Positions 1 through 64,000 of a stretch of DNA of 64,000 bases are shown here, in pieces; the first letter of the stretch is position 1; the number at the start of each line of letters is the position of its first letter. This stretch comes from Eublepharis macularius (Eukaryota > Chordata > Lepidosauria > Squamata > Eublepharidae). Both the position numbers and the translations under genes were made by a program. Location: NCBI RefSeq assembly GCF_028583425.1, contig NC_072800.1, positions 92,163,001-92,227,000 of the forward strand, in the 5' to 3' direction. The notes beneath the pieces are model-generated. The model searched no databases and had not been told where the DNA came from. It saw only the letters and a program-made list of their open reading frames with translations.

Positions 1-313
1 ACTCTTTTATTTGGCTAGTATGTCTCTGTGTTGGAAACGAGGCAGATGTCACCGATTGGATCAATGTAAATACTGTTACTGATATGGGCATGTTTGGTCC
101 ATTTGCACTCTAGGGGGAGCTATAATGTACGCTTTCTACTGGACAGAGCCTATTTGTTATGCTTCTCTGCCTTTAAATTAGATACATCCTGAAAGTCTCT
201 CTGCTCTTGGAAGTTCTACAGTTAGTGACTGCTTCTTGCAATCCTGTTGTTGCAGTAAACTACACAATGCAGCGCTGCATGTATGCAATTGGTTCATTTT
301 CCCATAGGGTTGT

Positions 314-510
314 CAAGTCCGTGTCGGGAAATTCCTGGAGATTTGGGGGATGGAGCGTAGGAAGGATGGGATTTGCAGAGGGGAGGGACCCCAACAGAGT
401 ATATTGCCACTGAGTCCACCCTATAAAGCAGCCATCTTCTCCAGTAGTTCTCTGTAGTCTAAAGATCAGTTGTAACTCAGGGATATCTCCAGATCCCAAC
501 CTGATGATTG
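314..510 (+). repeat. GGTTGCC-type interspersed repeat, copy N1
   Basis: This matches the repeat seen better preserved at 3885-4083 and 36343-36556: a 'ggaaattcctggagatttggg' type head, a middle with 'gagtccaccct...aaagcagccat..tctcca', and a tail near 'gatatctccagat'. The terminal GGTTGCC/GGCAACC inverted ends have decayed here. It is a non-coding, probably DNA-transposon-derived repeat; the class is unknown. Confidence 0.6.
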
Positions 511-863
511 TAACTCTATTTCTCCAACTCTGCTACGGCTCTGGAAAGTGGCATATCAGTTTTCTGCTATCCCTCATAACATCTGACAGTCTGTTCTTTT
601 TGATGCTGCTTTTGGTTAGCTTATGCTGTGGTTTAATTCTTTTGCTATTTCTTTGGTGTGTTTCATTGTATGGTTGTGGAAAAAAACTTGTGAATCTCTT
701 GCAGATTTCATGAATAAATGTATGAATTGCTCTTGACCTGGTTTCCACTTTACCTACCGCATGAAGAGATCCTTCAACAGTCCTCTGGTGCTGATTAGAG
801 GCAGAGGATGAAACAGGCAGCTCATTTTGGCTACAAGCTTGTTTTCAGTGCGTCCCAAGTGGT

Positions 864-902
864 GCGTGAGTGCACACGCACATGTGCGTGTGTGTGTGTG
901 CA
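864..902. repeat. (TG)n-type microsatellite
   Basis: Alternating purine-pyrimidine tract of gcacac and gtgtgt units, short and imperfect. Confidence 0.8.
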
Positions 903-959
903 TAAATCCCACCCTAAAAACCATTCTAGTCCTGTTGTGAAAGTCTGTTGCTTTCCTTG

Positions 960-1225
960 GAATTCATTGCAGTATTTATAGAGCGGTTTTACTGTCCAAA
1001 GCATTTCATGTACACTCTCTTGTTACAACAGCCTTGTAAAAAAGGCCACTAATATTAGTCCCATATTGCAGATGGGCTATTGAAGGACAGTACTATTCCA
1101 CATTTAAAAAAAAAAAACTCTTGCGTTTCCTCCAAACAGCTTTGGGGTGGGTACACTGATCTCCCCTTGCATATAGCAATCTAGCAAATATAGCAATCTA
1201 GCGAAAAAGGTTAGGCTAAGAGACC
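960..1225 (+). repeat. Possible ancient MIR/L2-like fragment
   Basis: The words 'ttacaacagccttgtaa' and 'cccatattgcagatgggc' resemble the MIR/CORE-SINE tail. A matching piece ('caaggtcacttggtgag...gaacctaggtcatcc') continues at 1487-1545, after the MITE at 1226-1484, as if the MITE had split an old SINE. The resemblance is by eye only. Confidence 0.35.
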
Positions 1226-1484
1226 TGGGCCATTTCCACATGCCCTTAAAGGGACGGCACACAAACAAAACCCTGGTGATGTCTCTGTTTGCAAAACAGA
1301 TGTGGGGCATTTGGCTTCTGTTTTTTTGGCACCTTTTCTAGTTCCCCAAAAAAGTTCCAAAAAAACCCTGAAAGTCAAATGGCCCACGACTGTTTTGTAG
1401 ATGGAGACATCTGGACTCATGAGGAAAAGACACCAGCGTTCGGTAAATGGGCCGTCCCTTTAAGGACGTGTGGAAACGGCCCTG
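1226..1484. mobile_element. Fold-back MITE, GGGCCRTTTCC family, copy M1
   Basis: The ends are inverted: GGGCCATTTCCACATG at the left and CGTGTGGAAACGGCCC at the right. The inversion continues inward (CCTTAAAGGGACGG / CCGTCCCTTTAAGG). It has no coding capacity. The same ends occur at 2303, 6585 and 23558. I could not find a convincing target-site duplication, so the superfamily is open. Confidence 0.7.
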
Positions 1485-2302
1485 CTCAAGGTCACTTGGT
1501 GAGCTTTGTGATAGTGTGGGGATCTGAACCTAGGTCATCCCAGTTTTAGAGCAAAATCAGAGGTGAAGAAGCACTCATCTCTCTGCATCTGTAATGTGCA
1601 AATTGCAGCCTCAGTTTGCCTTGGGGCTATGCGAGCTTTAACCCTTCACCCCTACTCAGTCCTGCTAAATGAAACTGCAATCTCTGCTTTGTTGTCAATA
1701 TTTTCAAGGGGGAAAGGCATGTTTCAAAATGTGCTAATAGCTGAGCAGGGAAGCTGGTTTCAGTTATCAGTTAAAACCTCCTCCTCCTTCTCCACACAGC
1801 CTGAGACAAATTGAAGGGGCATGAGTCTGCAATTTGCATTTTATCAATTGTCAGAGATGAGTAATATGAGGTATGAGCTAAACGGCTATAGGGCGCTGTG
1901 TGAGCTATGCTGGAACTAACACCAGCCTGTGATGTTCTTGTGATGCACGTTATTTCATGCAGTAACTGTGCGCTCCAGAACGCTCCTGCATCACGCTAGG
2001 AATGACTTCGTTCCTGGTATGGCACATAAGTTTGGCAGTTTAACTGCCGGCCAGCTGATAGAAGTTGAGGATTGTTGGGTTTGGGTGGGGGAAGGGTTAG
2101 GAGGTCTGCTGGTTAGGCAGGGAATCCATTAGGGACTTGAGATATTTTGGACGTCAGCAGGGTTTGGGTGCCATTCCTGTCAGAAACAATTGGAAATGGG
2201 GAAGGCCATCTTCGGTGATGAAAAAGGTTCATGTCAGGAACAGTAAAAAGTCAAAAGCCTTTCTGCTCCATTTTATAAGTCTGAATTAGCCAAAGAAGAA
2301 AC

Positions 2303-2479
2303 CTGGACCATTTCCACACGGCTTACCTTTTGCCGGAACACAGCACCTTCGTGTGCGAAATTGCGCCAGGAAGACGCTGTTATCGCGCGATTTCGTGTGA
2401 GAACACGTTATTATCGCGCGATTTCACGCGTGAACACACTGTGTTCCGGCAAAAGGTAAGCTGTGTGGAAACGGCCCTG
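2303..2479. mobile_element. Fold-back MITE, GGGCCRTTTCC family, copy M2
   Basis: The termini (GGACCATTTCCACACG / TGTGTGGAAACGGCCC) and a long inner inversion around 'ttaccttttgccggaacaca' make nearly the whole 177 bp a hairpin. The centre is CpG-rich, with repeated TATCGCGCGATTTC units. Confidence 0.75.
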
Positions 2480-2705
2480 CTTTTTCATTTAGGTAAGTAT
2501 CTGCGTTGGTCTGACGTAGAACAGCCGGATTTGAATCCAGTAGCATCTTAGAGACCAACCAGATTTTCAGAGTGTAAGCTTTCGAGAGTTAGAGCGCCGT
2601 TCTTTAGACACCCTTCTTTACAACTGAAGAAAGCAACTCTGACTTTCAAAAGCTTACACTTTGAAAATCTGGTTGGTCTCTAAGGTGCTGATTTTTAACT
2701 GTTAC
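2480..2705. repeat. Penelope-type fold-back repeat, copy H1
   Basis: The left part has 'gtaagctttcgagagttagag' and the right part is its inverted counterpart ('ctctgactttcaaaagctta'), flanked by 'gagaccaaccagattt' and 'aaatctggttggtctc'. It belongs to the same family as copies near 19.9, 22.8, 30.7, 33.1, 41.2, 49.6, 55.5 and 57.0 kb. Its hammerhead-like core is degenerate (CTGAAGA ... AAAA). Confidence 0.7.
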
Positions 2706-2767
2706 ACTTTTTCATGCCCCTGCTCTCCGGTAACTTTGCTGGTGTCTCAGTACTTTGCTGGTACTGA

Positions 2768-3213
2768 GTGTCTCTCTATACCAGACATCTGACACATAAA
2801 GAACATGTGTCAGGAGATGCAATGTTAGCTGGGAAGGGTAGTTTAAAAAGACAGAGCTGGTGGCAGGGCAAAGACTTTGATATACACTGGAGCTGTGTGA
2901 AGGGGCTGTGAAATGCCAGAAGGGAGACTTCAGCCCATTAGAACCTCTCCAGGTCCAAGCCTGGCTCTGGAAGGCAGCTCCAGCCCATTTCCATTCCTCG
3001 CTGCCCTCTGGTTGCCATCCCACACAGTTTTAGACTGGAGAGGTGAAATTGACAAATCCTTTGGGGAGGAGAAGCTGAAATTAACAAACCCTCTAAGGAG
3101 CAATCTCTGCTGGCTCTGTCTTTCTAAACTACGCTTCCCGGCTAACGTTGCATCTCCCTACACTTGATGTATATTCGCTGAGGCATCTTGTGTGGAGAGA
3201 CTCTGAAAGGGCT
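2768..3213. mobile_element. Long inverted-repeat element, family Q, copy 1
   Basis: The arms at about 2768-2862 ('gagatgcaatgttagctggga..gtagttt') and 3098-3213 ('aaactacgcttcccggctaacgttgcatctc') are inverted copies of each other around a spacer of about 235 bp. The same arm pair occurs at 22145-22575. It is a non-coding MITE-like element. Confidence 0.7.
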
Positions 3214-3654
3214 GGAGAAAAGGAAAGCAAAGAAACTACCAAGCCAAGCATATCACTGAAATAAATCTCTCTCTTAGTTGTTTTCATCAAGCCTACTCCG
3301 TGTTTCATTCCCACCAATAATTCCCTTGTAATAAGCCAAGTGAATCCCAGTTAGCATTGCCCTCCCTGAGCACAAAAAGACTACGCAGCCTCAATTATAA
3401 AAATAAAAGTATATTTAAAAAGAAATTTGTAGAGTATACATTTGAAGTCCCTATTTTCTAGATTTGGAGATGCGGTGTTGTCACAGTTCCCCAAGTTCGT
3501 CGCCTGCTTTAAACTTTGATAGGGCTGTTGTTCTTTAAATTTTTATTATTGATGAGTATTTTACTTTGCATGTCTCTTTGAGACCCTGGTATGGGAGAAA
3601 AGAGGAATGAAAATAATACTTAAATAAAGACGTTTAGGCCCACAGTCCCTCATA
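3214..3654. other. No recognisable feature
   Basis: AT-rich non-coding sequence; no repeat family, gene or motif recognised. Confidence 0.5.
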
Positions 3655-3868
3655 GGGCCAAACTACAAGTGACGAATGACACAGGTTGGACACTTGTCAG
3701 CTTCCCTCGAGTTTTGATGGGAAATGTAGCCATCCTAGTCTTGCAGCTTGGCTCTCTGACTGCTGTCCAATGGACTTTTCAATGGTCACTTGTCCAACAT
3801 TCTGCCAAGCTGCCTACATTTCCCATCAACACTTGAGGGAAGCTGACAAGTGTCCAACCCGTGTCAGC
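3655..3868. mobile_element. Fold-back MITE, GGGCCAAGCTACAAGTGACG family, copy P1
   Basis: It begins with GGGCCAAACTACAAGTGACG and carries the family inner arms 'gacacttgtcagcttccctc' and 'gagggaagctgacaagtgtc'. The right terminus is lost. Intact relatives are at 31549, 57783, 58170 and 62309. Confidence 0.75.
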
Positions 3869-3884
3869 TGAATGCTGACTCTGG

Positions 3885-4083
3885 GTTCAGAAATTCCTGG
3901 GGATTTGAGATGCAGCCTGGGGAAAAAGAGGTTTGGGGAAGGGAAAAACCTCAGCAAGCTATAATGCTATATAGTCCATCCTCCAAAACAGCCATTTTCT
4001 CCAGGGGAACTGATCCCTGCAGCCTGGACATCAGTTGTAATTCCAGGAGATCTCCAGGTGCCACCTGGAGGCTGGCAACCTGA
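3885..4083 (+). repeat. GGTTGCC-type interspersed repeat, copy N2
   Basis: A nearly full copy from 'ttcagaaattcctgggga' to 'acctggaggctggcaacc'. It includes the diagnostic middle 'agtccatcctccaaaacagc' and 'tctccaggggaactgat'. Confidence 0.7.
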
Positions 4084-4098
4084 ACCAGTAAACTATAT

Positions 4099-4330
4099 TG
4101 CCTTAGCCCTACCTGACCAGCCCAGGAGAGCCTGATCTTGTCAGATCTCAGAAGCTAAGCAGGGTTGGCCTTGGTTAATAATTGGATGGGAGACCTCCAG
4201 CAAAGATCAGAATTGCAGAGGCGGGAAGGAAACGGCAAACCACCTCTGTTAGGCTCTTGCCTTGAAAATTCCACCAGGGGTCGCCATAAGTCAACTCTGA
4301 CTTGAGGACAGGATTTCATTTTTTTTTCAA
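4099..4330 (+). mobile_element. 5S rRNA-derived SINE (5S-Sauria type), copy 1
   Basis: The head closely follows 5S rRNA: 'gatctcagaagctaagcagg' then 'ttggatgggagacc', covering the internal promoter (A box, intermediate element, C box) region. The tail 'ggggtcgccataagtcaact' is the BovB-like LINE end used for retrotransposition. It is a SINE, not a working 5S gene, because the 5S 5' part is diverged and the body is foreign. Confidence 0.85.
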
Positions 4331-5521
4331 ATTCATCTAGTGAGTTTGCAACAAAGGCAAGATTTGAACCCAAGACGTCTTGGATTACAACTGATTCTCT
4401 TAGTCACTATGCTACCCCAGTCTTTTGAAGGTTTTCCCTAAGTAGCAACCTCCAAGTTACCACCAAAATGTTCCTTTGAGCAGAAATTGAATATCATAGC
4501 AGCTCTAATGTTATCAAATGTATTTTGTCCTTCAGTAGGAAATGAAGCCATGGCTTCCCCCTCCCGACTAGTCCAGGTAGCTTGCTTTTTGTACCTTAGC
4601 CAAACCTTTTAACTCACCCTTGTGCAAGCAAATACCCAGTAAAGAGCTATGCTATTCCTGATTTAGTTAAGAAAAACGAATTAAGCAGGCCTCTTGGGAG
4701 GGTGTTAAAACTTATTAAAAGCAACAACCTCATCACCCGCCTACATGGCTGTCTTTCCGCAATTTGGATCAAACTCCTTGCGGGGGCCAAGGGGAGGGAG
4801 GGGTACAACCAAATTACTCCTTCCAAAAAAGAGATTCCCAAATTGGCCTTTGATTCTCCTGATGGGGAGAGGTGAAAGGATTCATCTATGAAAGCAAATC
4901 TTTTTGGGTGGCCGTAGATAGCCCCACCTGGACGGGGAGGGAGCTTGTTATTTTTGGCTTTCCTCGTTCCATAATCGTTGCAATCGCTTTGCTAAGAGCT
5001 CTTCTGCCTGCTGTGCTGGTGAATCTACGGCCTGTCTGGAATTTAATTGTGGGGTTAACTTGGAACATTTTTTTCCAAGAAAAGAGAGGAGAACCAAACC
5101 CAAGACCCAGAAAAGGCTAACCAGAAAAAGCAAACAAAATATGCCACTGGCATTTATTAACATTGAAAATAGCAGCATTTGGAGGGCAACGAGGCAGTGT
5201 GGGAGCTAGAAGAGCATTTTGTAACTGAACAGGGATGTTTCAAACAAACAAGCTTAAGATACGCTTCTTAGAGAGGGGGGGGGGAACCAAGAGAAATTAT
5301 AAGAAAGAGTTCAGAATTTCAGAGAAATTAGAAGAAAGAGTAATTAGAAGAAAGTGTTCAGAATTTCAGAAAGCGGCTGTGTTAGCCTAAATGGGAGGAT
5401 GTCTCCTTGTGAGTTGTGGGAATGAGCATTCAAGGAGACACAGCAAGAGGGGGTAACTGCAGGATCTCCATCAATGTATACCAGGATCGTTCCCTTAGAG
5501 AAACTCTGAAAGAACCAGGAG
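4331..5521. other. No recognisable feature
   Basis: About 1.2 kb of non-coding sequence; short open frames here show no family signature. Confidence 0.45.
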
Positions 5522-6230
5522 GTTGTATTGTCGAAGGCTTTCACGGCCGGAGAACGATGGTTGTTGTGGGTTTTCCGGGCTGTATCGCCGTGGTCTTGGC
5601 ATTGTAGTTCCGGACGTTTCGCCAGCAGCTGTGGCTGGCATCTTCAGAGGTGTAGCACCAAAAGACAGAGATCTCTCAGTGTCACAGTGTGGAAAAGATG
5701 TTGGAACAGTGACACTGCGATGGCTGGGTAGGAGAGGCTGTCAAGTCCCTGAATGGCCAGATTAGGAAGGAGGGGTGAGGGAGGTACGGAAGTGCATTGA
5801 CAAGATAAACAGGAACTCCTTGAAGACCTGTTTTGTTTTGCTTAAGTGCTTCTCTGGGGCATGGAGGGGCAGTTCTGAAAAACACCAGGCTAACAAAACA
5901 TTCTATCCCAGACAATAGCCCTGCAGAGAAGATTAGCACATCAAGCACCAATCCATATGCAAAAGAACCTCCTCAGGATACAGTGAAGCCTCCCGCCATT
6001 AGCATTCCACACCCTGGGAAACTCTTACAGGATGACTCAGCTCAGTCCCACCCCTCCTGAGTAGATACAAATGACCTACATCTTTTCCACACTGTGACAC
6101 TGAGAGATCTCTGTCTTTTGGTGCTACACCTCTGAAGATGCCAGCCACAGCTGCTGGCGAAACGTCAGGAACTACAGTGCCAAGACCACGGCAATACAGC
6201 CCGGAAAACCCACAACAACCATCTTTGTCA
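5522..6230. repeat. 0.7-kb fold-back repeat, family E, copy 1
   Basis: Two inverted arms of about 170 bp (5522-5700 and 6075-6230) read 'gttgtgggttttccgggctg ... ggtgctacacctctgaag' in opposite directions around a spacer of about 375 bp. The arms recur back to back at 34471-34736, and one arm recurs at 53944-54074. Each arm holds a CTGAAGA ... GAAAC motif with a perfect 6-bp helix between (see findings). This is a common sauropsid repeat type; I suspect a Penelope-type origin but cannot show it. Confidence 0.75.
6132..6162 (+). ncRNA. Hammerhead-like core in family E arm
   Basis: CTGAAGA, one extra T, helix GCCAGC...GCTGGC (6 bp, perfect), then GAAA. The spacing resembles a hammerhead ribozyme CUGANGA / stem II / GAA core with one inserted base. 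I see no convincing helix III, so activity is doubtful. The mirror motif is on the minus strand near 5617-5649. Confidence 0.3.
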
Positions 6231-6584
6231 TCTCCGTTTGAGCTTCCACCTTGTTGAAAGAAGAAAATTTACTACAGTTGGCTGGATATTGTGTAACATT
6301 GTATATGAGAATTGGATAGCCTGGAAGTGTTTAGAATTAGGTAAGTCATGCACAGTGCCACTTTATATTACCAATAATCACCTCATATACTTTTGCAATT
6401 TTTCATTGGCTATACGTCTTGTCCCTTAGTTGTGGTTCTCCACTTTGGTTGTTGCAAATGTTTTCAACCAGCAGATTATCTTAGATCCCCTGAGATCTCC
6501 AAATATGAAAGAATCTTTACCCTTGCATGCTTCAACGTTCTACCTTCAGCCCTCTGTGTCCCACTCCCCCAATGGCTCTGTCTA

Positions 6585-6922
6585 TGGCCGTTTCCCAATG
6601 TCTTAAAAATAGCACCCCACTTACGGAACAGCTAGAGATCCTTTAGTGTGATTTCTGTCATTACCGTTTCCAAAACAGAGGCAGGCAGTTACAATTCCAT
6701 TTTCATGGTGCCGCCCAAATGACCACATTTGGGCGGCACCTATAGCTGTGTGCTCTACATTGCAGTTGCGAAGGTCTAGGTGCAAGGCAGGAGTGCCTAA
6801 GGGGTAGTGCAGGATCCTGCACCATTTCTGTCATTACTGTTTCCAATACAGAAGCAGGTGCGAAAGGAGCCGCCAGCGTTCCTTGAGTGGGGCGATATTT
6901 TTAAGACACGGGGAAACGGCTC
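6585..6922. mobile_element. Fold-back MITE, GGGCCRTTTCC family, copy M3
   Basis: The ends GGCCGTTTCCC and GGGGAAACGGC are inverted, as are the inner words 'tcttaaaaata..ccccac' and 'gtgggg..tatttttaaga' and the centre 'ccgcccaaatg...catttgggcgg'. Compared with M1 it is more diverged and longer. Confidence 0.65.
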
Positions 6923-7172
6923 ATGCCATAAAGGGAAAGTAGAGTCTATTGAACATTTTCTGCTGCACTGACCATTCTGTAATGACATTCAATCTTGATA
7001 TAGAGCTCCAGTCTTGTAAATTTACCAGGAAGAACAACTTTATGCCTCCCTCCTTTTTGCAGACTCTTCCCAGGAGAGAACTAATAAAGTTGCTAAATTT
7101 TGCCTTTGTGTGTGTGGGATACGCAAGTGGCTGACTGAGCCTCATTAATTTTATTCCTCTGTTGGAGAAAGG

Positions 7173-7663
7173 CAGGGCTCATTTTGAGGGGGAACGTGCA
7201 GGAACGCAGTTCTGGTAGTTCTCAAAAGAGGTCACATGTCAGGTGGCCCCTCCCACCTGATTTTTGGCCATTTTGGGCCCATTTTGGCCTGGATTTGGCC
7301 CCAAATGTCCAGGGTTGGGCCTAAAACAGCCAGGATTGATCCCCAAATGGCCAGGATCGGACCTCAGACGGGGGGTGGACCACTCTCTCGCTCAGCAGTG
7401 GCCCAGTTCTGACCATTTTGGGCCCCTTTTCAGCCATTTTCAGCCCCTTTTGCCATTTTGGGCCCAATTTCGGCCCTGAATGGCCAGGATTGGGTCCGAA
7501 ACAGCCCGGATAGGTGATGTCAGGGAGTGTGGCATATGCAAATCAGTTATGCCAATGACACACTTCCCGTGATGGCAAGGAGTGTGTGGCATATGCTAAT
7601 GAGTTGTGCTAATGAGTTTTGCTAATGAGTTCCTCCAGCTCTTTTTCTATGAAATGACCCCTG
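7173..7663. mobile_element. Non-autonomous hAT element, CAGGGCTCATTTCG family, copy A
   Basis: The ends are CAGGGCTCATTT and, inverted, CAGGGGTCATTTC. It is flanked by a perfect 8-bp target duplication, GAGAAAGG (7165-7172 and 7664-7671), which is the hAT hallmark. The interior is low-complexity 'ggccattttgggcccatttt' type sequence plus 'gcatatgctaatgagtt' units and encodes no transposase. Copies B, C and D are at 44861, 48545 and 61742. Confidence 0.92.
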
Positions 7664-7859
7664 GAGAAAGGTATCACCTTTCCATCCCCTCTGCGACCTG
7701 TGCTTATTGTTTCATCATGCTTCTTGCACTGTATGTGTTCTCCCTACCTTTATTTTTGCTTTGCTTTCCTTTATTTATTATTCTTATTATTACTGCTCCG
7801 GAGCTGATCTTGTATCGAAAGAAGCTTGATTGATATAGCAAGTACATTAACAGTCAGAG

Positions 7860-8490
7860 AATTAGTGGGGATCGGTGGTCCTATGAGGAAAGGGTGAAGG
7901 AGCTTGGTGTGTTTAGCCTGGAGAGGAGACAACTGAGGGGTGATATGATAACCATCTCCAAGTACTTACTTGAAGGGCTGTCATATAGAGGATGGCGTGG
8001 AGTTGTTTTCTGTTGCCCTAGAAGGTCGGACCAGAACCAACAGGTTGAAATTAAATCAAGAGTTTTCGGCTGAACATTAAGAAGAACTTCCTGACAGTTA
8101 GAGCAGTCCCTCAGTGGAAGAGGCTTCCTCGGGAGGTGGTTGGCTCTTCTTCTTTGGAGAGTTTTAAGCAGAGGCTAGATGGCCATCTGACAGCAATGCT
8201 GATTCTGTGAACCTGGGCAGATCAAGGGGGGGGGCAGGAAGGGTTACATCAGGGCTTAGTTCTCATGGCCCCTTCTTACATGCCCAGGGTAATGCCGATC
8301 ACCACTTTGGGGTCAGGAATTTTCCCCAGGCCTATTTAGCGAGAGATCCTGATGGTGTTTTGCTATCTCCTGGGCATGGAGCAGGGGTCACTGGGTGTGT
8401 GTGTGGGGGGGTAGTTGTAAATTTCCTGCATTGTGCAGGGGGCTGGATTAGATTATCCTGGAGATCCATATGGTCTTCTGATTTTATGAT
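7860..8490 (+). mobile_element. CR1 LINE, 5'-truncated 3' end
   Basis: Decayed coding remnant 'ttgg..tgtttagcctggagaggagacaactgagggg' followed by the typical CR1 3' part, ending near 'ggctggattagattatcctggagatcc'. Frames are broken by stops and shifts. CR1 copies usually retain only the 3' end because reverse transcription stops early. Confidence 0.85.
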
Positions 8491-8812
8491 AGAGCAGATT
8501 ATCTTTTCTTCTCATGCAAGGCACGTTTGTCAGAGGAACAGAACATTTCTGACCTCACCTCTCCACCAGCACTGCCGCCCACTGATCCCCCCAAAATGCT
8601 GATCCCGATGTTAGAGTTGTGGGCTGGAAAAGCCTGTGGTTGTTATAGCACCTTATGGCAATGAATCCATCCGTTCCTTTTCCACTGCATGAATAAGTCC
8701 TTCCTATCTTTTGTTTGGAATGTACCCCAAGTCCGTCTGGGTCAATTTGATGCACCTGCAGATCTATAGCTACGTATAAGAGAAAATGACTTTTGAGTTC
8801 ATCGCACTCTTA

Positions 8813-8900
8813 CAGTGCAATCCTATGGAGAGTTACTCCAGTCTAAGGCCATTGACTTCAATGGGCTTAGACTAGACTAACTCTCCATAGGATTGCACTC
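8813..8900. mobile_element. Short palindromic MITE with TTA target duplication
   Basis: CAGTGCAATCCTATGGAGAG at the left is inverted at the right (CTCTCCATAGGATTGCACTC). TTA flanks both sides, suggesting a PIF/Harbinger-like element. A more diverged relative lies at 28168-28273. Confidence 0.7.
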
Positions 8901-9387
8901 TTAATGAAACTTTATTTCTGCCAGAAACATCTGCAAAATTTCTCTAGGAAGCAGAGCCAAGAAAGATCCACGGCAATCATCTTCAAGCATTCATTATGAA
9001 TGTACTTTTCTGCTCGTCTGTTTTCTCGGAGCAGCGGAAGCAGAGTGTGAAATATGAAGCTCTGCGACCCATTTCTGCTGGGTAAATATATCTTCCTGCT
9101 ATCCCACAGTATCGCAGGCATGTCAATGTTGACAATTATCCTCTAAGGTGAGACCACTCAACCAGGAGGATTCTTAATGAAAATATGGCCCTGGGAGTTT
9201 GAGCCCGAAAATCCGTCTCTTGTCTCTCAGGCAGCAAATCCTCAAGGGAAGGATATTAAATTATGGATCTGGAAGCTGCATTAAAGCATGTAATGAAAGA
9301 AAAAAGTACAGAGGATCCACGCCAGGAATAGACATGCCAGAAAAAGAATCCACCTTTTAGCAGGTTCATTCTTTTACAATCACAACA

Positions 9388-9637
9388 ACAACAACAAAAT
9401 TTGATTTATATCCTGTCCTTCAGGGCAACTTAACACCCACTCAGAGCAGTTTACAAAGTATGTTGTTGTTATCCTGACAACAATCACCTTGAGAGGTGGG
9501 TGGGGCTGAGAGCTCTGAGAGAGCTGTGACTGACCCAAGGTCAGCCAGCTGGCTTCAAGCAGAGAGGTGGGGAATTAAACCTGGCTCTCCAAATTAGAGT
9601 CCTGCCACTCTTAACTGCTACACCAAATTGGCTCTCT
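9388..9637 (-). mobile_element. tRNA-headed SINE (squamate), copy S1
   Basis: Read on the minus strand it starts near 'gagccaatttggtgtagcagttaa' and has a B-box-like 'ggtttaattcccc', the body 'aagccagctggctgaccttg', and a LINE-like tail 'actgctctgagtgggtgttaa', ending in a (GTT)n run. Copies in the same family are at 26583-26868 and 47809-48067. Confidence 0.85.
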
Positions 9638-9961
9638 ATAGATGGAAAGACAGGAAGCACAGATGGTAGATGGAAATTGTTATCTTACGTAGATAGGTAC
9701 ATTCAGGGCTTTTTTTCTAGGAAAAGAGGTGGTGGAACTCAGTGGGTTGCCAGCACAGGGGGCAACTCTTGGTGGGAGGTGGTGCCCCTGGTACCACATG
9801 CGCACGCGCAAAGTGCGTGCACGCTCCCAGGACCAATGATGTCACTTTGGGTCAGCTGGAACAAGGGGGGAGTTTTTAGAAGTTTAAATCACCATCGATG
9901 AAAATGGTCACGTGGCTGGTGGCCCCGCCCCCTGATCTCCAGACAGAGGGGAGCTTAGATC

Positions 9962-10377
9962 TGTCAGAACTGTGGCTAGATAAAATCCTTACTCCAGGCT
10001 GCCTTCTGCAATTAGACAAAAGTCCATTGTTTCCAAAAAGCATTTAATGAAGAAAAAGATTATTATAGTCCACTGGCCTGAATGCAATATCCAGGTTGGT
10101 ACATATGCATTGTTACCAATGCCAGGCAAAGTAAGAGATACATATTAAATATCATAGCTGACCCATCCTCCCCCCACAGTTCTCAAAATATTCCCTTTGA
10201 AGCTGCAAAAGCGAAAGCTTCCCCAAGGCCGGTTCTTGGTGGAACGTCGGTAGCCAAAACAATGCTGGTCTGTGAGATAGCTGCCTGGGAACCTCTGCAC
10301 CTGGGGAAGAAAGCACTGAACACTGAATATGGAGTCGGTTAAGCATAGGTATACAAAAGAGCGTTCTGATCCTGACA
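9962..10377 (-). repeat. 3' LTR of the chromovirus element
   Basis: 416 bp, matching the 5' LTR at 16654-17078 except for about five point differences and lack of 9 bp (near 10327). It holds the same TATA-like box and predicted transcription start. Confidence 0.92.
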
Positions 10378-10393
10378 TTCTGCCCCCCCTAAG
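10378..10393 (-). other. Polypurine tract
   Basis: On the minus strand the 3' LTR is immediately preceded by a G-run with flanking purines (TTAGGGGGGGCAGAA). This is the position and composition expected of the plus-strand primer for reverse transcription. A second G-run lies about 15 bases further upstream. Confidence 0.7.
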
Positions 10394-10939
10394 AACCCCC
10401 CCCGGCTTATGTGGGTAGCGAGAGTGGAATGCTTTCACCAGTCTAGGGGCATGGACATGTACAGCACTGACCCACTCATCAAACCCAGAATCAAAGTCCT
10501 TCCACCTAATTAGGTAAAACAGCTGGTTTCGTTTAATTTTTGAGTCCAGTATTTGTTGTACTTCGTAGTGGGTCTGGTCATCGATTAACGTTGGAATGGG
10601 GGGGCCTTTGATGTGCCACTGGTTATCTGTTGGAGCTTTTTTCAGGAGGCTGACATGGAAAGTATCAAGCACGTAGCTTAGGTTCTTCGGCAAATTTAAA
10701 GCAACAGTCACTTTGTTGATTACTTTACGCACTGGGAAAGGTCCTAAAAACTTCAAAGCTAGTTTCCTGCTGGTTTGAGATAATTTTAGTTTTTTTGTAG
10801 ACAGATAGACAAGATCGCCAGGTTGTAAATCCCAGTCCGCCGCATGGTGGCGGTCTGCGTATTTCTTGTAGTCTTGCTTGGCTTTGTCAAGGTGTTTTTT
10901 GATTAGAGTCCATTGTTGAGCTGCTTCCCCCCCCCCCAC
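10378..10939 (-). pseudogene. Integrase C-terminal part with chromodomain (pol 3' end)
   Basis: This frame starts in the end of the integrase ('DLQPGDLVYLSTKKL', the GPY/F-type region with 'LGPFPVRKVIN') and runs into a chromodomain. In the chromodomain the aromatic and acidic residues are visible in 'HYEVQQILDSKIKR', 'YLIRWKDFD' and 'DEWVSAVHVHAPRLV'. Chromodomains direct integration toward marked chromatin in this family. It is out of frame with the catalytic integrase segment at 10940-11720, with the switch at a run of C (G on the coding strand) at 10927-10937, so a homopolymer slip probably broke the gene. The frame runs on into the LTR. Confidence 0.88.
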
Positions 10940-11720
10940 TCGGTGACGTCCTGAGAAGCTGTAGTTGGAGGGGGGAGCGCTTCGAACGGGAACGGCTTGA
11001 AGTGGAAGCCATAAACTACTTTGAAGGGAGTTTCTCCTGTAGACGTGTGTACACTGTTATTATAAGAGAACTCTGCTAAAGGGAGCAAATCAACCCAATT
11101 GTCTTGTTGGAAGTTGATGTAGCATCTTAAAAATTGTTCTAATATCTGGTTAGTTTTTTCGGATTGCCCGTCTGTTTCTGGGTGATGGCTTGAACTGAGC
11201 CCTTGTTCAATTCCCAGTAGTTGCAAAAGCTCCCGCCAGAAGTTGGCAACGAATTGCCCGCCGCGATCCGAAATCACCTTGGATGGAAAAGAATGTATTT
11301 TCACAATGTTTTTCATAAAAATATCAGACAGTTTTCTAGCGGAGGGAATGGTGGTGCACGGTATAAAGTGTGCTTGCTTGGAAAATAAATCGACCACTAC
11401 TAAAATACAATTATGTCCCTTAGAGGGAGGGAGGTCAGTAATAAAGTCCATAGAAATAATTTCCCATGGTCGACTTGGCGTTTCTAAAGGTTGTAAAAGC
11501 CCCGGAGGTTTCCCCTTTCGGGATTTGGCGCTGAGACAGATGGGGCAAGAGGCTACATATTGGGAGATGTCCTTGCGCATGCACGGCCACCAAAACTGGC
11601 GTTGCACCAAGTGGAGCGTTTTTAAGTAACCGTAGTGTCCCGCTGTGGGGGCATCGTGACATGGGTACCCATGGGTAAATCTTGTCTGGGGGTTTGGTCT
11701 GGCATGGGATAAACATCCAT
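10925..11720 (-). pseudogene. Integrase zinc-binding and catalytic core (pol fragment)
   Basis: A clear retroviral-type integrase. It has an HHCC zinc-binding region (HDAPTAGH ... CPIC) and then a core with catalytic residues D ('ISMDFITDLP'), D ('VISDRGGQF') and E ('HPETDGQSEKTNQ') in the right order. It lacks the upstream reverse transcriptase and RNase H. The sequence passes directly into gag-type proline-rich coding near 11640-11740, so a large internal deletion has fused gag to integrase. The C-terminal end is frameshifted at the C-run 10927-10937. The same frame stays open upstream to 12027, but that part is the shadow of the gag proline-rich frame. Confidence 0.9.
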
Positions 11721-12006
11721 TGGCCTCGGTTGCAGCGGAGGCTGGCGAGGGTGTGGATGCGGTTGAGGTTGGGGGACCGGTTGCCTTGGCGTCGGCTGCG
11801 GGTGCAGAGGTTGTAGGGGCGGAGGGGCCACCGGCCCCGTTAGCGGTATTGACCCCGGAGACGGCAGGGGTCCCCTCGGCGTCGGCTGGCGCGGCGTCGG
11901 TCGGGTTGGTGCTGGTCGAGTGGGGGGAGGTCCCCTCGGCGAGGTCTGCGTTCCTTGAACCACCCGCAGCATAATTGGTTGACTTGCTTGAGTTGTCGGT
12001 GGGTAA
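11622..12006 (-). pseudogene. Gag proline-rich segment, downstream half
   Basis: Low-complexity P/T/R/Q-rich coding ('RPAPTRPTPRQPTPRG' style) in the same frame as the gag segment at 15511-16630 once the hAT insertion and one copy of its 8-bp duplication are discounted. It is followed directly by integrase, marking the internal deletion. No capsid or zinc-knuckle sequence remains. Confidence 0.7.
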
Positions 12007-13264
12007 TAGGGATGTGCATTTCGGCATTCAGAATGCCGAAAGAATGCCGAAACAAAAGTGTTTCGGCTTCTTTCGGGGAATGCCGAAACGTTTTGGGGAA
12101 TGCCGAAACGTTTCGGGTAGCCGAAAGAAAAAAGCCGAAACGTTTTGGGATTCTTTCGGCTTTCTTTCGGCTTTTCAATGGGAAAATGCCTCCGTCTTCC
12201 CGGACGTCTTGGGGAGGCATTTTCCCACCGAATAAGCCCAAAATTGGTGGGGACCTTCCTCTAACCCTTCTCTAACAACCACCCAAGTTTCAGACAGATT
12301 GGACTTTGGGGGGCCATGTTATGGCCCCCCAAAGCAGGTCCCCCCATCCTCCCATAAGAAAGCGAAGGAGCAGCATATTGTTAGCATGCTGCTGCTAATC
12401 TTTCTTCATTATTTCCTATGGGGAAAAAATGAAGAGGCAGGCTTCCTTTGCCAGGGGTGGCATTTTGCATGCAAAATGCCCCCTTACCCTCAGGAGCCCT
12501 TCTCCCACCCCTCCTCCCACCCCCCACCAAGGCTCAGCCTGCTCCCACTTGGGGGGGCCATTTCATGGCCTCCCCAAGTAGGTGCTCTTTTCTCTACCAC
12601 TGACAGCTGGAGAAGGCTTGTCTTGCCAGGGGTGGCATTTTGCATGCAAAATGCCCCCCAGCCCTCTGGGGCCCTTCTCCCACCCTTCCTCCCACCCCCC
12701 ACCAAGGCTCAGCCTGCTCCCACTTGGGGGGGGGGCATTTCATGGCCTCCCCAAGTAGGTCCACTCAGCCCCTAAAGTCCACCCCTTACAGCCCCACACA
12801 AACCCAATTCCCCCCCAGCTGCCACACACAGACCCAAATCCCCACATTAGCCCCTCACAGACCCAAATCCACCCCCACCTGCCCCACACCCATAACCCCA
12901 GGAACAGGCTGGCAAAGGCCAGCCCTCTCCCTTTGTTCCCTATGCTGGGAACTTCTAAACTCTCTTTCCCTGGGCAATTCTGCACAGCCCAGGGGTGCCA
13001 CAATGGTGGGCACACTTCTGAGTGCCAGCTGGTCCCTGTGAAAGAGCACCTGAACCACAGACACCCTCCCTCAAATTCCCCCACCACCTACAGAGATGGC
13101 TGGCCAGCCAGCCCCATTGTTCCCTATGATGGGAACCAACTGCACAACAAAGAATAAAACAAGAACAACACAAAATAAAGTTTTAATTTTTTTTCTCCCT
13201 TCCAAAGTACAAGTAGGCAAAGCATTATGACACATTACACCAGCAGTCCCCCACACAGAAAAAT

Positions 13265-13664
13265 AACACAACTCACTTAACATCAGAGAATCACAAAACA
13301 CGATTCCTGTCAAAAACACTTTATTTCTTGAACAGCTTTAGGTTACACAGCAGGGGGGAACACCAAAGGGCATGGCAGCACTATCTTACACAAAAATAAC
13401 ACAACTCACTTAACATCAGAGAATCACAAAGCACAATTCCTGTCAAAAACACTTTATTTCTTGAACAGCTTTAGGTTACACAGCAGGGGGGAACACCAAA
13501 GGGCATGGCAGCACTATCTTACACAAAAATAACACAACTCACTTAACATCAGAGAATCACAAAACCACAATTCCTGGCAAAAACACTTTATTTCTTGAAC
13601 AGCTTTAGGTTACACAGTAGGAGGGCACAACAGGGCATGATAGCAATGTACTACAAAAAATAAT
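13265..13664. repeat. Three tandem 133-bp units in the left hairpin arm
   Basis: The word 'aacacaactcacttaacatc' begins at 13265, 13398 and 13531 (period 133 bp), with a decayed further start near 13662. The mirror-image units fill about 13740-14130. Each unit on the opposite strand contains 'aagaaataaagtg', an AATAAA word. Confidence 0.85.
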
Positions 13665-15317
13665 ACAACCCACTTCACCGTTTTTGACAGCAATTGTGTT
13701 TGTGTGATTCTCTGATGTGAAGTGAGTTGTGTTATTTTTGTGTAGTACACTGCTTTCCTGCTCTGTGGTGCCTTCCTACTGTGTAACCTAAAGCAGTTAC
13801 AGAAATAAAGTGCTTTTGACAGCAATTTTTTGGGGTGATTCTTTAATGTGAAGTGAGTTGTGTTATTTTTGTGTAAGATACTGCTTCCATGCCCTTTGGT
13901 GTTCCCCCCCTGCTGTGTAGCCTAAAGCTGTTCAAGAAATAAAGTGTTTTTGACAGGAATTGTGCTTTTGTGATTCTCTGATGTTAAGTGAGTTGTGTTA
14001 TTTTTTGTGTAAGATAGTGCTGCCATGCCCTTTGGTGTTCCCCCCTGCTGTGTAACCTAAAGCTGTTCAAGAAATAAAGTGTTTTTGACAGGAATCGTGT
14101 TTTGTGATTCTCTGATGTTAAGTGAGTTTTGTTTTAATTTTTCTGTGTGGGGGACTGCTGGTGTAATGTGTCATAATGCTTTGCCTACTTGTACTTTGGA
14201 AGGGAGAAAATAATTTTTTTAAAACTTTATTTTGTGTTGTTCTTGTTTTATTCTTTGTTGTGCAGTTGGTTCCCATCATAGGGAACAATGGGGCTGGCTG
14301 GCCAGCCATCTCTGTAGGTGGTGGGGGAATTTGAGGGAGGGTGTCTGTGGTTCAGGTGCTCTTTCACAGGGACCAGCTGGCACTCAGAAGTGTGCCCACC
14401 ATTGTGGCACCCCTGGGCTGTGCAGAATTGCCCAGGGAAAGAGAGTTTAGAAGTTCCCAGCATAGGGAACAAAGGGAGAGGGCTGGCCTTTGCCAGCCTG
14501 TTCCTGGGGTTATGGGTGTGGGGCAGGTGGGGGTGGATTTGGGTCTGTGAGGGGCTAATGTGGGGATTTGGGTCTGTGTGTGGCAGCTGGGGGGGAATTG
14601 GGTTTGTGTGGGGCTGTAAGGGGTGGACTTTAGGGGCTGAGAGGACCTATTTGGGGAGGCCATGAAATGGCCCCCCCAAGTGGGAGCAGGCTGAGCCTTG
14701 GTGGGGGGTGGGAGGAGGGGTGGGAGAAGGGCCCCAGAGGGTTGGGGGGCATTTTGCATGCATGCCTCCTCCAGGCGCCCCTTTCATGCAAAATGCCACC
14801 CCTGGCATCACAAGCCTCCTCCAGCTGTCAGTGGTAGAGATTAGAGTACCTACTTGGGGAGGCCATGAAATGCCCCCCCCCCAAGTGGGAGCAGGCTGAG
14901 CCTTGGTGGGGGGTGGGAGGAGGGGTGGGAGAAGGGCCCCTGAGGGTAAGGGGGCATTTTGCATGCAAAATGCCACCCCTGGCAAAGGAAGCCTGCCTCT
15001 TCATTTTTTCCCCATAGGAAATAATGAAGAAAGATGAGCAGCAGCATGCTAACAATATGCTGCTCCTTCGCTTTCTTATGGGAGGATGGGGGGACCTGCT
15101 TTGGGGGGCCATAACATGGCCCCCCAAAGTTCAATCTGTCTGAAACTTGGGTGGTTGTTAGAGAAGGGTTAGAGGAAGGTCCCCACCAATTTCGGGCTTA
15201 TTCGGTGGGAAAATGCCTCCTCCAGGCGTCCTGGAAGACGGAGGCATTTTCCCATAGAAAAAAGCCGAAATAATGCCGAAATAATGCCGAAAGAATCCCG
15301 AAAGCCAAAGCCGAAAG

Positions 15318-15509
15318 AGATTCTTGTTTCGGCTTTCGGCTTTAACGATAGAGAATCTTCTTTCGGCTTTCTACTTTCGGCTATAGCCGAAAATTTTTGG
15401 CTTGCACACCCCTAGATTCTTGTTTCGGCTTTCGGCTTTAACGATAGAGAATCTTCTTTCGGCTTTCTACTTTCGGCTATAGCCGAAAATTTTTGGCTTG
15501 CACACCCCT
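15318..15509. repeat. Tandem duplication of the right hairpin terminus
   Basis: A 96-bp block (15318-15413) that includes the element end 'cttgcacacccct' is repeated immediately at 15414-15509. Only the outer copy abuts the target duplication. Confidence 0.88.
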
Positions 15510-15510
15510 A

Positions 15511-16630
15511 GTGGGTAAACTATAGGGGAAGTTGGCCCGCGTGGTTGTGCCGGCAAAGTTCCTGGAATCACCGTCGGTGTGGTGGGCTGACTCGCTTGGA
15601 TGATTGGGGGAGGAATTATAGGGGAAGCCGGTCTGCGTGGCGGTTCTTCCTCCTCCTCCGTCTCCTCGCTGCTACTGGTATCGGTGGTTGTAGGCTGGTC
15701 TGGGTACCGGTCCCCCGGACGCGGTTCACCACCTTCTCCCGTCAAGAGGGATCCCCCTCCAGTGGCCCCAATCTCCTCACCCGTTTCCGACGGTTGCTGC
15801 GGCCATATCTGGTCTTGCAAGTTAGCCAGACTCTGGCTAATGCCAGACAGGCCCGTTGGCGGGGCCCTGTCTCTGTCTCCCGCCACTAAAACTGAAAGCA
15901 GATGTACAGCGTTGGCTAGACTCTCCTCCATATTCTGTAGTCTGTTCTCCAACCTCTGTACTCTGTCTGTAGACTGCTGCGGATCCCCCGTATCCCCAGT
16001 AGCTGGAGGGGTTGTCGGGTGGTCCGTGCTCAGCGTCTGTTGCCACGGTAGGGGTGCTTCTACCCCTTGTTCCTCCTGCGACCACGCAGCAAGTACACCT
16101 TTGGTTAATCCAGTGATTGCTGAAATCCCCGAATCGATGGCAATAGTTCTACTCTGGAGCTGTGCCCATTGATGCTCTCCGACATCTGGTTCACCCTGCT
16201 CTCGGGGTGACTTCAGTATAGTCCCAGCTCAGAGCACTCTGTCGGGAAGTATCCCCTTCCATTCGCTCGGCCGTCCGGTTCCAGAACAGCCATGGACGGC
16301 CCTCAGCTTGCTCCGGTATAGATCCCAGGCTACGCCGGCTATCCAACTGTATTTGGGTGAACATTGCGCTAATCCTCCGCTCCCTCGTTTCACGGGCCGG
16401 GCACCCCACTGCGTCGGGGTCAGCACGCTGAACAATGGGACGGCTGATGCGCTGGGCCTCGTTCCCTCCGTACTGGGAGTGAGGGTAAAAATGGTTGTAA
16501 CCGTGGACCCTTGTCTCCTTGGCACAACTTGAGAAGATTCCGAGCCTCGAGGACCGGGAGAGACATACGGATCGAACAAAGGATCCCAGGGCGGGACAGC
16601 TTTGGAGTCCGTTTGATCCGGTTGAGGCAT
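15511..16630 (-). pseudogene. Gag N-terminal and linker segment, one internal stop
   Basis: The start is ATG at 16630, only 23 nt after the 5' LTR edge (16654), which gives the short leader usual for sushi-like elements. The frame begins 'MPQPDQTDSKAVPPWDP', meets one in-frame TGA at 16231-16229, and stays open to the hAT insertion at 15511. A short coiled-coil-like stretch ('RVQRLENRLQNMEESL', near 15940-15985) is followed by acidic then proline-rich linker. No capsid major-homology region or CCHC knuckle is seen before the insertion. Assignment to gag rests on position and composition. Confidence 0.72.
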
Positions 16631-16638
16631 TGGAAAGA

Positions 16639-16653
16639 GGATTGGTAACAAAA
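16639..16653 (-). other. Primer-binding site, self-priming type
   Basis: On the minus strand the bases after the 5' LTR read TTTTGTTACCAAT. The plus-strand word ATTGGTAACAA at 16641-16651 recurs on the RNA strand inside each LTR (minus strand of 16802-16812 and 10110-10120), so the RNA 5' end could pair with this site over 11 nt. It does not begin with the TGG typical of tRNA-primed sites. Confidence 0.72.
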
Positions 16654-17078
16654 TGTCAGAACTGTGGCTAGATAAAATCCTTACTCCAGGCTGCCTTCTG
16701 CAATTAGACAAAAGTCCATTGTTTCCAAAAAGCATTTAATGAAGAAAAAGATTATTATAGTCCACTGGCCTGAATGCAATATCCAGGTTGGTACATATGC
16801 ATTGTTACCAATGCCAGGCAAAGCAAGAGATACATATTAAATATCATAGCTGACCCATCCACCCCCCACAGTTCTCAAAATATTCCCTTTGAAGCTGCAA
16901 AAGCGAAAGCTTCCCCAAGGCCGGTTCTTGGTGGAACGTCGGTAGCCAAAACAATGCGGGTCTGTGAGATAGCTGCCTGGGAACCTCTGCACCTGGGGAA
17001 GAAAGCACTGAACACTGAAAGGATTAAATATGGAGTCGGTTAAGCATAGTTATACAAAAGAGCATTCTGATCCTGACA
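16654..17078 (-). repeat. 5' LTR of the chromovirus element
   Basis: 425 bp, TGTCAG...CTGACA. In RNA sense it contains a TATA-like box, a predicted start at 16812, and an ATTAAA word (16735-16740) that could serve for 3' processing. Confidence 0.92.
16833..16843 (-). promoter_or_regulatory. TATA-like box of the 5' LTR
   Basis: TATTTAATATG on the minus strand begins 31 bp upstream of the predicted RNA start at 16812, the canonical TATA spacing. The start is inferred from the self-priming match. Confidence 0.65.
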
Positions 17079-17288
17079 AGATCGCCCTCTGCATGATCCC
17101 TCTGTCTGGAAATCAGGGGGCAGGGTCACCAGCCACGTCACCATTTTCAAGAGGTTCCAGAACTCTGTTCCACCACGTTCCAGCTGAAAAAAAGCCCTGG
17201 GTACATTCACAGATACCCCCCTTTTTTGACAAAGTGCTTTAAATTCATCCCCAATTAAATATCTTTTTTTCCCATTTTGCGTTATGAA

Positions 17289-17497
17289 TAGAGGTGGGCA
17301 TGATCCACAAAAAATTACCGATCAAGCTGATCATAGATCTGCGCCGGTGACGACCCCAAATCACCGATCCACACCGATCATCTCCTGTTTCCGATCTGTG
17401 GATTGGATTGGGGAGTGGGAAGGTGGGTGGTGGTGGTGACCGCCGGGCCCAGCGGGCATGGGGAGGCGGCAACGAGCCACCTCCCCTCAGGGATGTT

Positions 17498-17536
<39 letters not shown>

Positions 17537-18232
17537 AGAACAGAGTGGGGGGGGAGTTTTTAACCCATCCCTGCCTCTCCAAATAGAGAGAGAGAGACAC
17601 CCCGTCAACATGTTTCAGCCAGCTTTTTAAAAAAAGCAGGGACAGAATCCTCCATTCCCCCCCACCCGATTTTAAAAGCAAGCAGCCAGTCTTCCGAAAG
17701 CATATTTTAAACACACACACAGAGCCGTGAATGAGGTTTTCCCGCAAAATACAGTGTTTTAAAAGCAGGTTAAAAACAGAGAGTGACAGACAGAAAAACA
17801 GCCATTCCTCCTACAAAGCCCCGTTTTTTTAAAAAGCAAAAAACATTTGGAGTTCCCATGGCTACAGAACACCCCCTTCCTCCTCCCTCCCCTGGGTCTC
17901 TTCTCCCAACTGGTGGTGAGTGTGTTGCTGCTCCGTGGTTGGAAGGAAGCCCTGCTGATCAAGGAAAGCTGGGCTTCCATTCGGGTTTCCAGGGCGACAG
18001 AAGGAGGGAAAACACAGCTCAGGCATTCCCCTGGCTCCGTTGCCCCGGGAATAGATTACTGGCGCCTGATTGTCTGCATCAGATCCCGATGGCCCAAATC
18101 AAGCCCCAATGAATCCCCCCGCCGACCGCTGGATCGGTCGCCATGGACGGTACCGATCCGCTGGGTCCCAATTGCACGAACGCCATTATCGTGGGTATTT
18201 TTCTATCGTAATGCTGATCATGCCCATCTCCA
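17289..18232. mobile_element. hAT-like element, TAGAGRTGGGCATG family
   Basis: The ends TAGAGGTGGGCATGATC and, inverted, TGGAGATGGGCATGATC are flanked by the perfect 8-bp duplication GTTATGAA (17281-17288 and 18233-18240). The interior has many GATC-containing words near both ends, a (CA)n run at 17501-17534, and no transposase. Confidence 0.9.
17501..17534. repeat. (CA)n microsatellite
   Basis: About 17 uninterrupted CA units inside the hAT-like element. Confidence 0.95.
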
Positions 18233-18240
18233 GTTATGAA

Positions 18241-18354
18241 GCTGAAAGATGATTTTTCTCAAGGCTGCTGGAGTCCATGACTGAGCATGGATCAAAGTCC
18301 CATATTTAAACAAGAAGAATCATGGGGTGGTGTCAACTGTGCATTCAGAAGCAA

Positions 18355-18355
<1 letters not shown>
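18241..18355. other. No recognisable feature
   Basis: Short non-coding stretch before the TTG microsatellite; nothing recognised. The following 18390-18790 is likewise unassigned. Confidence 0.4.
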
Positions 18356-18388
<33 letters not shown>

Positions 18389-18389
18389 A
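18356..18389. repeat. (TTG)n microsatellite
   Basis: About 11 TTG units; such runs often mark the tail of tRNA-headed SINEs, but no head is seen next to it. Confidence 0.9.
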
Positions 18390-18794
18390 TTGACAGTATT
18401 TTTTTGCAAAAGGACTTCCTTCAGAACTATTCTCTGAAAAGTACTATTGAGTGTGCAACAGCAGTTTCAAATGGGACCTTACTGAATGCGTGCTTGGGAG
18501 GCGGGCCAGCCTCATGCTCTGCCTTGGGGCAAAGTCTGGAACTGCACATCTGACCACAAACCTGGATCCAACGTTGCTGGCTGGATGCAGTTTCTCTGAT
18601 AAAAGCGTGGAAGGAAAAGGAGGGGGCAGATGGATGTCAGAGACAAACTGGCAGGCGGACCAGAAATATATGTGAAGCTTTTGTTTCTATTTTTGATTTT
18701 TTTAAAAAAATCACGTTCATTATATTTGTCATGACAACTCATCTCCGCCTTTTCTCCAAGGAGCATTTCCTGCCCTTTCTCCAAGGATAGTATT

Positions 18795-19450
18795 AGGTGG
18801 ATAGCTGTGTTGGTCTGCAGTAGAACAGTAGGCTTTGAGTCCTGTAGTGTTCCCCTTTTGCCGTGAGTTCACAGGTACTCACTCAGGCACCCATTCTCAG
18901 GTCCATTCAGTAGAGACAAAGTGGCTCAAAACACCAGCCGTTTATTTGCAAGGACTCCAACAACCAACAACTTCAACGAACATGCAACAACTTCGGCTGA
19001 CATACAAGAACTCCAGCCAACAGGACCAAACTAAATCATGCAGATATTAGGGGAGGAGGAGACTGTTCCATTACCCTGACCTGAATAGCCCAGGTGAGCC
19101 TGATCTCACCAGATCTCAGAAGCTAAGCAGGGTCAGCCTTGGTTAGTAATCGGACGGGAGACCTCCAACAAAGACCAGGGTTGCAGAGGCAGGCAACAGC
19201 AAACCACCTCTGTTAGTCTCTTGCCATGCAAACCCCAACTGGGGGTCACCGTAAGTCCTCTATGACTTGAGGGCACTCTCCACCACCAGACTGTCCCATT
19301 ACATACCGCCATGTATACAATAAATATTCCGCAAGTCCAGCGGCAGCTGAGAAACCAGGGCAGAAGTTTTTGAAAGTCTGAAGAAGAGAGCTCTGACACT
19401 TGAAAACTTACACCCTGGAAATCTTGTTGGTCTCTAAGGTGGACTCAAAG
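18795..19450. repeat. Penelope-type fold-back repeat H2, split by a 5S-SINE
   Basis: The left edge 'gatagctgtgttggtctgcag' lies at 18799 and the matching right part 'gaaaacttacaccctggaaa..cttgttggtctctaagg' at 19395-19440. The material between includes a 5S-SINE (19078-19290), so the repeat was probably interrupted after insertion. Confidence 0.55.
19078..19290 (+). mobile_element. 5S rRNA-derived SINE, copy 2
   Basis: The head 'gatctcagaagctaagcagg', then 'cggacgggagacc' and the tail 'gggggtcaccgtaagtcc', show the same arrangement as copy 1. Confidence 0.85.
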
Positions 19451-19861
19451 CCGGCTTTTCTCCAAGGCATTCAAGCCTATATACATGGTTATCCCTGCCT
19501 TCATGTTTGTGGCATATTTATTGTTTGGGATGTCAGGCCACGGCCTGGCACCTCCAGGAGGATGTGAGGGTGGAGGTAGGCATGCTGGTGTCACCCTCGT
19601 ATGTGAGGTCACTTCCAGTAAGTTTTGGGTAAATGCTAGAGCAACCCCCTCGATGTCACGATGTCACTTCCAGTTTGCACCGGAAGTGACATTGAGCACT
19701 CCTGCAGTGCCGGCATGCCCATCATATTCCTGCCCTACTTTCTCCTGCTGACATTTGAGGTGCCCGCAGGCAACAGAAAGGATTGCTAGGTGGCCTGGCA
19801 GCCCTATTTATATTATACATTGCAGTGGAATGTTGTGCCCCCCCCTCCAGTATTTGTGTGG

Positions 19862-20005
19862 ATTGAGATGGGTAGCTGTGTTAGTGAAGAGCAAGAGTCC
19901 AGTAGCACATGCAAGACTAACAAAATTTGTGGTAGGGTAGGAGCTTTCGTGAGTCACACACCTCACTTCTTCAGATACTAACATAGCTACTCATCTTGAT
20001 TTATC
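19862..20005. repeat. Penelope-type fold-back repeat, copy H3
   Basis: 'gatgggtagctgtgttagt' and 'aagagtccagtagcacatgc' are followed by 'aggagctttcgtgagtcaca' and 'cacttcttcagatac', ending in 'atagctactcatcttgattt'. It is a distinct subfamily from the copies at 55 and 57 kb. Confidence 0.75.
19945..19974 (-). ncRNA. Hammerhead-like core, GTGAG/CTCAC subfamily
   Basis: On the minus strand: CTGAAGA, one extra A, helix GTGAG...CTCAC (5 bp perfect), then GAAA. The helix bases differ from those of the 57-kb copy by paired, compensating changes. Confidence 0.4.
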
Positions 20006-20142
20006 TTCATTGAAGGCACCACATTTAGCAGAATGGAAATCCATCAACCTTGTGTGTATTGGTTTAGTCTCATGAGTGGAGTCCCTGCTTAGTTAGTTCT
20101 ATTTGTTAGTTGGAAATGTACAGTGCAAGATCTCCCTTGACC

Positions 20143-20351
20143 TAGAATCACAGGGTTGGAAGGGACCTCCAGGGTCATCTAGTCCACCCCCCTGCACAAT
20201 GCAGGAAATTCACAACTACCCCCCCCAAAACCCCGTGACCCCTCCTCCATGCCCAGAAGATGGCAAAACACCGTCAGGATCCCTAGCTAAACTGGCCTGG
20301 GGAAAATTGCTTCCTGACCCAAAGTGGCAATTGGCATTCTTGATGCTAGAT
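20143..20351 (-). mobile_element. CR1 LINE 3' end
   Basis: The minus-strand CR1 tail is recognisable as 'cctagaatcacagggttgga', 'tcatctagtccaccccc' and 'gcacaatgcaggaaattcac'; coding is not retained. Confidence 0.88.
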
Positions 20352-20357
20352 GCCTGA

Positions 20358-20610
20358 GAGCCAAACTACATGACACGTTTCTTAACAGAGTGTGCTTGAG
20401 TTGCCCTGACCCAATTAGCTTTCACCTCATTGACACAGCAGCTGCTGGGAACAGCACTTTTAAAGCCTGCAGGAGCTGATCGGGCTCCGGAGGTGGTGAG
20501 GGGGAGGAGGGGGTTCCTGCCTCCCCCCCCCCCCCACAATTTTCTTGAGCCTAAACAGCCTCAGAGGTAAGGTTGCCAGGTCTTCCCAGCAACCAGTGGG
20601 ATACTTAGCA
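20358..20610. other. One terminus of a GAGCCAAGCTACA-type MITE, and unassigned sequence
   Basis: 20358 onward reads GAGCCAAACTACATGACACG, matching the start of the P family, but no inverted partner is found. The rest, including a C-run near 20525, is unassigned. Confidence 0.45.
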
Positions 20611-20920
20611 TCATAGTATCATAGGGTTAGAAGGGATCTATAGGGTCATCTAGTCTAACCCCCTGCACAATGCAGGGAATTCACAACTCCCTCTCCCCAA
20701 ACCCCGTGACCCCTCCTCCATGCCCAGAAGATGGCAAAACACCATCAGGATCTCTAGCCAAACTGGCCTGGGGAAAAATGCTTCCTGGCCCCAAAGTGGT
20801 TGTTGGCATTACCCTGGGCATGTAAGAAGGGGCCATGAGAACTAAGCATTGATGCAACCCTTCCTGCCCTCCCTTTCATGATCTGCCCAGGTTCACTGAA
20901 TCAGCATTGCTAAAAGCAGG
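20611..20920 (-). mobile_element. CR1 LINE 3' end
   Basis: The same CR1 tail as at 20143 in the same orientation, extending further upstream (to 'gttcactgaatcagcattgct'). Confidence 0.88.
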
Positions 20921-21046
20921 TGCTCCTATCCCTGTATCTCCTTGTCAAAAAATCAATTTTATATTGAGCGAGCGTACCCATCTCTGCTCTGTGGAACTGA
21001 GAGCAGGAACCTGAGTGAGTGCCTTAATCCTGATTTACAGGCGAAA

Positions 21047-21186
21047 ACGAAAACTACAATATTATCCTTACAATAACCTTGTGAGGTTGGCTAGGATGAG
21101 AACGAGCATCTGGCCCATGGTCACCTGGAGAGCTTCATGAAAGAGTGGAAATTAGAATCCAGACACTAACCACTGTGCTACGCAAA
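21047..21186 (-). mobile_element. tRNA-headed Sauria-type SINE, diverged
   Basis: On the minus strand it reads 'gcgtagcacagtggttagtg', then a weak B-box region, 'gaagctctccaggtgacca' and 'caacctcacaaggttattgt'. Confidence 0.6.
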
Positions 21187-22144
21187 TTTTCTAGCAACAA
21201 AAGTGGTGCATGGTAAACAAAAGCCCTTTTGAAAACAACTGCAAAAATCAAATTAAAAGTCATTTTTAGAAACCTTCAAGAACCCTTTACTAAGTGAATT
21301 TAACACAACATTGAGCACAAGAGGGGTCTCTGCCCCTGCAGGATTTGCAATTATCGACAGTAAATACAACATTAAAATCCAGTTTACTTCATGCTTTAGC
21401 CTCTGGCACGAACTCTCCCCCTCTTTTAAAACCTGCTACAAACCTGGAAAAACACAGCATCGCCAGGTTTTGGGGGCTGAAAACAGTTACCGCTAACCTG
21501 CCTCTGCCTGAATCCAGCAGGGCTCTTTCTTGCAGGTAAAGCAGCTATTCAGAACACACAATAAATGGTTGTGTGACTTGAGTTTTGCAAGACATTCCAA
21601 AATCAAACATGTCTTGTTTGAGACGCACATCTTTTCATGGGTCAAATGCCCCATACTCCTTATAAGATCATTCTCTGCATTTTATTGCTGTCGTTGTTGT
21701 TTATGGAGACATAGAGACACATGTATGAGAGTCTCCTCTTTGCTGAATTTCAAAAGCTTTAGCACCTGCTGGTTCAACTCTCAACCTACTTGCTTGGTTC
21801 ATGGAGGGTGCCAGTTGAGTTGCTCACAAGCCACTCTACTGCAGCTCTCACCCAGACGTTTCTTTATGAACATTACAAAAACATGGACAAACAACTGTTA
21901 CCTTGTATAATTGTTACCTTGTATTTATTATAGATTGTATTTATTATAGATTGTATTTATTGTTGACACTTTGCACTTTTGCACATTTTGCACCAATATA
22001 TTGTTATAAAAATCCAAAAATTTTGACTGTATATTCCCGGTATTGTTTCTTGTAGCTTTTGACTATCCGGGGTTTCCCTGCTTTGTTTCTTTCTCCCTCC
22101 CCCACAAGCCACTTGAGCCTATTCATTGGGCTATTTTCCACACA
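21187..22144. other. No recognisable feature
   Basis: Non-coding; contains AT-rich 'tagattgtatttatt' tandem words at 21920-21962. The 126-codon frame at 21530-21910 has no recognisable domain and is probably chance. Confidence 0.4.
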
Positions 22145-22575
22145 TACAGACACTCATATACAGTGTACACTGTCTCTCTACACAATACTTTTAACACACG
22201 TTCTTCACACATCGGGAGACACAATGTTCGCTGGGAAGTGTAGTTTCAAATGACAGAGCTGGCAGAGATTGCTCCAGAGGGGGCAGATTCTCTCACAGCC
22301 CTCCGCCACCTCTGGCATCTCCTCTTTAAGAGGTTTCGCCGTGCTGAGGCTTGGTTAATTCAAAGTTTTAAGCAGTGAGGGCAGCAGGGTAAAGGCTCCG
22401 GAAGGGGGGACAGTCTGGCATGCTAAGGTGGTGGAGGGCTGTGAAAGAATCTGTCTCCTCCGGAGCAATCTCTGCCAACTCTGTCTTTCAAGACTACGCT
22501 TCCCGGATAACATTGCGTCTCCCAACACTTGACAGACACGCACTCTAGCATCTTGTGTAGAGAGACTCACACATG
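22145..22575. mobile_element. Long inverted-repeat element, family Q, copy 2
   Basis: The left arm ('gggagacacaatgttcgctg' to 'gcagagattgctcc') is inverted at the right ('ggagcaatctctgccaactc' to 'aacattgcgtctccc'). 'ctctccgcc..'-type sequence is also mirrored inside. It matches copy 1 at 2768-3213. Confidence 0.75.
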
Positions 22576-22798
22576 CACACACACCTGTTGTTCATGCTTT
22601 GCTAGTCCACAACCAATTGCTTAAATGAGGAAAAACATTCATATAAAAATGTGATTTTTTAAAAAACTCCATTTAGTATCTTTCTGAGTCTTTTTGACAC
22701 ACACTAAAGTTAATGGTTGCCAGTGTCTCTGGATCTGCAATAGTTTAAGCAGGCAAATTGTCATACAGCCTCATGACAGTCATAGTTTTACACTATTT

Positions 22799-23000
22799 CA
22801 GGTGGGAAGCCATGTTGGTCTACAGTAGAACAGTGAGATTTGAGTCCAATAGCACTGCAGAAACTAACAAGATTTCTAGAGTAGAAGCTTTCAAGAGTCA
22901 AAGCTCACTTCATCAGATACAAGCTTGACTCCGACAGCTTATACCCTGGAAAACTTGTTGGCCTTTAAGGAGCTACAGCACTTGAATCTTGTCGTTTTAC
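22799..23000. repeat. Penelope-type fold-back repeat, copy H4
   Basis: 'gggaagccatgttggtctac', 'gtagaagctttcaagagtca', the centre 'cacttcatcagatacaagct', and 'cttataccctggaaaacttg'. Its core is degenerate. Confidence 0.7.
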
Positions 23001-23217
23001 ACATACACACATATACGCAAACACCTGCATGGTTGGATTACCAGACCCAGCCATGTCACTGGAAATTGATTTGGAAAAGCAGCACAATCAGAAGGAAACG
23101 AACACCGGAACAGCTACCGCACAGCTCCACACACCTGCTCAGTCTGGTGCTCTGGTGCTATAGTTGAGTTGTGAGCAGCAAAAGTGAAATGAATTGATCT
23201 GAGACTTGACTCATGAG

Positions 23218-24186
23218 TAGAGATAGGCATGAACAGCAATACGAACTAAAAAAAGCCACAAACAGCCCAATCTGCTGTTCACGAACAAGCTGTTCATGAG
23301 GCTCCATTCTAAACGAACAGGTGGTCGTTGCAAGCCTCGTTCGTTGCTGTTCATCAAGCCAGACAGTTTGGCACCTTCAATCAATTCCCTTGGCAACCGG
23401 AGGCAGGGACTGCCTGAACTCCATCTGAACTCCTGCTGTTTCCCTGGAAACCCCAACCTAAGCCCAATTTAGCTTGATAGGCAGGTCTTCCGTTCAAGTG
23501 TGGAGCTCCAAATTTGTTACAAGGAAATAAAGAGCAGTGGGGAGGGTGCTCTCAGCTCTGGGCCATTTCCAGATGGCTTACCTGCACCCGCAACGTCGCG
23601 CCACGATGCGGGGAAAACGCGAAATATCGCGTTTTCCCTGCAACGTGGCGCAACGTTGCGGGTGCAGGTAAGCCATCTGGAAACGGCCCTGGTTTTGCAG
23701 ACAGTGAGGGAGAGACAGTTGCTGTTGGCATTTTGAGAGAGAGACAGGGAGAGTGCATTGGAGCTTGAATTTTCTTTGTGTGTGGTAGGATAGGGATCTA
23801 CCTCTTCAAGTTCCAGGGCTGCTGCCAGGCTCTGGGCCAAGCTATTATTTATTACTGGTACCTTTCCTGCTGCCTGCTTGGGTAAGGTTTCTGGGAGAGG
23901 CGCGGTAGGGATCTACCCCTTCAGGTTCAAGGGCTGCTGCCAGGCTCTGGGACCAAGCTATTACTTATTATTGGTACATTTCCTGCTGCCTGCTCAGGTA
24001 GGGTTTCTGGGAGTGGCATGATAAGGATCTTGGTGGCTGGAGGAGAGCCTGTTGGCCTCCACGAATAACGAACAACGAATATGTTCATGAACAGTTCATG
24101 TTCGTCAATGTTTGTTGTTCGTTGTTCATGGATGGCAACAAACAACGAACACCATGTTTGTTTTTTTCTGTTCATACCCATGTCTA
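23218..24186. mobile_element. hAT-like element, TAGAGATAGGCATG family
   Basis: The ends TAGAGATAGGCATGAACAG and, inverted, TAGACATGGGTATGAACAG are flanked by the perfect 8-bp duplication CTCATGAG (23210-23217 and 24187-24194). The subterminal regions are full of 'gttcatgaac'/'cgaacaa' words. It contains the MITE at 23558 and no transposase. It shares its subterminal text with the element at 48151. Confidence 0.9.
23558..23691. mobile_element. CpG-rich fold-back MITE, GGGCCRTTTCC family, copy M4
   Basis: GGGCCATTTCCAGATGGCTTAC is inverted at the other end (GTAAGCCATCTGGAAACGGCCC). Inside, 'cacccgcaacgtcgcgcc' and its mirror make almost the whole 134 bp one hairpin. It is nested in the hAT-like element. 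Confidence 0.85.
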
Positions 24187-24584
24187 CTCATGAGTTTCCA
24201 TGCTTGTAAGTGGACATATCTGCTGAAAATGGAATGTTTGCTGTAAAGCATGCACAGCCTGCAGCATTGCCTACACAGAATGTGAGGTTTCTATATGAGA
24301 AGATTTGGAGCATTCAGAAATGGCCCCAGGGAATGTAGTGCAGAGAGACAGTCTGTGCTAGCTGATCAGCTGTCTCAGAGGTCTTCACCCTCTCTGCTGT
24401 CAAGATATGATTCCCATGTGGCCTTGACTGCTGAGAAGTCCCAGGGCATCAGCAACAGAATCTCAGCATGCTGTAGAAGATAGGGGAGAATATTCTAGGG
24501 TGCTTCCAGTTCCTGACTAGGTCTGTTGCCTCCTGTGAACGAAGAGGCTGCCTGAGCGAGAGCACAATCAATCCCCTTGAGAGC

Positions 24585-24945
24585 TGCAGTAAAATAGCGG
24601 TTAAGTGGTTGGGTTGTAAATCAGCACTCTGCTGGTTCGACTCCCACTCCTGCCATGAGCTCAGCAGGTAGCTTTGGGGAAGACACTCCTCCCAGCCCCA
24701 GTTCCCCAGCTATACTGTGGGGATAATAATGTCACTGACCTTGTTTGCCACTCTGAATGGGCACTAATCTGTCCAGAAAACGAAATGAAATCCTGCTCTC
24801 AAGTCATAGTTGACTTACGGCAACCCCTGGTGGGGTTTTCACGGCAAGAGGCTAACATTGGTAGTTTGCCATTATCTGCCTCCCCAACCTTGGTCTTCAT
24901 TGGAGGTCTCCCATCCAAGAAGGCAGTATATAAGCACAGCATATT
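24585..24945 (+). mobile_element. tRNA-headed SINE with a 5S-SINE fragment in its tail
   Basis: The head 'aatagcggttaagtggttgg', B box 'ggttcgactccc' and body 'cagctatactgtggggataa' form one SINE. Its tail is interrupted at about 24788-24925 by a minus-strand 5S-SINE piece ('gttgacttacggcaaccc' to 'ggaggtctcccatcc'), after which SINE tail sequence ('ggcagtatataagcac') resumes. Confidence 0.8.
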
Positions 24946-25211
24946 GTTATTCTGCACAGCATATCGTAAGGGAAGAGAAGCAGTACTGGGTACGCCAGCT
25001 TCCAGGGAAGCATCTCGGCTGCTGCAGCAGCCCAGGAAGGCTCCGTAAGTGTCTTGGTTTTGCTTCGTGTGTGGGACTGGGGTCAAGTGACTGACAGGCA
25101 CTAATAGAGGGGTAGCAGTCTGTGTTCACTTAGTAAGGCATACGTTGTGCAAACCTACTGCAACGTCTCCCACTGGAAAAGATCCAGATCACATATTGGC
25201 CTAGCTGCACA

Positions 25212-25612
25212 ACACAAGGAGTGTGGGTAACGTGCCATCAAGTCCCCTCCAACCTATGGCGACCCTATGAATGAAAGACCTCTAAAACGTCCTATCATGA
25301 ACAGACTAGCTCAGATCTTGCAAACTGGAGGACGTGGCTTCTTTGATTGAGTCCAGCCATCTCGTTTTAGGTCTTCCTCTTTTTCTGCTGCCTTCCATTT
25401 TTCCTAGCATTATTGACCTTTTCCAAGAATCTTGTCTTCTCATGACGTGACCAAAGTACAATAGCCTTAGCTTTGTCATTTTAGCTTCTAGGGAGAATTC
25501 AGGCTTGATTTGATCTATCTCCCCGTTTTTACTCTTCCATTCAGACACCTTTGGATTTGATTCCCCAGGATGCAGGAAGGCATTCAGTATCACAGCATCG
25601 ATCACCACGGCA
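25212..25612 (-). mobile_element. BovB (RTE clade) LINE 3' end
   Basis: The minus-strand frame 25608-25306 encodes the typical RTE/BovB C-terminus ('LLYFGHVMRRQDSW', 'GRPKTRWLDSIKEAT'), seen after the reverse transcriptase in this clade. The 3' end reads 'atagggtcgccataggttgg' and then 'gacttgatggcacg', the tail shared with the 5S-SINEs of this window, which are presumed to use the BovB machinery. The copy is 5'-truncated. Confidence 0.88.
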
Positions 25613-26444
25613 CCCCCGTGGGATCTCTACTCTAAAGACCTCCTCCATTGGTTTATCATCTGTTAGAATGTCTTCTGCATAATGACAAGGTTGATGTTTC
25701 CCGAATTTTTTTCATGTAAATCTCCAAGAAGCTGCTTGCACACGAGTTCCCCTCAGACCCAATCTTTTCCCACTTGCTTAGCGGGAAGCTATACATTTAA
25801 GTGTCATTAGCAAACCCACAGTTGGCAATGAGTCTCTTTAATAACCATTTTGCCTTGAGAAGTATTATCGTAGTGCGGAGAAAAAAAGTCATGGAAATGG
25901 ACCACTAAAGATGCAGATGGAAAACACTTTTCATTTTGCTCACTGATTCCCAGCTGTAAAAATCCCACAAACGCATCAAGGTATAACCTCTAATTTGCTC
26001 AGACCGTAATTTTCTGTAGCTTTAGACTCTAGCATGCAATCAAACATCGACTACGGTGCCGCCGTTCCCAAAGAATGTCAAAGTATAGAATTAGAAAGAA
26101 TGTGGGTTGGTCATCTAACTCTCGTCTCTCTCTTTCGCTAATTGAGCTTATCTTTTACAACTGCTTTTCAAACAATGGGCCCAAGGACTCTGAGATGCCT
26201 CAGAACTTCTCATGAGTTCCTCAATGCTGCTTACCCTCACTCACCTGCAAGAAGAGGTGTGCACAACAGTTCCTAGAAGTCCAGTTTTGTTACAGCATCA
26301 TATCACTTTGTGCGGTGTAACTGATGCCTAAGGTATAGTAGGCTTGGTTAGGTGGCCCTGCAACATATAGAAGATCAGCAGTTGTTAGGGACTGGGGCTA
26401 CCATGGAATGTGTGTGCACAGGATTCAACTTCAGCATCTGAGGG
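25613..26444. other. No recognisable feature
   Basis: Non-coding unassigned sequence. Confidence 0.4.
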
Positions 26445-26580
26445 CAGATTGTGCTTAGACCAGGATCTGGGAGACCTGGGTTGAAAGTCCTTACAACAAG
26501 CCTACCTCACAGGCTTGTTGTAAGGACAAAATGAGGGGCAACTATGTATGCCACCCTGAGCTACTTGAAGTTCCTTGGAG
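26445..26580 (+). mobile_element. tRNA-headed Sauria-type SINE, deleted copy
   Basis: 'gaccaggatctgggagacct' and 'gcctacctcacaggcttgtt', then 'gccaccctgagctacttgaa'. The body between the B box and tail is shortened. Confidence 0.6.
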
Positions 26581-26582
26581 CT

Positions 26583-26823
26583 CAGAGAGCCAGTTTAGTG
26601 TAGTGGTTAAGAGTGATGGGACTCTAATCTGGAGAACTGGGTTTAATTCCCCACTCCTCTGCTTGAAGCCAGCTGGGAGACCTTGGGTCAGTCACAGCTC
26701 TCTCTCAGCTCTCTTAGCCCCACCCACCTCACAGGGTGATTGTTGTTGTGCAGATAATAATAACATACTTTGTAAACTGCTCTGAGTGGGTGTTAAGTTA
26801 TCCTTAAGGGCGGTATATAAATA

Positions 26824-26866
<43 letters not shown>

Positions 26867-26868
26867 GG
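26583..26868 (+). mobile_element. tRNA-headed SINE, copy S2
   Basis: A full copy: A-box region 'tttagtgtagtggttaagag', B box 'gggtttaattcccc', body 'gccagctgggagaccttggg', tail 'aaactgctctgagtgggtgt', ending in a (TAT)n run at 26823-26866. Confidence 0.88.
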
Positions 26869-28167
26869 AGGGAGGGTAGGATAAAAATGAATAGATTGTG
26901 TTGGCTTCAGTCCTTTAAATCACTGCAAATCACTGTAAAATTATTGGCCATCAGATACTGATACTGGCTGTGGAGGAATGCCCCCTACACTAGAATTCAC
27001 TCCAATAATTCAAACATCGGGACTGCACCCTGTCTGTGAGACGGAACCCAACTGCAAGATCATAGTTGGCATAATAAAACCACAGGGGATGAGTCACCTC
27101 TCTCCCAAGTACAGTGCTCTCCAGCTCTCAGTCATGCAAATAGCTCTGGCCAAAGTAAGAACAAAGGGTTTACCATCTCACACCTTGTTAGAATGTCATA
27201 TTATAGGGGATAGAGACTGGGACAGCCAAAAGGCTAGATAGTAATTTCTTCCTCTTGGGGCAGGAAGTTCAAGACTGACCCCAGAGGGGGTGGACTCTCA
27301 AAAAGGGGAGATTATAAATTCTCTGAACATAAAGAAGCAGCTTTCTGTTACCTTTCAACTTTTATACAAGGGGGACTGAGCTTGACAAAGGGACTCCACC
27401 TTGACCAGGTATCGAAGGACCATGGGGAGAAGTCCCAACTTTGAGAACTAAGGTAATGAGGGACTTTTAATGCTGCCACTTCAAGAATTACTAGTCTATC
27501 ACAGCAACAAGTTCATTTAGGACAAGTATAAAGTTTAAGAATAAGAGAAGTTTTTGCTTTCACCTTTTCTTTACGTTTTTGCTTAGCCTGATGCTTGAAC
27601 AGACCGTGTGTAGTCTCTTTATTTTTGTTTCTTAAACTTCCTTGTATTTTGAATACTGGATGCTTGAGCTCTGTAAAAATACACCACACCTATTTCGTCC
27701 TGCTTTCCAAAGGGCAGTAAAGGGGAGGGGCAGTGGTTGAGTTTGCCATCCCTTGAGTGCAATAGCTTGAAAGTGCAACAGTACAATAAACTGTAATAGT
27801 ACAAGCAAAACTGAAGACGCAGCAACTAGGCAGAATCTCTAATGGCAATGCAAATAGAATGCTAAATGTCCAAACCCATTTAGCAGGAGGTGCTCTTCCA
27901 GATTTGTTGGTGGCAAAGAGAAGTTGATACCCTTTGGGAGCAAGGGGGAAAGATGGCATTGTTGAATGGGGACTTGGGACAGCCAGAGGAGTTTTCCGAC
28001 CTCTCAAATCGGACAGGGCTTTTGAGTCTGTTTATTCACATTAACTATAAAAACTTAGCATAGTCCAGGGATAATATTGAAAGCACAAGGGAGAAGGCCT
28101 GGATTAAATGTTTAATTGTTTACAGTGGCTATAGAAGGATTGTTGGACCATCCAATTCAGAGTTAAA
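26869..28167. other. No recognisable feature
   Basis: Non-coding unassigned sequence. Confidence 0.4.
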
Positions 28168-28273
28168 AGCTTTACAGATTAACAGTGAAATTCTAAAAGG
28201 AGTTACTCCAGTCTAAGCCCGTTGAAATCAATGGGTTTAGACAGGAGTTACTCTGCTTAGGATTTCACTGTAA
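28168..28273. mobile_element. Short palindromic MITE related to 8813
   Basis: 'acagtgaaattctaa' and 'taggatttcactgt' are inverted, with the shared middle 'gttactccagtctaagcccg'. Confidence 0.6.
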
Positions 28274-30680
28274 ATGTTTATTTTTGAGGTTTGTTTTTTC
28301 TGGACTATGCTATTGCTATTGTTTCTGTAATGTATGATTTTAGAGATTATTTTATTTATTTGTAAGATTGCTACATTGCCTGGTTGGCTGGGTTTCACTC
28401 AGGATTTGGGCCATGCCAAGTTGGCTGATTATCTGCCCCAAATTCCCAACAATTCATTTTATTAAAAGCCACTCTCTTCTAGATCTGGAGATAGGAGGCA
28501 AAACATGCAGTAAGATTGGATCACAAAATTAGAAAACAACGTAGTAAACAGTGTAAGACATGGCAATAATGCAATAAAAACGAGACAACGCACATAAGAA
28601 TGAGTACTGTAAATTAAGGCCCTATTCTCATTATAAAATACAAAAATACTGGTTTTTGTATAATTTAGATTGTTTCTGCTGCATTTTTAAATTTTGTAAA
28701 CTGCCCTGAGAAAGGAAGATGATAAAGAAAGTGAATTAACAAATAATAAATAAAATGTGCAGACAGTCGATAGGGCTGCTTCACCCTCTCCTTGTTCTAG
28801 CCTGGGGAGAAATGCCTTTTATTTCGAGGTGTGAGCTTTGCAAAAACCCCATATTTGGTTTTAAACAGTTTTTCTCTGTTAGCAGAAAACAGGTGTGTGT
28901 GTGGGAGTGTGTGTGTAGTTAATAGCTCCCAAGTATCACCCATCCTGTCAGTGGCTCTGACAAGTACCCAACCATCAAAGCAAATGGATTTCCTAGCTGA
29001 AGACAATGAAACAAGCAAGCTCACAGCTTGGCTGGAATCTGGCAGTTAAAAAACAACAGAGATTGAGAGTGCTAGATAGTATCTAGGAAGGAGAGAAGGG
29101 TTGTGCAGACAGGGGAGAGGGAAAAAGGGGTCCAGTTTGGCTGATTTCATCTGGGTACAGCCTGCAGGAAGGAGCTCTCGAGCTACATCTTGGATGGTGG
29201 CCGTTGCCACATGGAGCAGATGAAGGACTGGGTGCTCGGAGAAAGACTCGAAGGTACTGGGAAGCAATTAGATCACTGTAACTTCTAAGTTTAAAGAGTC
29301 TACTTTAGAATAAGACCAGCAAGTGCATGCATTAAGCTGAGGGACAGAGTTGCATGTTTGCACCTTTTCTTTGTTTTCCTTGCTCGATCCATTGCTGTGT
29401 AGAGTTTGTGTGTGGAGTTTTCTTTTTCAATAAATCCCGTTCTGCTGGTAGTTGCTCTCCTCTCTCCACTACATAGACCTCTACCATTTAAATGCTCTAT
29501 CAAATTAGGTACCGGGAAAAGGAGATAGTTGGTTGCTAGATTACTGTTTCCTTGGGAATGTGCAAGTTCAGTAAACCCTTACCATGGTGACCAGTTGCTG
29601 AGTAGCAGGAAACACGAGCACTAGATGGAGCCTTTAAATGGCAATGTGGAAGCTGGGAGTACCGGCCCTTTTGGTAGGAATTTCCGAACAGAACCAACTG
29701 GTTGCAGCATACTGAAGCAGAAGTGCTAGAGAAACCCTCTGAGTTGCCAGGTGGAGACTACTTGGGCAGCTGCAGGTTGCCTTCATGCCTTGCAGGGCCA
29801 AAATGGAGCAGCATGTCTGTGGGGCAGTTCTACCTTTTAGCCAGTAAGGGAAGTTCAGGCTATGCTTCCTTATTGCCCAAGCTGCTGCTTCTGTGGAGCT
29901 TTCCTTTGGAAGCTTGCAGCAGCAACTAATAACTCTGTCTGTGTCTTCTGCCCCATAGGGTCTGTTTTTGAGGAAAAGCATCTCCTTCCTTCTTATGGAT
30001 GTCCTAATTATTCCAAAATGCAACAGTAACTTAATAAAAATGGAATCTTTTACTTAACAAATACCAACGGGCAGTGTTTATCGAACCCTTCCACCAGCTT
30101 GTTCAATGAAGATGAAAATAACAAAAAAAACCAAAGCGATCTTAGTATTTCCAGTACTGGAAAATAATTTTAGATGGTGCACAGGTCAAAAGAAGCCAAA
30201 CTCGGTGGCAATATCTACTGGTTAGAGGGCATATTCGGGGTCTGCAAAGCAGGGAGGAGGGTGGAAGAGCAGTATAGCCTGTGGCTGGAAATGAGTCTGT
30301 GACAGCTCTTCTTTCGGATCCAATGAAGCGGCTGAGGTTCTGCTGTGGTCAATTTCTTAATTGTTTGAATAGAGAAACTCTTAATATTGCAGCATGGTGC
30401 TGAGATAAAATGAAGGTTTAAGGCTGCCAAACAGTGCACTTTTGTTTGCAATGGTGCCATTTAAATGGATTGGATTTACTCTCCATTTCTACTAAGGGGT
30501 AAATGCTACATGCTAAGGTACGTACAGCAGTTTAGTATTATATCGTTCCAGGTTCAAGACTTGGGAGAGCAGATGCACTCCTGTAAAAAGAATGTCCTAG
30601 ACCATGGCCCATATTTCTCCCTCCCAGAAAGCTGAAGAATTTAAAAAATGAGTCAAACAGAAGAATCCGATGAAGATATA
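28274..30680. other. No recognisable feature
   Basis: About 2.4 kb of non-coding sequence with no clear repeat or gene. Frames here (for example 129 codons on the minus strand at 29634-30023) show no domain. Confidence 0.4.
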
Positions 30681-30942
30681 GTAAAAGAGTCCAGTAGTAC
30701 CTTTAAGACTAACCAACTTTATTGTAGCATAAGCTTTCGAGAACCACAGCTCTCTTCGTCAGATGCATCATCAGCATCTGACGAAGAGAGCTGTGGTTCT
30801 TGAAAGCTGATGATGCATCTGACGAAGAGAGCTGTGGTTCTCAAAAGCTTATGCTACAATAAAGTTGGTTAGTTTTAAAGGTGCTGTTGGACTCTTTAAT
30901 ATTTTGCGACTACAGACTAACACGGCTAACTCTTCTGGATAT
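30681..30942. repeat. Penelope-type fold-back repeat, copy H5, three arms
   Basis: The usual palindrome is extended here. The 'ctgacgaagagagctgtggt' arm appears once on the minus strand (30725-30762) and twice in tandem on the plus strand (about 30778 and 30819), followed by 'gctacaataaagttggttag' and the right end 'gactaacacggctaactctt'. Confidence 0.85.
30725..30762 (-). ncRNA. Hammerhead-like motif, full core plus helix III
   Basis: CTGACGA, one extra A, helix II GAGAG...TTCTC (one G-T pair), GAA, then helix III AGC-TTAT-GCT and A at the cleavage position (30725). Confidence 0.42.
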
Positions 30943-31548
30943 ATCACCAGGTGACGGAGAGATGCAAAGTAACTGGTCAATTTCATCATAATTAACAGGA
31001 TAGATTTGCATAATTAGCTGTTTGTCTGCTATGCAGATTAAATTACCTTATCTGAGGAACACAAACACGGACAGCCCATTTATGTATAAATCCATTCATT
31101 TACATAGAAAAATACATATTAAAACATTTCTACCCCTCCTACTAATTGAAGATCTCCAGGTGGTTTGCAATGACTTAAAAACAAATGCGCAAATAGAACC
31201 GATAAGAATATTCTACTGAAAAACAGAACACACCCAACAAGAAGCAAAATCCGCACAGGTCCATGAAGGTGAGGCTTGAGGGGTACTAAACAGAAGAGCA
31301 AATAGGATCCATCCAACTGACTTGAAATGAACTGTGGATTTCTATTTCTGCTTCTTTGCTTAATACCCTTCACGGCACTGTGTGTTTCTCTTAGCAACCA
31401 AGATTTGTTTCTCTGCAACATTTTACACACACACCCTAATTTTGTACAGTGATGTTCTCACTGACAAGTCTACGGCACTGTGAATGTGTCTTTCTCCCTT
31501 TGTTTTCTGTTCATCTACGAACAGATGAACAGAAAGCAAAGGGAGTGA
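30943..31548. other. No recognisable feature
   Basis: AT-rich non-coding sequence; 31480-31540 has a small inversion ('tgttttctgttcatc' / 'gatgaacagaaagca'). Confidence 0.4.
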
Positions 31549-31750
31549 GAGCCAAGCTACAAGTGACGCCTTACACAGGTTGGACGCTTGTCATCTTACC
31601 TCAAGTTTTGATGGGAAATGTAGGCATCCTGGTCTTACAGCTTGGCTCTCCATTACAGCTGCAAGACCAGGATGCCTACATTGCCCATCAAAACTTGAGG
31701 GAAGCTGACAAGTGTCCAACCTGTGTCAGGCGTCACTTGTAGCTTGGCTC
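31549..31750. mobile_element. Fold-back MITE, GAGCCAAGCTACAAGTGACG family, copy P2
   Basis: Termini GAGCCAAGCTACAAGTGACG and CGTCACTTGTAGCTTGGCTC. The inner arms include 'ggttggacgcttgtc' and 'gacaagtgtccaacc' with the centre 'cagcttggctctccattaca'. It is flanked by TGA and TAA. Confidence 0.85.
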
Positions 31751-31759
31751 TAAGACACA

Positions 31760-32610
31760 TTCAGGTTTCTTTTGCAGAGGCTGCTTGATCCCAGCAGTGA
31801 GTGATTTCCCCCCATCAAGCCGATCTTCTTTTGGCCATTCACCACCTGAATGGCTCCTCTCAACCTTCTAAGTGAGGTTCCTCCAACATTGAAAACCGTC
31901 TTAAAGCTTGCAAGCTAAATAAGGACATTCTTTTCTCTTCAAGGCACACACAGAAGAATCATTTAAAATATGATTTTGTGATTTATTTCTAAAAGAGAAG
32001 TCCACATGCCAATACTGGTAGTCATTCTGTCGTGTTTACGAAACCAATTTCCAATTCTTTTCAATGCTTTTGTCTCAACAAATGGAAATCTTACATCATG
32101 GAAATGGGTTTGCAGCCAGGACTGGGCCCTCCAAAGCCTCCTGGTTCATAATTAAGTGAACCCACCCCACCCCAGCTGGTGGGTTCCAAACTGACTCAAA
32201 AAATAGAGAAAAACCAGCCCAGGAGAACTTGCCTGTCAGCAAGTTGGGTATTTTTATTACCTTCACTGTGCTGGAAAGAGATGACTCCTCCTGGCTTCTC
32301 TTATCCGGCCTAGCATTTGGCAGGACAGAACGCTATCGGACAGCAGAGGAGAGGCCAGTCGTTCAACCTATCCTAGTATGTTTGGGGCTTGGACTGTGTG
32401 AATGAGATCCCGCATGCAGGATCCTGGCCTCATGCTCTGACATTATCCAGCTTCTCTTCCATTTTTCTTGAGGGGGAACATAAAGAACAGCAGGAGGTTT
32501 GAGATGGGATCTCAAAAGGAGAGACTTGCCTTCACTCTGATTAGAAATTGTTGCTCTCCCTGTCCTGTTTTATTTTTAACGGCATCCTTTTCTTTTGCAG
32601 GTGGAGCAAC
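31760..32610. other. No recognisable feature
   Basis: Non-coding unassigned sequence. Confidence 0.4.
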
Positions 32611-32621
32611 ACCCTTACCAA

Positions 32622-32760
32622 AGCTTAGGTGAGTATCCATGTTGGTCTGCAGTAGAACAGCAGGACACGAGTCAAGTGGCACATAGAGACCAGCAAGATT
32701 TTCAGAGAGTCAGAGCTCCCTTCTTCAGACGCCATATCCTTCAGACTCATATCCTTAGCA
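32622..32760. repeat. Penelope-type fold-back repeat, partial copy H6
   Basis: 'gtatccatgttggtctgcag', then 'gcacatagagaccagcaaga' and 'gagtcagagctcccttcttc'; one arm only. Confidence 0.6.
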
Positions 32761-33094
32761 AAGCTGTTTTCTTTTCCTATTAGACTGATTTGTGCTGGCA
32801 ATTCATGATGGATGAGTGGTGTCAGAAGTGGCTGCTTTGCTAAGAAAGCAGGCAGTGGAGTGTGTAATTAGCTGTGGACTTCTTTCCTTCTGTGTATGCC
32901 AGAAAGGTTTTTGCTAGAGGGCAAAGATCTCTAGCAAAGAGGGTAATTACAGTCAGGGCACAGTCAAGGTAGGTAGTTATGGTAAAGCGAGAAACTGAGA
33001 GAGCTCTCTACACCCTTTGACCATTGATCAATACTATCAAGAATCTTCTGCTCCAGCTCTCGAGCCTTTCCAAATGAATCACAGTCTCAGCACT

Positions 33095-33262
33095 GTAGCA
33101 TAAGCTTTTGAGAATCACAGTTCTCTTCATCAGATGCATCTGACGAAGAGAACTGTGATTCTCAAAAGCTTATGCTACAGTAAAGTTGGTTAGTCTTAAA
33201 GGTGCTACTGGACTCTTCTATTTTGCTACAACAGACTAACACGGCTAACTCCTCTGGATCTA
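33095..33262. repeat. Penelope-type fold-back repeat, copy H7, 12-bp target duplication
   Basis: Starts within the arm ('gtagcataagcttttgagaa') and ends with the constant right end 'aactcctctggatc'. It is flanked by the 12-bp duplication AGTCTCAGCACT (33083-33094 and 33263-33274). The long duplication and ragged left end fit target-primed retrotransposition better than a DNA transposon. The GAAA of both hammerhead-like cores has changed to AAAA. Confidence 0.85.
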
Positions 33263-33310
33263 AGTCTCAGCACTGACAATCCTAGAGAGCCCTGCTTTCT
33301 GTCTCACGAA

Positions 33311-33520
33311 AGCATGAAGCTTTCTTATACGGAGTCAGACCCCTGGTCCATCAAGGTCAATATTGTCTACTCTGACTGACAGTGGCTCTCCACAATCTCA
33401 GGCAGAGGTCTTTCACATCACCTACTATCTGCTCATCTCTGGAGATGCTGCCAGGGATTGAACCTGGGACCTTCTGCATGCCAAACAGATGCTCTTCCAC
33501 TGAGCCACAGCCCTTCCCCC
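33311..33520 (-). mobile_element. tRNA-headed SINE, second family
   Basis: On the minus strand: A-box-like 'tggctcagtggaagagcatc', B-box 'aggttcaatccctgg', then 'gacctctgcctgagattgtg' and 'gatggaccaggggtctgact'. The body differs from the S1/S2 family. Confidence 0.75.
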
Positions 33521-33834
33521 ACCAGTTGCAAGGTACGTCTCTTATTCTCCTCTGTTTCTGTGAGGGCTCTGAGTGCTTAAATCTTCTTACAGTTGTGGAT
33601 CTTGACGTTCCTGCTTCAAACCTGAGAAATCTCTGGCACATCTGGCATGGCACCACTGAGTGATAAACATGTTCGTGTAAATTTGACATGTGGGTCCAGC
33701 AGCAAAGATGGACAAGGTTTATGATCTGGATGAGTATTTAGCAAGATCCACTATGCTCTCAGGTAGTAGCTAGTGGTGCTGCAATCACTTCAAAGGATGC
33801 AGAAGCAGCTAGGCTTCAAAGATGCTAGATTTGA

Positions 33835-33995
33835 GTCCAGAGGAGCCTTAAAGACCAACGTGATTGGTCTTGCAAGCTTTCAAGAGTCCAAGCTCCCTCT
33901 GACTCTCAAAAGCTTTTACCTTGGAAATTCGATTGGTCTTTAAGGTGCTACTGGACTCGGATATTGCTCTTCAATTGCAGACCAACACAGCTGAT
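33835..33995. repeat. Penelope-type fold-back repeat, copy H8
   Basis: 'gagccttaaagaccaacgtg' and 'gcaagctttcaagagtccaa' pair with 'ctctcaaaagcttttacc' and 'gattggtctttaaggtgcta'. Confidence 0.65.
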
Positions 33996-34470
33996 GAAAG
34001 ATAATTTAGAATAAGAGATGTTGTATATTGTTTGACTTAAAGCTGTCCTTTTCCTGAGGTTTCAGAGGAAGACAAAGCAGAAAATGAGAAAGATAAAGAG
34101 GTTAGGGCGTCTGTTTATTCTTGCCTTGACCTATACTTTGATGTGTAGATTGCTAATCTCAGGACTTCCTCCTTGTTACATCCTTCTCTTCCTCCCTTTA
34201 TCACACAATTACCTCTTCTCTCCATCTTGCATCATGGATGCAGAACTTGTCCTGAAATCCATGCCCATCCTTAGACTAGATAGGTAGATTGGAATCTATA
34301 GGAATCTCTTTCTCCTCTTTCCTATCACAGTATGGAGTTCCTAGAATAAAGAACTCTTATTTCTTTTCTAAACCTAAGCTAAGTGTAAGTTTGTTGTTTT
34401 CTCTCACACACTCACACTGGCCAGCAAGCTCCAAACTCCCATCATGTTTTCTCTGCAATTAATGCTACTC

Positions 34471-34736
34471 TGGCTGTTGTGGGTTTTCCGGGCTGTATTG
34501 CCGTGGTCTTGGCATTGTAGTTCCTGACGTTTCGCCAGCAGCTGTGGCTGGCATCTTCAGAGGTGTAGCACCAAAAGACAGAGAGAGATCTCTGTCTTTT
34601 GGTGCTACACCTCTGAAGATGCCAGCCACAGCTGCTGGCGAAACGTCAGGAACTACAATGCCAAGACCACGGCAATACAGCCCGGAAAACCCACAACAGC
34701 CATCGTTCTCCGGCCGTGAAAGCCTTCGACAATACA
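34471..34736. repeat. Fold-back repeat, family E, copy 2 (arms back to back)
   Basis: The same arms as copy 1 but joined directly at 'aagacagagagagatctctgtctt', giving a nearly perfect palindrome of about 240 bp with 'ccggccgtgaaagccttcga' as the right edge. Confidence 0.85.
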
Positions 34737-34739
34737 TAA

Positions 34740-36240
34740 TGCTACTCTGTTACCCTCATATTAGTTTATGGAGGATCAGCTATATATTTTTGATAGATTG
34801 AACCAGCCCATATTTTGCCCTGGATCTTCTAAATATTTTTGGTTTTGTTGAAGAACAGAAGGTCTCAAGTTGCAAGTTGTCAGTCCCTGGCAGTTGGGTC
34901 CCTCAAGCCCTCCACGGTTAACACACAGGTGTTCCAGTTGAAGTAGCTTTATTGAGATCCATACAGTACAGGTGTTCACCCCAAAGTGGCAATTGGCAGA
35001 AGTGACAATTCAGACTAAGGCATTGCTAATTATAGGGAAACTTCCCTCCCTCTGAGGTCCGTTGACATTCTGGTGTGAAACCCTGCATGGGAACAGATTA
35101 GTTTAGACCGCATGAAGTACAAAGCAAAAAATCCCAGTCTCTGGGAAAAGATACTCTGTGCGCTGATGGCAGCTCTCTTCTAAGGACGCTCGCTGGAAGA
35201 AGTGAAAGTACATATTTCCAACAGATAACGGAGAGGCCCACTGGCCCTCCTGCAATTAATATTAGCCATTAAGACACTCTCAGAGGATCCACACAGAATA
35301 CAGCATATAACTCTGGCAAAGAGCATTGACCAGTGCCAAATGCAGAATACAATCATGGCAGGTTTGCTGGCATACGTGACATGAGTGCTGTTCTCACAAC
35401 ACTGCAGCAACCCAACATGGCAGACCTCTCTTCTTCGCCGTGTTTGGTCTTGTATTCTGCTTTTGTCCTGTTCCCGTATGTTCTTGGTTTTCCTCACTCA
35501 AGAAGCCTTCCCAAGTAATATCTTTCTCAAATGTCTTGGGAGTCAGACATGTCGGCCAATGCCAAGCTTGCAAGGGGCTGTTTTGTGCATTCACTACAAA
35601 AGAAAAGAAATACTGAATGGCTGGCCAAGTCCTGTACCTCAGCGAAGGAAAAACAAGACGAGATCCAAATCTTTAAAGTCCTTTCGTACAAGGAAAAGCA
35701 TTTCAGTCCAGTTTTTTTTCTCCTTTCCATTCATCATTTCTCCCATTCAGTTTTCCACACCCCCGAATATTGCCGAATGATACATTCTACAGAACAATCC
35801 TCCCTTCCAAAAAAAATTTCACACGTTCTCCCAGTCTCTTCGAGGCTCTTTGCTTGTTTATGTGCTGGCTTGCTGGAGAATTTTCAAGCTCCCGGTCTTG
35901 AAGAGCGTTCCAATGAAAAGAGGCTCGGCCCACTGCTGTACAACCAAAGCGCCGACTGTTATGTTTATTGAAGTCAGTGGCTAACCTGACGTTTACATCA
36001 GTGAGTCTTGGATTGTTGTCAGTAGCATGATTCATGCCGAATGAGAATGTCAATGGCTTTGAGAGGTTTGGAAGATTACAGTTGCAGTGAGAGCTTATAG
36101 AGGTTTAAAAAAATGTTCAAAGGCAAGGGATTCAGCTAGCCTTAGAACTAAGAGAGGAAAGGAGGTGGAGTTTCGCCGTCTTCTTTCTCCCTGCATCATC
36201 TTTTAAATCAGACCTGAGTTAAATAACACACTTTCTAACT
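34740..36240. other. No recognisable feature
   Basis: 1.5 kb, non-coding. The open frame of 146 codons at 35531-35971 has no recognisable domain and no flanking gene signals that I can support. Confidence 0.4.
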
Positions 36241-36245
36241 TCCTA

Positions 36246-36556
36246 GTTAGGGTTGCCAGGCCTCCGACCCAAAAAGTGAGAGGAGGCATTGGCTGGGGGT
36301 GCCAAGCTCTCTTGTTTTGTGTGTGCATGCTCTGCAGGCCCCAGTTGCCAGGTCCAGGTTGGGAAATGCCTGGAGATTTTGGGGGTGGAGCCTGGAGGGC
36401 AGGGTTTGGGGAGGGGAAGGGCCTCGGAGGGGTATATTGCCATAGAGTTCACCCTTCAAAGCAGCCATTTTCTCCAGGAAAATGGATTGCTGTTACCTGG
36501 AAACCAGTTGTAATCTTGGGGGATCTCCAGCTACCACCTGGAGACCGGCAACCTTA
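36246..36556 (+). repeat. GGTTGCC-type interspersed repeat, copy N3
   Basis: A full copy from 'gttgccaggtccaggttggg' (36344) to 'accacctggagaccggcaac', preceded by another start-like piece 'agggttgccaggcctcc' at 36246. Confidence 0.75.
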
Positions 36557-36684
36557 AGATCGGCCGTCCAATGACACCACTTCCAGTTTAATCCAGAACA
36601 GACAACATCTCAGTAGGCCCGTTTCCACTCCATTTTGGGGCCAATTACTAGAAAATTGGTCCAACTAGCACAGTGTTGCTTCTT

Positions 36685-37150
36685 ATTTACAGTCCACCTT
36701 TCTCCCTGGGACAAAAGGCGGATTACACAGTATGAGTAAGTATAGTCAATTTCGAGGACGTAGAATAATAGAATAATAGAGGTGGGAGAGGTCTTACAGA
36801 CCATCTAGTCCAACCCCCTGCCCAATGCAGAAACAGCCTAAAGCATCTCTGACCAGTATTTATCCATCCAGTCCTTGAAGACTACCCATGAGGGGGAACC
36901 TACCACATCCCTAGGCAGCCAATTCCATTGCTGAATTACTTTTAAAGTTAAGAAATTTTTCCTAATGTCCAACCGGTACGTTCCCTCCTGTAGTTTAAAC
37001 CTATTGTTTCAAGTCCCATCCTCTGTTGCCAACAGGAACATCTCAATAAGCATTGTAATAGGGTCTAAAAATCCAAATTTGTGAAGATTTAAAACCAGCA
37101 GAAATCCAGTACAGAGTTGAAGAAATGCTGAAAGAGGGCACAAGCAATTT
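36685..37150 (-). mobile_element. L2-like LINE 3' untranslated part split by a CR1 end
   Basis: 'cagtccacctttctccctgg' and 'gcggattacacagtatgag' before, and 'aaatccagtacagagttgaa' after, match the L2-like tail at 61262-62100. Between them 36762-37045 is a minus-strand CR1 3' end ('catctagtccaaccccctgc', 'ggcagccaattccattgctg'). Confidence 0.75.
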
Positions 37151-38675
37151 TAAAATTGAAGAACTGGATGCCATTTGGGGCCTGCACAGTGCACTCTTGC
37201 CTGCCTCTGTTCACCTTTCTCTCCCTTGCCAGCTTGGCAAGTGGTAGCCCGGGAAGGAGACTGGGGGCATGGGAATCCCTGCCATGGGGGTGGATTATTT
37301 ACTAATTATTGTATCATATTTTACACTTGAACACTTTGCACTTAATAGTATAAATAGTAGTAAAATATTATATTCAAATATTGTAATATATCATTCCCTG
37401 GACTTTGAGTTTCTACATTAGTTACAGGTCGTTGTTCAGGGCAGCTTTTTTTGTGTTAGATGGTGGACCTGGCAGCTCTGTTCCTAGATACTTTTCACAC
37501 TAGTTTTTTAAAGCGTATCCATACCTGTTCTGTGTCCCATGTTTGCAGGGGTTTCACACTTACAAGCTAGTCATGGGATGCGGTGCCACTCTTTCCCCCC
37601 ATTACCACAATTTTTCTCGCTGCGGACATACCGCAATGTTAATTTTTAATCAGCTGCCCAGTCGAGGCTGGCCCAATTAATGCCAGTGTGAACATATTTG
37701 CAGCACTCCCCCCCCTCTCCTTTTCCCTGGGAGCTGATTGGTTTGTGTGGAATTAACCACACCCACCCAAGTCAGCTCTCTGAATCCCTTTTCCGCCATT
37801 TTTTTGGCCACTCTGCAGCCCTTCTGGGCAAGAAGAGTGGGCTCGCTGCAGCTCAGCTGGGGTGGCCACTCTCCTCTGCAGCCCTCCTGTCAACCACCCC
37901 CCTACCCCACCTCACTTTTCCCAGTGGTACAGTAGGACTTCCATTTGCACATCACCTTTGTTTTAAAACTTTTAGTATGTGTAGTAACACTCCTGGGCTG
38001 TGGAGCAGGAGAGTGGCCACCTCGAGCCCTGGCTTGGCACAGCTCAGCTGAGCATGCAGTGAGCTGGGGCTCAGCTGGGGTGGCTGCTCTTCTGCACTGC
38101 AGCCCCCCTGTTTCCTGTGGAGCAGGAGAGCAGCTGCCCCTGAGCCCCAGCTTGGCACTTCTCAGTGGAGCAAGAGAGCGGCTGCCCCAGCTGAGCCCTG
38201 GCTCAGTGCATCTCAGCTGAGCCCGGGCTGGGTATGAGTCTGCTCTCCCCCCACCATGCCTTACCCCTGGGAAGGGAAGTCCTGCCTTACCCCTGGGAAC
38301 AGTGGGGTGGGGGTGAGTGGTTGAAGGGTGAGCATGGAGGGGGAGGTTCTTGTCTTCAGAAGATGTAGTAATGTTGTAACATTACTACGTGTGCTCAAAG
38401 TTAAAATAAATGGTGATGTGCACTTGAAAGCCCCTATACACCGCAACCAACTTGGGGCTTCGAAGCAAGTATGAAACCAAACACGGGACACCAATTCGAA
38501 GCTTCAGCTGAAATATGAAATGCACGGGTGCCAAGCCGAAGCCGCAGCGATCGCCACGACTGCTCAGAAACGGCATGTTAAACCGTGAGTGTGAAAAGTA
38601 CCCTAGCTGGTGACGTGAAGTCTGGCATGAAGACGTGTTATAGGAATCAAACTTTGCGAATGATTTTGTGCATAG
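37151..38675. other. No recognisable feature
   Basis: Partly GC-rich; 37980-38240 has several diverged tandem-like 'gagcagctgcccctgagccc' words. No gene supported. Confidence 0.4.
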
Positions 38676-38676
38676 G

Positions 38677-38815
38677 GTTGGCAACCTCCTGTCAGGTCCT
38701 GGAGATCTCCCAGAATTGCAGCTGATCTGCAGACAACAGAGATCAGTTCCCCTGGAGAAAAGGGCTGCTTTGGAGGGTGGACTCGGTGGCATTATATGCT
38801 GCTGAGGTCTCCAGT
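38677..38815 (-). repeat. GGTTGCC-type interspersed repeat, copy N4
   Basis: 'agggttggcaacctcctgtc' to 'tggaggtc'-like end, with 'gatcagttcccctggagaaa' in the middle; 3' portion lost. Confidence 0.65.
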
Positions 38816-38938
38816 CTGTCCACAATATGAAAGGAACAAATTGAACTTCATCACAATGTCAAGTCCTCTCTCAGTCAAGAGGCCCACGACATAGTCAGTG
38901 CATCAGCTCCTTGGAGTAAGGGCAGGTAACAGTGGTTG

Positions 38939-39081
38939 ATTCCGCACACGTTGGATAAAGCACTTTCAATGCACTTTATCAATCGTTTGAGGTGGATTTT
39001 TTGTTCCGCACACGAAAAAATCTGTTCCAAATGATCTATAAAGAGGATTGGAAGTGCATTATCCAACGTGTGCGGAATCAC
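38939..39081. mobile_element. Palindromic MITE, ATTCCGCACACGTTGGAT type
   Basis: The two ends are exact inverted copies of each other (ATTCCGCACACGTTGGATAA), with an inner inversion 'gtgcggaacaaaaaatcc'-like. It occurs once in this window. Confidence 0.75.
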
Positions 39082-39089
39082 TCAGTGAC

Positions 39090-40070
39090 TCAGCAAAAAA
39101 AATTGATGGGCCCTTAGTCCCTACGGGGCCCCTAGGCTTCAGCCTAGTCATCCTTATGAATAATATGGCCCTGGTACCAACCCTCCTTTGTTTCTGTGAT
39201 CTGACAAGACTGGGCTATACCGTGATGCCTTCTTTCCCACCTGTCAGAGTAAACAAGACTGATCTTGATAGACCATGGATCTAACTCAGAAGAACACAGT
39301 TTCATGTCTGTTTATGCTACTACTGTTCCTCTTCCAAGCTGCCCTCATTTGGGCAGGCTTAGGGCCCAGTACTGGTACTGACACGCCATGCAAGAAATCA
39401 ATCAGTGGCAGCTGGTGAGTCAAGGCCTGACAATCGGCTATCCCAAAGTTCTTGAGCCTCAGGACTCACCCAAAGATGCTTATCTCTGATGCCAGCCCAG
39501 CACAAACATATCCACCTTGATCTAGCATTCCACATCACCAAAATCTGGGTTTCCTAGAAACGCATTCTTGAGAAACTCATAGCCGCGTAGTCATCAGCGG
39601 ATGATTAAAACGCCCAGGAAAAACATCTCCCCACCCTTTCAAGTCGACGGCTCCTCTGGCAGGAGCCAGCAGTGATTTTTTTTGTTTTCTGGCTTGCACA
39701 GTGTATAAGATTCTCACACTGCTGTGATGCGGATCAGAACTTTGAGGTCTCTTTCTAAAATGTTAAATTATTCAAGATCTTAAAAATATGAATAATCCAG
39801 CAGGATGAATGGAGCTGTTGTTCCTATCAGAGGGGGAAATGAATATTCAATGTACCTTTTGCAGCCGCTACCACCTCCGCCCCCACTAATGCTGGATATT
39901 TTTAACCAACATTAAATCTTTCAATGTTATATCAATTCTCATAAGGAAGACTATAATAATAACATTCGATAATATTTGATTTTATATAAGAGGAAGATCT
40001 CACATTAAGAAGACTACAGTGTACAGTTTTGACAAAATATCCAGCGTGGTTTGTAACCCCATGCTTCAAG
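39090..40070. other. No recognisable feature
   Basis: Non-coding unassigned sequence. Confidence 0.4.
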
Positions 40071-40071
40071 G

Positions 40072-40287
40072 TAAGGTTGCCAAACTCCAGGTGGAGCCTG
40101 GATAGCTCCTAGCATTACAAATGATCTCCAGATGACAGAGATCTGTTCCCCTGGATAAAATGGCTTTGGAGGGTGGACTCTATACCATTATACTCGATCG
40201 AAGCCCTTCTTCCTCTTAAACCCCACCTTTCCCAGGCTCCAACCTCAAATCTCCAAGGATTTCCCAACCTGGAGTTGGCAACCCTGC
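40072..40287 (-). repeat. GGTTGCC-type interspersed repeat, copy N5
   Basis: Inverted ends 'aggttgccaaactccagg' and 'cctggagttggcaaccct' bound 216 bp, with the family middle in minus orientation. Confidence 0.8.
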
Positions 40288-40396
40288 TTCGGAAGCATAT
40301 TTTTGTCCATATGTATGACTATAATTAGCAGCAACATCTTCACTGGACAAGAATTCCATCCTAATGTAACTATCAGAGAGCCCGGTTTCTTAAGCA

Positions 40397-40432
40397 TAAC
40401 AACAACAACAGCAACAGCAACAGCAACAGCAA

Positions 40433-40522
<90 letters not shown>

Positions 40523-40720
40523 CTGCACTTATATACTGCTCTTCTAGATAGATTAGTGCCTCACCAAGAGCAGTGAACAAGTTAGTGTTATTATTATCCC
40601 CACAATACAGCTGGGGAGCTGGGCTGAGAGGAGTGGCTTCCCCAAGGCCACCTACTGAGCTCATGGCAGTGAGTTGTGATGTAACGGGAAAGAAGCTTGG
40701 TTTGTCGAACATTTCATCCA
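40397..40720 (-). mobile_element. tRNA-headed SINE with long (CAACAG)n/(CAA)n tail
   Basis: The minus-strand SINE body ('gctgggctgagaggagtggc', 'gagctcatggcagtgag') lies at 40522-40720. Its tail has expanded to about 125 bp of CAACAG hexamers followed by CAA triplets (40397-40521). Confidence 0.8.
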
Positions 40721-40724
40721 AATA

Positions 40725-41194
40725 TAATAGACAGAGAGCTTGGTTTTCTCAAGTATTTTGCATTCTTTGTGTACCTGTAAACTTTGTAGTGTTTGTGGGG
40801 ATGTCTGGAAATACATGGGTCCAATTTTGCATTGTGCCGCTAATCCTCCTACCAGCATTGTTATGTCCGTCCATAACCCTTTTGTGCCAAAATGACTCAC
40901 GTGTTTCTTAGCTCAGCAGTTTCCAGCAGGGTCCTGTTCTGGACGCCAGGATGCTGTGGTGTCGCCTTGTTCTTCGGAAGGATGTGTGTTTGGCCAGCAA
41001 GGTGTGAGAAGAGTGTTGAACTGGGTGGTGCAGAATGCCAGCCCCTTTTGCCAAGGAGACTGGTGGGCATTCATGCCAGCACCTTACCAGAAGAATGACT
41101 AATTCAAAGGAATGGAAACTCCCAGTGCCCGGATTCTGCCAACAGGGACATTGAGAGAAAATTCAGATGCTGTAGGAGAGAACTGTCCATTGAA
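40725..41194. other. No recognisable feature
   Basis: Non-coding unassigned sequence. Confidence 0.4.
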
Positions 41195-41195
41195 T

Positions 41196-41408
41196 AGAGC
41201 AAGAGTCCAGCAGCACCCTTAAGACTAACAAAATTTGGGTAGGGTATGAGCTTTTGTGAGTCACAGCTGACTTCAGATACCAGACCCCAGAGCTGTGACT
41301 CACAAAGGCTCATACCCTACCACAAATTTTGTTAGTCTTATAGGTGCTACTGGACTCTTGCTCTTTTCTGCTGCTACAGACAGACTAACATAACTACCCA
41401 TCTTGATC
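41196..41408. repeat. Penelope-type fold-back repeat, copy H9
   Basis: 'agagcaagagtccagcagca' and 'tatgagcttttgtgagtcac' pair with 'gtgactcacaaaggctcata' and 'gttagtcttataggtgctac', ending 'taactacccatcttgatcta'. It belongs to the same subfamily as H3. Confidence 0.8.
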
Positions 41409-41613
41409 TACATTCGTCGAATGGTGATGTGGTGCAGAGATGGTGGTTCTCATGGGACAGGCAGGGTGACTGAAATGGCCCAGTTGTTGCAAACATCTCA
41501 ATCATTCAGTGCTAAAATATCCACTATAATGAATGATTCCAGTTGCTTAGGGCCCTTGAAGGGCTCTCGTTTTATTGATAAAGAGTTCAAACAATTCAGG
41601 TCTACAGAATTCA

Positions 41614-42086
41614 GAGCCGAACTACACGAGACGAATTACACGAGTCTATGCGGGTGGCCAGATTCGATTTTTTTCCTCACCTTCCCGTGTCTCTTTTACC
41701 CCCAATGAATTAGTGTCTGTGGCTCTGCTCTGTGCACATGTCAGCAAAAAAACGGTTTACATTGGCGAGTGTCCACAGACCATATCATCAAGTCACTGTT
41801 GCAGAGTGGTGAGTCTGTTTTGCTTCTGCTTCTCTCTTCCCTCACAGAAAGGCAATAGGGGACATGGGATGGTTACAGGGGATGGTTTAAGCATGTGCAA
41901 ACTGGCAGTGCATGATGGGATACCATCCTGCATCTTAAAGGAGCGTAGAAGAAACCTGTGCCAGCACAGACATGGGATCAAGCGCAGTCTGGCAACTCTG
42001 GCAAGTGTACAGGAAAGCAATGGGGAGACATGTGTAAGTCCATTTGCATGTTATTCACGTGTCATTCATATCGTGTAGTTCGGCTC
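41614..42086. mobile_element. MITE with GAGCCGAACTACACGAGACG termini, copy P6
   Basis: The left end GAGCCGAACTACACGAGACG and the right end 'tcatatcgtgtagttcggctc' are inverted. The 470-bp interior includes an inverted 'gatgggataccatc' word and no coding similarity. It may be a longer relative of the P family. Confidence 0.6.
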
Positions 42087-42089
42087 ATA

Positions 42090-43675
42090 GGGTGTACATG
42101 GTTCTCTTGGGAGTGATTCTCTTCATCCCCAGCGCCTTGACCCTTTTGCAACTTCAGTTTTGTTTGTCCACTTAGCTGTCAGCAAGACTGTTGACCAAAT
42201 CCTGAGTGTGAGGGTTAAACTGAGCACTCCTTCTTGCAAAGTACTAATTCTGCTTTGAATCCTTCACATTCCCTTTAATGAGCTCCAACATTCTTAATGC
42301 AACTCATGAGTGCAGAGAAGCTCCAGCACGTATCAGGAGATTTTGCGGAACACGGATCCACATTCATTGGTGAAGGAGCTCCGTGTGCGCACCATGTTGT
42401 GTTCTCAAAGCTGCTCCCGGTGGAAAAAATAAGGAATCCTTGTGTGTGTTTGAGTTCTGTGCATGGATCAGATCCTGCTGCGCACAAGGGTTTGATGGAT
42501 TTATTATAACATCCACTCCAGACCCCTTAGGCAGAAGGAAGGCACCTGTTCATTACGTTTGTGAGGCTTTTCAGCTTCCAGGTTCTGTAAGGTTGTACCC
42601 ACGTGCAACGTATAAATCCAGACACAAATAAAATCTTCAGTTTATTGGTTACAGAGTGGTGCTAAGAATAAAGCACTCAACCTCAGGCAATAGAAATGAA
42701 AACAAAGACACTTTTCTATTGCTATAGATATGAAAACAAAGAATCCTTTCTATAAAGCTTGCTACCTATACATCTCTAGTTAGCTTCTTAGCTGGTGGTT
42801 TCTCACCCATTTGTTCAGCAAAGGAGTCCATTTCCATGCCATGCAGCACAAGGCATGCTGAAATGACAAGAGGCATGGAACCAGTAGCTTCCAGGAAGTG
42901 ACGTCATTGTGCAAGGCTGGGGAGCATGCATACACTTGGTTTGGGGCCAATTTGGGCCCCAAACAGGCCCCATTTGGGGCCGAAATAGGCCTGTTGCAAA
43001 ACACTGGAGCGCTTTCGGGGTGGTGTAATGACATCAGTGACGTTGTCACACTAGACCTGGGAGTGTGCCTGGAAGTCCCATTCCCCACCATTCCCCCTAC
43101 CAGCCATCTTTCTGATGCCAGTGGTGACGGGGGGGAGGTGAGAGTGGGGGATCCCCCACGCCCACCAGGAGAATTGGATCCCTAGAGAAGGGTGACTTGC
43201 TTAACTGGCATAGCCAGCCGTGTGAAACTGGGGAGTGAAGATAACGGCTGTGAAAGCCTCCCAAGGTTGAATCTCCAGAGAATGGAGATTGGCCCACAGG
43301 TGTTTGAATGAGCCAAGCCAGCGCATTTTTTCTAGCTAGGCTGGAAACTGGGCCTGAATGTACAGCACTGAACCAAAGTCCAGGCACTCTTGACAAAATC
43401 CTCAGTCTTTACTGGCAATTCTTCACAGGGAGGGATAGGGCGGTGATGCCTTGTGGTTAGAAGATTCCATTTCAAGTTCTTCTTCAGCCAGGAACATGGC
43501 AATGGGTAAATCATTGTTTCTTTACTTTGTGCCGACTACCCACCATTTTCCATTCCTGGGTTTCAATTTTGGAGATTGGAAATTTTTTGGTTGGGTGGGG
43601 AGACCCTTCAGTTGTGGGAATAGCCAGCTTTTATTTATTACACAGGTTTTCCTCTTGTCCTCACAACAACCCTGG
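42090..43675. other. No recognisable feature
   Basis: Non-coding; pieces such as 'gggggatcccccacgcccac' (43145) look like a GC-rich reptile repeat but cannot be delimited. Confidence 0.35.
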
Positions 43676-43679
43676 GAGG

Positions 43680-44235
43680 TAGGCAGGGCCAGTGCCAGGT
43701 TTTCTGGTGCCTGAGGCCAGATACCTGCACCTGGGGGCAGCTTCAGGGGTGTTGCTGCCCCCATGTGTGCGCGCGTGAAGTGTGTGCACACACCTGGACT
43801 GCGTGATGACATCACTGCATGTGACGTCATCACGCAGGGCATGCCGCTGTGAGCTGGCTGCCCCATTGGTGAGGCAGGCAGCTGGGATGGTGCGCGGGTG
43901 GCCTCCCACCCTCCTGCTCAGTTGCCCTGCACTGGGCCGCCTGCCGCCCCTGGCTGGCCTGCAGCTGTGTGCTGGTGGTGGCGGCGGTGACAGCGGCAGC
44001 ATGGGGCAACTGAGTGGGAGGGCTGGGAGGCTGCCTGCTCAGTTGCCCCGCGCTGCTGCCGCCAGCATGCGATCCTAGCTGTGCACCTGCGGGCCGGGCA
44101 CGGCAGGCAGCCAGGGCGGCACACGGGAGCGGCTTCCCTGGCCTCCCGTTCAGCCACCAGTGCTGCTGCCACCAGCCCTGCAGTGCACACCCCTGCCCCA
44201 GTCAGCACTCGAGGCGGCTGCCAGCACGGCCTCAA
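43680..44235. other. GC-rich low-complexity stretch
   Basis: Very GC-rich, with repeated 'cagttgccc', 'ggcagc' and 'gctgcc' words and an inverted 'gcgtgatgacatcact...gacgtcatcacgc'. No exon or promoter signals can be supported. Confidence 0.45.
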
Positions 44236-44526
44236 TAGGTAAGGAGGGTTAAGTGCCTAATTGCACGTTATGTCTCTGTGTTCCCAGCATCGGTCACAGG
44301 TATGTTCTGGGAGTTCTGTGTGGGTGCCAAGTTTTGATTAGAATGATGGTGAGCAGGGATGGGGGCGTCAATCTCCCTGCTGCCTTTTCCCTGACCTGAA
44401 GCAGCCACAGGGAGCTGCTGTTTGCTGCTTTAGGGAAACCAAGCTGAAGTCCCTCCCTAACAGCAAACTGAATTTCTCCTCAAGTATACTATTTTACAGA
44501 TGTACAATGCATAACTGCTGCTGTTA

Positions 44527-44712
44527 ACACAGTTGGTAAGTGGCTGGACTGCGAATCAGCACTCTGCTGGTTCGACTCCTGCTACTGCCATGATCTCAGC
44601 GGGTGGCCTTGGGTCAGCCACTCCTCTCAGCCCAGCTCCCCAGCTGTATTGTGGGGATAATAATAACATTGTCCATTGCTCTGAGTGGGCACTCATCTCT
44701 CTAGAAGAATGG
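44527..44712 (+). mobile_element. tRNA-headed SINE, copy S5
   Basis: 'cacagttggtaagtggctgg', B box 'ggttcgactcctg', body 'ggccttgggtcagccactcc', tail 'attgtccattgctctgagtg'. Confidence 0.85.
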
Positions 44713-44714
44713 TA

Positions 44715-45375
44715 TATGTCGCTGTAGCACAGCGGTTAAGTGGTTGGGCTGTGAATCAGCACTCTGCTGGTTTGATTCCCACTACTGCCATGAGCTCTTC
44801 AGGTGGCCTTGGGCCAGCCTCTCCTCTCAGGCCCAGCTGTCTTGTGGGGATAATGATAACCAGGGCTCATTTCGAGGGGGGAATGCGTAGGAACGCAGTT
44901 CCGGCAGTTCCCCAAAGAGGTCACATGACAAGTTACCCCACCCACCTGACTCTCACCCATTTTGGGCCTGTTTCAGCTTGGATTGGGGCCAAAACAGCCC
45001 AGATTGGGCCTCTGGCAGGCAATGGATCATTTTTCTACTCAGCAGCGACCCGATCCTGACCATTTGGGGCCCCTTTTTGGCCATTTTCAGCCCCTTTTTG
45101 CCATTTTGGGCCAAATTTCGGCCCTGAATGGCCAGGATTGGGTCCAAAACAGCCAGGATAAGTAATGTCAGGGGGTGTGGCATATGCAAATAGCTATGCC
45201 AATGACACATTTCCGGTGATGTCAAGGGGGTGTGGCATATGCTAATAAGTTATGCTAATGAGTTCCTCCAGCTCTTTTTCTATGAAATGACCCCTGATGA
45301 TAACACTAACTTTGTCCACTGCTCTGAATGTAGCACTAATCTGTCCAGAAGGGCAGTATATAAACACACTGTTGT
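44715..45375 (+). mobile_element. tRNA-headed SINE, copy S6, split by a hAT element
   Basis: 'gctgtagcacagcggttaag' to 'gtggggataatgataac', then hAT copy B, then the SINE tail 'actaactttgtccactgctc' resumes at 45303. It lies directly after copy S5 in the same orientation. Confidence 0.85.
44861..45296. mobile_element. Non-autonomous hAT element, CAGGGCTCATTTCG family, copy B
   Basis: Same ends as copy A. It has a perfect 8-bp duplication, ATGATAAC (44853-44860 and 45297-45304), inside the SINE body. Confidence 0.93.
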
Positions 45376-45968
45376 TCTTCTTATTATTATTACCTAAGCA
45401 CAGTTATATTCTTCTAAGCCTAACTGAAGTCAATGAGCTTAGAAGGGTTTTAACTGCTAAGCATGTGCAGCAGTAGAAACAGGGACAGCCTCCCCCCCCC
45501 CCCCTGCACACACACACTGTTTATGCACAGGGGAAAATGCTTGGGAGAAAGGCAGGAGCGTTTCCCCCTCTGGCAGCAGCTTTCCGAGCCCATTTAGGCT
45601 TTCCTTTTCCCAGCACCATTCTGTGTCTACATGAGCTCAGGTTGGCTCTGTGGCAAACTCATGAAGGAAGTAATGTTTAGAGTGACCCAGAGCTTTTCAG
45701 GATGCTGAGGACTAGAAATCTGAATAAACAAATGATTGGAAGATGTCGTTATGGGAAAGAAGAAGAGGATGGGCACCTCTCCATTTTCCAACGTCCATCC
45801 TTATTTCTTTTGGATGTGCTTGCGTCTGCTCATCCTGGCTCCTGGCATCGCCTGCTTCTCCCCAGCCCAGCCACACCTCCAATACTTTCCCAGCACACTT
45901 TGTCTACCTCCAGGTGGTCTCCTGGCATATTGCAAATGAAAAAAATCTTTTCTTTTGCAACGTTTCAG

Positions 45969-46089
45969 ATCCAGAGCTCTGCCAGAAATTCAGATCTTGT
46001 TGTGAGCTGCGTGAGAACGTAGCCTCTGCACTCAGTTCCACCCAATCCAAAGGAATTTGCCGGAGCGGATGTGAGCGTGATCCCAACAT
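45969..46089 (+). CDS. Candidate internal exon, cysteine-rich (unidentified)
   Basis: A pyrimidine-rich tract ending in 'acgtttcag' precedes it and 'GTAAGG' follows at 46090, giving a plausible acceptor and donor around 121 bp. The open frame (phase 1 in, phase 2 out) reads 'PELCQKFRSCCELREN' then 'GICRSGCERDPN'. That is five cysteines within about 40 residues, suggesting a secreted or extracellular domain. I do not recognise the family. It falls in a stretch with no repeat signature. It could equally be chance; a splice pair plus open frame of this size is not strong evidence. Confidence 0.3.
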
Positions 46090-46099
46090 GTAAGGCAGT

Positions 46100-47420
46100 T
46101 TCTATTTATAAACTTCCAAGTTTAATTTTAAAGAAAAAGGAGCCCAGCGAGAGAGGTAGAGGAGGGGGAAACTTGCTTATGTAGATTTGGCTGCAGTGGA
46201 ACATTTGAGTGCGGCTTGCCAGTGGCCGAAGGAGATGCGTGTCGCTCATCAACATGAAAGTCTAATTCAGAGTCAAGTTGTGGTACATTTTCTGTTGCAT
46301 TTGGCACAGGTCCTTGGATGGGGAATCCATTTGGCTTCTGAGCCCGGAGGAAATCTCACACAGATGAGAGAGCCTGACTTCGAGTACCTTGAAAAACACA
46401 ACCGTAGGCCAACCCTTTCTTCCCTTCCATCAAAATCTTTAAGTTTTTTTTAAAATAAATGTAAGGAGCAAAACCAGAGCGTTACTCTGTGCGAATGAAA
46501 CAGACTCCTGGCTTGCATTTTTGGCAAGACCAAAGAGGAAACAATTCACTTGCTTTATTGTTTGATGGAGTGCTTTTTATCATTCTTAACTACCTGCCCC
46601 CTCCACCTGTTTAGACTGACTTGGGAAGAACTTTAGCTGTGATTTTACTTTCCATTGATAGAGCAGGATAATAGCATATCCCACATTTATTCATTTCGTT
46701 TGTCTTCTATTAAAACCAGTTTTCACCCACATCCTCATCTTCTAGCCCCGCTTTCCATCAGCAGTTTAATTTAGCCAGACTAGGATAATAGTGGCATCAA
46801 TGAATGAAGAAGTGAAAATAGTCACCCAGTAACTCTGACTAGCAGTGCATAAGCTAAGCGAGAGAGAGCAGCTCTTTCTTCGCATTAGGTGCAATTAGTG
46901 CAGAAAAAGTATTGCCCTGAGAACCCTAAGTGACAACCTTTGAAAAGGTTTGCACAGACACGTGGCAGACATGTCTCTCTGTAGGTCTTATCGATCTCAT
47001 TCCAGCTTAGTTTTTACCTTGCGAAGCTTTCATTCGCCTACATGGTTTTTCAATCAGGCTGTTTTAGAATGTTAAGTTTTGAAGATCGTAAGACGATAAG
47101 AGCAGCGTAAGACTAGATCGAGGGTCCTTCTAGGGCATGATGGTACAGCGGTAGGGCTGCGAAGCTCTGGTCCCATTGCCTATCGTGGCTTGGAGCAGCA
47201 GTAGGAGAATTTTCTTTAGTGAAGCCTTGCGTACTTACTGGAAGTTATTACCAGAAGTAAAAACGGACAGCTCTAGGAATTGATGGAAACTCTATGCACC
47301 CTCTGTTCCTTCTGGGAAGAACTTTTAAGTACATGAGGCTGCGTTAAAAAAATCTCCCAATGCTGTACCTCATGACCCTTCTGCCAGTTGCCAGGTACTG
47401 CTTGGAAACCCTGTGCAACG
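46100..47420. other. No recognisable feature
   Basis: Non-coding, low in recognisable repeats; this is the longest relatively repeat-poor part around the candidate exon. Confidence 0.4.
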
Positions 47421-47422
47421 AC

Positions 47423-47806
47423 GGGGTTGCCAACTCTGGCTTGGGAAATTCTGGGAGATTTGGAGGAAATGCCTGGGCAGTATAATTGGCAGGCTGTAGC
47501 TAGAAACAATTGGGGGTAGGTTAGGGACCGGTGCACTAGCATCATGGGGCACTCTAGGATTTACAAAAACTCTATAGCAAAACCATAGTGTTTTTACAAA
47601 TTCTAGAGTATCCATGACATCACGTCTGGTTTTTATTGGCATGATGTCAGCCCAGCATGCTCCCCAATTTCCCCTCCTTTCCTCCCCGTACATATTGGTG
47701 AGCAAAAGAACACATTGCGGAGAGGTCTCCCACTGCAGCAACCCTACTGGAGAGAGTGGGGTGGGGAGCTCAGCAGGGATGCATTTCCATGGAATCCACC
47801 CTCTGA
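47423..47806 (+). repeat. GGTTGCC-type interspersed repeat, disrupted copy N6
   Basis: The head 'ggggttgccaactctggctt' and 'gaaattctgggagatttgg' at 47423-47475, with a likely remainder ('gagagagtggggtggg', 'catggaatccaccctc') at 47745-47806 after a foreign stretch. Confidence 0.45.
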
Positions 47807-47808
47807 TG

Positions 47809-48067
47809 ACGATAACAACAACAACATTTGATTTATATACCACCCTTCAGGTCAACTTAACGCCACACTCAGAGCGGTTTACAAAGTATGTTATTATTAT
47901 CCCCCCAACGATCACCCTGTGAAGTGGGTGGGGCTGAGAGAGCTCTGAGAGAGCTGTGACTGAGCCAAGGTCACCCAGCTGTCTTTGAGCAGAGAAGTGG
48001 GGAATCAAACCCAGTTCTCCAGATTAGAGTCCTGCCGCTCTCAATCACTACACCAGACTGGCTCTCA
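47809..48067 (-). mobile_element. tRNA-headed SINE, copy S3
   Basis: Minus-strand copy: 'agccagtctggtgtagtgat', B box 'ctgggtttgattcccc', tail 'aaccgctctgagtgtggcgt', and a (GTT)n end at 47809. Confidence 0.88.
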
Positions 48068-48150
48068 GGCCTTCAGGTGTCAGTGAGGACAAATAAGGAG
48101 CACCTGCATCTGTGTCTGGGGCACCTGCAGCATAGACAGGCATAGCAAAC

Positions 48151-49105
48151 TAGAGGTGGGCACGAACACCAAAAAAAGCCACAAACAGCCCAATCTGCTG
48201 TTCGCGAGCAAGCTGTTCGTGAGGCCCCATTCCCAACGAAGATGTGTTCGTTCCAAGCCCTCTTCGTGGCATTTGTCAGCCGTTCGTAAAGCTAGACAGT
48301 CTGGCTCCTTTCAATCAATTCCCCGGGCAAAGTAGGCATGGACTGTCTGAACTCTGTCTGAACTCCTGGCTTTCTTTCTGGCTTGTAACCCCTCAAAGTA
48401 GCTTCCAGCAGACAGTCCAGTTTTTGCCACTGTGAAGAGAAAATGACATGAAAGGAGGAGACCCATGGACTCTCCTTTCCCTGGCTCAAGTTCAGCTAAG
48501 TCCCAAGGGGGCCGTTCTGGCTCCCACGAACCTCCAACTATGAACAGGGCTCATTTCGAGGGGGAACACACAGGAACGCAGTTCCAGCAGTTCCTCAAAG
48601 AGGTCACATGTCAGGTGGCCCTGCCCACCTGACTCTCGGCCACTTTGGGTTCATTTCGTCCTGGATTGGGGCTGAAATGGCCTGGATTGGGCCTCTTACG
48701 GGTGGTGGATCACTCTCCTGTTCAGCAGCGGCCTAATCCTGACCATTTTGGGGCCCTTTTCGGCTATTTTCAGCCCCTTTTGCCATTTTGGGCCCAATTT
48801 CAGACCTGAATGGCCAGGATTGGGTCCAAAGCAACCAGGATAGGTGATGTCATGGGGTGTGGCATATGTAAATCAGTTATGCTAATGACACATTTCCAGT
48901 CATGGCAAGGGGCGTGTCATATGCGAATGAGTTATGCTAGTGAGGTATGCTAATGAGTTCCTCCAGCTCTTTTTCTACGAAATGACCCCTGACTATGAAC
49001 ATCTTCATGAACCTGTCATGTCAGTCGATGTTCGGGAATCCCTGTTCGTGGATGGCAATGAACAACAAACATTGTGTTTGTTTTTCCTGTTCGTGCCCAC
49101 CCTTA
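48151..49105. mobile_element. hAT-like element, TAGAGGTGGGCACG family, containing a second hAT
   Basis: The ends TAGAGGTGGGCACGAACA and, inverted, TAAGGGTGGGCACGAACA are flanked by TAGCAAAC (48143-48150) and CAGCAAAC (49106-49113), a duplication with one change. The subterminal 'gctgttcg..aagctgttcg' text matches the element at 23218. The interior is split by copy C (48545-48991). Confidence 0.87.
48545..48991. mobile_element. Non-autonomous hAT element, CAGGGCTCATTTCG family, copy C
   Basis: Perfect 8-bp duplication ACTATGAA (48537-48544 and 48992-48999); same ends and interior as copies A and B. It inserted into the older hAT-like element. Confidence 0.93.
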
Positions 49106-49113
49106 CAGCAAAC

Positions 49114-49540
49114 TGAGCATGGATTGTGCTTCCATTGGAAGCAGTCTTGCAGGCAAAATAGAGCCACAGGAGCCCTCAGCCTTTTCTCCGTGTCAGCTTT
49201 AATGATTCTTGGAGTGTTCGGAGAGCTCTTCAGCTCCTTCCCCCTCCTCTTTGCCCAGGAGAAAGCCCAGGTCTTGTCTCACTCGTGCGAGCTGCACCCC
49301 CCACCCCTCCCTATCATTGCCCTTAAAGTGCTTCCTAATAAGCGGGCGAACCTCACCTCCCATCCACCTCCAGCCCAAGAGGACTCCTTCACCTCTCTAA
49401 AAAGCTGCTGCTTCAGCCACCCTCCTTTGTCGGGCTGTGGGCTGCTGGTGCCACACCATGCCTACTGAGAGATGATCCCCTAGGTTAGGAAAGTCATGCT
49501 AATAAAAAAATGGAGCTTCCCTGTTCAGAGGCATTTTCAG
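49114..49540. other. No recognisable feature
   Basis: Non-coding; the frame to 49468 is without domains. Confidence 0.4.
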
Positions 49541-49685
49541 GTGAGTAGCCGTGTTGGTTTTCAGTAGAACAGGAAGATTCAAGTCCAATAGCACTTTGGA
49601 GACCAACAAAATTTTCCACGGTATAAGCTTTGGCGTGTCGAATCTCAGCTTTGACTTTCAAAAGCTTATACCCTGGAATTGTTCA
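49541..49685. repeat. Penelope-type fold-back repeat, copy H10
   Basis: 'gagtagccgtgttggttttc', 'ggtataagctttggcgtgtc', 'gactttcaaaagcttatacc'; truncated at the right. Confidence 0.65.
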
Positions 49686-49815
49686 AAAGCAGTATACATC
49701 AAAGCACACCGGGAACGACTGACTCCACATCAGGCCCTGCTGAAGAACAACACAGAGAATGGCATTTAAAAATATGGCCCCTCTCCATAAATTGAGGGGG
49801 CGGAAGGCGGAATCG

Positions 49816-50012
49816 TACAGTCTGATCTCGTCAGATCTTAGAAGCTAAGCAGGGTTGATATGTGGATGGGCAACCACCAAGGAAGACTCTGTAGAGGAAG
49901 GCAATGGCAAACCACTTCTGCTTCTCACTTGCCTGGAAAGGCCCTTGCTGGGGTCACCATAAGATGTTGTGAGTGTGACTTGACCGCACATTCACACACT
50001 CACCCCACAAAT
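49816..50012 (+). mobile_element. 5S rRNA-derived SINE, copy 3
   Basis: The head 'gatctcgtcagatcttagaa' then 'gctaagcagggttga', body 'aaggcaatggcaaaccactt', and BovB-like tail 'tggggtcaccataagatg'. About 15 bp of the 5S head is missing after 'gggttga'. Confidence 0.82.
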
Positions 50013-50254
50013 TTAAGTGGTAAAATCCAGAATTCTCATGATGCAGTCCTAGATACCAGTTGAGGAGGTTTAGGATGACAGCGTAGTCCCCCAACCAGTG
50101 TATCCTGGGTCTAACTGCAAGGCCAGCATGACTCCATTATACAGGACCTGGCAGTGTCAGAAGTGTGCCTGCATAGGTCAGCGTTCTAAACTTTCCCAGG
50201 TTCCCATACCAGGGTGGTTGAAATTGGGAGAAACTTATTCACCAGTGTACTGAA

Positions 50255-50440
50255 GTGGTTAGGGTATCAGTCTAGGACCAGGGAGACTCAGGTACGAATC
50301 TCTGCTCAACCTGGGGCCAATCACTGTTTCTCGGCATAATGTAATTCCCAACCACGTGATGGGGATATAGTGGAGGAAAGGATCACTAAATACCCCATCC
50401 TGAGCAACTTGGAGAAAGGGCAAGATAAAAATTGTCAGTC
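50255..50440 (+). mobile_element. tRNA-headed Sauria-type SINE, copy S9
   Basis: 'agtggttagggtatcagtct', B box 'ggtacgaatctctgc', tail 'cctgagcaacttggagaaag', then a (GTCA)n run that adjoins the next element. Confidence 0.7.
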
Positions 50441-50442
50441 AG

Positions 50443-50830
50443 TCAGTCAATACTTTTATTGACATACAATAAAACTAAACAAGCCTATATTTCAATACAC
50501 AAAATAGAATCAGAACTTATATCTTATAGACCCTAATTCTCATGGCAATTAAAAGAAATCTGTCTACTGAGAGGGTAATATAGGGACACTGAGCCGATAA
50601 AAGAAAAGAAACAAGTTTCACTTCTGGCAGGCCGTGCCTGCTATGCAAAATAGGATTAATTAACACTTCCCGTATTTGGATATAAAACTCGCATTGGAGC
50701 AAAATATGAGCAATCGACTCTGGTTTCCTGTTACTGCATGGGCAGGTTCTTTCATGATAGGGCAATTTGGCAAATCTTCCATAAAGAACTACAGATGGGA
50801 AAATATTAAATCTTGCAAACATAAAAGCAC
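50443..50830 (-). pseudogene. Non-LTR retrotransposon C-terminal fragment
   Basis: The minus-strand frame 50822-50517 has a compact Cys/His pattern, 'CPCSNRKPESIAHILLQC', which resembles the CCHC-like motif at the C-terminus of many LINE reverse transcriptase proteins, preceded by 'GRFAKLPYHERT'. The 3' end (low coordinates) meets a (TGAC)n run, suggesting the insertion end. The clade is not identified; L1-, R1- or other-type origins are possible. Only about 100 residues remain. Confidence 0.6.
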
Positions 50831-51018
50831 GATGTAAATGTGGGGCAGTGAGCAGTGTAAAATAATTAGCTGGAAGCCCCTGGCTCGATGTTATCCTTTA
50901 AACAAGGATAAAAATCTGATCAATCGATAGGGTGGAGTATCAAGGGTTAGGGGTGGAGCTTAGTGGGATGGCACGTGGCCTCAGGTGATGGGGTGCAAGC
51001 AGACAGCATCTCTGAGAG

Positions 51019-51345
51019 CAGGGCATTTTTTCAGCAGGAATGCAGTGGAACGGAGTTCCGGCACCACTTGAAAATGGTCACATGGCCGGTGGCCCCGCCC
51101 CCTGATCTCCAGACAGAGGGGAGTTGAGATTGCCCTCCGCGCAAAAGCGCGGAGGGCAATCTTAACTACCCCTCTGTCTGGAGATCAGGGGGCGGGGCCA
51201 CCGGCCATGTGACCATTTTTGCTGAGGGCAATTTAAACTTTAAAAACATCCCCCTTGTTCCAGCTGACTCAAAGTGACATTATTGTGCAGTCCTGAATTC
51301 CACCACTGAGTTCCACCACTTCTTTTCCCAGAAAAAAAGCCCTGT
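51019..51345. mobile_element. hAT MITE, CAGGGCATTTTTTC family, short copy
   Basis: The ends CAGGGCATTTTTTC and, inverted, CAGGGCTTTTTTTCTGG are flanked by the perfect 8-bp duplication TCTGAGAG (51011-51018 and 51346-51353). The centre is a hairpin (51080-51215) meeting at 'ccgcgcaaaagcgcgg'. It is a relative of the element split at 9704-17199. Confidence 0.93.
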
Positions 51346-51353
51346 CTGAGAGT

Positions 51354-52755
51354 CTACACATTACTAAGTACCTAGGGACGCTCAAGTGCAGGATTATATG
51401 TGTAGTCATCAGTGCCCATGTGGGCTGTTCTTGCTTGGTGCATGTGAATGCCACTTCCACAGGAGCTCTCTGTGTGACTGCATCTGCAAGCGTTTCTGGA
51501 AGACAAAAAGCTAATTCAGCTCTGTTTTTGCTGCCAGAACAAGTACTGTAGGCAGCTTTGACTTGCCAATTTGTATTACTTTAAGGTGTGAGAAAATATC
51601 AAGATCTGCATTTCAATGAATGGATGTGGGGGAAACTGGGATACTTTTAGCAGTTGAGGAGGAACTGATATCAAATGCATGCATGTATTCAGCGGAGCGA
51701 ATTGAAGTGTGTGCAAGCAAGTGCATGGAAAGTCGGAGAGGGGAGGATACATGAAATTGTTAAAGTGTAGCGAGACTCTGGGTTAAGGGGCAGAGCTTGG
51801 CTGTGCTTGGTCTCTTGAGACCTAGCAACAAAGCTTTCAGACCACGCAGAAAATAACCCCTCTTCTTGGTTTAAGTTTCCCTGTGGAGACTTTGAGGAGT
51901 AGGCCAAAACCTTGAATCTTCAGATCAGACCCTGAGACCTGCCAACGCAACAATTTTTTCATCGTAAAACAGCTATAAAAATCTCTTACTGCATTTAGGA
52001 GAATTTACAGTTTGGCTTCTGACCGATGTTGCTCTTCATCCACGGTCTCTTGCAGCTTTGCTGTTTATTAGTTCCCTCTTTGAAGAGCTAATTCACAGAG
52101 AATATTTTGACATGGTAATGAGATTTAATACAAAATGCAAGTCCCTTCTCGCCACTGTGAGCCCAAACATACTCAATTTGTCCAGCTCGCCTTTATGAGT
52201 GAGATTTGACAAGGTGTTGAGCAGACTTCTAATGACTTTTGTCCCTGTGGTACATGCAAACTTAAGATAAAGAACATCACGCCAGGTCCTTTTAAGCAAC
52301 CGCGTGGAAGAAAAGGAAAAAACCAACAGGAGATGGAGAAGACCCCCAGCTGGTGAGATGGAAGTTGTCGTCTCTGACTTCCAGCCCTCCCTCCTGAGCC
52401 ACCCCAGAAGCGTTTGAAGAGGCGAATTTCAAATTAAATGGATGAAAGCTGTGCCTCTCCACCTCCAGGTGCAGGTTTCATGTTTTCTTCTTTGTATCCC
52501 ATGTTATTATTATTTGAAAAGCAGGTCTCCTTTTATTCATGCATGCAGGAGAACAAAGAGACAGCAACCTGCCAAGGAATGGCTGAATGCAAAAGATTCA
52601 GACACCTGCTGTAAGTATTTCCGACTATGGAAATGGCGCCTAAGCGAATCACGAATTTTGGATTTACGACGACAGAAAGGCAAATCTTGGCAGAACCTGG
52701 GAGAGAAAACAGTGTGGCGGGGGGAAAGGGGGATGCCCAAACAAGTGGATAGTTT
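51354..52755. other. No recognisable feature
   Basis: Non-coding unassigned sequence. Confidence 0.4.
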
Positions 52756-52756
52756 C

Positions 52757-53040
52757 AGGTGGGTAGCCATGTTGGCCTGTAGTAGAAGAGTTCAGCAGCA
52801 CCTTAGAGACCAAGTAGATTTTCAGGGTGTGGGTTTTCGAGAGTCAGAGTTCCCTTCGGCAGACACAAGTGAAAGGATTCTCAATCCATGGACATAGATC
52901 CAGAGGACTTCGCCGTGTTAGTCTGTAGTAGCAAAATCAAAAAGAGTCCAGTAGCACCACCAAGACCATCCAATTCCACTGCAGCACAAGCCCTCGATAA
53001 CCACAGCCCTCCCCAGATAGAGACAGGTGCTCCAGTCCAA
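52757..53040. repeat. Two adjacent Penelope-type repeat fragments, H11 and H12
   Basis: H11 (52757-52870) has 'gtgggtagccatgttggcct' and 'gggttttcgagagtcagagt'. H12 (52907-53013) starts 'gatccagaggacttcgccgt' and ends at 'ccacagccctcccc', the same breakpoint as the fragment at 56390-56500. Confidence 0.7.
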
Positions 53041-53194
53041 AAGAACACTTCCAGGGGTAATGAAAGACAGCGGAGGGAGGGAAGGAAATGACGCTGACCC
53101 ACTACCCTTAAAACTAACAGTCAAACTAGACGAGACGCCAGATCCGAAAATGGCACATGTCAGTTTCCTGCAAGTGCGATCATGTGATAATCTC

Positions 53195-53345
53195 TCTATG
53201 GTGGTGGAGAGTGCCCTCAAGTCACAGCTGACTTATGGCGACCCCTGGTGGGGTTTTCATGGCAAGAAACTAACAGAGGTGGTTTGCCAATGCCTGCCTC
53301 TGCAGTCCTGGTCTTCTTTGGAGGTCTCCCATTATTATTCAATGC
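53195..53345 (-). mobile_element. 5S rRNA-derived SINE fragment, copy 4
   Basis: Minus strand: 'ggagacctccaaagaagacc', 'ggcaaaccacctctgttag' and 'ccaggggtcgccataagtca'. The 5S head is mostly missing. Confidence 0.75.
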
Positions 53346-53943
53346 CATCCAGGAGGCAGCCAGTGTGCCACAATCCCTGACTTGCCCTTACCATTTTGTT
53401 ATCCCTGATTAGACTTAGTTCCACTGACATACACCAGGAAGCTGTAGCCAACCTGGTCTTTGTAATGAGTGAAAAGCGTGTCCGTGCGAGCTTCATACAG
53501 CTGCCTTATCTGCAAGATTCGTGGCAAGAAACAGAAGCGTCTGGTGCAGTCCGATGAAGGGAGCTTTGATTCTTGAAAGCTCGGTCTAGTTGGTCTCAAA
53601 GGTGCTACTGGGCCCAAATCTTGGCGCCGTCCTGTGCATTAAAGTCCTTATTAGCAGGTTGTAACCACAGCACAAAATTGGCAGCTCCACAAAAGGCCTA
53701 AACAGACCCTGAGCACAAAAAGCAAATCTGATAATTGTGTTCCAGAAATTGTGTATGTGTGTGTGTGTGGCCTGCCTTAAGGCTCTGGCAGTTATCATAA
53801 TTTCTTCTGAATTTCTGTCTCTCTCTTTCTCACAACCAACTCATTGCAATTACTGTTCCTAGGTGCATCTAATTTCTGCATCCCAGGTGCCTTCTGGCTC
53901 ACAAGATCTTCTGCCACAACAGATAAAATTATTTTTGTTATCC

Positions 53944-54074
53944 CTGTGACACTGAGAGATCTCTGTCTTTTGGTGCTACACCTCTGAAGATGCCAGCCAC
54001 AGCTGCTGGCGAAACGTCAAGAACTACAATGCCAAGACCACGGCTATACAGCCCGGAAAATCCACAACAACCAA
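53944..54074 (+). repeat. Family E repeat, single arm (copy 3)
   Basis: 'ctgtgacactgagagatctc' to 'cagcccggaaaatccacaac'. It contains CTGAAGA at 53986-53992 and GAAA with the 6-bp helix between. Confidence 0.8.
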
Positions 54075-54089
54075 AATTATTTTTGTTTA

Positions 54090-54393
54090 TGTTAGTTATA
54101 GTCCATCTTTCTCACTGAGACTCAAGGTGGGTTACACAGTGTTAGTCAATACAATATAATACACAGGATGGGGCATGAGCCATGTGTCCCTTGGGGTCAG
54201 GTAGCAATTTTCCCCAGGCCAGTTTGGCTAGGGATCCTGATGGAGTTTTGCCATCTCCTGGGCATGCGGTACGGGTGGCTGTGAGTGGGGTGGGGGAAGG
54301 TATTTGGGAATCTCCCGCATTTCTCAGGGGGTTGGACTAGATGACCCTAGAGGTCCCTTCCAACCCTGTGATTCTATGATTCTATGATCTCAT
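54090..54393 (+). mobile_element. L2-like tail piece and CR1 3' end
   Basis: 54090-54165 matches the L2-like 3' tail ('tctttctcactgagactcaa'). 54168-54393 is a plus-strand CR1 end ('ggttggactagatgacccta' ... 'gattctatgattctatgat'). Confidence 0.82.
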
Positions 54394-54582
54394 AAGCGAG
54401 GCAGCAGGATTGTAGTGGTGGAGGAAAGTGCATTCAAGTCAGAGCTGCCTTATGGATTGCAGAAATCTGAAACCAAACAGGAATCTGGAAAAAGCATAAG
54501 TATTAACATGATATGTTAAATGGTGCAGAAATTACATAGGATAATACATACAGCAACAGATCTCTTAATAAGTGCGAGGAGA

Positions 54583-54716
54583 GCATAATATAATATAATA
54601 TAATATAATATAATATAATATAATATAATATAATATAATATAATATAATATAATATAATATAATATAATATAATATAATATAATATAATATAATATAATA
54701 TAATATAATATAATAT
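54583..54716. repeat. (TAATA)n microsatellite
   Basis: About 26 uninterrupted 5-bp units. Confidence 0.97.
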
Positions 54717-54796
54717 GAGGAGGAGGAGGAGAAGAAGTCGTCTTTCAGATGCCTTAGTTTGGCTACAACAGACTGATCTCCATAGAAAACAGGGTG

Positions 54797-54970
54797 GTGG
54801 TGGTGGTGAGTGCCATCAAGTCATAGCTGACTTGTGGCGACCCCTGCTGGGTTTTCATGGCAAGAGACTCACAGAGGTGCAACCTCTGCAACCCTGGTCT
54901 TTGTTGGAGGTCTCCCATCCAATTACTGACCACGGCTGACCCTGTTTAGCTTTTGAGATCTGACAAGATG
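54797..54970 (-). mobile_element. 5S rRNA-derived SINE, copy 5
   Basis: Minus strand: 'agcttttgagatctgacaag' is the inverted 5S head, 'ggaggtctcccatccaatta' the next part, and 'gtggcgacccctgctgggtt' the body-tail. Confidence 0.82.
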
Positions 54971-55507
54971 CTCACAGCTCTTCTGGTTGTGTCTTCCAGC
55001 GTGGTGACTAGGGCAGGGACAGCCCAGACATTCACAGCCGTGGCTCCCACACTGAGGGATGGGTTTCTTCGATTGGGCAGGAGCCGGGCAAATAAAGACC
55101 TGCAGGGCCGTGCCTTTGGTTAAGTTGATTAGTTAGCAAGGGCAGAAGATCTGGAGGAGGGCAGGACAGCAGGGGCTCAGGAAGGTCTCTGTGGGCGGCT
55201 GCTTTGCAGGGTGAGCTGAGCCGAGACCCAGTGGCCCGGGCAGCACCACAGCATCTGCTTGGCTCTGGTCCAGACAGTGGCCATACGTCCCCTTGGCTGA
55301 GTCAAGACCAAAAAGTTACCAGGGCTGCTGGTCTCCTTCTTGCTTGTGGGCCACTTTTAACATCTCACCTGCATATTGAATTGAAGGTGTTTTATTGTAT
55401 TGCATTATTGACTATGTGAGCTTCATTTATTCACTCCATCTCTACGCTGCCTTTCTCCACAGTAGAAAAGAGTCCAGTAGCACCTTTAAGACTAGCCAAC
55501 TTTACTG

Positions 55508-55545
55508 TAGCATAAGCTTTCGAGAATCACAGTTCTCTTCATCAG
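55508..55545 (-). ncRNA. Hammerhead-like motif, left arm of H13
   Basis: Minus strand: CTGATGA (the canonical core with U at the variable site), one extra A, helix II GAGAA...TTCTC (5 bp perfect), GAA, helix III AGC-TTAT-GCT, then A at the expected cleavage position 55508. Confidence 0.45.
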
Positions 55546-55582
55546 ATGCATGGAGGGGCATGGAGGGGCACCCTCCATGCAT

Positions 55583-55620
55583 CTGACGAAGAGAGCTGTG
55601 GTTCTCGAAAGCTTATGCTA
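55583..55620 (+). ncRNA. Hammerhead-like motif, right arm of H13
   Basis: CTGACGA, extra A, helix II GAGAG...TTCTC (one G-T pair), GAA, helix III AGC-TTAT-GCT, A at 55620. Confidence 0.45.
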
Positions 55621-56042
55621 CAGTAAAGTTGGCTAGTCTTAAAGGTGCTACTGGACTCTTTTCTATTTTGATACTACAGACTAACACGGCCAACTCCTCT
55701 GGATCTTTCTCCACAGTAGGGACCTAAATGGGCTTACATCGTTCTTCTCTCCTACATGTCATCCTCACAACAATCCTGTGAGGTAGCTCGGGCTGAGCAT
55801 ATGTGATGGGCCCAAGAGCACGTGGTGAGCTTCAATTGTAGACCTGGGACTCAAACCTTGTTCTTCCAGACCCTAGTCTGACGCTCTAGCCACTTCACTG
55901 TGCTGGCCTGTGAGCTGCCTTGGGCCCTTTTAATGAATAATAATACTTGTTTGCTTTAAATAATAATAAAGATCATGCCTAATAGTTGTCAAGAGCCCTG
56001 TCTTTCATAATTTTCCACACACGCCCTTTGAAAGAGTCAGCA

Positions 56043-56055
56043 CTGTGTGTGTGTC

Positions 56056-56090
<35 letters not shown>
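56043..56090. repeat. (GT)n(GA)n microsatellite
   Basis: GT-rich then GA-rich dinucleotide run. Confidence 0.9.
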
Positions 56091-56099
56091 ACTTTACAC

Positions 56100-56385
56100 C
56101 AGGCATACTTAACTTGTGGACTTCACTGCCACAGGATGTGTGGATGGACCACTATAAATATTTAAATAGAATGAATGACAGTGGGATTTAAAGGGGGGTA
56201 TGGGGGAAATTGGCCAAATTCCCAAAGGAAAAGCAAAGAGGAAAGGAAAAGGAAGGAAGGAAGGAAGGGGATGGGAGAGAGCAAGCGCAGGAGAGAAAGA
56301 GAGCGCTTTACACCAGGCATGCTTAACTTGCGGAACTCACTGCCACAGGATGTGTGGATGGACCACTATAACTATTTAAATAGAT
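56100..56385. repeat. Direct repeat of about 60 bp separated by 200 bp
   Basis: 'actttacaccaggcatactt ... aactatttaaatag'-type text at about 56090-56170 recurs at about 56305-56385 ('gctttacaccaggcatgctt ... taactatttaaataga'). A GGAAGGAAGG run lies between (56240-56265). Confidence 0.75.
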
Positions 56386-56387
56386 CC

Positions 56388-56505
56388 AGAGGAGTTTGCC
56401 GTGTTAGTCTGTAGTAGCAAAATCAAAAAGAGTCCAGCAGCACCACCAAGACCATCCAATTCCACTGCAGCACAAGCCTTCGAGAACCACAGCCCTCCCC
56501 ACTGG
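56388..56505 (+). repeat. Penelope-type repeat fragment upstream of a coding remnant
   Basis: Starts 'gatccagaggagtttgccgt' and ends 'ccacagccctcccc', just before the GIY-YIG-like fragment. It has the same end point as H12 at 53013. Confidence 0.7.
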
Positions 56506-56512
56506 TGAACCA

Positions 56513-56700
56513 GTGGGAGAACACTTCAATCTACCAGGACATTCCATCAAAGACTTAAAGGTTGCTGTAGTTCAACAGAAACCTTTCAAAAACAAAATCC
56601 AGCGGGAAGCTGCTGAATTGGAATTCATATGTAAATTTGACTCAGTCAGGCTGGGACTGAATAGGGACTATGAATGGTTATCACATTATCACAGGTAACT
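56513..56700 (+). pseudogene. Penelope-type retroelement C-terminal (GIY-YIG region) fragment
   Basis: The frame from 56513 has 'GEHFNLPGHSIKDLKV', then 'REAAELEFICKF', then 'GLNRDYEWLSHY'. That is the order found at the C-terminus of Neptune-like Penelope elements, after the GIY-YIG endonuclease domain. The frame stops at 56698. It is flanked on both sides by repeat arms of the fold-back family (56388-56505 and 56725-56915). That fits the Penelope habit of carrying terminal repeats, and links the fold-back repeats to this element type. No reverse transcriptase is present in the window. The assignment is by remembered motif pattern and should be checked by profile search. Confidence 0.68.
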
Positions 56701-56724
56701 GATTTCCTTTACATAGGTGGGGTC

Positions 56725-56915
56725 GGGGAGAGTCCAGTGGCACCTGGCGTGGGCTTTCAAGGACCACGGTTCTCTTTGTCAGATGCATCTGGCGGGGAGA
56801 GCTGTGGTTCTCGAAGGCTTGTGCTGCAGGGGAATTGGATGGTCTTGGTGGTGCTGCTGGACCCTTTTTGATTTTGCTACTACAGACTAACACTTCTAAC
56901 TCCTCTGAACTTTTA
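56725..56915. repeat. Penelope-type fold-back repeat, copy H14
   Basis: 'ggagagtccagtggcacctg' to 'actaacacttctaactcctc', a GC-shifted subfamily ('attggatggtcttggtggtg'). Its core is mutated (CTGGCGG). Confidence 0.8.
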
Positions 56916-57036
56916 CAGAAGCAAACTGATCTCCACAGCAGAAGGAGCTGTTTGCATCTGCATATCAGGAGATGTTTGCATCTACCCCGCCCCCCCTCCT
57001 CCTCTATATCTGACCAGTTTCTCTTTTTGCCCTCCA

Positions 57037-57125
57037 TGCCTCTGACGAAGAGAACTGTGATTCTCGAAAGCTTATGCTACAATAAAATTGGTTAGTCTTA
57101 AAGGTGCTACTGGACTCTTTTCAAT
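57037..57125 (+). repeat. Penelope-type repeat, single arm copy H15
   Basis: 'ctctgacgaagagaactgtg' to 'ctactggactcttttcaatc'. Confidence 0.85.
57042..57079 (+). ncRNA. Hammerhead-like motif in H15
   Basis: CTGACGA (57042-57048), extra A, helix II GAGAA (57050-57054) with TTCTC (57061-57065), GAA (57066-57068), helix III AGC-TTAT-GCT (57069-57078), A at 57079 at the expected cleavage position. Helix I is weak, as expected of types thought to act as dimers. Confidence 0.45.
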
Positions 57126-57227
57126 CCATGGACTGTCCCTTTCTCTCTGCATCATTATCATAAAGTGATGCTGCTGATCTTTTATCTGGGAAGTCCCCCA
57201 AAAAAGCCAATGAAGGGATGAGAAGGG

Positions 57228-57326
57228 ATGGTTAAGTTGATGGAAACTGGAGTTGCCTCCCCCTTTGCCGCCGCCTGCCTCCTCCTGCTGTGGCGTCTCC
57301 CCGGCTTCACACTCTCAGAAGCACAG
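57228..57326 (+). CDS. Candidate first coding exon with signal peptide (unidentified)
   Basis: An open frame from ATG at 57228 (or the in-frame ATG at 57240) ends exactly at 'gcacag|GTGAGG', a good splice donor at 57327, in phase 0 after 33 codons. The peptide has a hydrophobic core with flanking small residues ('SPFAAACLLLLWRLPGF'), as in a secretory signal peptide, followed by 'TLSEAQ'. The surrounding 57.2-57.8 kb is GC-rich and free of recognisable repeats, as expected around a first exon. I do not recognise the protein. The remainder would lie downstream, beyond or hidden in the window; no second exon was found. A chance occurrence is possible. Confidence 0.35.
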
Positions 57327-57780
57327 GTGAGGGAAGGTGAAGCGGTGCTAGCAAGCCGAACCCTCCCGCCTTCCAGAGAAGGGCTGCCAGGCCCGAGTGT
57401 GCACAGGGGCGGTGTTGCTGGTCTGCAGCCTCGCTGGCCCTCCTTCAGGTGGGTCTGGCTGAGGGAGACGTGGCTCTCCCTGTCTCCTGCACTGTTCACC
57501 CTTTCCCACTTGCAGCCTTCTCCAACCCCAGCCGAGTGTGGTTCTCTTGGGGCATAGATAGAGCGAGCATCCCTCCCTGGCAGTCTCAGAGAGGGGAAGG
57601 AGACTCGAGCCCCTTGAGCTCTGTGGGAAGGGAAGACTGAGTCCAGCAGCTGTGGTGGCAACGGCCGCCTCAGCAGCTCCTTCTGCTGCTGCTAGCTGCC
57701 TATTGGCTCTCTCACACTGACTCTTTCCCTCCCATCCTTCTGGCCCTGCTGCTGCTGTTCTGACATGACCCAGGCCCCTG
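57327..57780. other. GC-rich unassigned stretch
   Basis: Repeat-free, GC-rich, with CCG/CAG-rich words near 57660-57760. It may be first-intron sequence if the preceding exon is real. Confidence 0.35.
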
Positions 57781-57782
57781 AG

Positions 57783-57983
57783 AGCCAAGCTACAAGTGAC
57801 GCCTTACACAGGTTGGACACTTGTCAGCTTCCCTCAAGTTCTGATGGGAAATGTAGGCATCCTGGTTTTACAGCTTGGCTCTCCATTACAGTTGCAAGAC
57901 CACGATGCCTACATTTCCCATCAAAACTTGAGGGAAGCTGACAAGTGTCCAACCTGTGTCAGGCGTCACTTGTAGCTTGGCTC
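57783..57983. mobile_element. Fold-back MITE, GAGCCAAGCTACAAGTGACG family, copy P3
   Basis: Perfect family ends (GAGCCAAGCTACAAGTGACG and its inverse), flanked by TGA on both sides, which suggests a 3-bp duplication. Confidence 0.88.
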
Positions 57984-58169
57984 TGAGTTCCCAGAGGAAA
58001 CCTCGAGCAGAAAGAATTTTTGCAAGAGACACTCTGCTGGGGGTGGAGCCTGACTACTCTTCCCAGGTAAACTTGTGGGAACCCGACACGTGAAGAACAC
58101 GTGCCAAGCATCTCGTGAAGTTTGGCTCTAAGGAGACAGCAGATAGAGGAGACAGTGTGCTCCATCTTA

Positions 58170-58287
58170 GGGCGAAGCTACAAGTGACGAATGACACTTG
58201 AACGGCAAGTGTATTTCTCCCTGTTCACTTGCACTCCACTCAATCCACTTGCTGTTCAAGTGTCATTCATCACTTGTAGCTTGGCCC
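58170..58287. mobile_element. Fold-back MITE, GGGCCAAGCTACAAGTGACG family, short copy P4
   Basis: 118 bp; ends GGGCGAAGCTACAAGTGACG and inverse; inner arms 'gacacttgaacggcaagtg' and 'cacttgctgttcaagtgtc'. Flanked by TTA and TCA. Confidence 0.85.
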
Positions 58288-58571
58288 TCAGGAGATCCAA
58301 GCCAAAACAAGAGGGCACTGTTTGCAAATATTTCCATCTGTTATGAAAATGAGATTTTCCTGTTGCGTGATGCTGTTGCATTAGTTTGGTGATCCGTGGT
58401 TGGTTGGGAGCAGCTGGGGAAGAATCACCCGATCTCTTTGAGAACGATTGGTTCTATCCTACTGCTGTTTAGCTCAGCGTAGAGCCTTCTTCCGGCTCAT
58501 AAAGCTTTCCACTGGAGGCGATGCCTCTTCTGCAGGAGAAAATCTCCCTAGGATGGAGAAATACTACACTT

Positions 58572-59260
58572 GTTTATTTATTTATTAAATTTATAGTCCG
58601 CTTTCCCTGCAAGCAGGCTCAGAGCGGATCACAAGACATCATTTAATTTAATTTAACTTAACTTATTAGATTTGTATTCCGCCCTCCCCACGCCAGCAGG
58701 CTCAGGGCGGATCACAATTTGCACGCAAAGTTAAAATTACATCAGATACCATTTAAAACCATAAATTAAAAACATCCAGAGATAAAAATACCTAAATATA
58801 TATACATATATACACAGTGGCACAGTAAAATGTACTATACATAGACACAGGGCATAACCCTTTAGTCAGCACCAGAGCATTTGGAAGTATTCAGCAGATG
58901 GAGATGTCACCAGCGGGGAGGGCACAGTCCATACTCAACCAAATAGGGGGGCTCTGCCTAGCATCAACCAAATGCCTGGCGGAACGGCTCTGTCTTACAG
59001 GCCCGGCGGAAAGATAACAGGTCCTGCCGGGCCCTGGTGTCATTAGACAGAGCGTTCCACAAGGCTGGGGCCAGGACCAAAAAAGCCCTGGCTCTGGTCA
59101 ATGCCAGGTGGGCCTCCCTAGGACCAGACACCTTCAACAGATGTTTACCATTGGAGCAAAGAGTCCTCTGGGGTTCATATGGGGAGAGGTGGTCCCGCAG
59201 ACACGCCGGTCCCAGTCCGCACAGGGCTTCATAGGTTAATACCAAAACCTTGAACCTTGA
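58572..59260 (-). pseudogene. L2 LINE 3' end with reverse transcriptase C-terminal remnant
   Basis: On the minus strand, 59260 to 58964 encodes the L2 C-terminal stretch ('FKVLVLTYEALCGLGP', 'TRARAFLVLAPALWNA', 'DLLSFRRACKTE'), still open to a terminal stop. The 3' untranslated tail 'gatttgtattccgccctccc' type follows, with two partial tail copies (58572-58635 and 58660 on). The copy is 5'-truncated. It is related to the coding frame at 63106. Confidence 0.88.
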
Positions 59261-59269
59261 ACCAAATAA

Positions 59270-60300
59270 AACACACAAAACCAATAGCATAAAAAGCAGA
59301 TACAGTTTACAGATTCACCCTCAGCAGTGCACATGGCAGTCCCGTATACAGCCATTCTGGGTCCGTGAGGGCCGTTAGCTGAACAAAGTGATAGAACCAA
59401 CCTCCCGAGTTAGCAGGACGGCTTCTGTACAGACCCATTAATGGCCCCATCCAATCCTCCCAGCTGTGTAGAGGAAAGATTTGGATCCGAATCAAGCCTT
59501 GCAGCCTGATGGATCATGTACTTCAGAAAGATACTGGACGTGCACTCAAGCAAGGAGCATGAAATAGCCATGCACGTTCACTAGTGAGTAGACCCACTTT
59601 CTGGGATGACACTGAACTTTCAACCATAGAAAACAACTTGCTCCGATTTTTAATCCAGTTTCTCTCACTCTCATTTTGCTGCCAATGCATAGCATAGTAA
59701 TTTAAGGGGCGGGGGGGGGGATCAACAATGGGAGAAAAAGTTGCTTACTAGAAAAAAACAGGAACAAAGAATTTTGTTCCGCTAAAAACAAGAGTTGATT
59801 TCCAGCCCGTTGAAACAAATGATAAAAAGTATCCATTGATTCCAAACCAAGTCGGGACTGTGGCCAATGCTCCCGAGGTTGTGAATAATCTGAACAGCAT
59901 GTGTGGATGCCTTTAGGTCCATTCAAGCCAATCCAAACATAACACACTCGAGATTATTTGGGTTTTATGCTGTTGGCTTCTGAATACTCTGTACTCGAGC
60001 CCCCCCCCCCCCACACCGCAGCATATTCTCTGTCTTAGTTTCCCAGGCCCCAAGGAAATGCTCTGAAGTTCATATTGGCAGGTGCCAATACTCTGCCAAA
60101 CAATCATATGTTCTGATCCGATCTTGCAGTTCCAAGGCCTGCAAGGCTGCACTTACGACCCCAGGAGATTTTTGAGTAGGGCGGTGATTGACCCCAGAAG
60201 TGACATCACTTCGGGTCAGTGCTCTAGGACTGCCCCCTCACTATGGTGAAAACCATTTTCCTAACAAGGGCATAAGGCCATGTTCCTTAGGGGGAGGGAG
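59270..60300. other. No recognisable feature
   Basis: Non-coding unassigned sequence. Confidence 0.4.
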
Positions 60301-60343
60301 GAGGAGGAGACAGAGAGACAGAGAGACAGAGACAGAGAAACAG

Positions 60344-60381
<38 letters not shown>

Positions 60382-60487
60382 AAAGAGACAGGCAGACAGA
60401 CAGAGAGACAAAGAGAGACAGAGAGACAAAGAGACAGAGACAGAGAGACAAAGAGAGACAGAGACAGAGAGACAGAGACAGAGAGAC
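60301..60487. repeat. (GACAGA)n-type purine-rich satellite
   Basis: About 185 bp of GACAGA, GAGA and AAAGAGA units; very long purine tract on the plus strand. Confidence 0.95.
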
Positions 60488-61016
60488 TTTGGGCTTTCTT
60501 GATTGGCTGCAAGCTGTAGCCACTAGGATTACATACATTTGTAAGGTATTAGAGAGCAGAAGGATATGTGGTAGGGCTTTGCCTTCTCCTGTTTCCGTGT
60601 TTTTTCCCATAGAGATGGATTCTAGAGCATCATGATGTCACTTCCGGGTATAAACAGGAAGTGGAATTGCAAGATTTCTCCCTGTTCCCAGTTTTTTCTC
60701 CCGCTGGAGCATAGAATATTATGAATTCCAAGAGTACGGTTTGTGACATCGCAAAGCTCAAAAAGTATTCTAGAGGGGAGGGAAATCTTGGGAACACCTC
60801 GGAGCTGGCCTTCTGTTTCCTCCTCCATCACAGCTATTTATCCTGGCATGGCCAGAGGCAGAAGCCAATGGGGTCTTGGCCTTTGGTTTCGGCCCATGGG
60901 TTGCAGCTGGTGTGTGACCCACAGTGAGCCAAGTCAGTGGATCCTGACCCAGTCCAGAATGTTGAAGTTGAACAATATATATATTGTTTCTGTTTGTTTC
61001 CTTCTTTGTTTCCTTC

Positions 61017-61261
<245 letters not shown>

Positions 61262-61741
61262 ATTTATAGTCCTCCTTTCTCACTGAGACTCAAATCTAGG
61301 GTTGCCAGGTCCCCCAGCTCCCCCAGTGGGAAATCAGGAGCCTGGCACTCACTTCGTAGTATTCTTGTGTTTCTTCTTGCATACCCCCAGGCTTGCGCGA
61401 TGATGTCACTTCATTGTGTGGGACAAAGGGTGGCCTGGGAGTGCTCCCACGATCACCAGGGGGCTGAATCTGGCCCACTGCGGGGTGCAATTCAGCTTGA
61501 ATTGGGCCACTGGGGGTGCAAGAGTGTATCGCATCACCTGGGAGCATGCCTTGCTGCCCGAGGGGGCACCCCGGGAAGCTCGACCCCCCCTGCCAGCCAG
61601 GTAAGTGGGGCGGAGGGAGGGTGGAAGCAGGGGATACCCTGCTCCAGGCAGGGGAATGGCACCTCTACTCAAGTCAGATTATATAGAGTGAGATTAGCAC
61701 AGTCAATATTAAGGACATTTTAATAAAAAATGCCATAGGAT

Positions 61742-62024
61742 CAGGGGTAATTTCGTAGAAAGAGAGCTGGAGGAACTCATTAGCATAACTCATTAGCATA
61801 TGCCACGCCCCTTGACATTGCCGGAAGTTTGTCATTAGCATGACTGATTTGTATATGCCACACCCCTGACATCACCTATCCTGGCTGTTTTGGACCCAAT
61901 CCTGGCCTTTCAGGGCTGAAATTGGGCCCAAAATGGCAAAAATGGGCAGGGCCATTGACACGTGACCTCTTTAGGGAACTGCCAGAACTGTGTTCCTGTG
62001 GCTTCCCCCTCGAAATGAGCCCTG
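61742..62024. mobile_element. Non-autonomous hAT element, CAGGGCTCATTTCG family, copy D
   Basis: Inverted orientation relative to copies A-C, 283 bp, internally deleted. The duplication is CATAGGAT (61734-61741) and CATAGGGT (62025-62032), one change. Confidence 0.9.
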
Positions 62025-62308
62025 CATAGGGTAGATAAATACAAGTTTACAAAGGCATAACATTAGCAAAAATCCAGTACAGAGTTGAAGAAATGCTGAA
62101 ACAGAACATACTCAATTCTAGGACAGACATTAGACAACGTAGAACTACCCAGCAGGGTCATACCCAAAGCACAGATAGTACATAGGAGCACATATTTAAA
62201 GCAACACATAGGACAGAAGGCAACATAGCGGTGAAGTCTATGGTCCCTAACTCATTAGTGAAGCCTCTCCCTGAGACCACCTCCTTACAATACAGCCCTC
62301 CTATCTGA

Positions 62309-62426
62309 GGGCCAAGCTACACATGATGAATGACACTTGAACGGCAAGCGTATTTCTCCCTGTTCACTTGCCCTCCACTCAATCCACTTGCCGTTCAAGT
62401 GTCATTCGTCATGTGTAGCTTGGCCC
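62309..62426. mobile_element. Fold-back MITE, GGGCCAAGCTACA family, short copy P5
   Basis: 118 bp, ends GGGCCAAGCTACACATGATG and inverse, same size and interior as P4. Flanked by TGA on both sides. Confidence 0.87.
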
Positions 62427-62695
62427 TGAGTAAAAAGCCCTTTTGGATAATTCAATTTTGCATCATTTGCAAAAGGCCAGGAGAGTGGGGGCTCTCCTGA
62501 CATCCTCAGGTAATCTGTTCCACAAGGCAGGGGCCAACACGGCAGCTGTTGATTTCACCCGTGTGCAGGGTGGCACCTGCAGGAGACCCTACTGAAGTGA
62601 GCAAAGCTGCCACGAAGTACCAAAATACAAAATACTGTATTTTTCCTTGAGTCCACAATAGGGAGAAAAGCAGAGTAGAAATGCATAAATAAAGA

Positions 62696-63090
62696 TAAGC
62701 GCAGATGACAGCTGCAATTTATCTCGATTTCAGTAAGGCTTTCGATAAAGTTCCACGTAATTTCCTTGTTGACAAGTTGGTGAAATGTAGTTTGGATGCT
62801 ATTGCTGTTAGGTGGATCTGTAACTGGTCGACAGATCGCACCAAAAGAGAGCCTGTTAATGGTTCCTCATCCTCTTGCAGAAGAGAGACAAGTGGATTGC
62901 CTCAGGGACTGGTCCTGAGACCTCTTTCTGTTCAACATCTTTATAAATGATTTGGATGAAGGAATAGAGGGAATGCTTATTAAATTTGCAGATGATACTA
63001 AATTGGGAGGGGTAGAAAATAGGGTAGAAGACAAGTCAGGAAGGCTACAGAATGATCTTGGCAGCTGGAAAACTGGGCTAAAGTTTCTCC
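62696..63090 (+). pseudogene. CR1 LINE reverse transcriptase fragment, frameshifted
   Basis: The first frame (62705-62925) has 'AIYLDFSKAFDKVPRN' and 'SGLPQGLVLRPLS'. After a one-base insertion near 62925 the match continues in the next frame with the 'NIFINDLD'-like region and the catalytic 'KFADDTKLGG' box (about 62980-63010). These are CR1-clade reverse transcriptase motifs A, B and C. The fragment ends abruptly at about 63090, where an L2 sequence begins in the same direction. Confidence 0.85.
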
Positions 63091-64000
63091 AGGGTCTTTC
63101 TCCAGGGTCGGGGACAGAGGGTGGCGCTCGGGGGAGATCTATCGCCCCGTCACCCTTCGGTGTGCGGGGTTCCCCAAGGGGCGATACTCTCCCCGATGTT
63201 ATTTAACATCTATATGTGCCCCCTCGCCCAGTTGGTGCGGAGGTTTGGGCTGGGTTGTCATCAATACGCGGATGACACCCAACTTTTTCTGTTGATGGAC
63301 GGCCGGCCAGACACGGTCCCAGACAATCTGGCCAGAGCTTTGGAGGCTGTGACGGCATGGTTGAAACAGAGCAGGCTGAAATTGAACCCAGTGAAGACGG
63401 AGGTCCTGCAGCTGGGACGGGGGCTGCCAGATGTTGGGATCCAGCTCCCTGCCCTGGATGGGACACCACTGGCAACTTTGCCAGTGGTAAAGAGTCTGGG
63501 TGTGTTCCTGGATGCCTCCCTATCGATGGAGGCCCAGGTCACGGCGGTTGCCAAGTCTGCATTTTTCCATCTTCGTCAGATCAGGCAACTTGCCCCCTAC
63601 CTGACGCCCCAGGACCTGGCTACAGTGACCCATGCAACGGTCACCTCCAGGCTAGATTACTGTAACTCACTCTACGCTGGGCTACCCCTGGGCCTGATCC
63701 GGAAACTACAACTGGTCCAGAATGCGGCGGCACGGGTCCTGACTGGTATACCTTACCAGTCACACATCACACCTGTCCTGCGCCAGCTGCACTGGCTTCC
63801 AGTTGAATTCCGAATCAGGTTCAAAGTGTTGGTTCTTACCTTTAAAGCCCTGAGTGGGTTGGGACCGGCATATCTTCGGGACCGCCTCTCCCTGTACGTT
63901 CCCCGGAGATCGCTCCGATCAGCAAATAAATATTTACTTGTGGTCCCCGGCCCTAAGGAAGCCCGCCTCACTTCAACCAGGGCCAGGGCCTTTTCAGTCC
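63091..64000 (+). CDS. L2 LINE reverse transcriptase, open frame running off the window
   Basis: The frame through 63106 stays open to the last base, about 298 codons, with an in-frame ATG at 63196. It shows 'GVPQGAILSPMLFNIYM' (motif B region), the catalytic 'HQYADDTQLFL' (motif C, near 63262), 'LKLNPVKTEVL', 'LGVFLDASLSMEAQV', 'SRLDYCNSLYAGLP' and 'LHWLPVEFRIRFKVLVL'. This is the typical L2 order from the palm to the C-terminal region. The sequence matches the older L2 remnant at 58964-59260 in its last third. The 5' side is truncated against the CR1 fragment at about 63090. The stop codon lies beyond the window. The lack of stops suggests a young copy. Confidence 0.88.

Follow-up and report, generated by a model that had tools for sequence, protein, structure and literature searches.

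The three hammerhead-like cores found near 55.5 and 57 kb of the window (the whole 64-kb stretch of DNA that was analysed) are very probably copies of a hammerhead-type motif carried by a Penelope-like element (PLE), which is predicted to act as a minimal ribozyme cutting at GCUU^AUGC when two copies pair. What is likely new beyond the known PLE hammerheads, judging from the sequences compared here, is a degraded and probably edited twin of this motif at nearly every element end examined. The features underlying both readings are collected in Table 1.

The three 38-nt strings that the first-pass annotation had placed at minus 55545-55508, plus 55583-55620 and plus 57042-57079 are present exactly as described, and its proposal of a hammerhead-like core is borne out. 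A scan demanding CUGANGA, a helix II with 4 bp or more, GAA and a small A..U hairpin returned 5 sites in the 64 kb, compared with a mean of 0.1 in 100 first-order Markov simulations (any site in 9/100), and the helices covary, as detailed below. The covariance model with structure (R1) scored the cores at 68.7 (55506-55551), 63.5 (55577-55622) and 59.5 bits (57036-57081); a sequence-only model, weighted differently from R1, gave the same three 52.0, 49.9 and 46.3 bits. Window-wide, the repeat profile matched 28 stretches and the motif covariance model 22 at E-values up to 1, while exact matches to one core pattern number 27,997 (14,039 + 13,958) in the 2.24-Gb host genome (72 contigs), where the reversed pattern yields 0. 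The size of this genome and its repeats point to a squamate reptile as the probable host. In Rfam, neither 55400-57200 nor 57030-57095 matched a hammerhead family at E-values up to 10, and the window had none at the gathering score; a scan of viral contigs with an 18-nt piece produced no match.

Table 1. Hammerhead motifs and Penelope-like element features in the window
Feature	Position	Strand	Evidence or remark
Additional intact hammerhead, same class as the three cores	30723..30768	-	scan rule and covariance model
Left target-site duplication CTTTCTCCACAGTAG of fold-back insertion	55451..55465	.	exact 15-nt match to 55705-55719
Inverted pseudo-LTR arm without tail, outer end AAAAGAGTCC	55466..55557	-	short end in 18/30 class A copies (window's included)
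Hammerhead: helix I GCAU/AUGC, CUGAUGA, extra A, helix II, GAA-AGCU-U	55510..55549	-	predicted cut between 55514 and 55513
Direct pseudo-LTR arm with tail ending CTCCTCTGGAT	55571..55704	+	tail in 12/30 class A copies (window's included)
Hammerhead, complete helix I GCAU/AUGC	55579..55618	+	predicted cut between 55614 and 55615
Right target-site duplication	55705..55719	.	exact 15-nt match to 55451-55465
Inverted class B (degraded hammerhead) arm with tail-like end, head-to-head with ORF piece	56386..56500	-	
PLE ORF 3' end, stop TAA 56696-56698	56501..56698	+	64 aa, at least 97% identical in 149 other scored places
Untranslated fold-back, minus arm (class B)	56727..56788	-	23 nt deleted relative to class A
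Untranslated fold-back, plus arm, degraded hammerhead CUGGCGG...GAAGGCU	56783..56870	+	R1 31.2 bits for 56783-56828
Tail-like sequence after fold-back, without A-to-G	56871..56907	+	0/12 aligned A; 0/11 with other comparison
Spacer, pyrimidine tract and TATA-like TCTATATCTGACCAG	56908..57037	+	partial matches at same place in L069-L072; visible in L039-L068
Hammerhead at PLE place before pseudo-LTR end; helix I GCCU/AUGC	57038..57077	+	predicted cut between 57073 and 57074
Pseudo-LTR end without tail, GGACTCTTTT	57078..57122	+	end comparison

The suspected Penelope connection also holds, the peptide encoded at 56504-56697 being common to long PLE frames, one of which carries RVT_1 and GIY-YIG. 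This peptide has 14,564 candidate places in the genome; all 150 that were scored match, with open frames of up to 932 aa. The 932-aa frame (locus L069) contains RVT_1 at an E-value of 1.3e-11 and GIY-YIG at 22.7 bits, barely above the cut-off of 22.6, and has no PDB match; the 64-aa piece alone found nothing in Pfam or in a protein search. Four copies picked for long frames (L069-L072) all have the motif 3' of the PLE ORF and share the order ORF, class B fold-back, tail-like piece, spacer, hammerhead. The ORF of L069 is bracketed by two minus-strand motifs, at 4266 and 1123, which are separated by 3,143 bases; a third, inverted motif lies beyond. The motif 5' of the ORF was seen in L069 only, the sole copy whose frame extends that far, and is absent from view in L070-L072; the 932-aa stop-to-stop frame of L069 starts inside it. 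We read 56501-57122 as one PLE 3' end, comprising ORF end, fold-back, spacer and motif, because its order matches that of L069-L072, and the spacer may serve as a promoter. The idea of separate, non-autonomous ribozyme-bearing derivatives was not supported: 56501-57122 is contiguous and belongs to an ORF-bearing PLE, and 55466-55704 shows the published PLE insertion anatomy, with its motifs inverted and not in tandem as in a retrozyme. Reverse transcriptase and GIY-YIG occur in one ORF, together with pseudo-LTRs, an inverted arm, an optional tail and target duplication, as in PLEs.

Covariation was evaluated against 1000 shuffles per helix. The 259 profile hits (window plus fetched loci) included 172 stretches covering the motif, which reduce to 96 distinct rows; 10 of these rows are of the degraded class B, and the remaining 86 form the non-degraded set. 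Paired cells amount to 410/429 in helix II, where 58 show both-side changes, and to 309/340 in helix I (GCAU with AUGC), where 41 do; the rows are mutually related, and these changes are therefore not independent events. In neither case did any of 1000 shuffles reach as high. The outcome is in agreement when all 96 rows, class B included, are used, a separate 25-row alignment gives the same answer for both helices, and RNAalifold, unprompted, recovered three of the four pairs of helix I. Class A copies have GCAU/AUGC in this helix, many class C copies have GUAU/AUAC instead, and a small number of copies, L099 and L109 among them, have GUGU/ACAC. The innermost pair of helix I is broken in 12/85 rows, 10 of which have C after the cut. 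Helix I had been described as weak, which holds in part: the 57042 copy loses one of the four pairs through its GCCU, and in both copies of 55466-55704 the full 4-bp GCAU/AUGC flanks core and cut. Helix II covaries, but it starts one extra A after A9 and not directly, and this single-base insertion, already pointed out in the first-pass annotation, is found in 84/86 rows.

Within the core, A6 (84), G8 (80), A9 (83), A14 (85), A15.1 (84) and U16.1 (82) are nearly fixed among the 86 rows, a conservation that is partly by construction, the row-choosing profile having been seeded from CTGANGA-core copies. Position 7 of the CUGANGA box (N7) is free (A 34, C 34, T 17) between its nearly fixed neighbours. 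Every core position is kept in 61/86 rows, and H17, preceding the cut, is T in 61 and C in 24. Helix III within one molecule was not found: only AGCU is left, AGCT occupying the A15.1-U16.1 stretch in 78/86 rows as a self-complementary tetramer in the place of helix III. The fold that the alignments support is a 4-bp helix I, helix II and a palindromic AGCU replacing helix III; we accept helices I and II because compensatory changes support them. The predicted cut is then GCUU^AUGC, 6 nt to the 5' side of the position proposed initially.

That initial proposal, a type I hammerhead whose helix III AGC-UUAU-GCU is followed by cleavage after the A at 55620 or 57079, we regard as highly unlikely. 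Class A copies can form such a helix, and for the 57042 copy with its damaged helix I it gives the more stable fold (-6.4 vs -3.2 kcal/mol, the C-U pair uncounted). Across the 86 rows, however, only 174/254 of its cells are paired (68.5%), a level reached by 716/1000 shuffles, with one both-side change; its third pair is C-A in 39/85 rows, pairing falls at 57.3% in the 25-row alignment, and the fold leaves the cut without an adjoining helix I. We rejected it on covariation despite its greater stability in the 57042 copy alone, and cleavage after those A residues is not borne out. In both 55.5-kb copies the helix I fold is better by 1.2 kcal/mol (-7.3 vs -6.1 and -7.6 vs -6.4). Free folding of single copies gave a mixed picture, with helices I and II appearing in the 55583 and 55545 copies and in the L069 motif, and a competing fold in the 57042 copy and the class C copy L073.

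AGCU:AGCU pairing may join two motifs of a long PLE RNA, which in L069 lie about 3.1 kb from each other, into a double hammerhead; this would cut the RNA to unit length, perhaps aided by the PLE's own protein, as reported for the anole PLE. The anole hammerhead cleaved only when its protein was added (PMC11167929), and the methods of that paper, in the part available, mention earlier self-cleavage of a PLE hammerhead in Mg2+. Unconstrained two-strand folding of three copies did not return the AGCU dimer; the dimer idea therefore rests on the palindrome and on the literature. A transcript of 55466-55704 is predicted to fold into one long hairpin (-177 kcal/mol), and this unit would probably cleave poorly, its own ribozymes masked, since each motif is transcribed after its own antisense. 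The window copies themselves would be dead-on-arrival insertions.

Could the motif be conserved without being catalytic, for another role of the pseudo-LTR such as recognition by the PLE protein, the start of reverse transcription or coding in the upstream frame? We consider this unlikely. The anole PLE lends it some substance, as ribozyme-dead mutants still inserted in vitro and RNA ends at the cut were not found (PMC11167929), and so does the opening of the L069 frame within the motif; against it stand a near-fixed core in which N7 alone is free and two covarying helices, a combination unexpected from coding or binding alone. That hammerhead-like strings arose by chance within abundant repeats is barely credible. 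The copies are all related, so copy number alone proves nothing, but the excess of sites over the simulations, the compensatory changes between subfamilies, the presence of the motif at both ends of the L069 ORF and the earlier reports of PLE hammerheads (excerpts from PMC7761336) all argue against coincidence. Taking the catalytic reading forward, the corrected fold and cut site point a bench test at the right phosphate, subfamily-level covariation is now at hand for a hammerhead made of helix I, helix II and a palindromic AGCU, and some 28,000 exact cores in one genome constitute natural variants for testing whether PLE hammerheads act as dimers.

The 55466-55704 unit is, judged by its architecture, a head-to-head insertion in which the direct arm has a tail and the inverted arm has none; an exact 15-bp target duplication flanks it, and the stretches 55458-55557 and 55571-55670 are 95% complementary. 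A further unit at 33.1 kb has a 13-bp duplication, so that target duplications are convincing (15 and 13 bp) at 2/8 head-to-head units, with a third ambiguous at 6 bp and five unconvincing. The first 100 cores listed on contig C1 include 23 divergent and 5 same-strand pairs of neighbours no more than 5 kb apart, and 0 convergent ones. This anatomy agrees with Adineta PLE insertions (excerpts from PMC3846280) and with the anole PLE, for which two starts of reverse transcription are described (PMC11167929). Certain spacings are repeated among the divergent pairs listed on C1 (2995-2997 bases in four pairs, 1632 in two and 638 in two), which suggests preferred inverted forms or shared duplications. 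Separately, a 94-nt direct repeat (56077-56170 and 56291-56384, 91% identical) was noted, the end of its second copy being the exact start of PLE sequence.

The degraded copy of the motif lies in the untranslated fold-back behind the ORF. Loci L009-L038 contain 31 ORF ends, on either strand, with the last codons and stop intact, and 29 of them are followed by the fold-back at no more than 130 bases; the exceptions are L023, whose fold-back has one changed base, and L028, which has none. The full core is kept in 0/10 class B rows. Relative to L045, a tailed class A copy, the L064 fold-back differs on the sense strand of its two arms by 22 A-to-G changes and 2 of other types: A-to-G affects 15/26 A in the plus arm and 7/16 in the minus arm, compared with 0/12 in the tail (plus arm vs tail, p 0.0008). 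A residues after U are changed in 9/9 cases and those after other bases in 13/32 (Fisher p 0.0017); after G the figure is 5/11, not below the non-U contexts together, and the usual ADAR avoidance of G is thus unseen. The ratio of A-to-G to other changes is similar in L040 (22/2), L055 (22/2) and L041 (21/2) and is 22/7 in the window copy, whose plus arm gives 12 A-to-G and not 15 with another class A reference. The control comparison of class C1 with class A contains 1 A-to-G among 17 changes. Within the window, only the 56727-56870 fold-back is skewed among 11 arm pairs (those at 19 and 53 kb being doubtful), by 14 to 1 (p 0.001, about 0.01 corrected for 11). In 40 fold-backs, picked by a class B-fitting pattern, the sense strand averages 10.1 G-U, 1.4 A-C and 3.1 further mismatches; its folding energy is -51 kcal/mol, vs -27 for the other strand. 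Class B had also been considered a rare accident of three window copies; this was dropped, as 45 places were found from 1,200 candidates (40 scored), and ORF-bearing loci showing class B as part of the element contradict it too.

We lean towards the view that the fold-back is a former pair of live hammerheads. A PLE RNA carrying such a pair would have folded back on itself and been hyper-edited by ADAR on both arms, with loss of the ribozyme core; the edited RNA would then have been reverse transcribed, and its copies would have multiplied as a fixed component of a lineage with an ORF, while the downstream twin hammerhead would have stayed intact. RNA-level editing of lizard Penelope is massive, with over 40,000 sites according to excerpts from PMC5625713; among open-licence papers we found no report of a heritable trace of RNA editing in a PLE. 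A rival that we retain attributes the entire G-U excess to selection on the RNA hairpin. Such selection should produce C-to-T as readily as A-to-G, whereas both arms of L064 hold 22 A-to-G vs 1 C-to-T; the pattern of subfamily B2 (L020, L029, L036) is less pure, 9-10 plus 6-8 A-to-G standing beside 8 to 14 other changes. Selection of this kind could have added to the G-U excess. If the editing reading is true, host editing heritably rewrote a mobile element, killing one ribozyme copy and sparing its downstream twin, and the fold-back is relevant to the question of whether retroelement RNA, once A-to-I edited, can re-enter the genome and give rise to lineages.

Several other features of the window were recorded. 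Two further inverted repeats (about 57784-57980 and 58170-58290) with AAGCTACAAGTGACG-type ends are perhaps miniature DNA transposons, as judged by eye, and 54280-54385 ends in repeated ATTCTATGA, resembling the 3' end of CR1 LINEs. At 19072-19189 (+) a 5S rRNA match sits at the Rfam cut-off (38.3 vs 38 bits), perhaps a 5S-derived repeat, and at 31611-31688 (-) a mir-30 match (52.2 vs a cut-off of 50.2 bits) lies between two fold-back units.

The window motif fits the published minimal, probably dimeric PLE hammerheads, and its kind is therefore already known. According to excerpts from PMC7761336, the minimal type I hammerheads of PLE pseudo-LTRs usually lack non-conserved helix III nucleotides, and a dimeric mode of cleavage is considered possible; Cervera and de la Pena 2014 and Lunse, Weinberg and Breaker 2017 are the sources named in excerpts from PMC7761336 and PMC10085705. 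As far as these excerpts go, the pseudo-LTR core, the near-absent helix III, the proposed dimer and the thousands of copies are alike, whereas the window family is set apart, by comparison with the descriptions, by the second, degraded copy in the untranslated fold-back after the ORF and perhaps also by the extra A between A9 and helix II (84/86).

The Poseidon PLE of Anolis carolinensis, PAc (PMC11167929), shares GIY-YIG and reverse transcriptase, hammerhead stems I and II at the ORF start, and a tail explained by two reverse-transcription starts. By its description, the PAc cut lies 26 bp after the start codon (stem II start), and the distance from A9 to U17 in the window motif is 26 nt, a suggestive agreement. 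PAc is nevertheless another element, and its cleavage was tested with protein, whereas cleavage of the window motif is predicted. The Penelope of Adineta vaga (PMC3846280, excerpts) resembles the window insertions in its inverted head-to-head pseudo-LTR, junction palindrome, optional one-arm tail and short target duplications, these being 8-10 bp vs 15 and 13 bp in the window; the word hammerhead is absent from the text of that paper to the extent available. Metazoan retrozymes likewise place type I hammerheads in mobile elements, but in the excerpts from PMC7229834 and PMC7761336 they are non-autonomous, whereas the window motif belongs to an ORF-bearing PLE.
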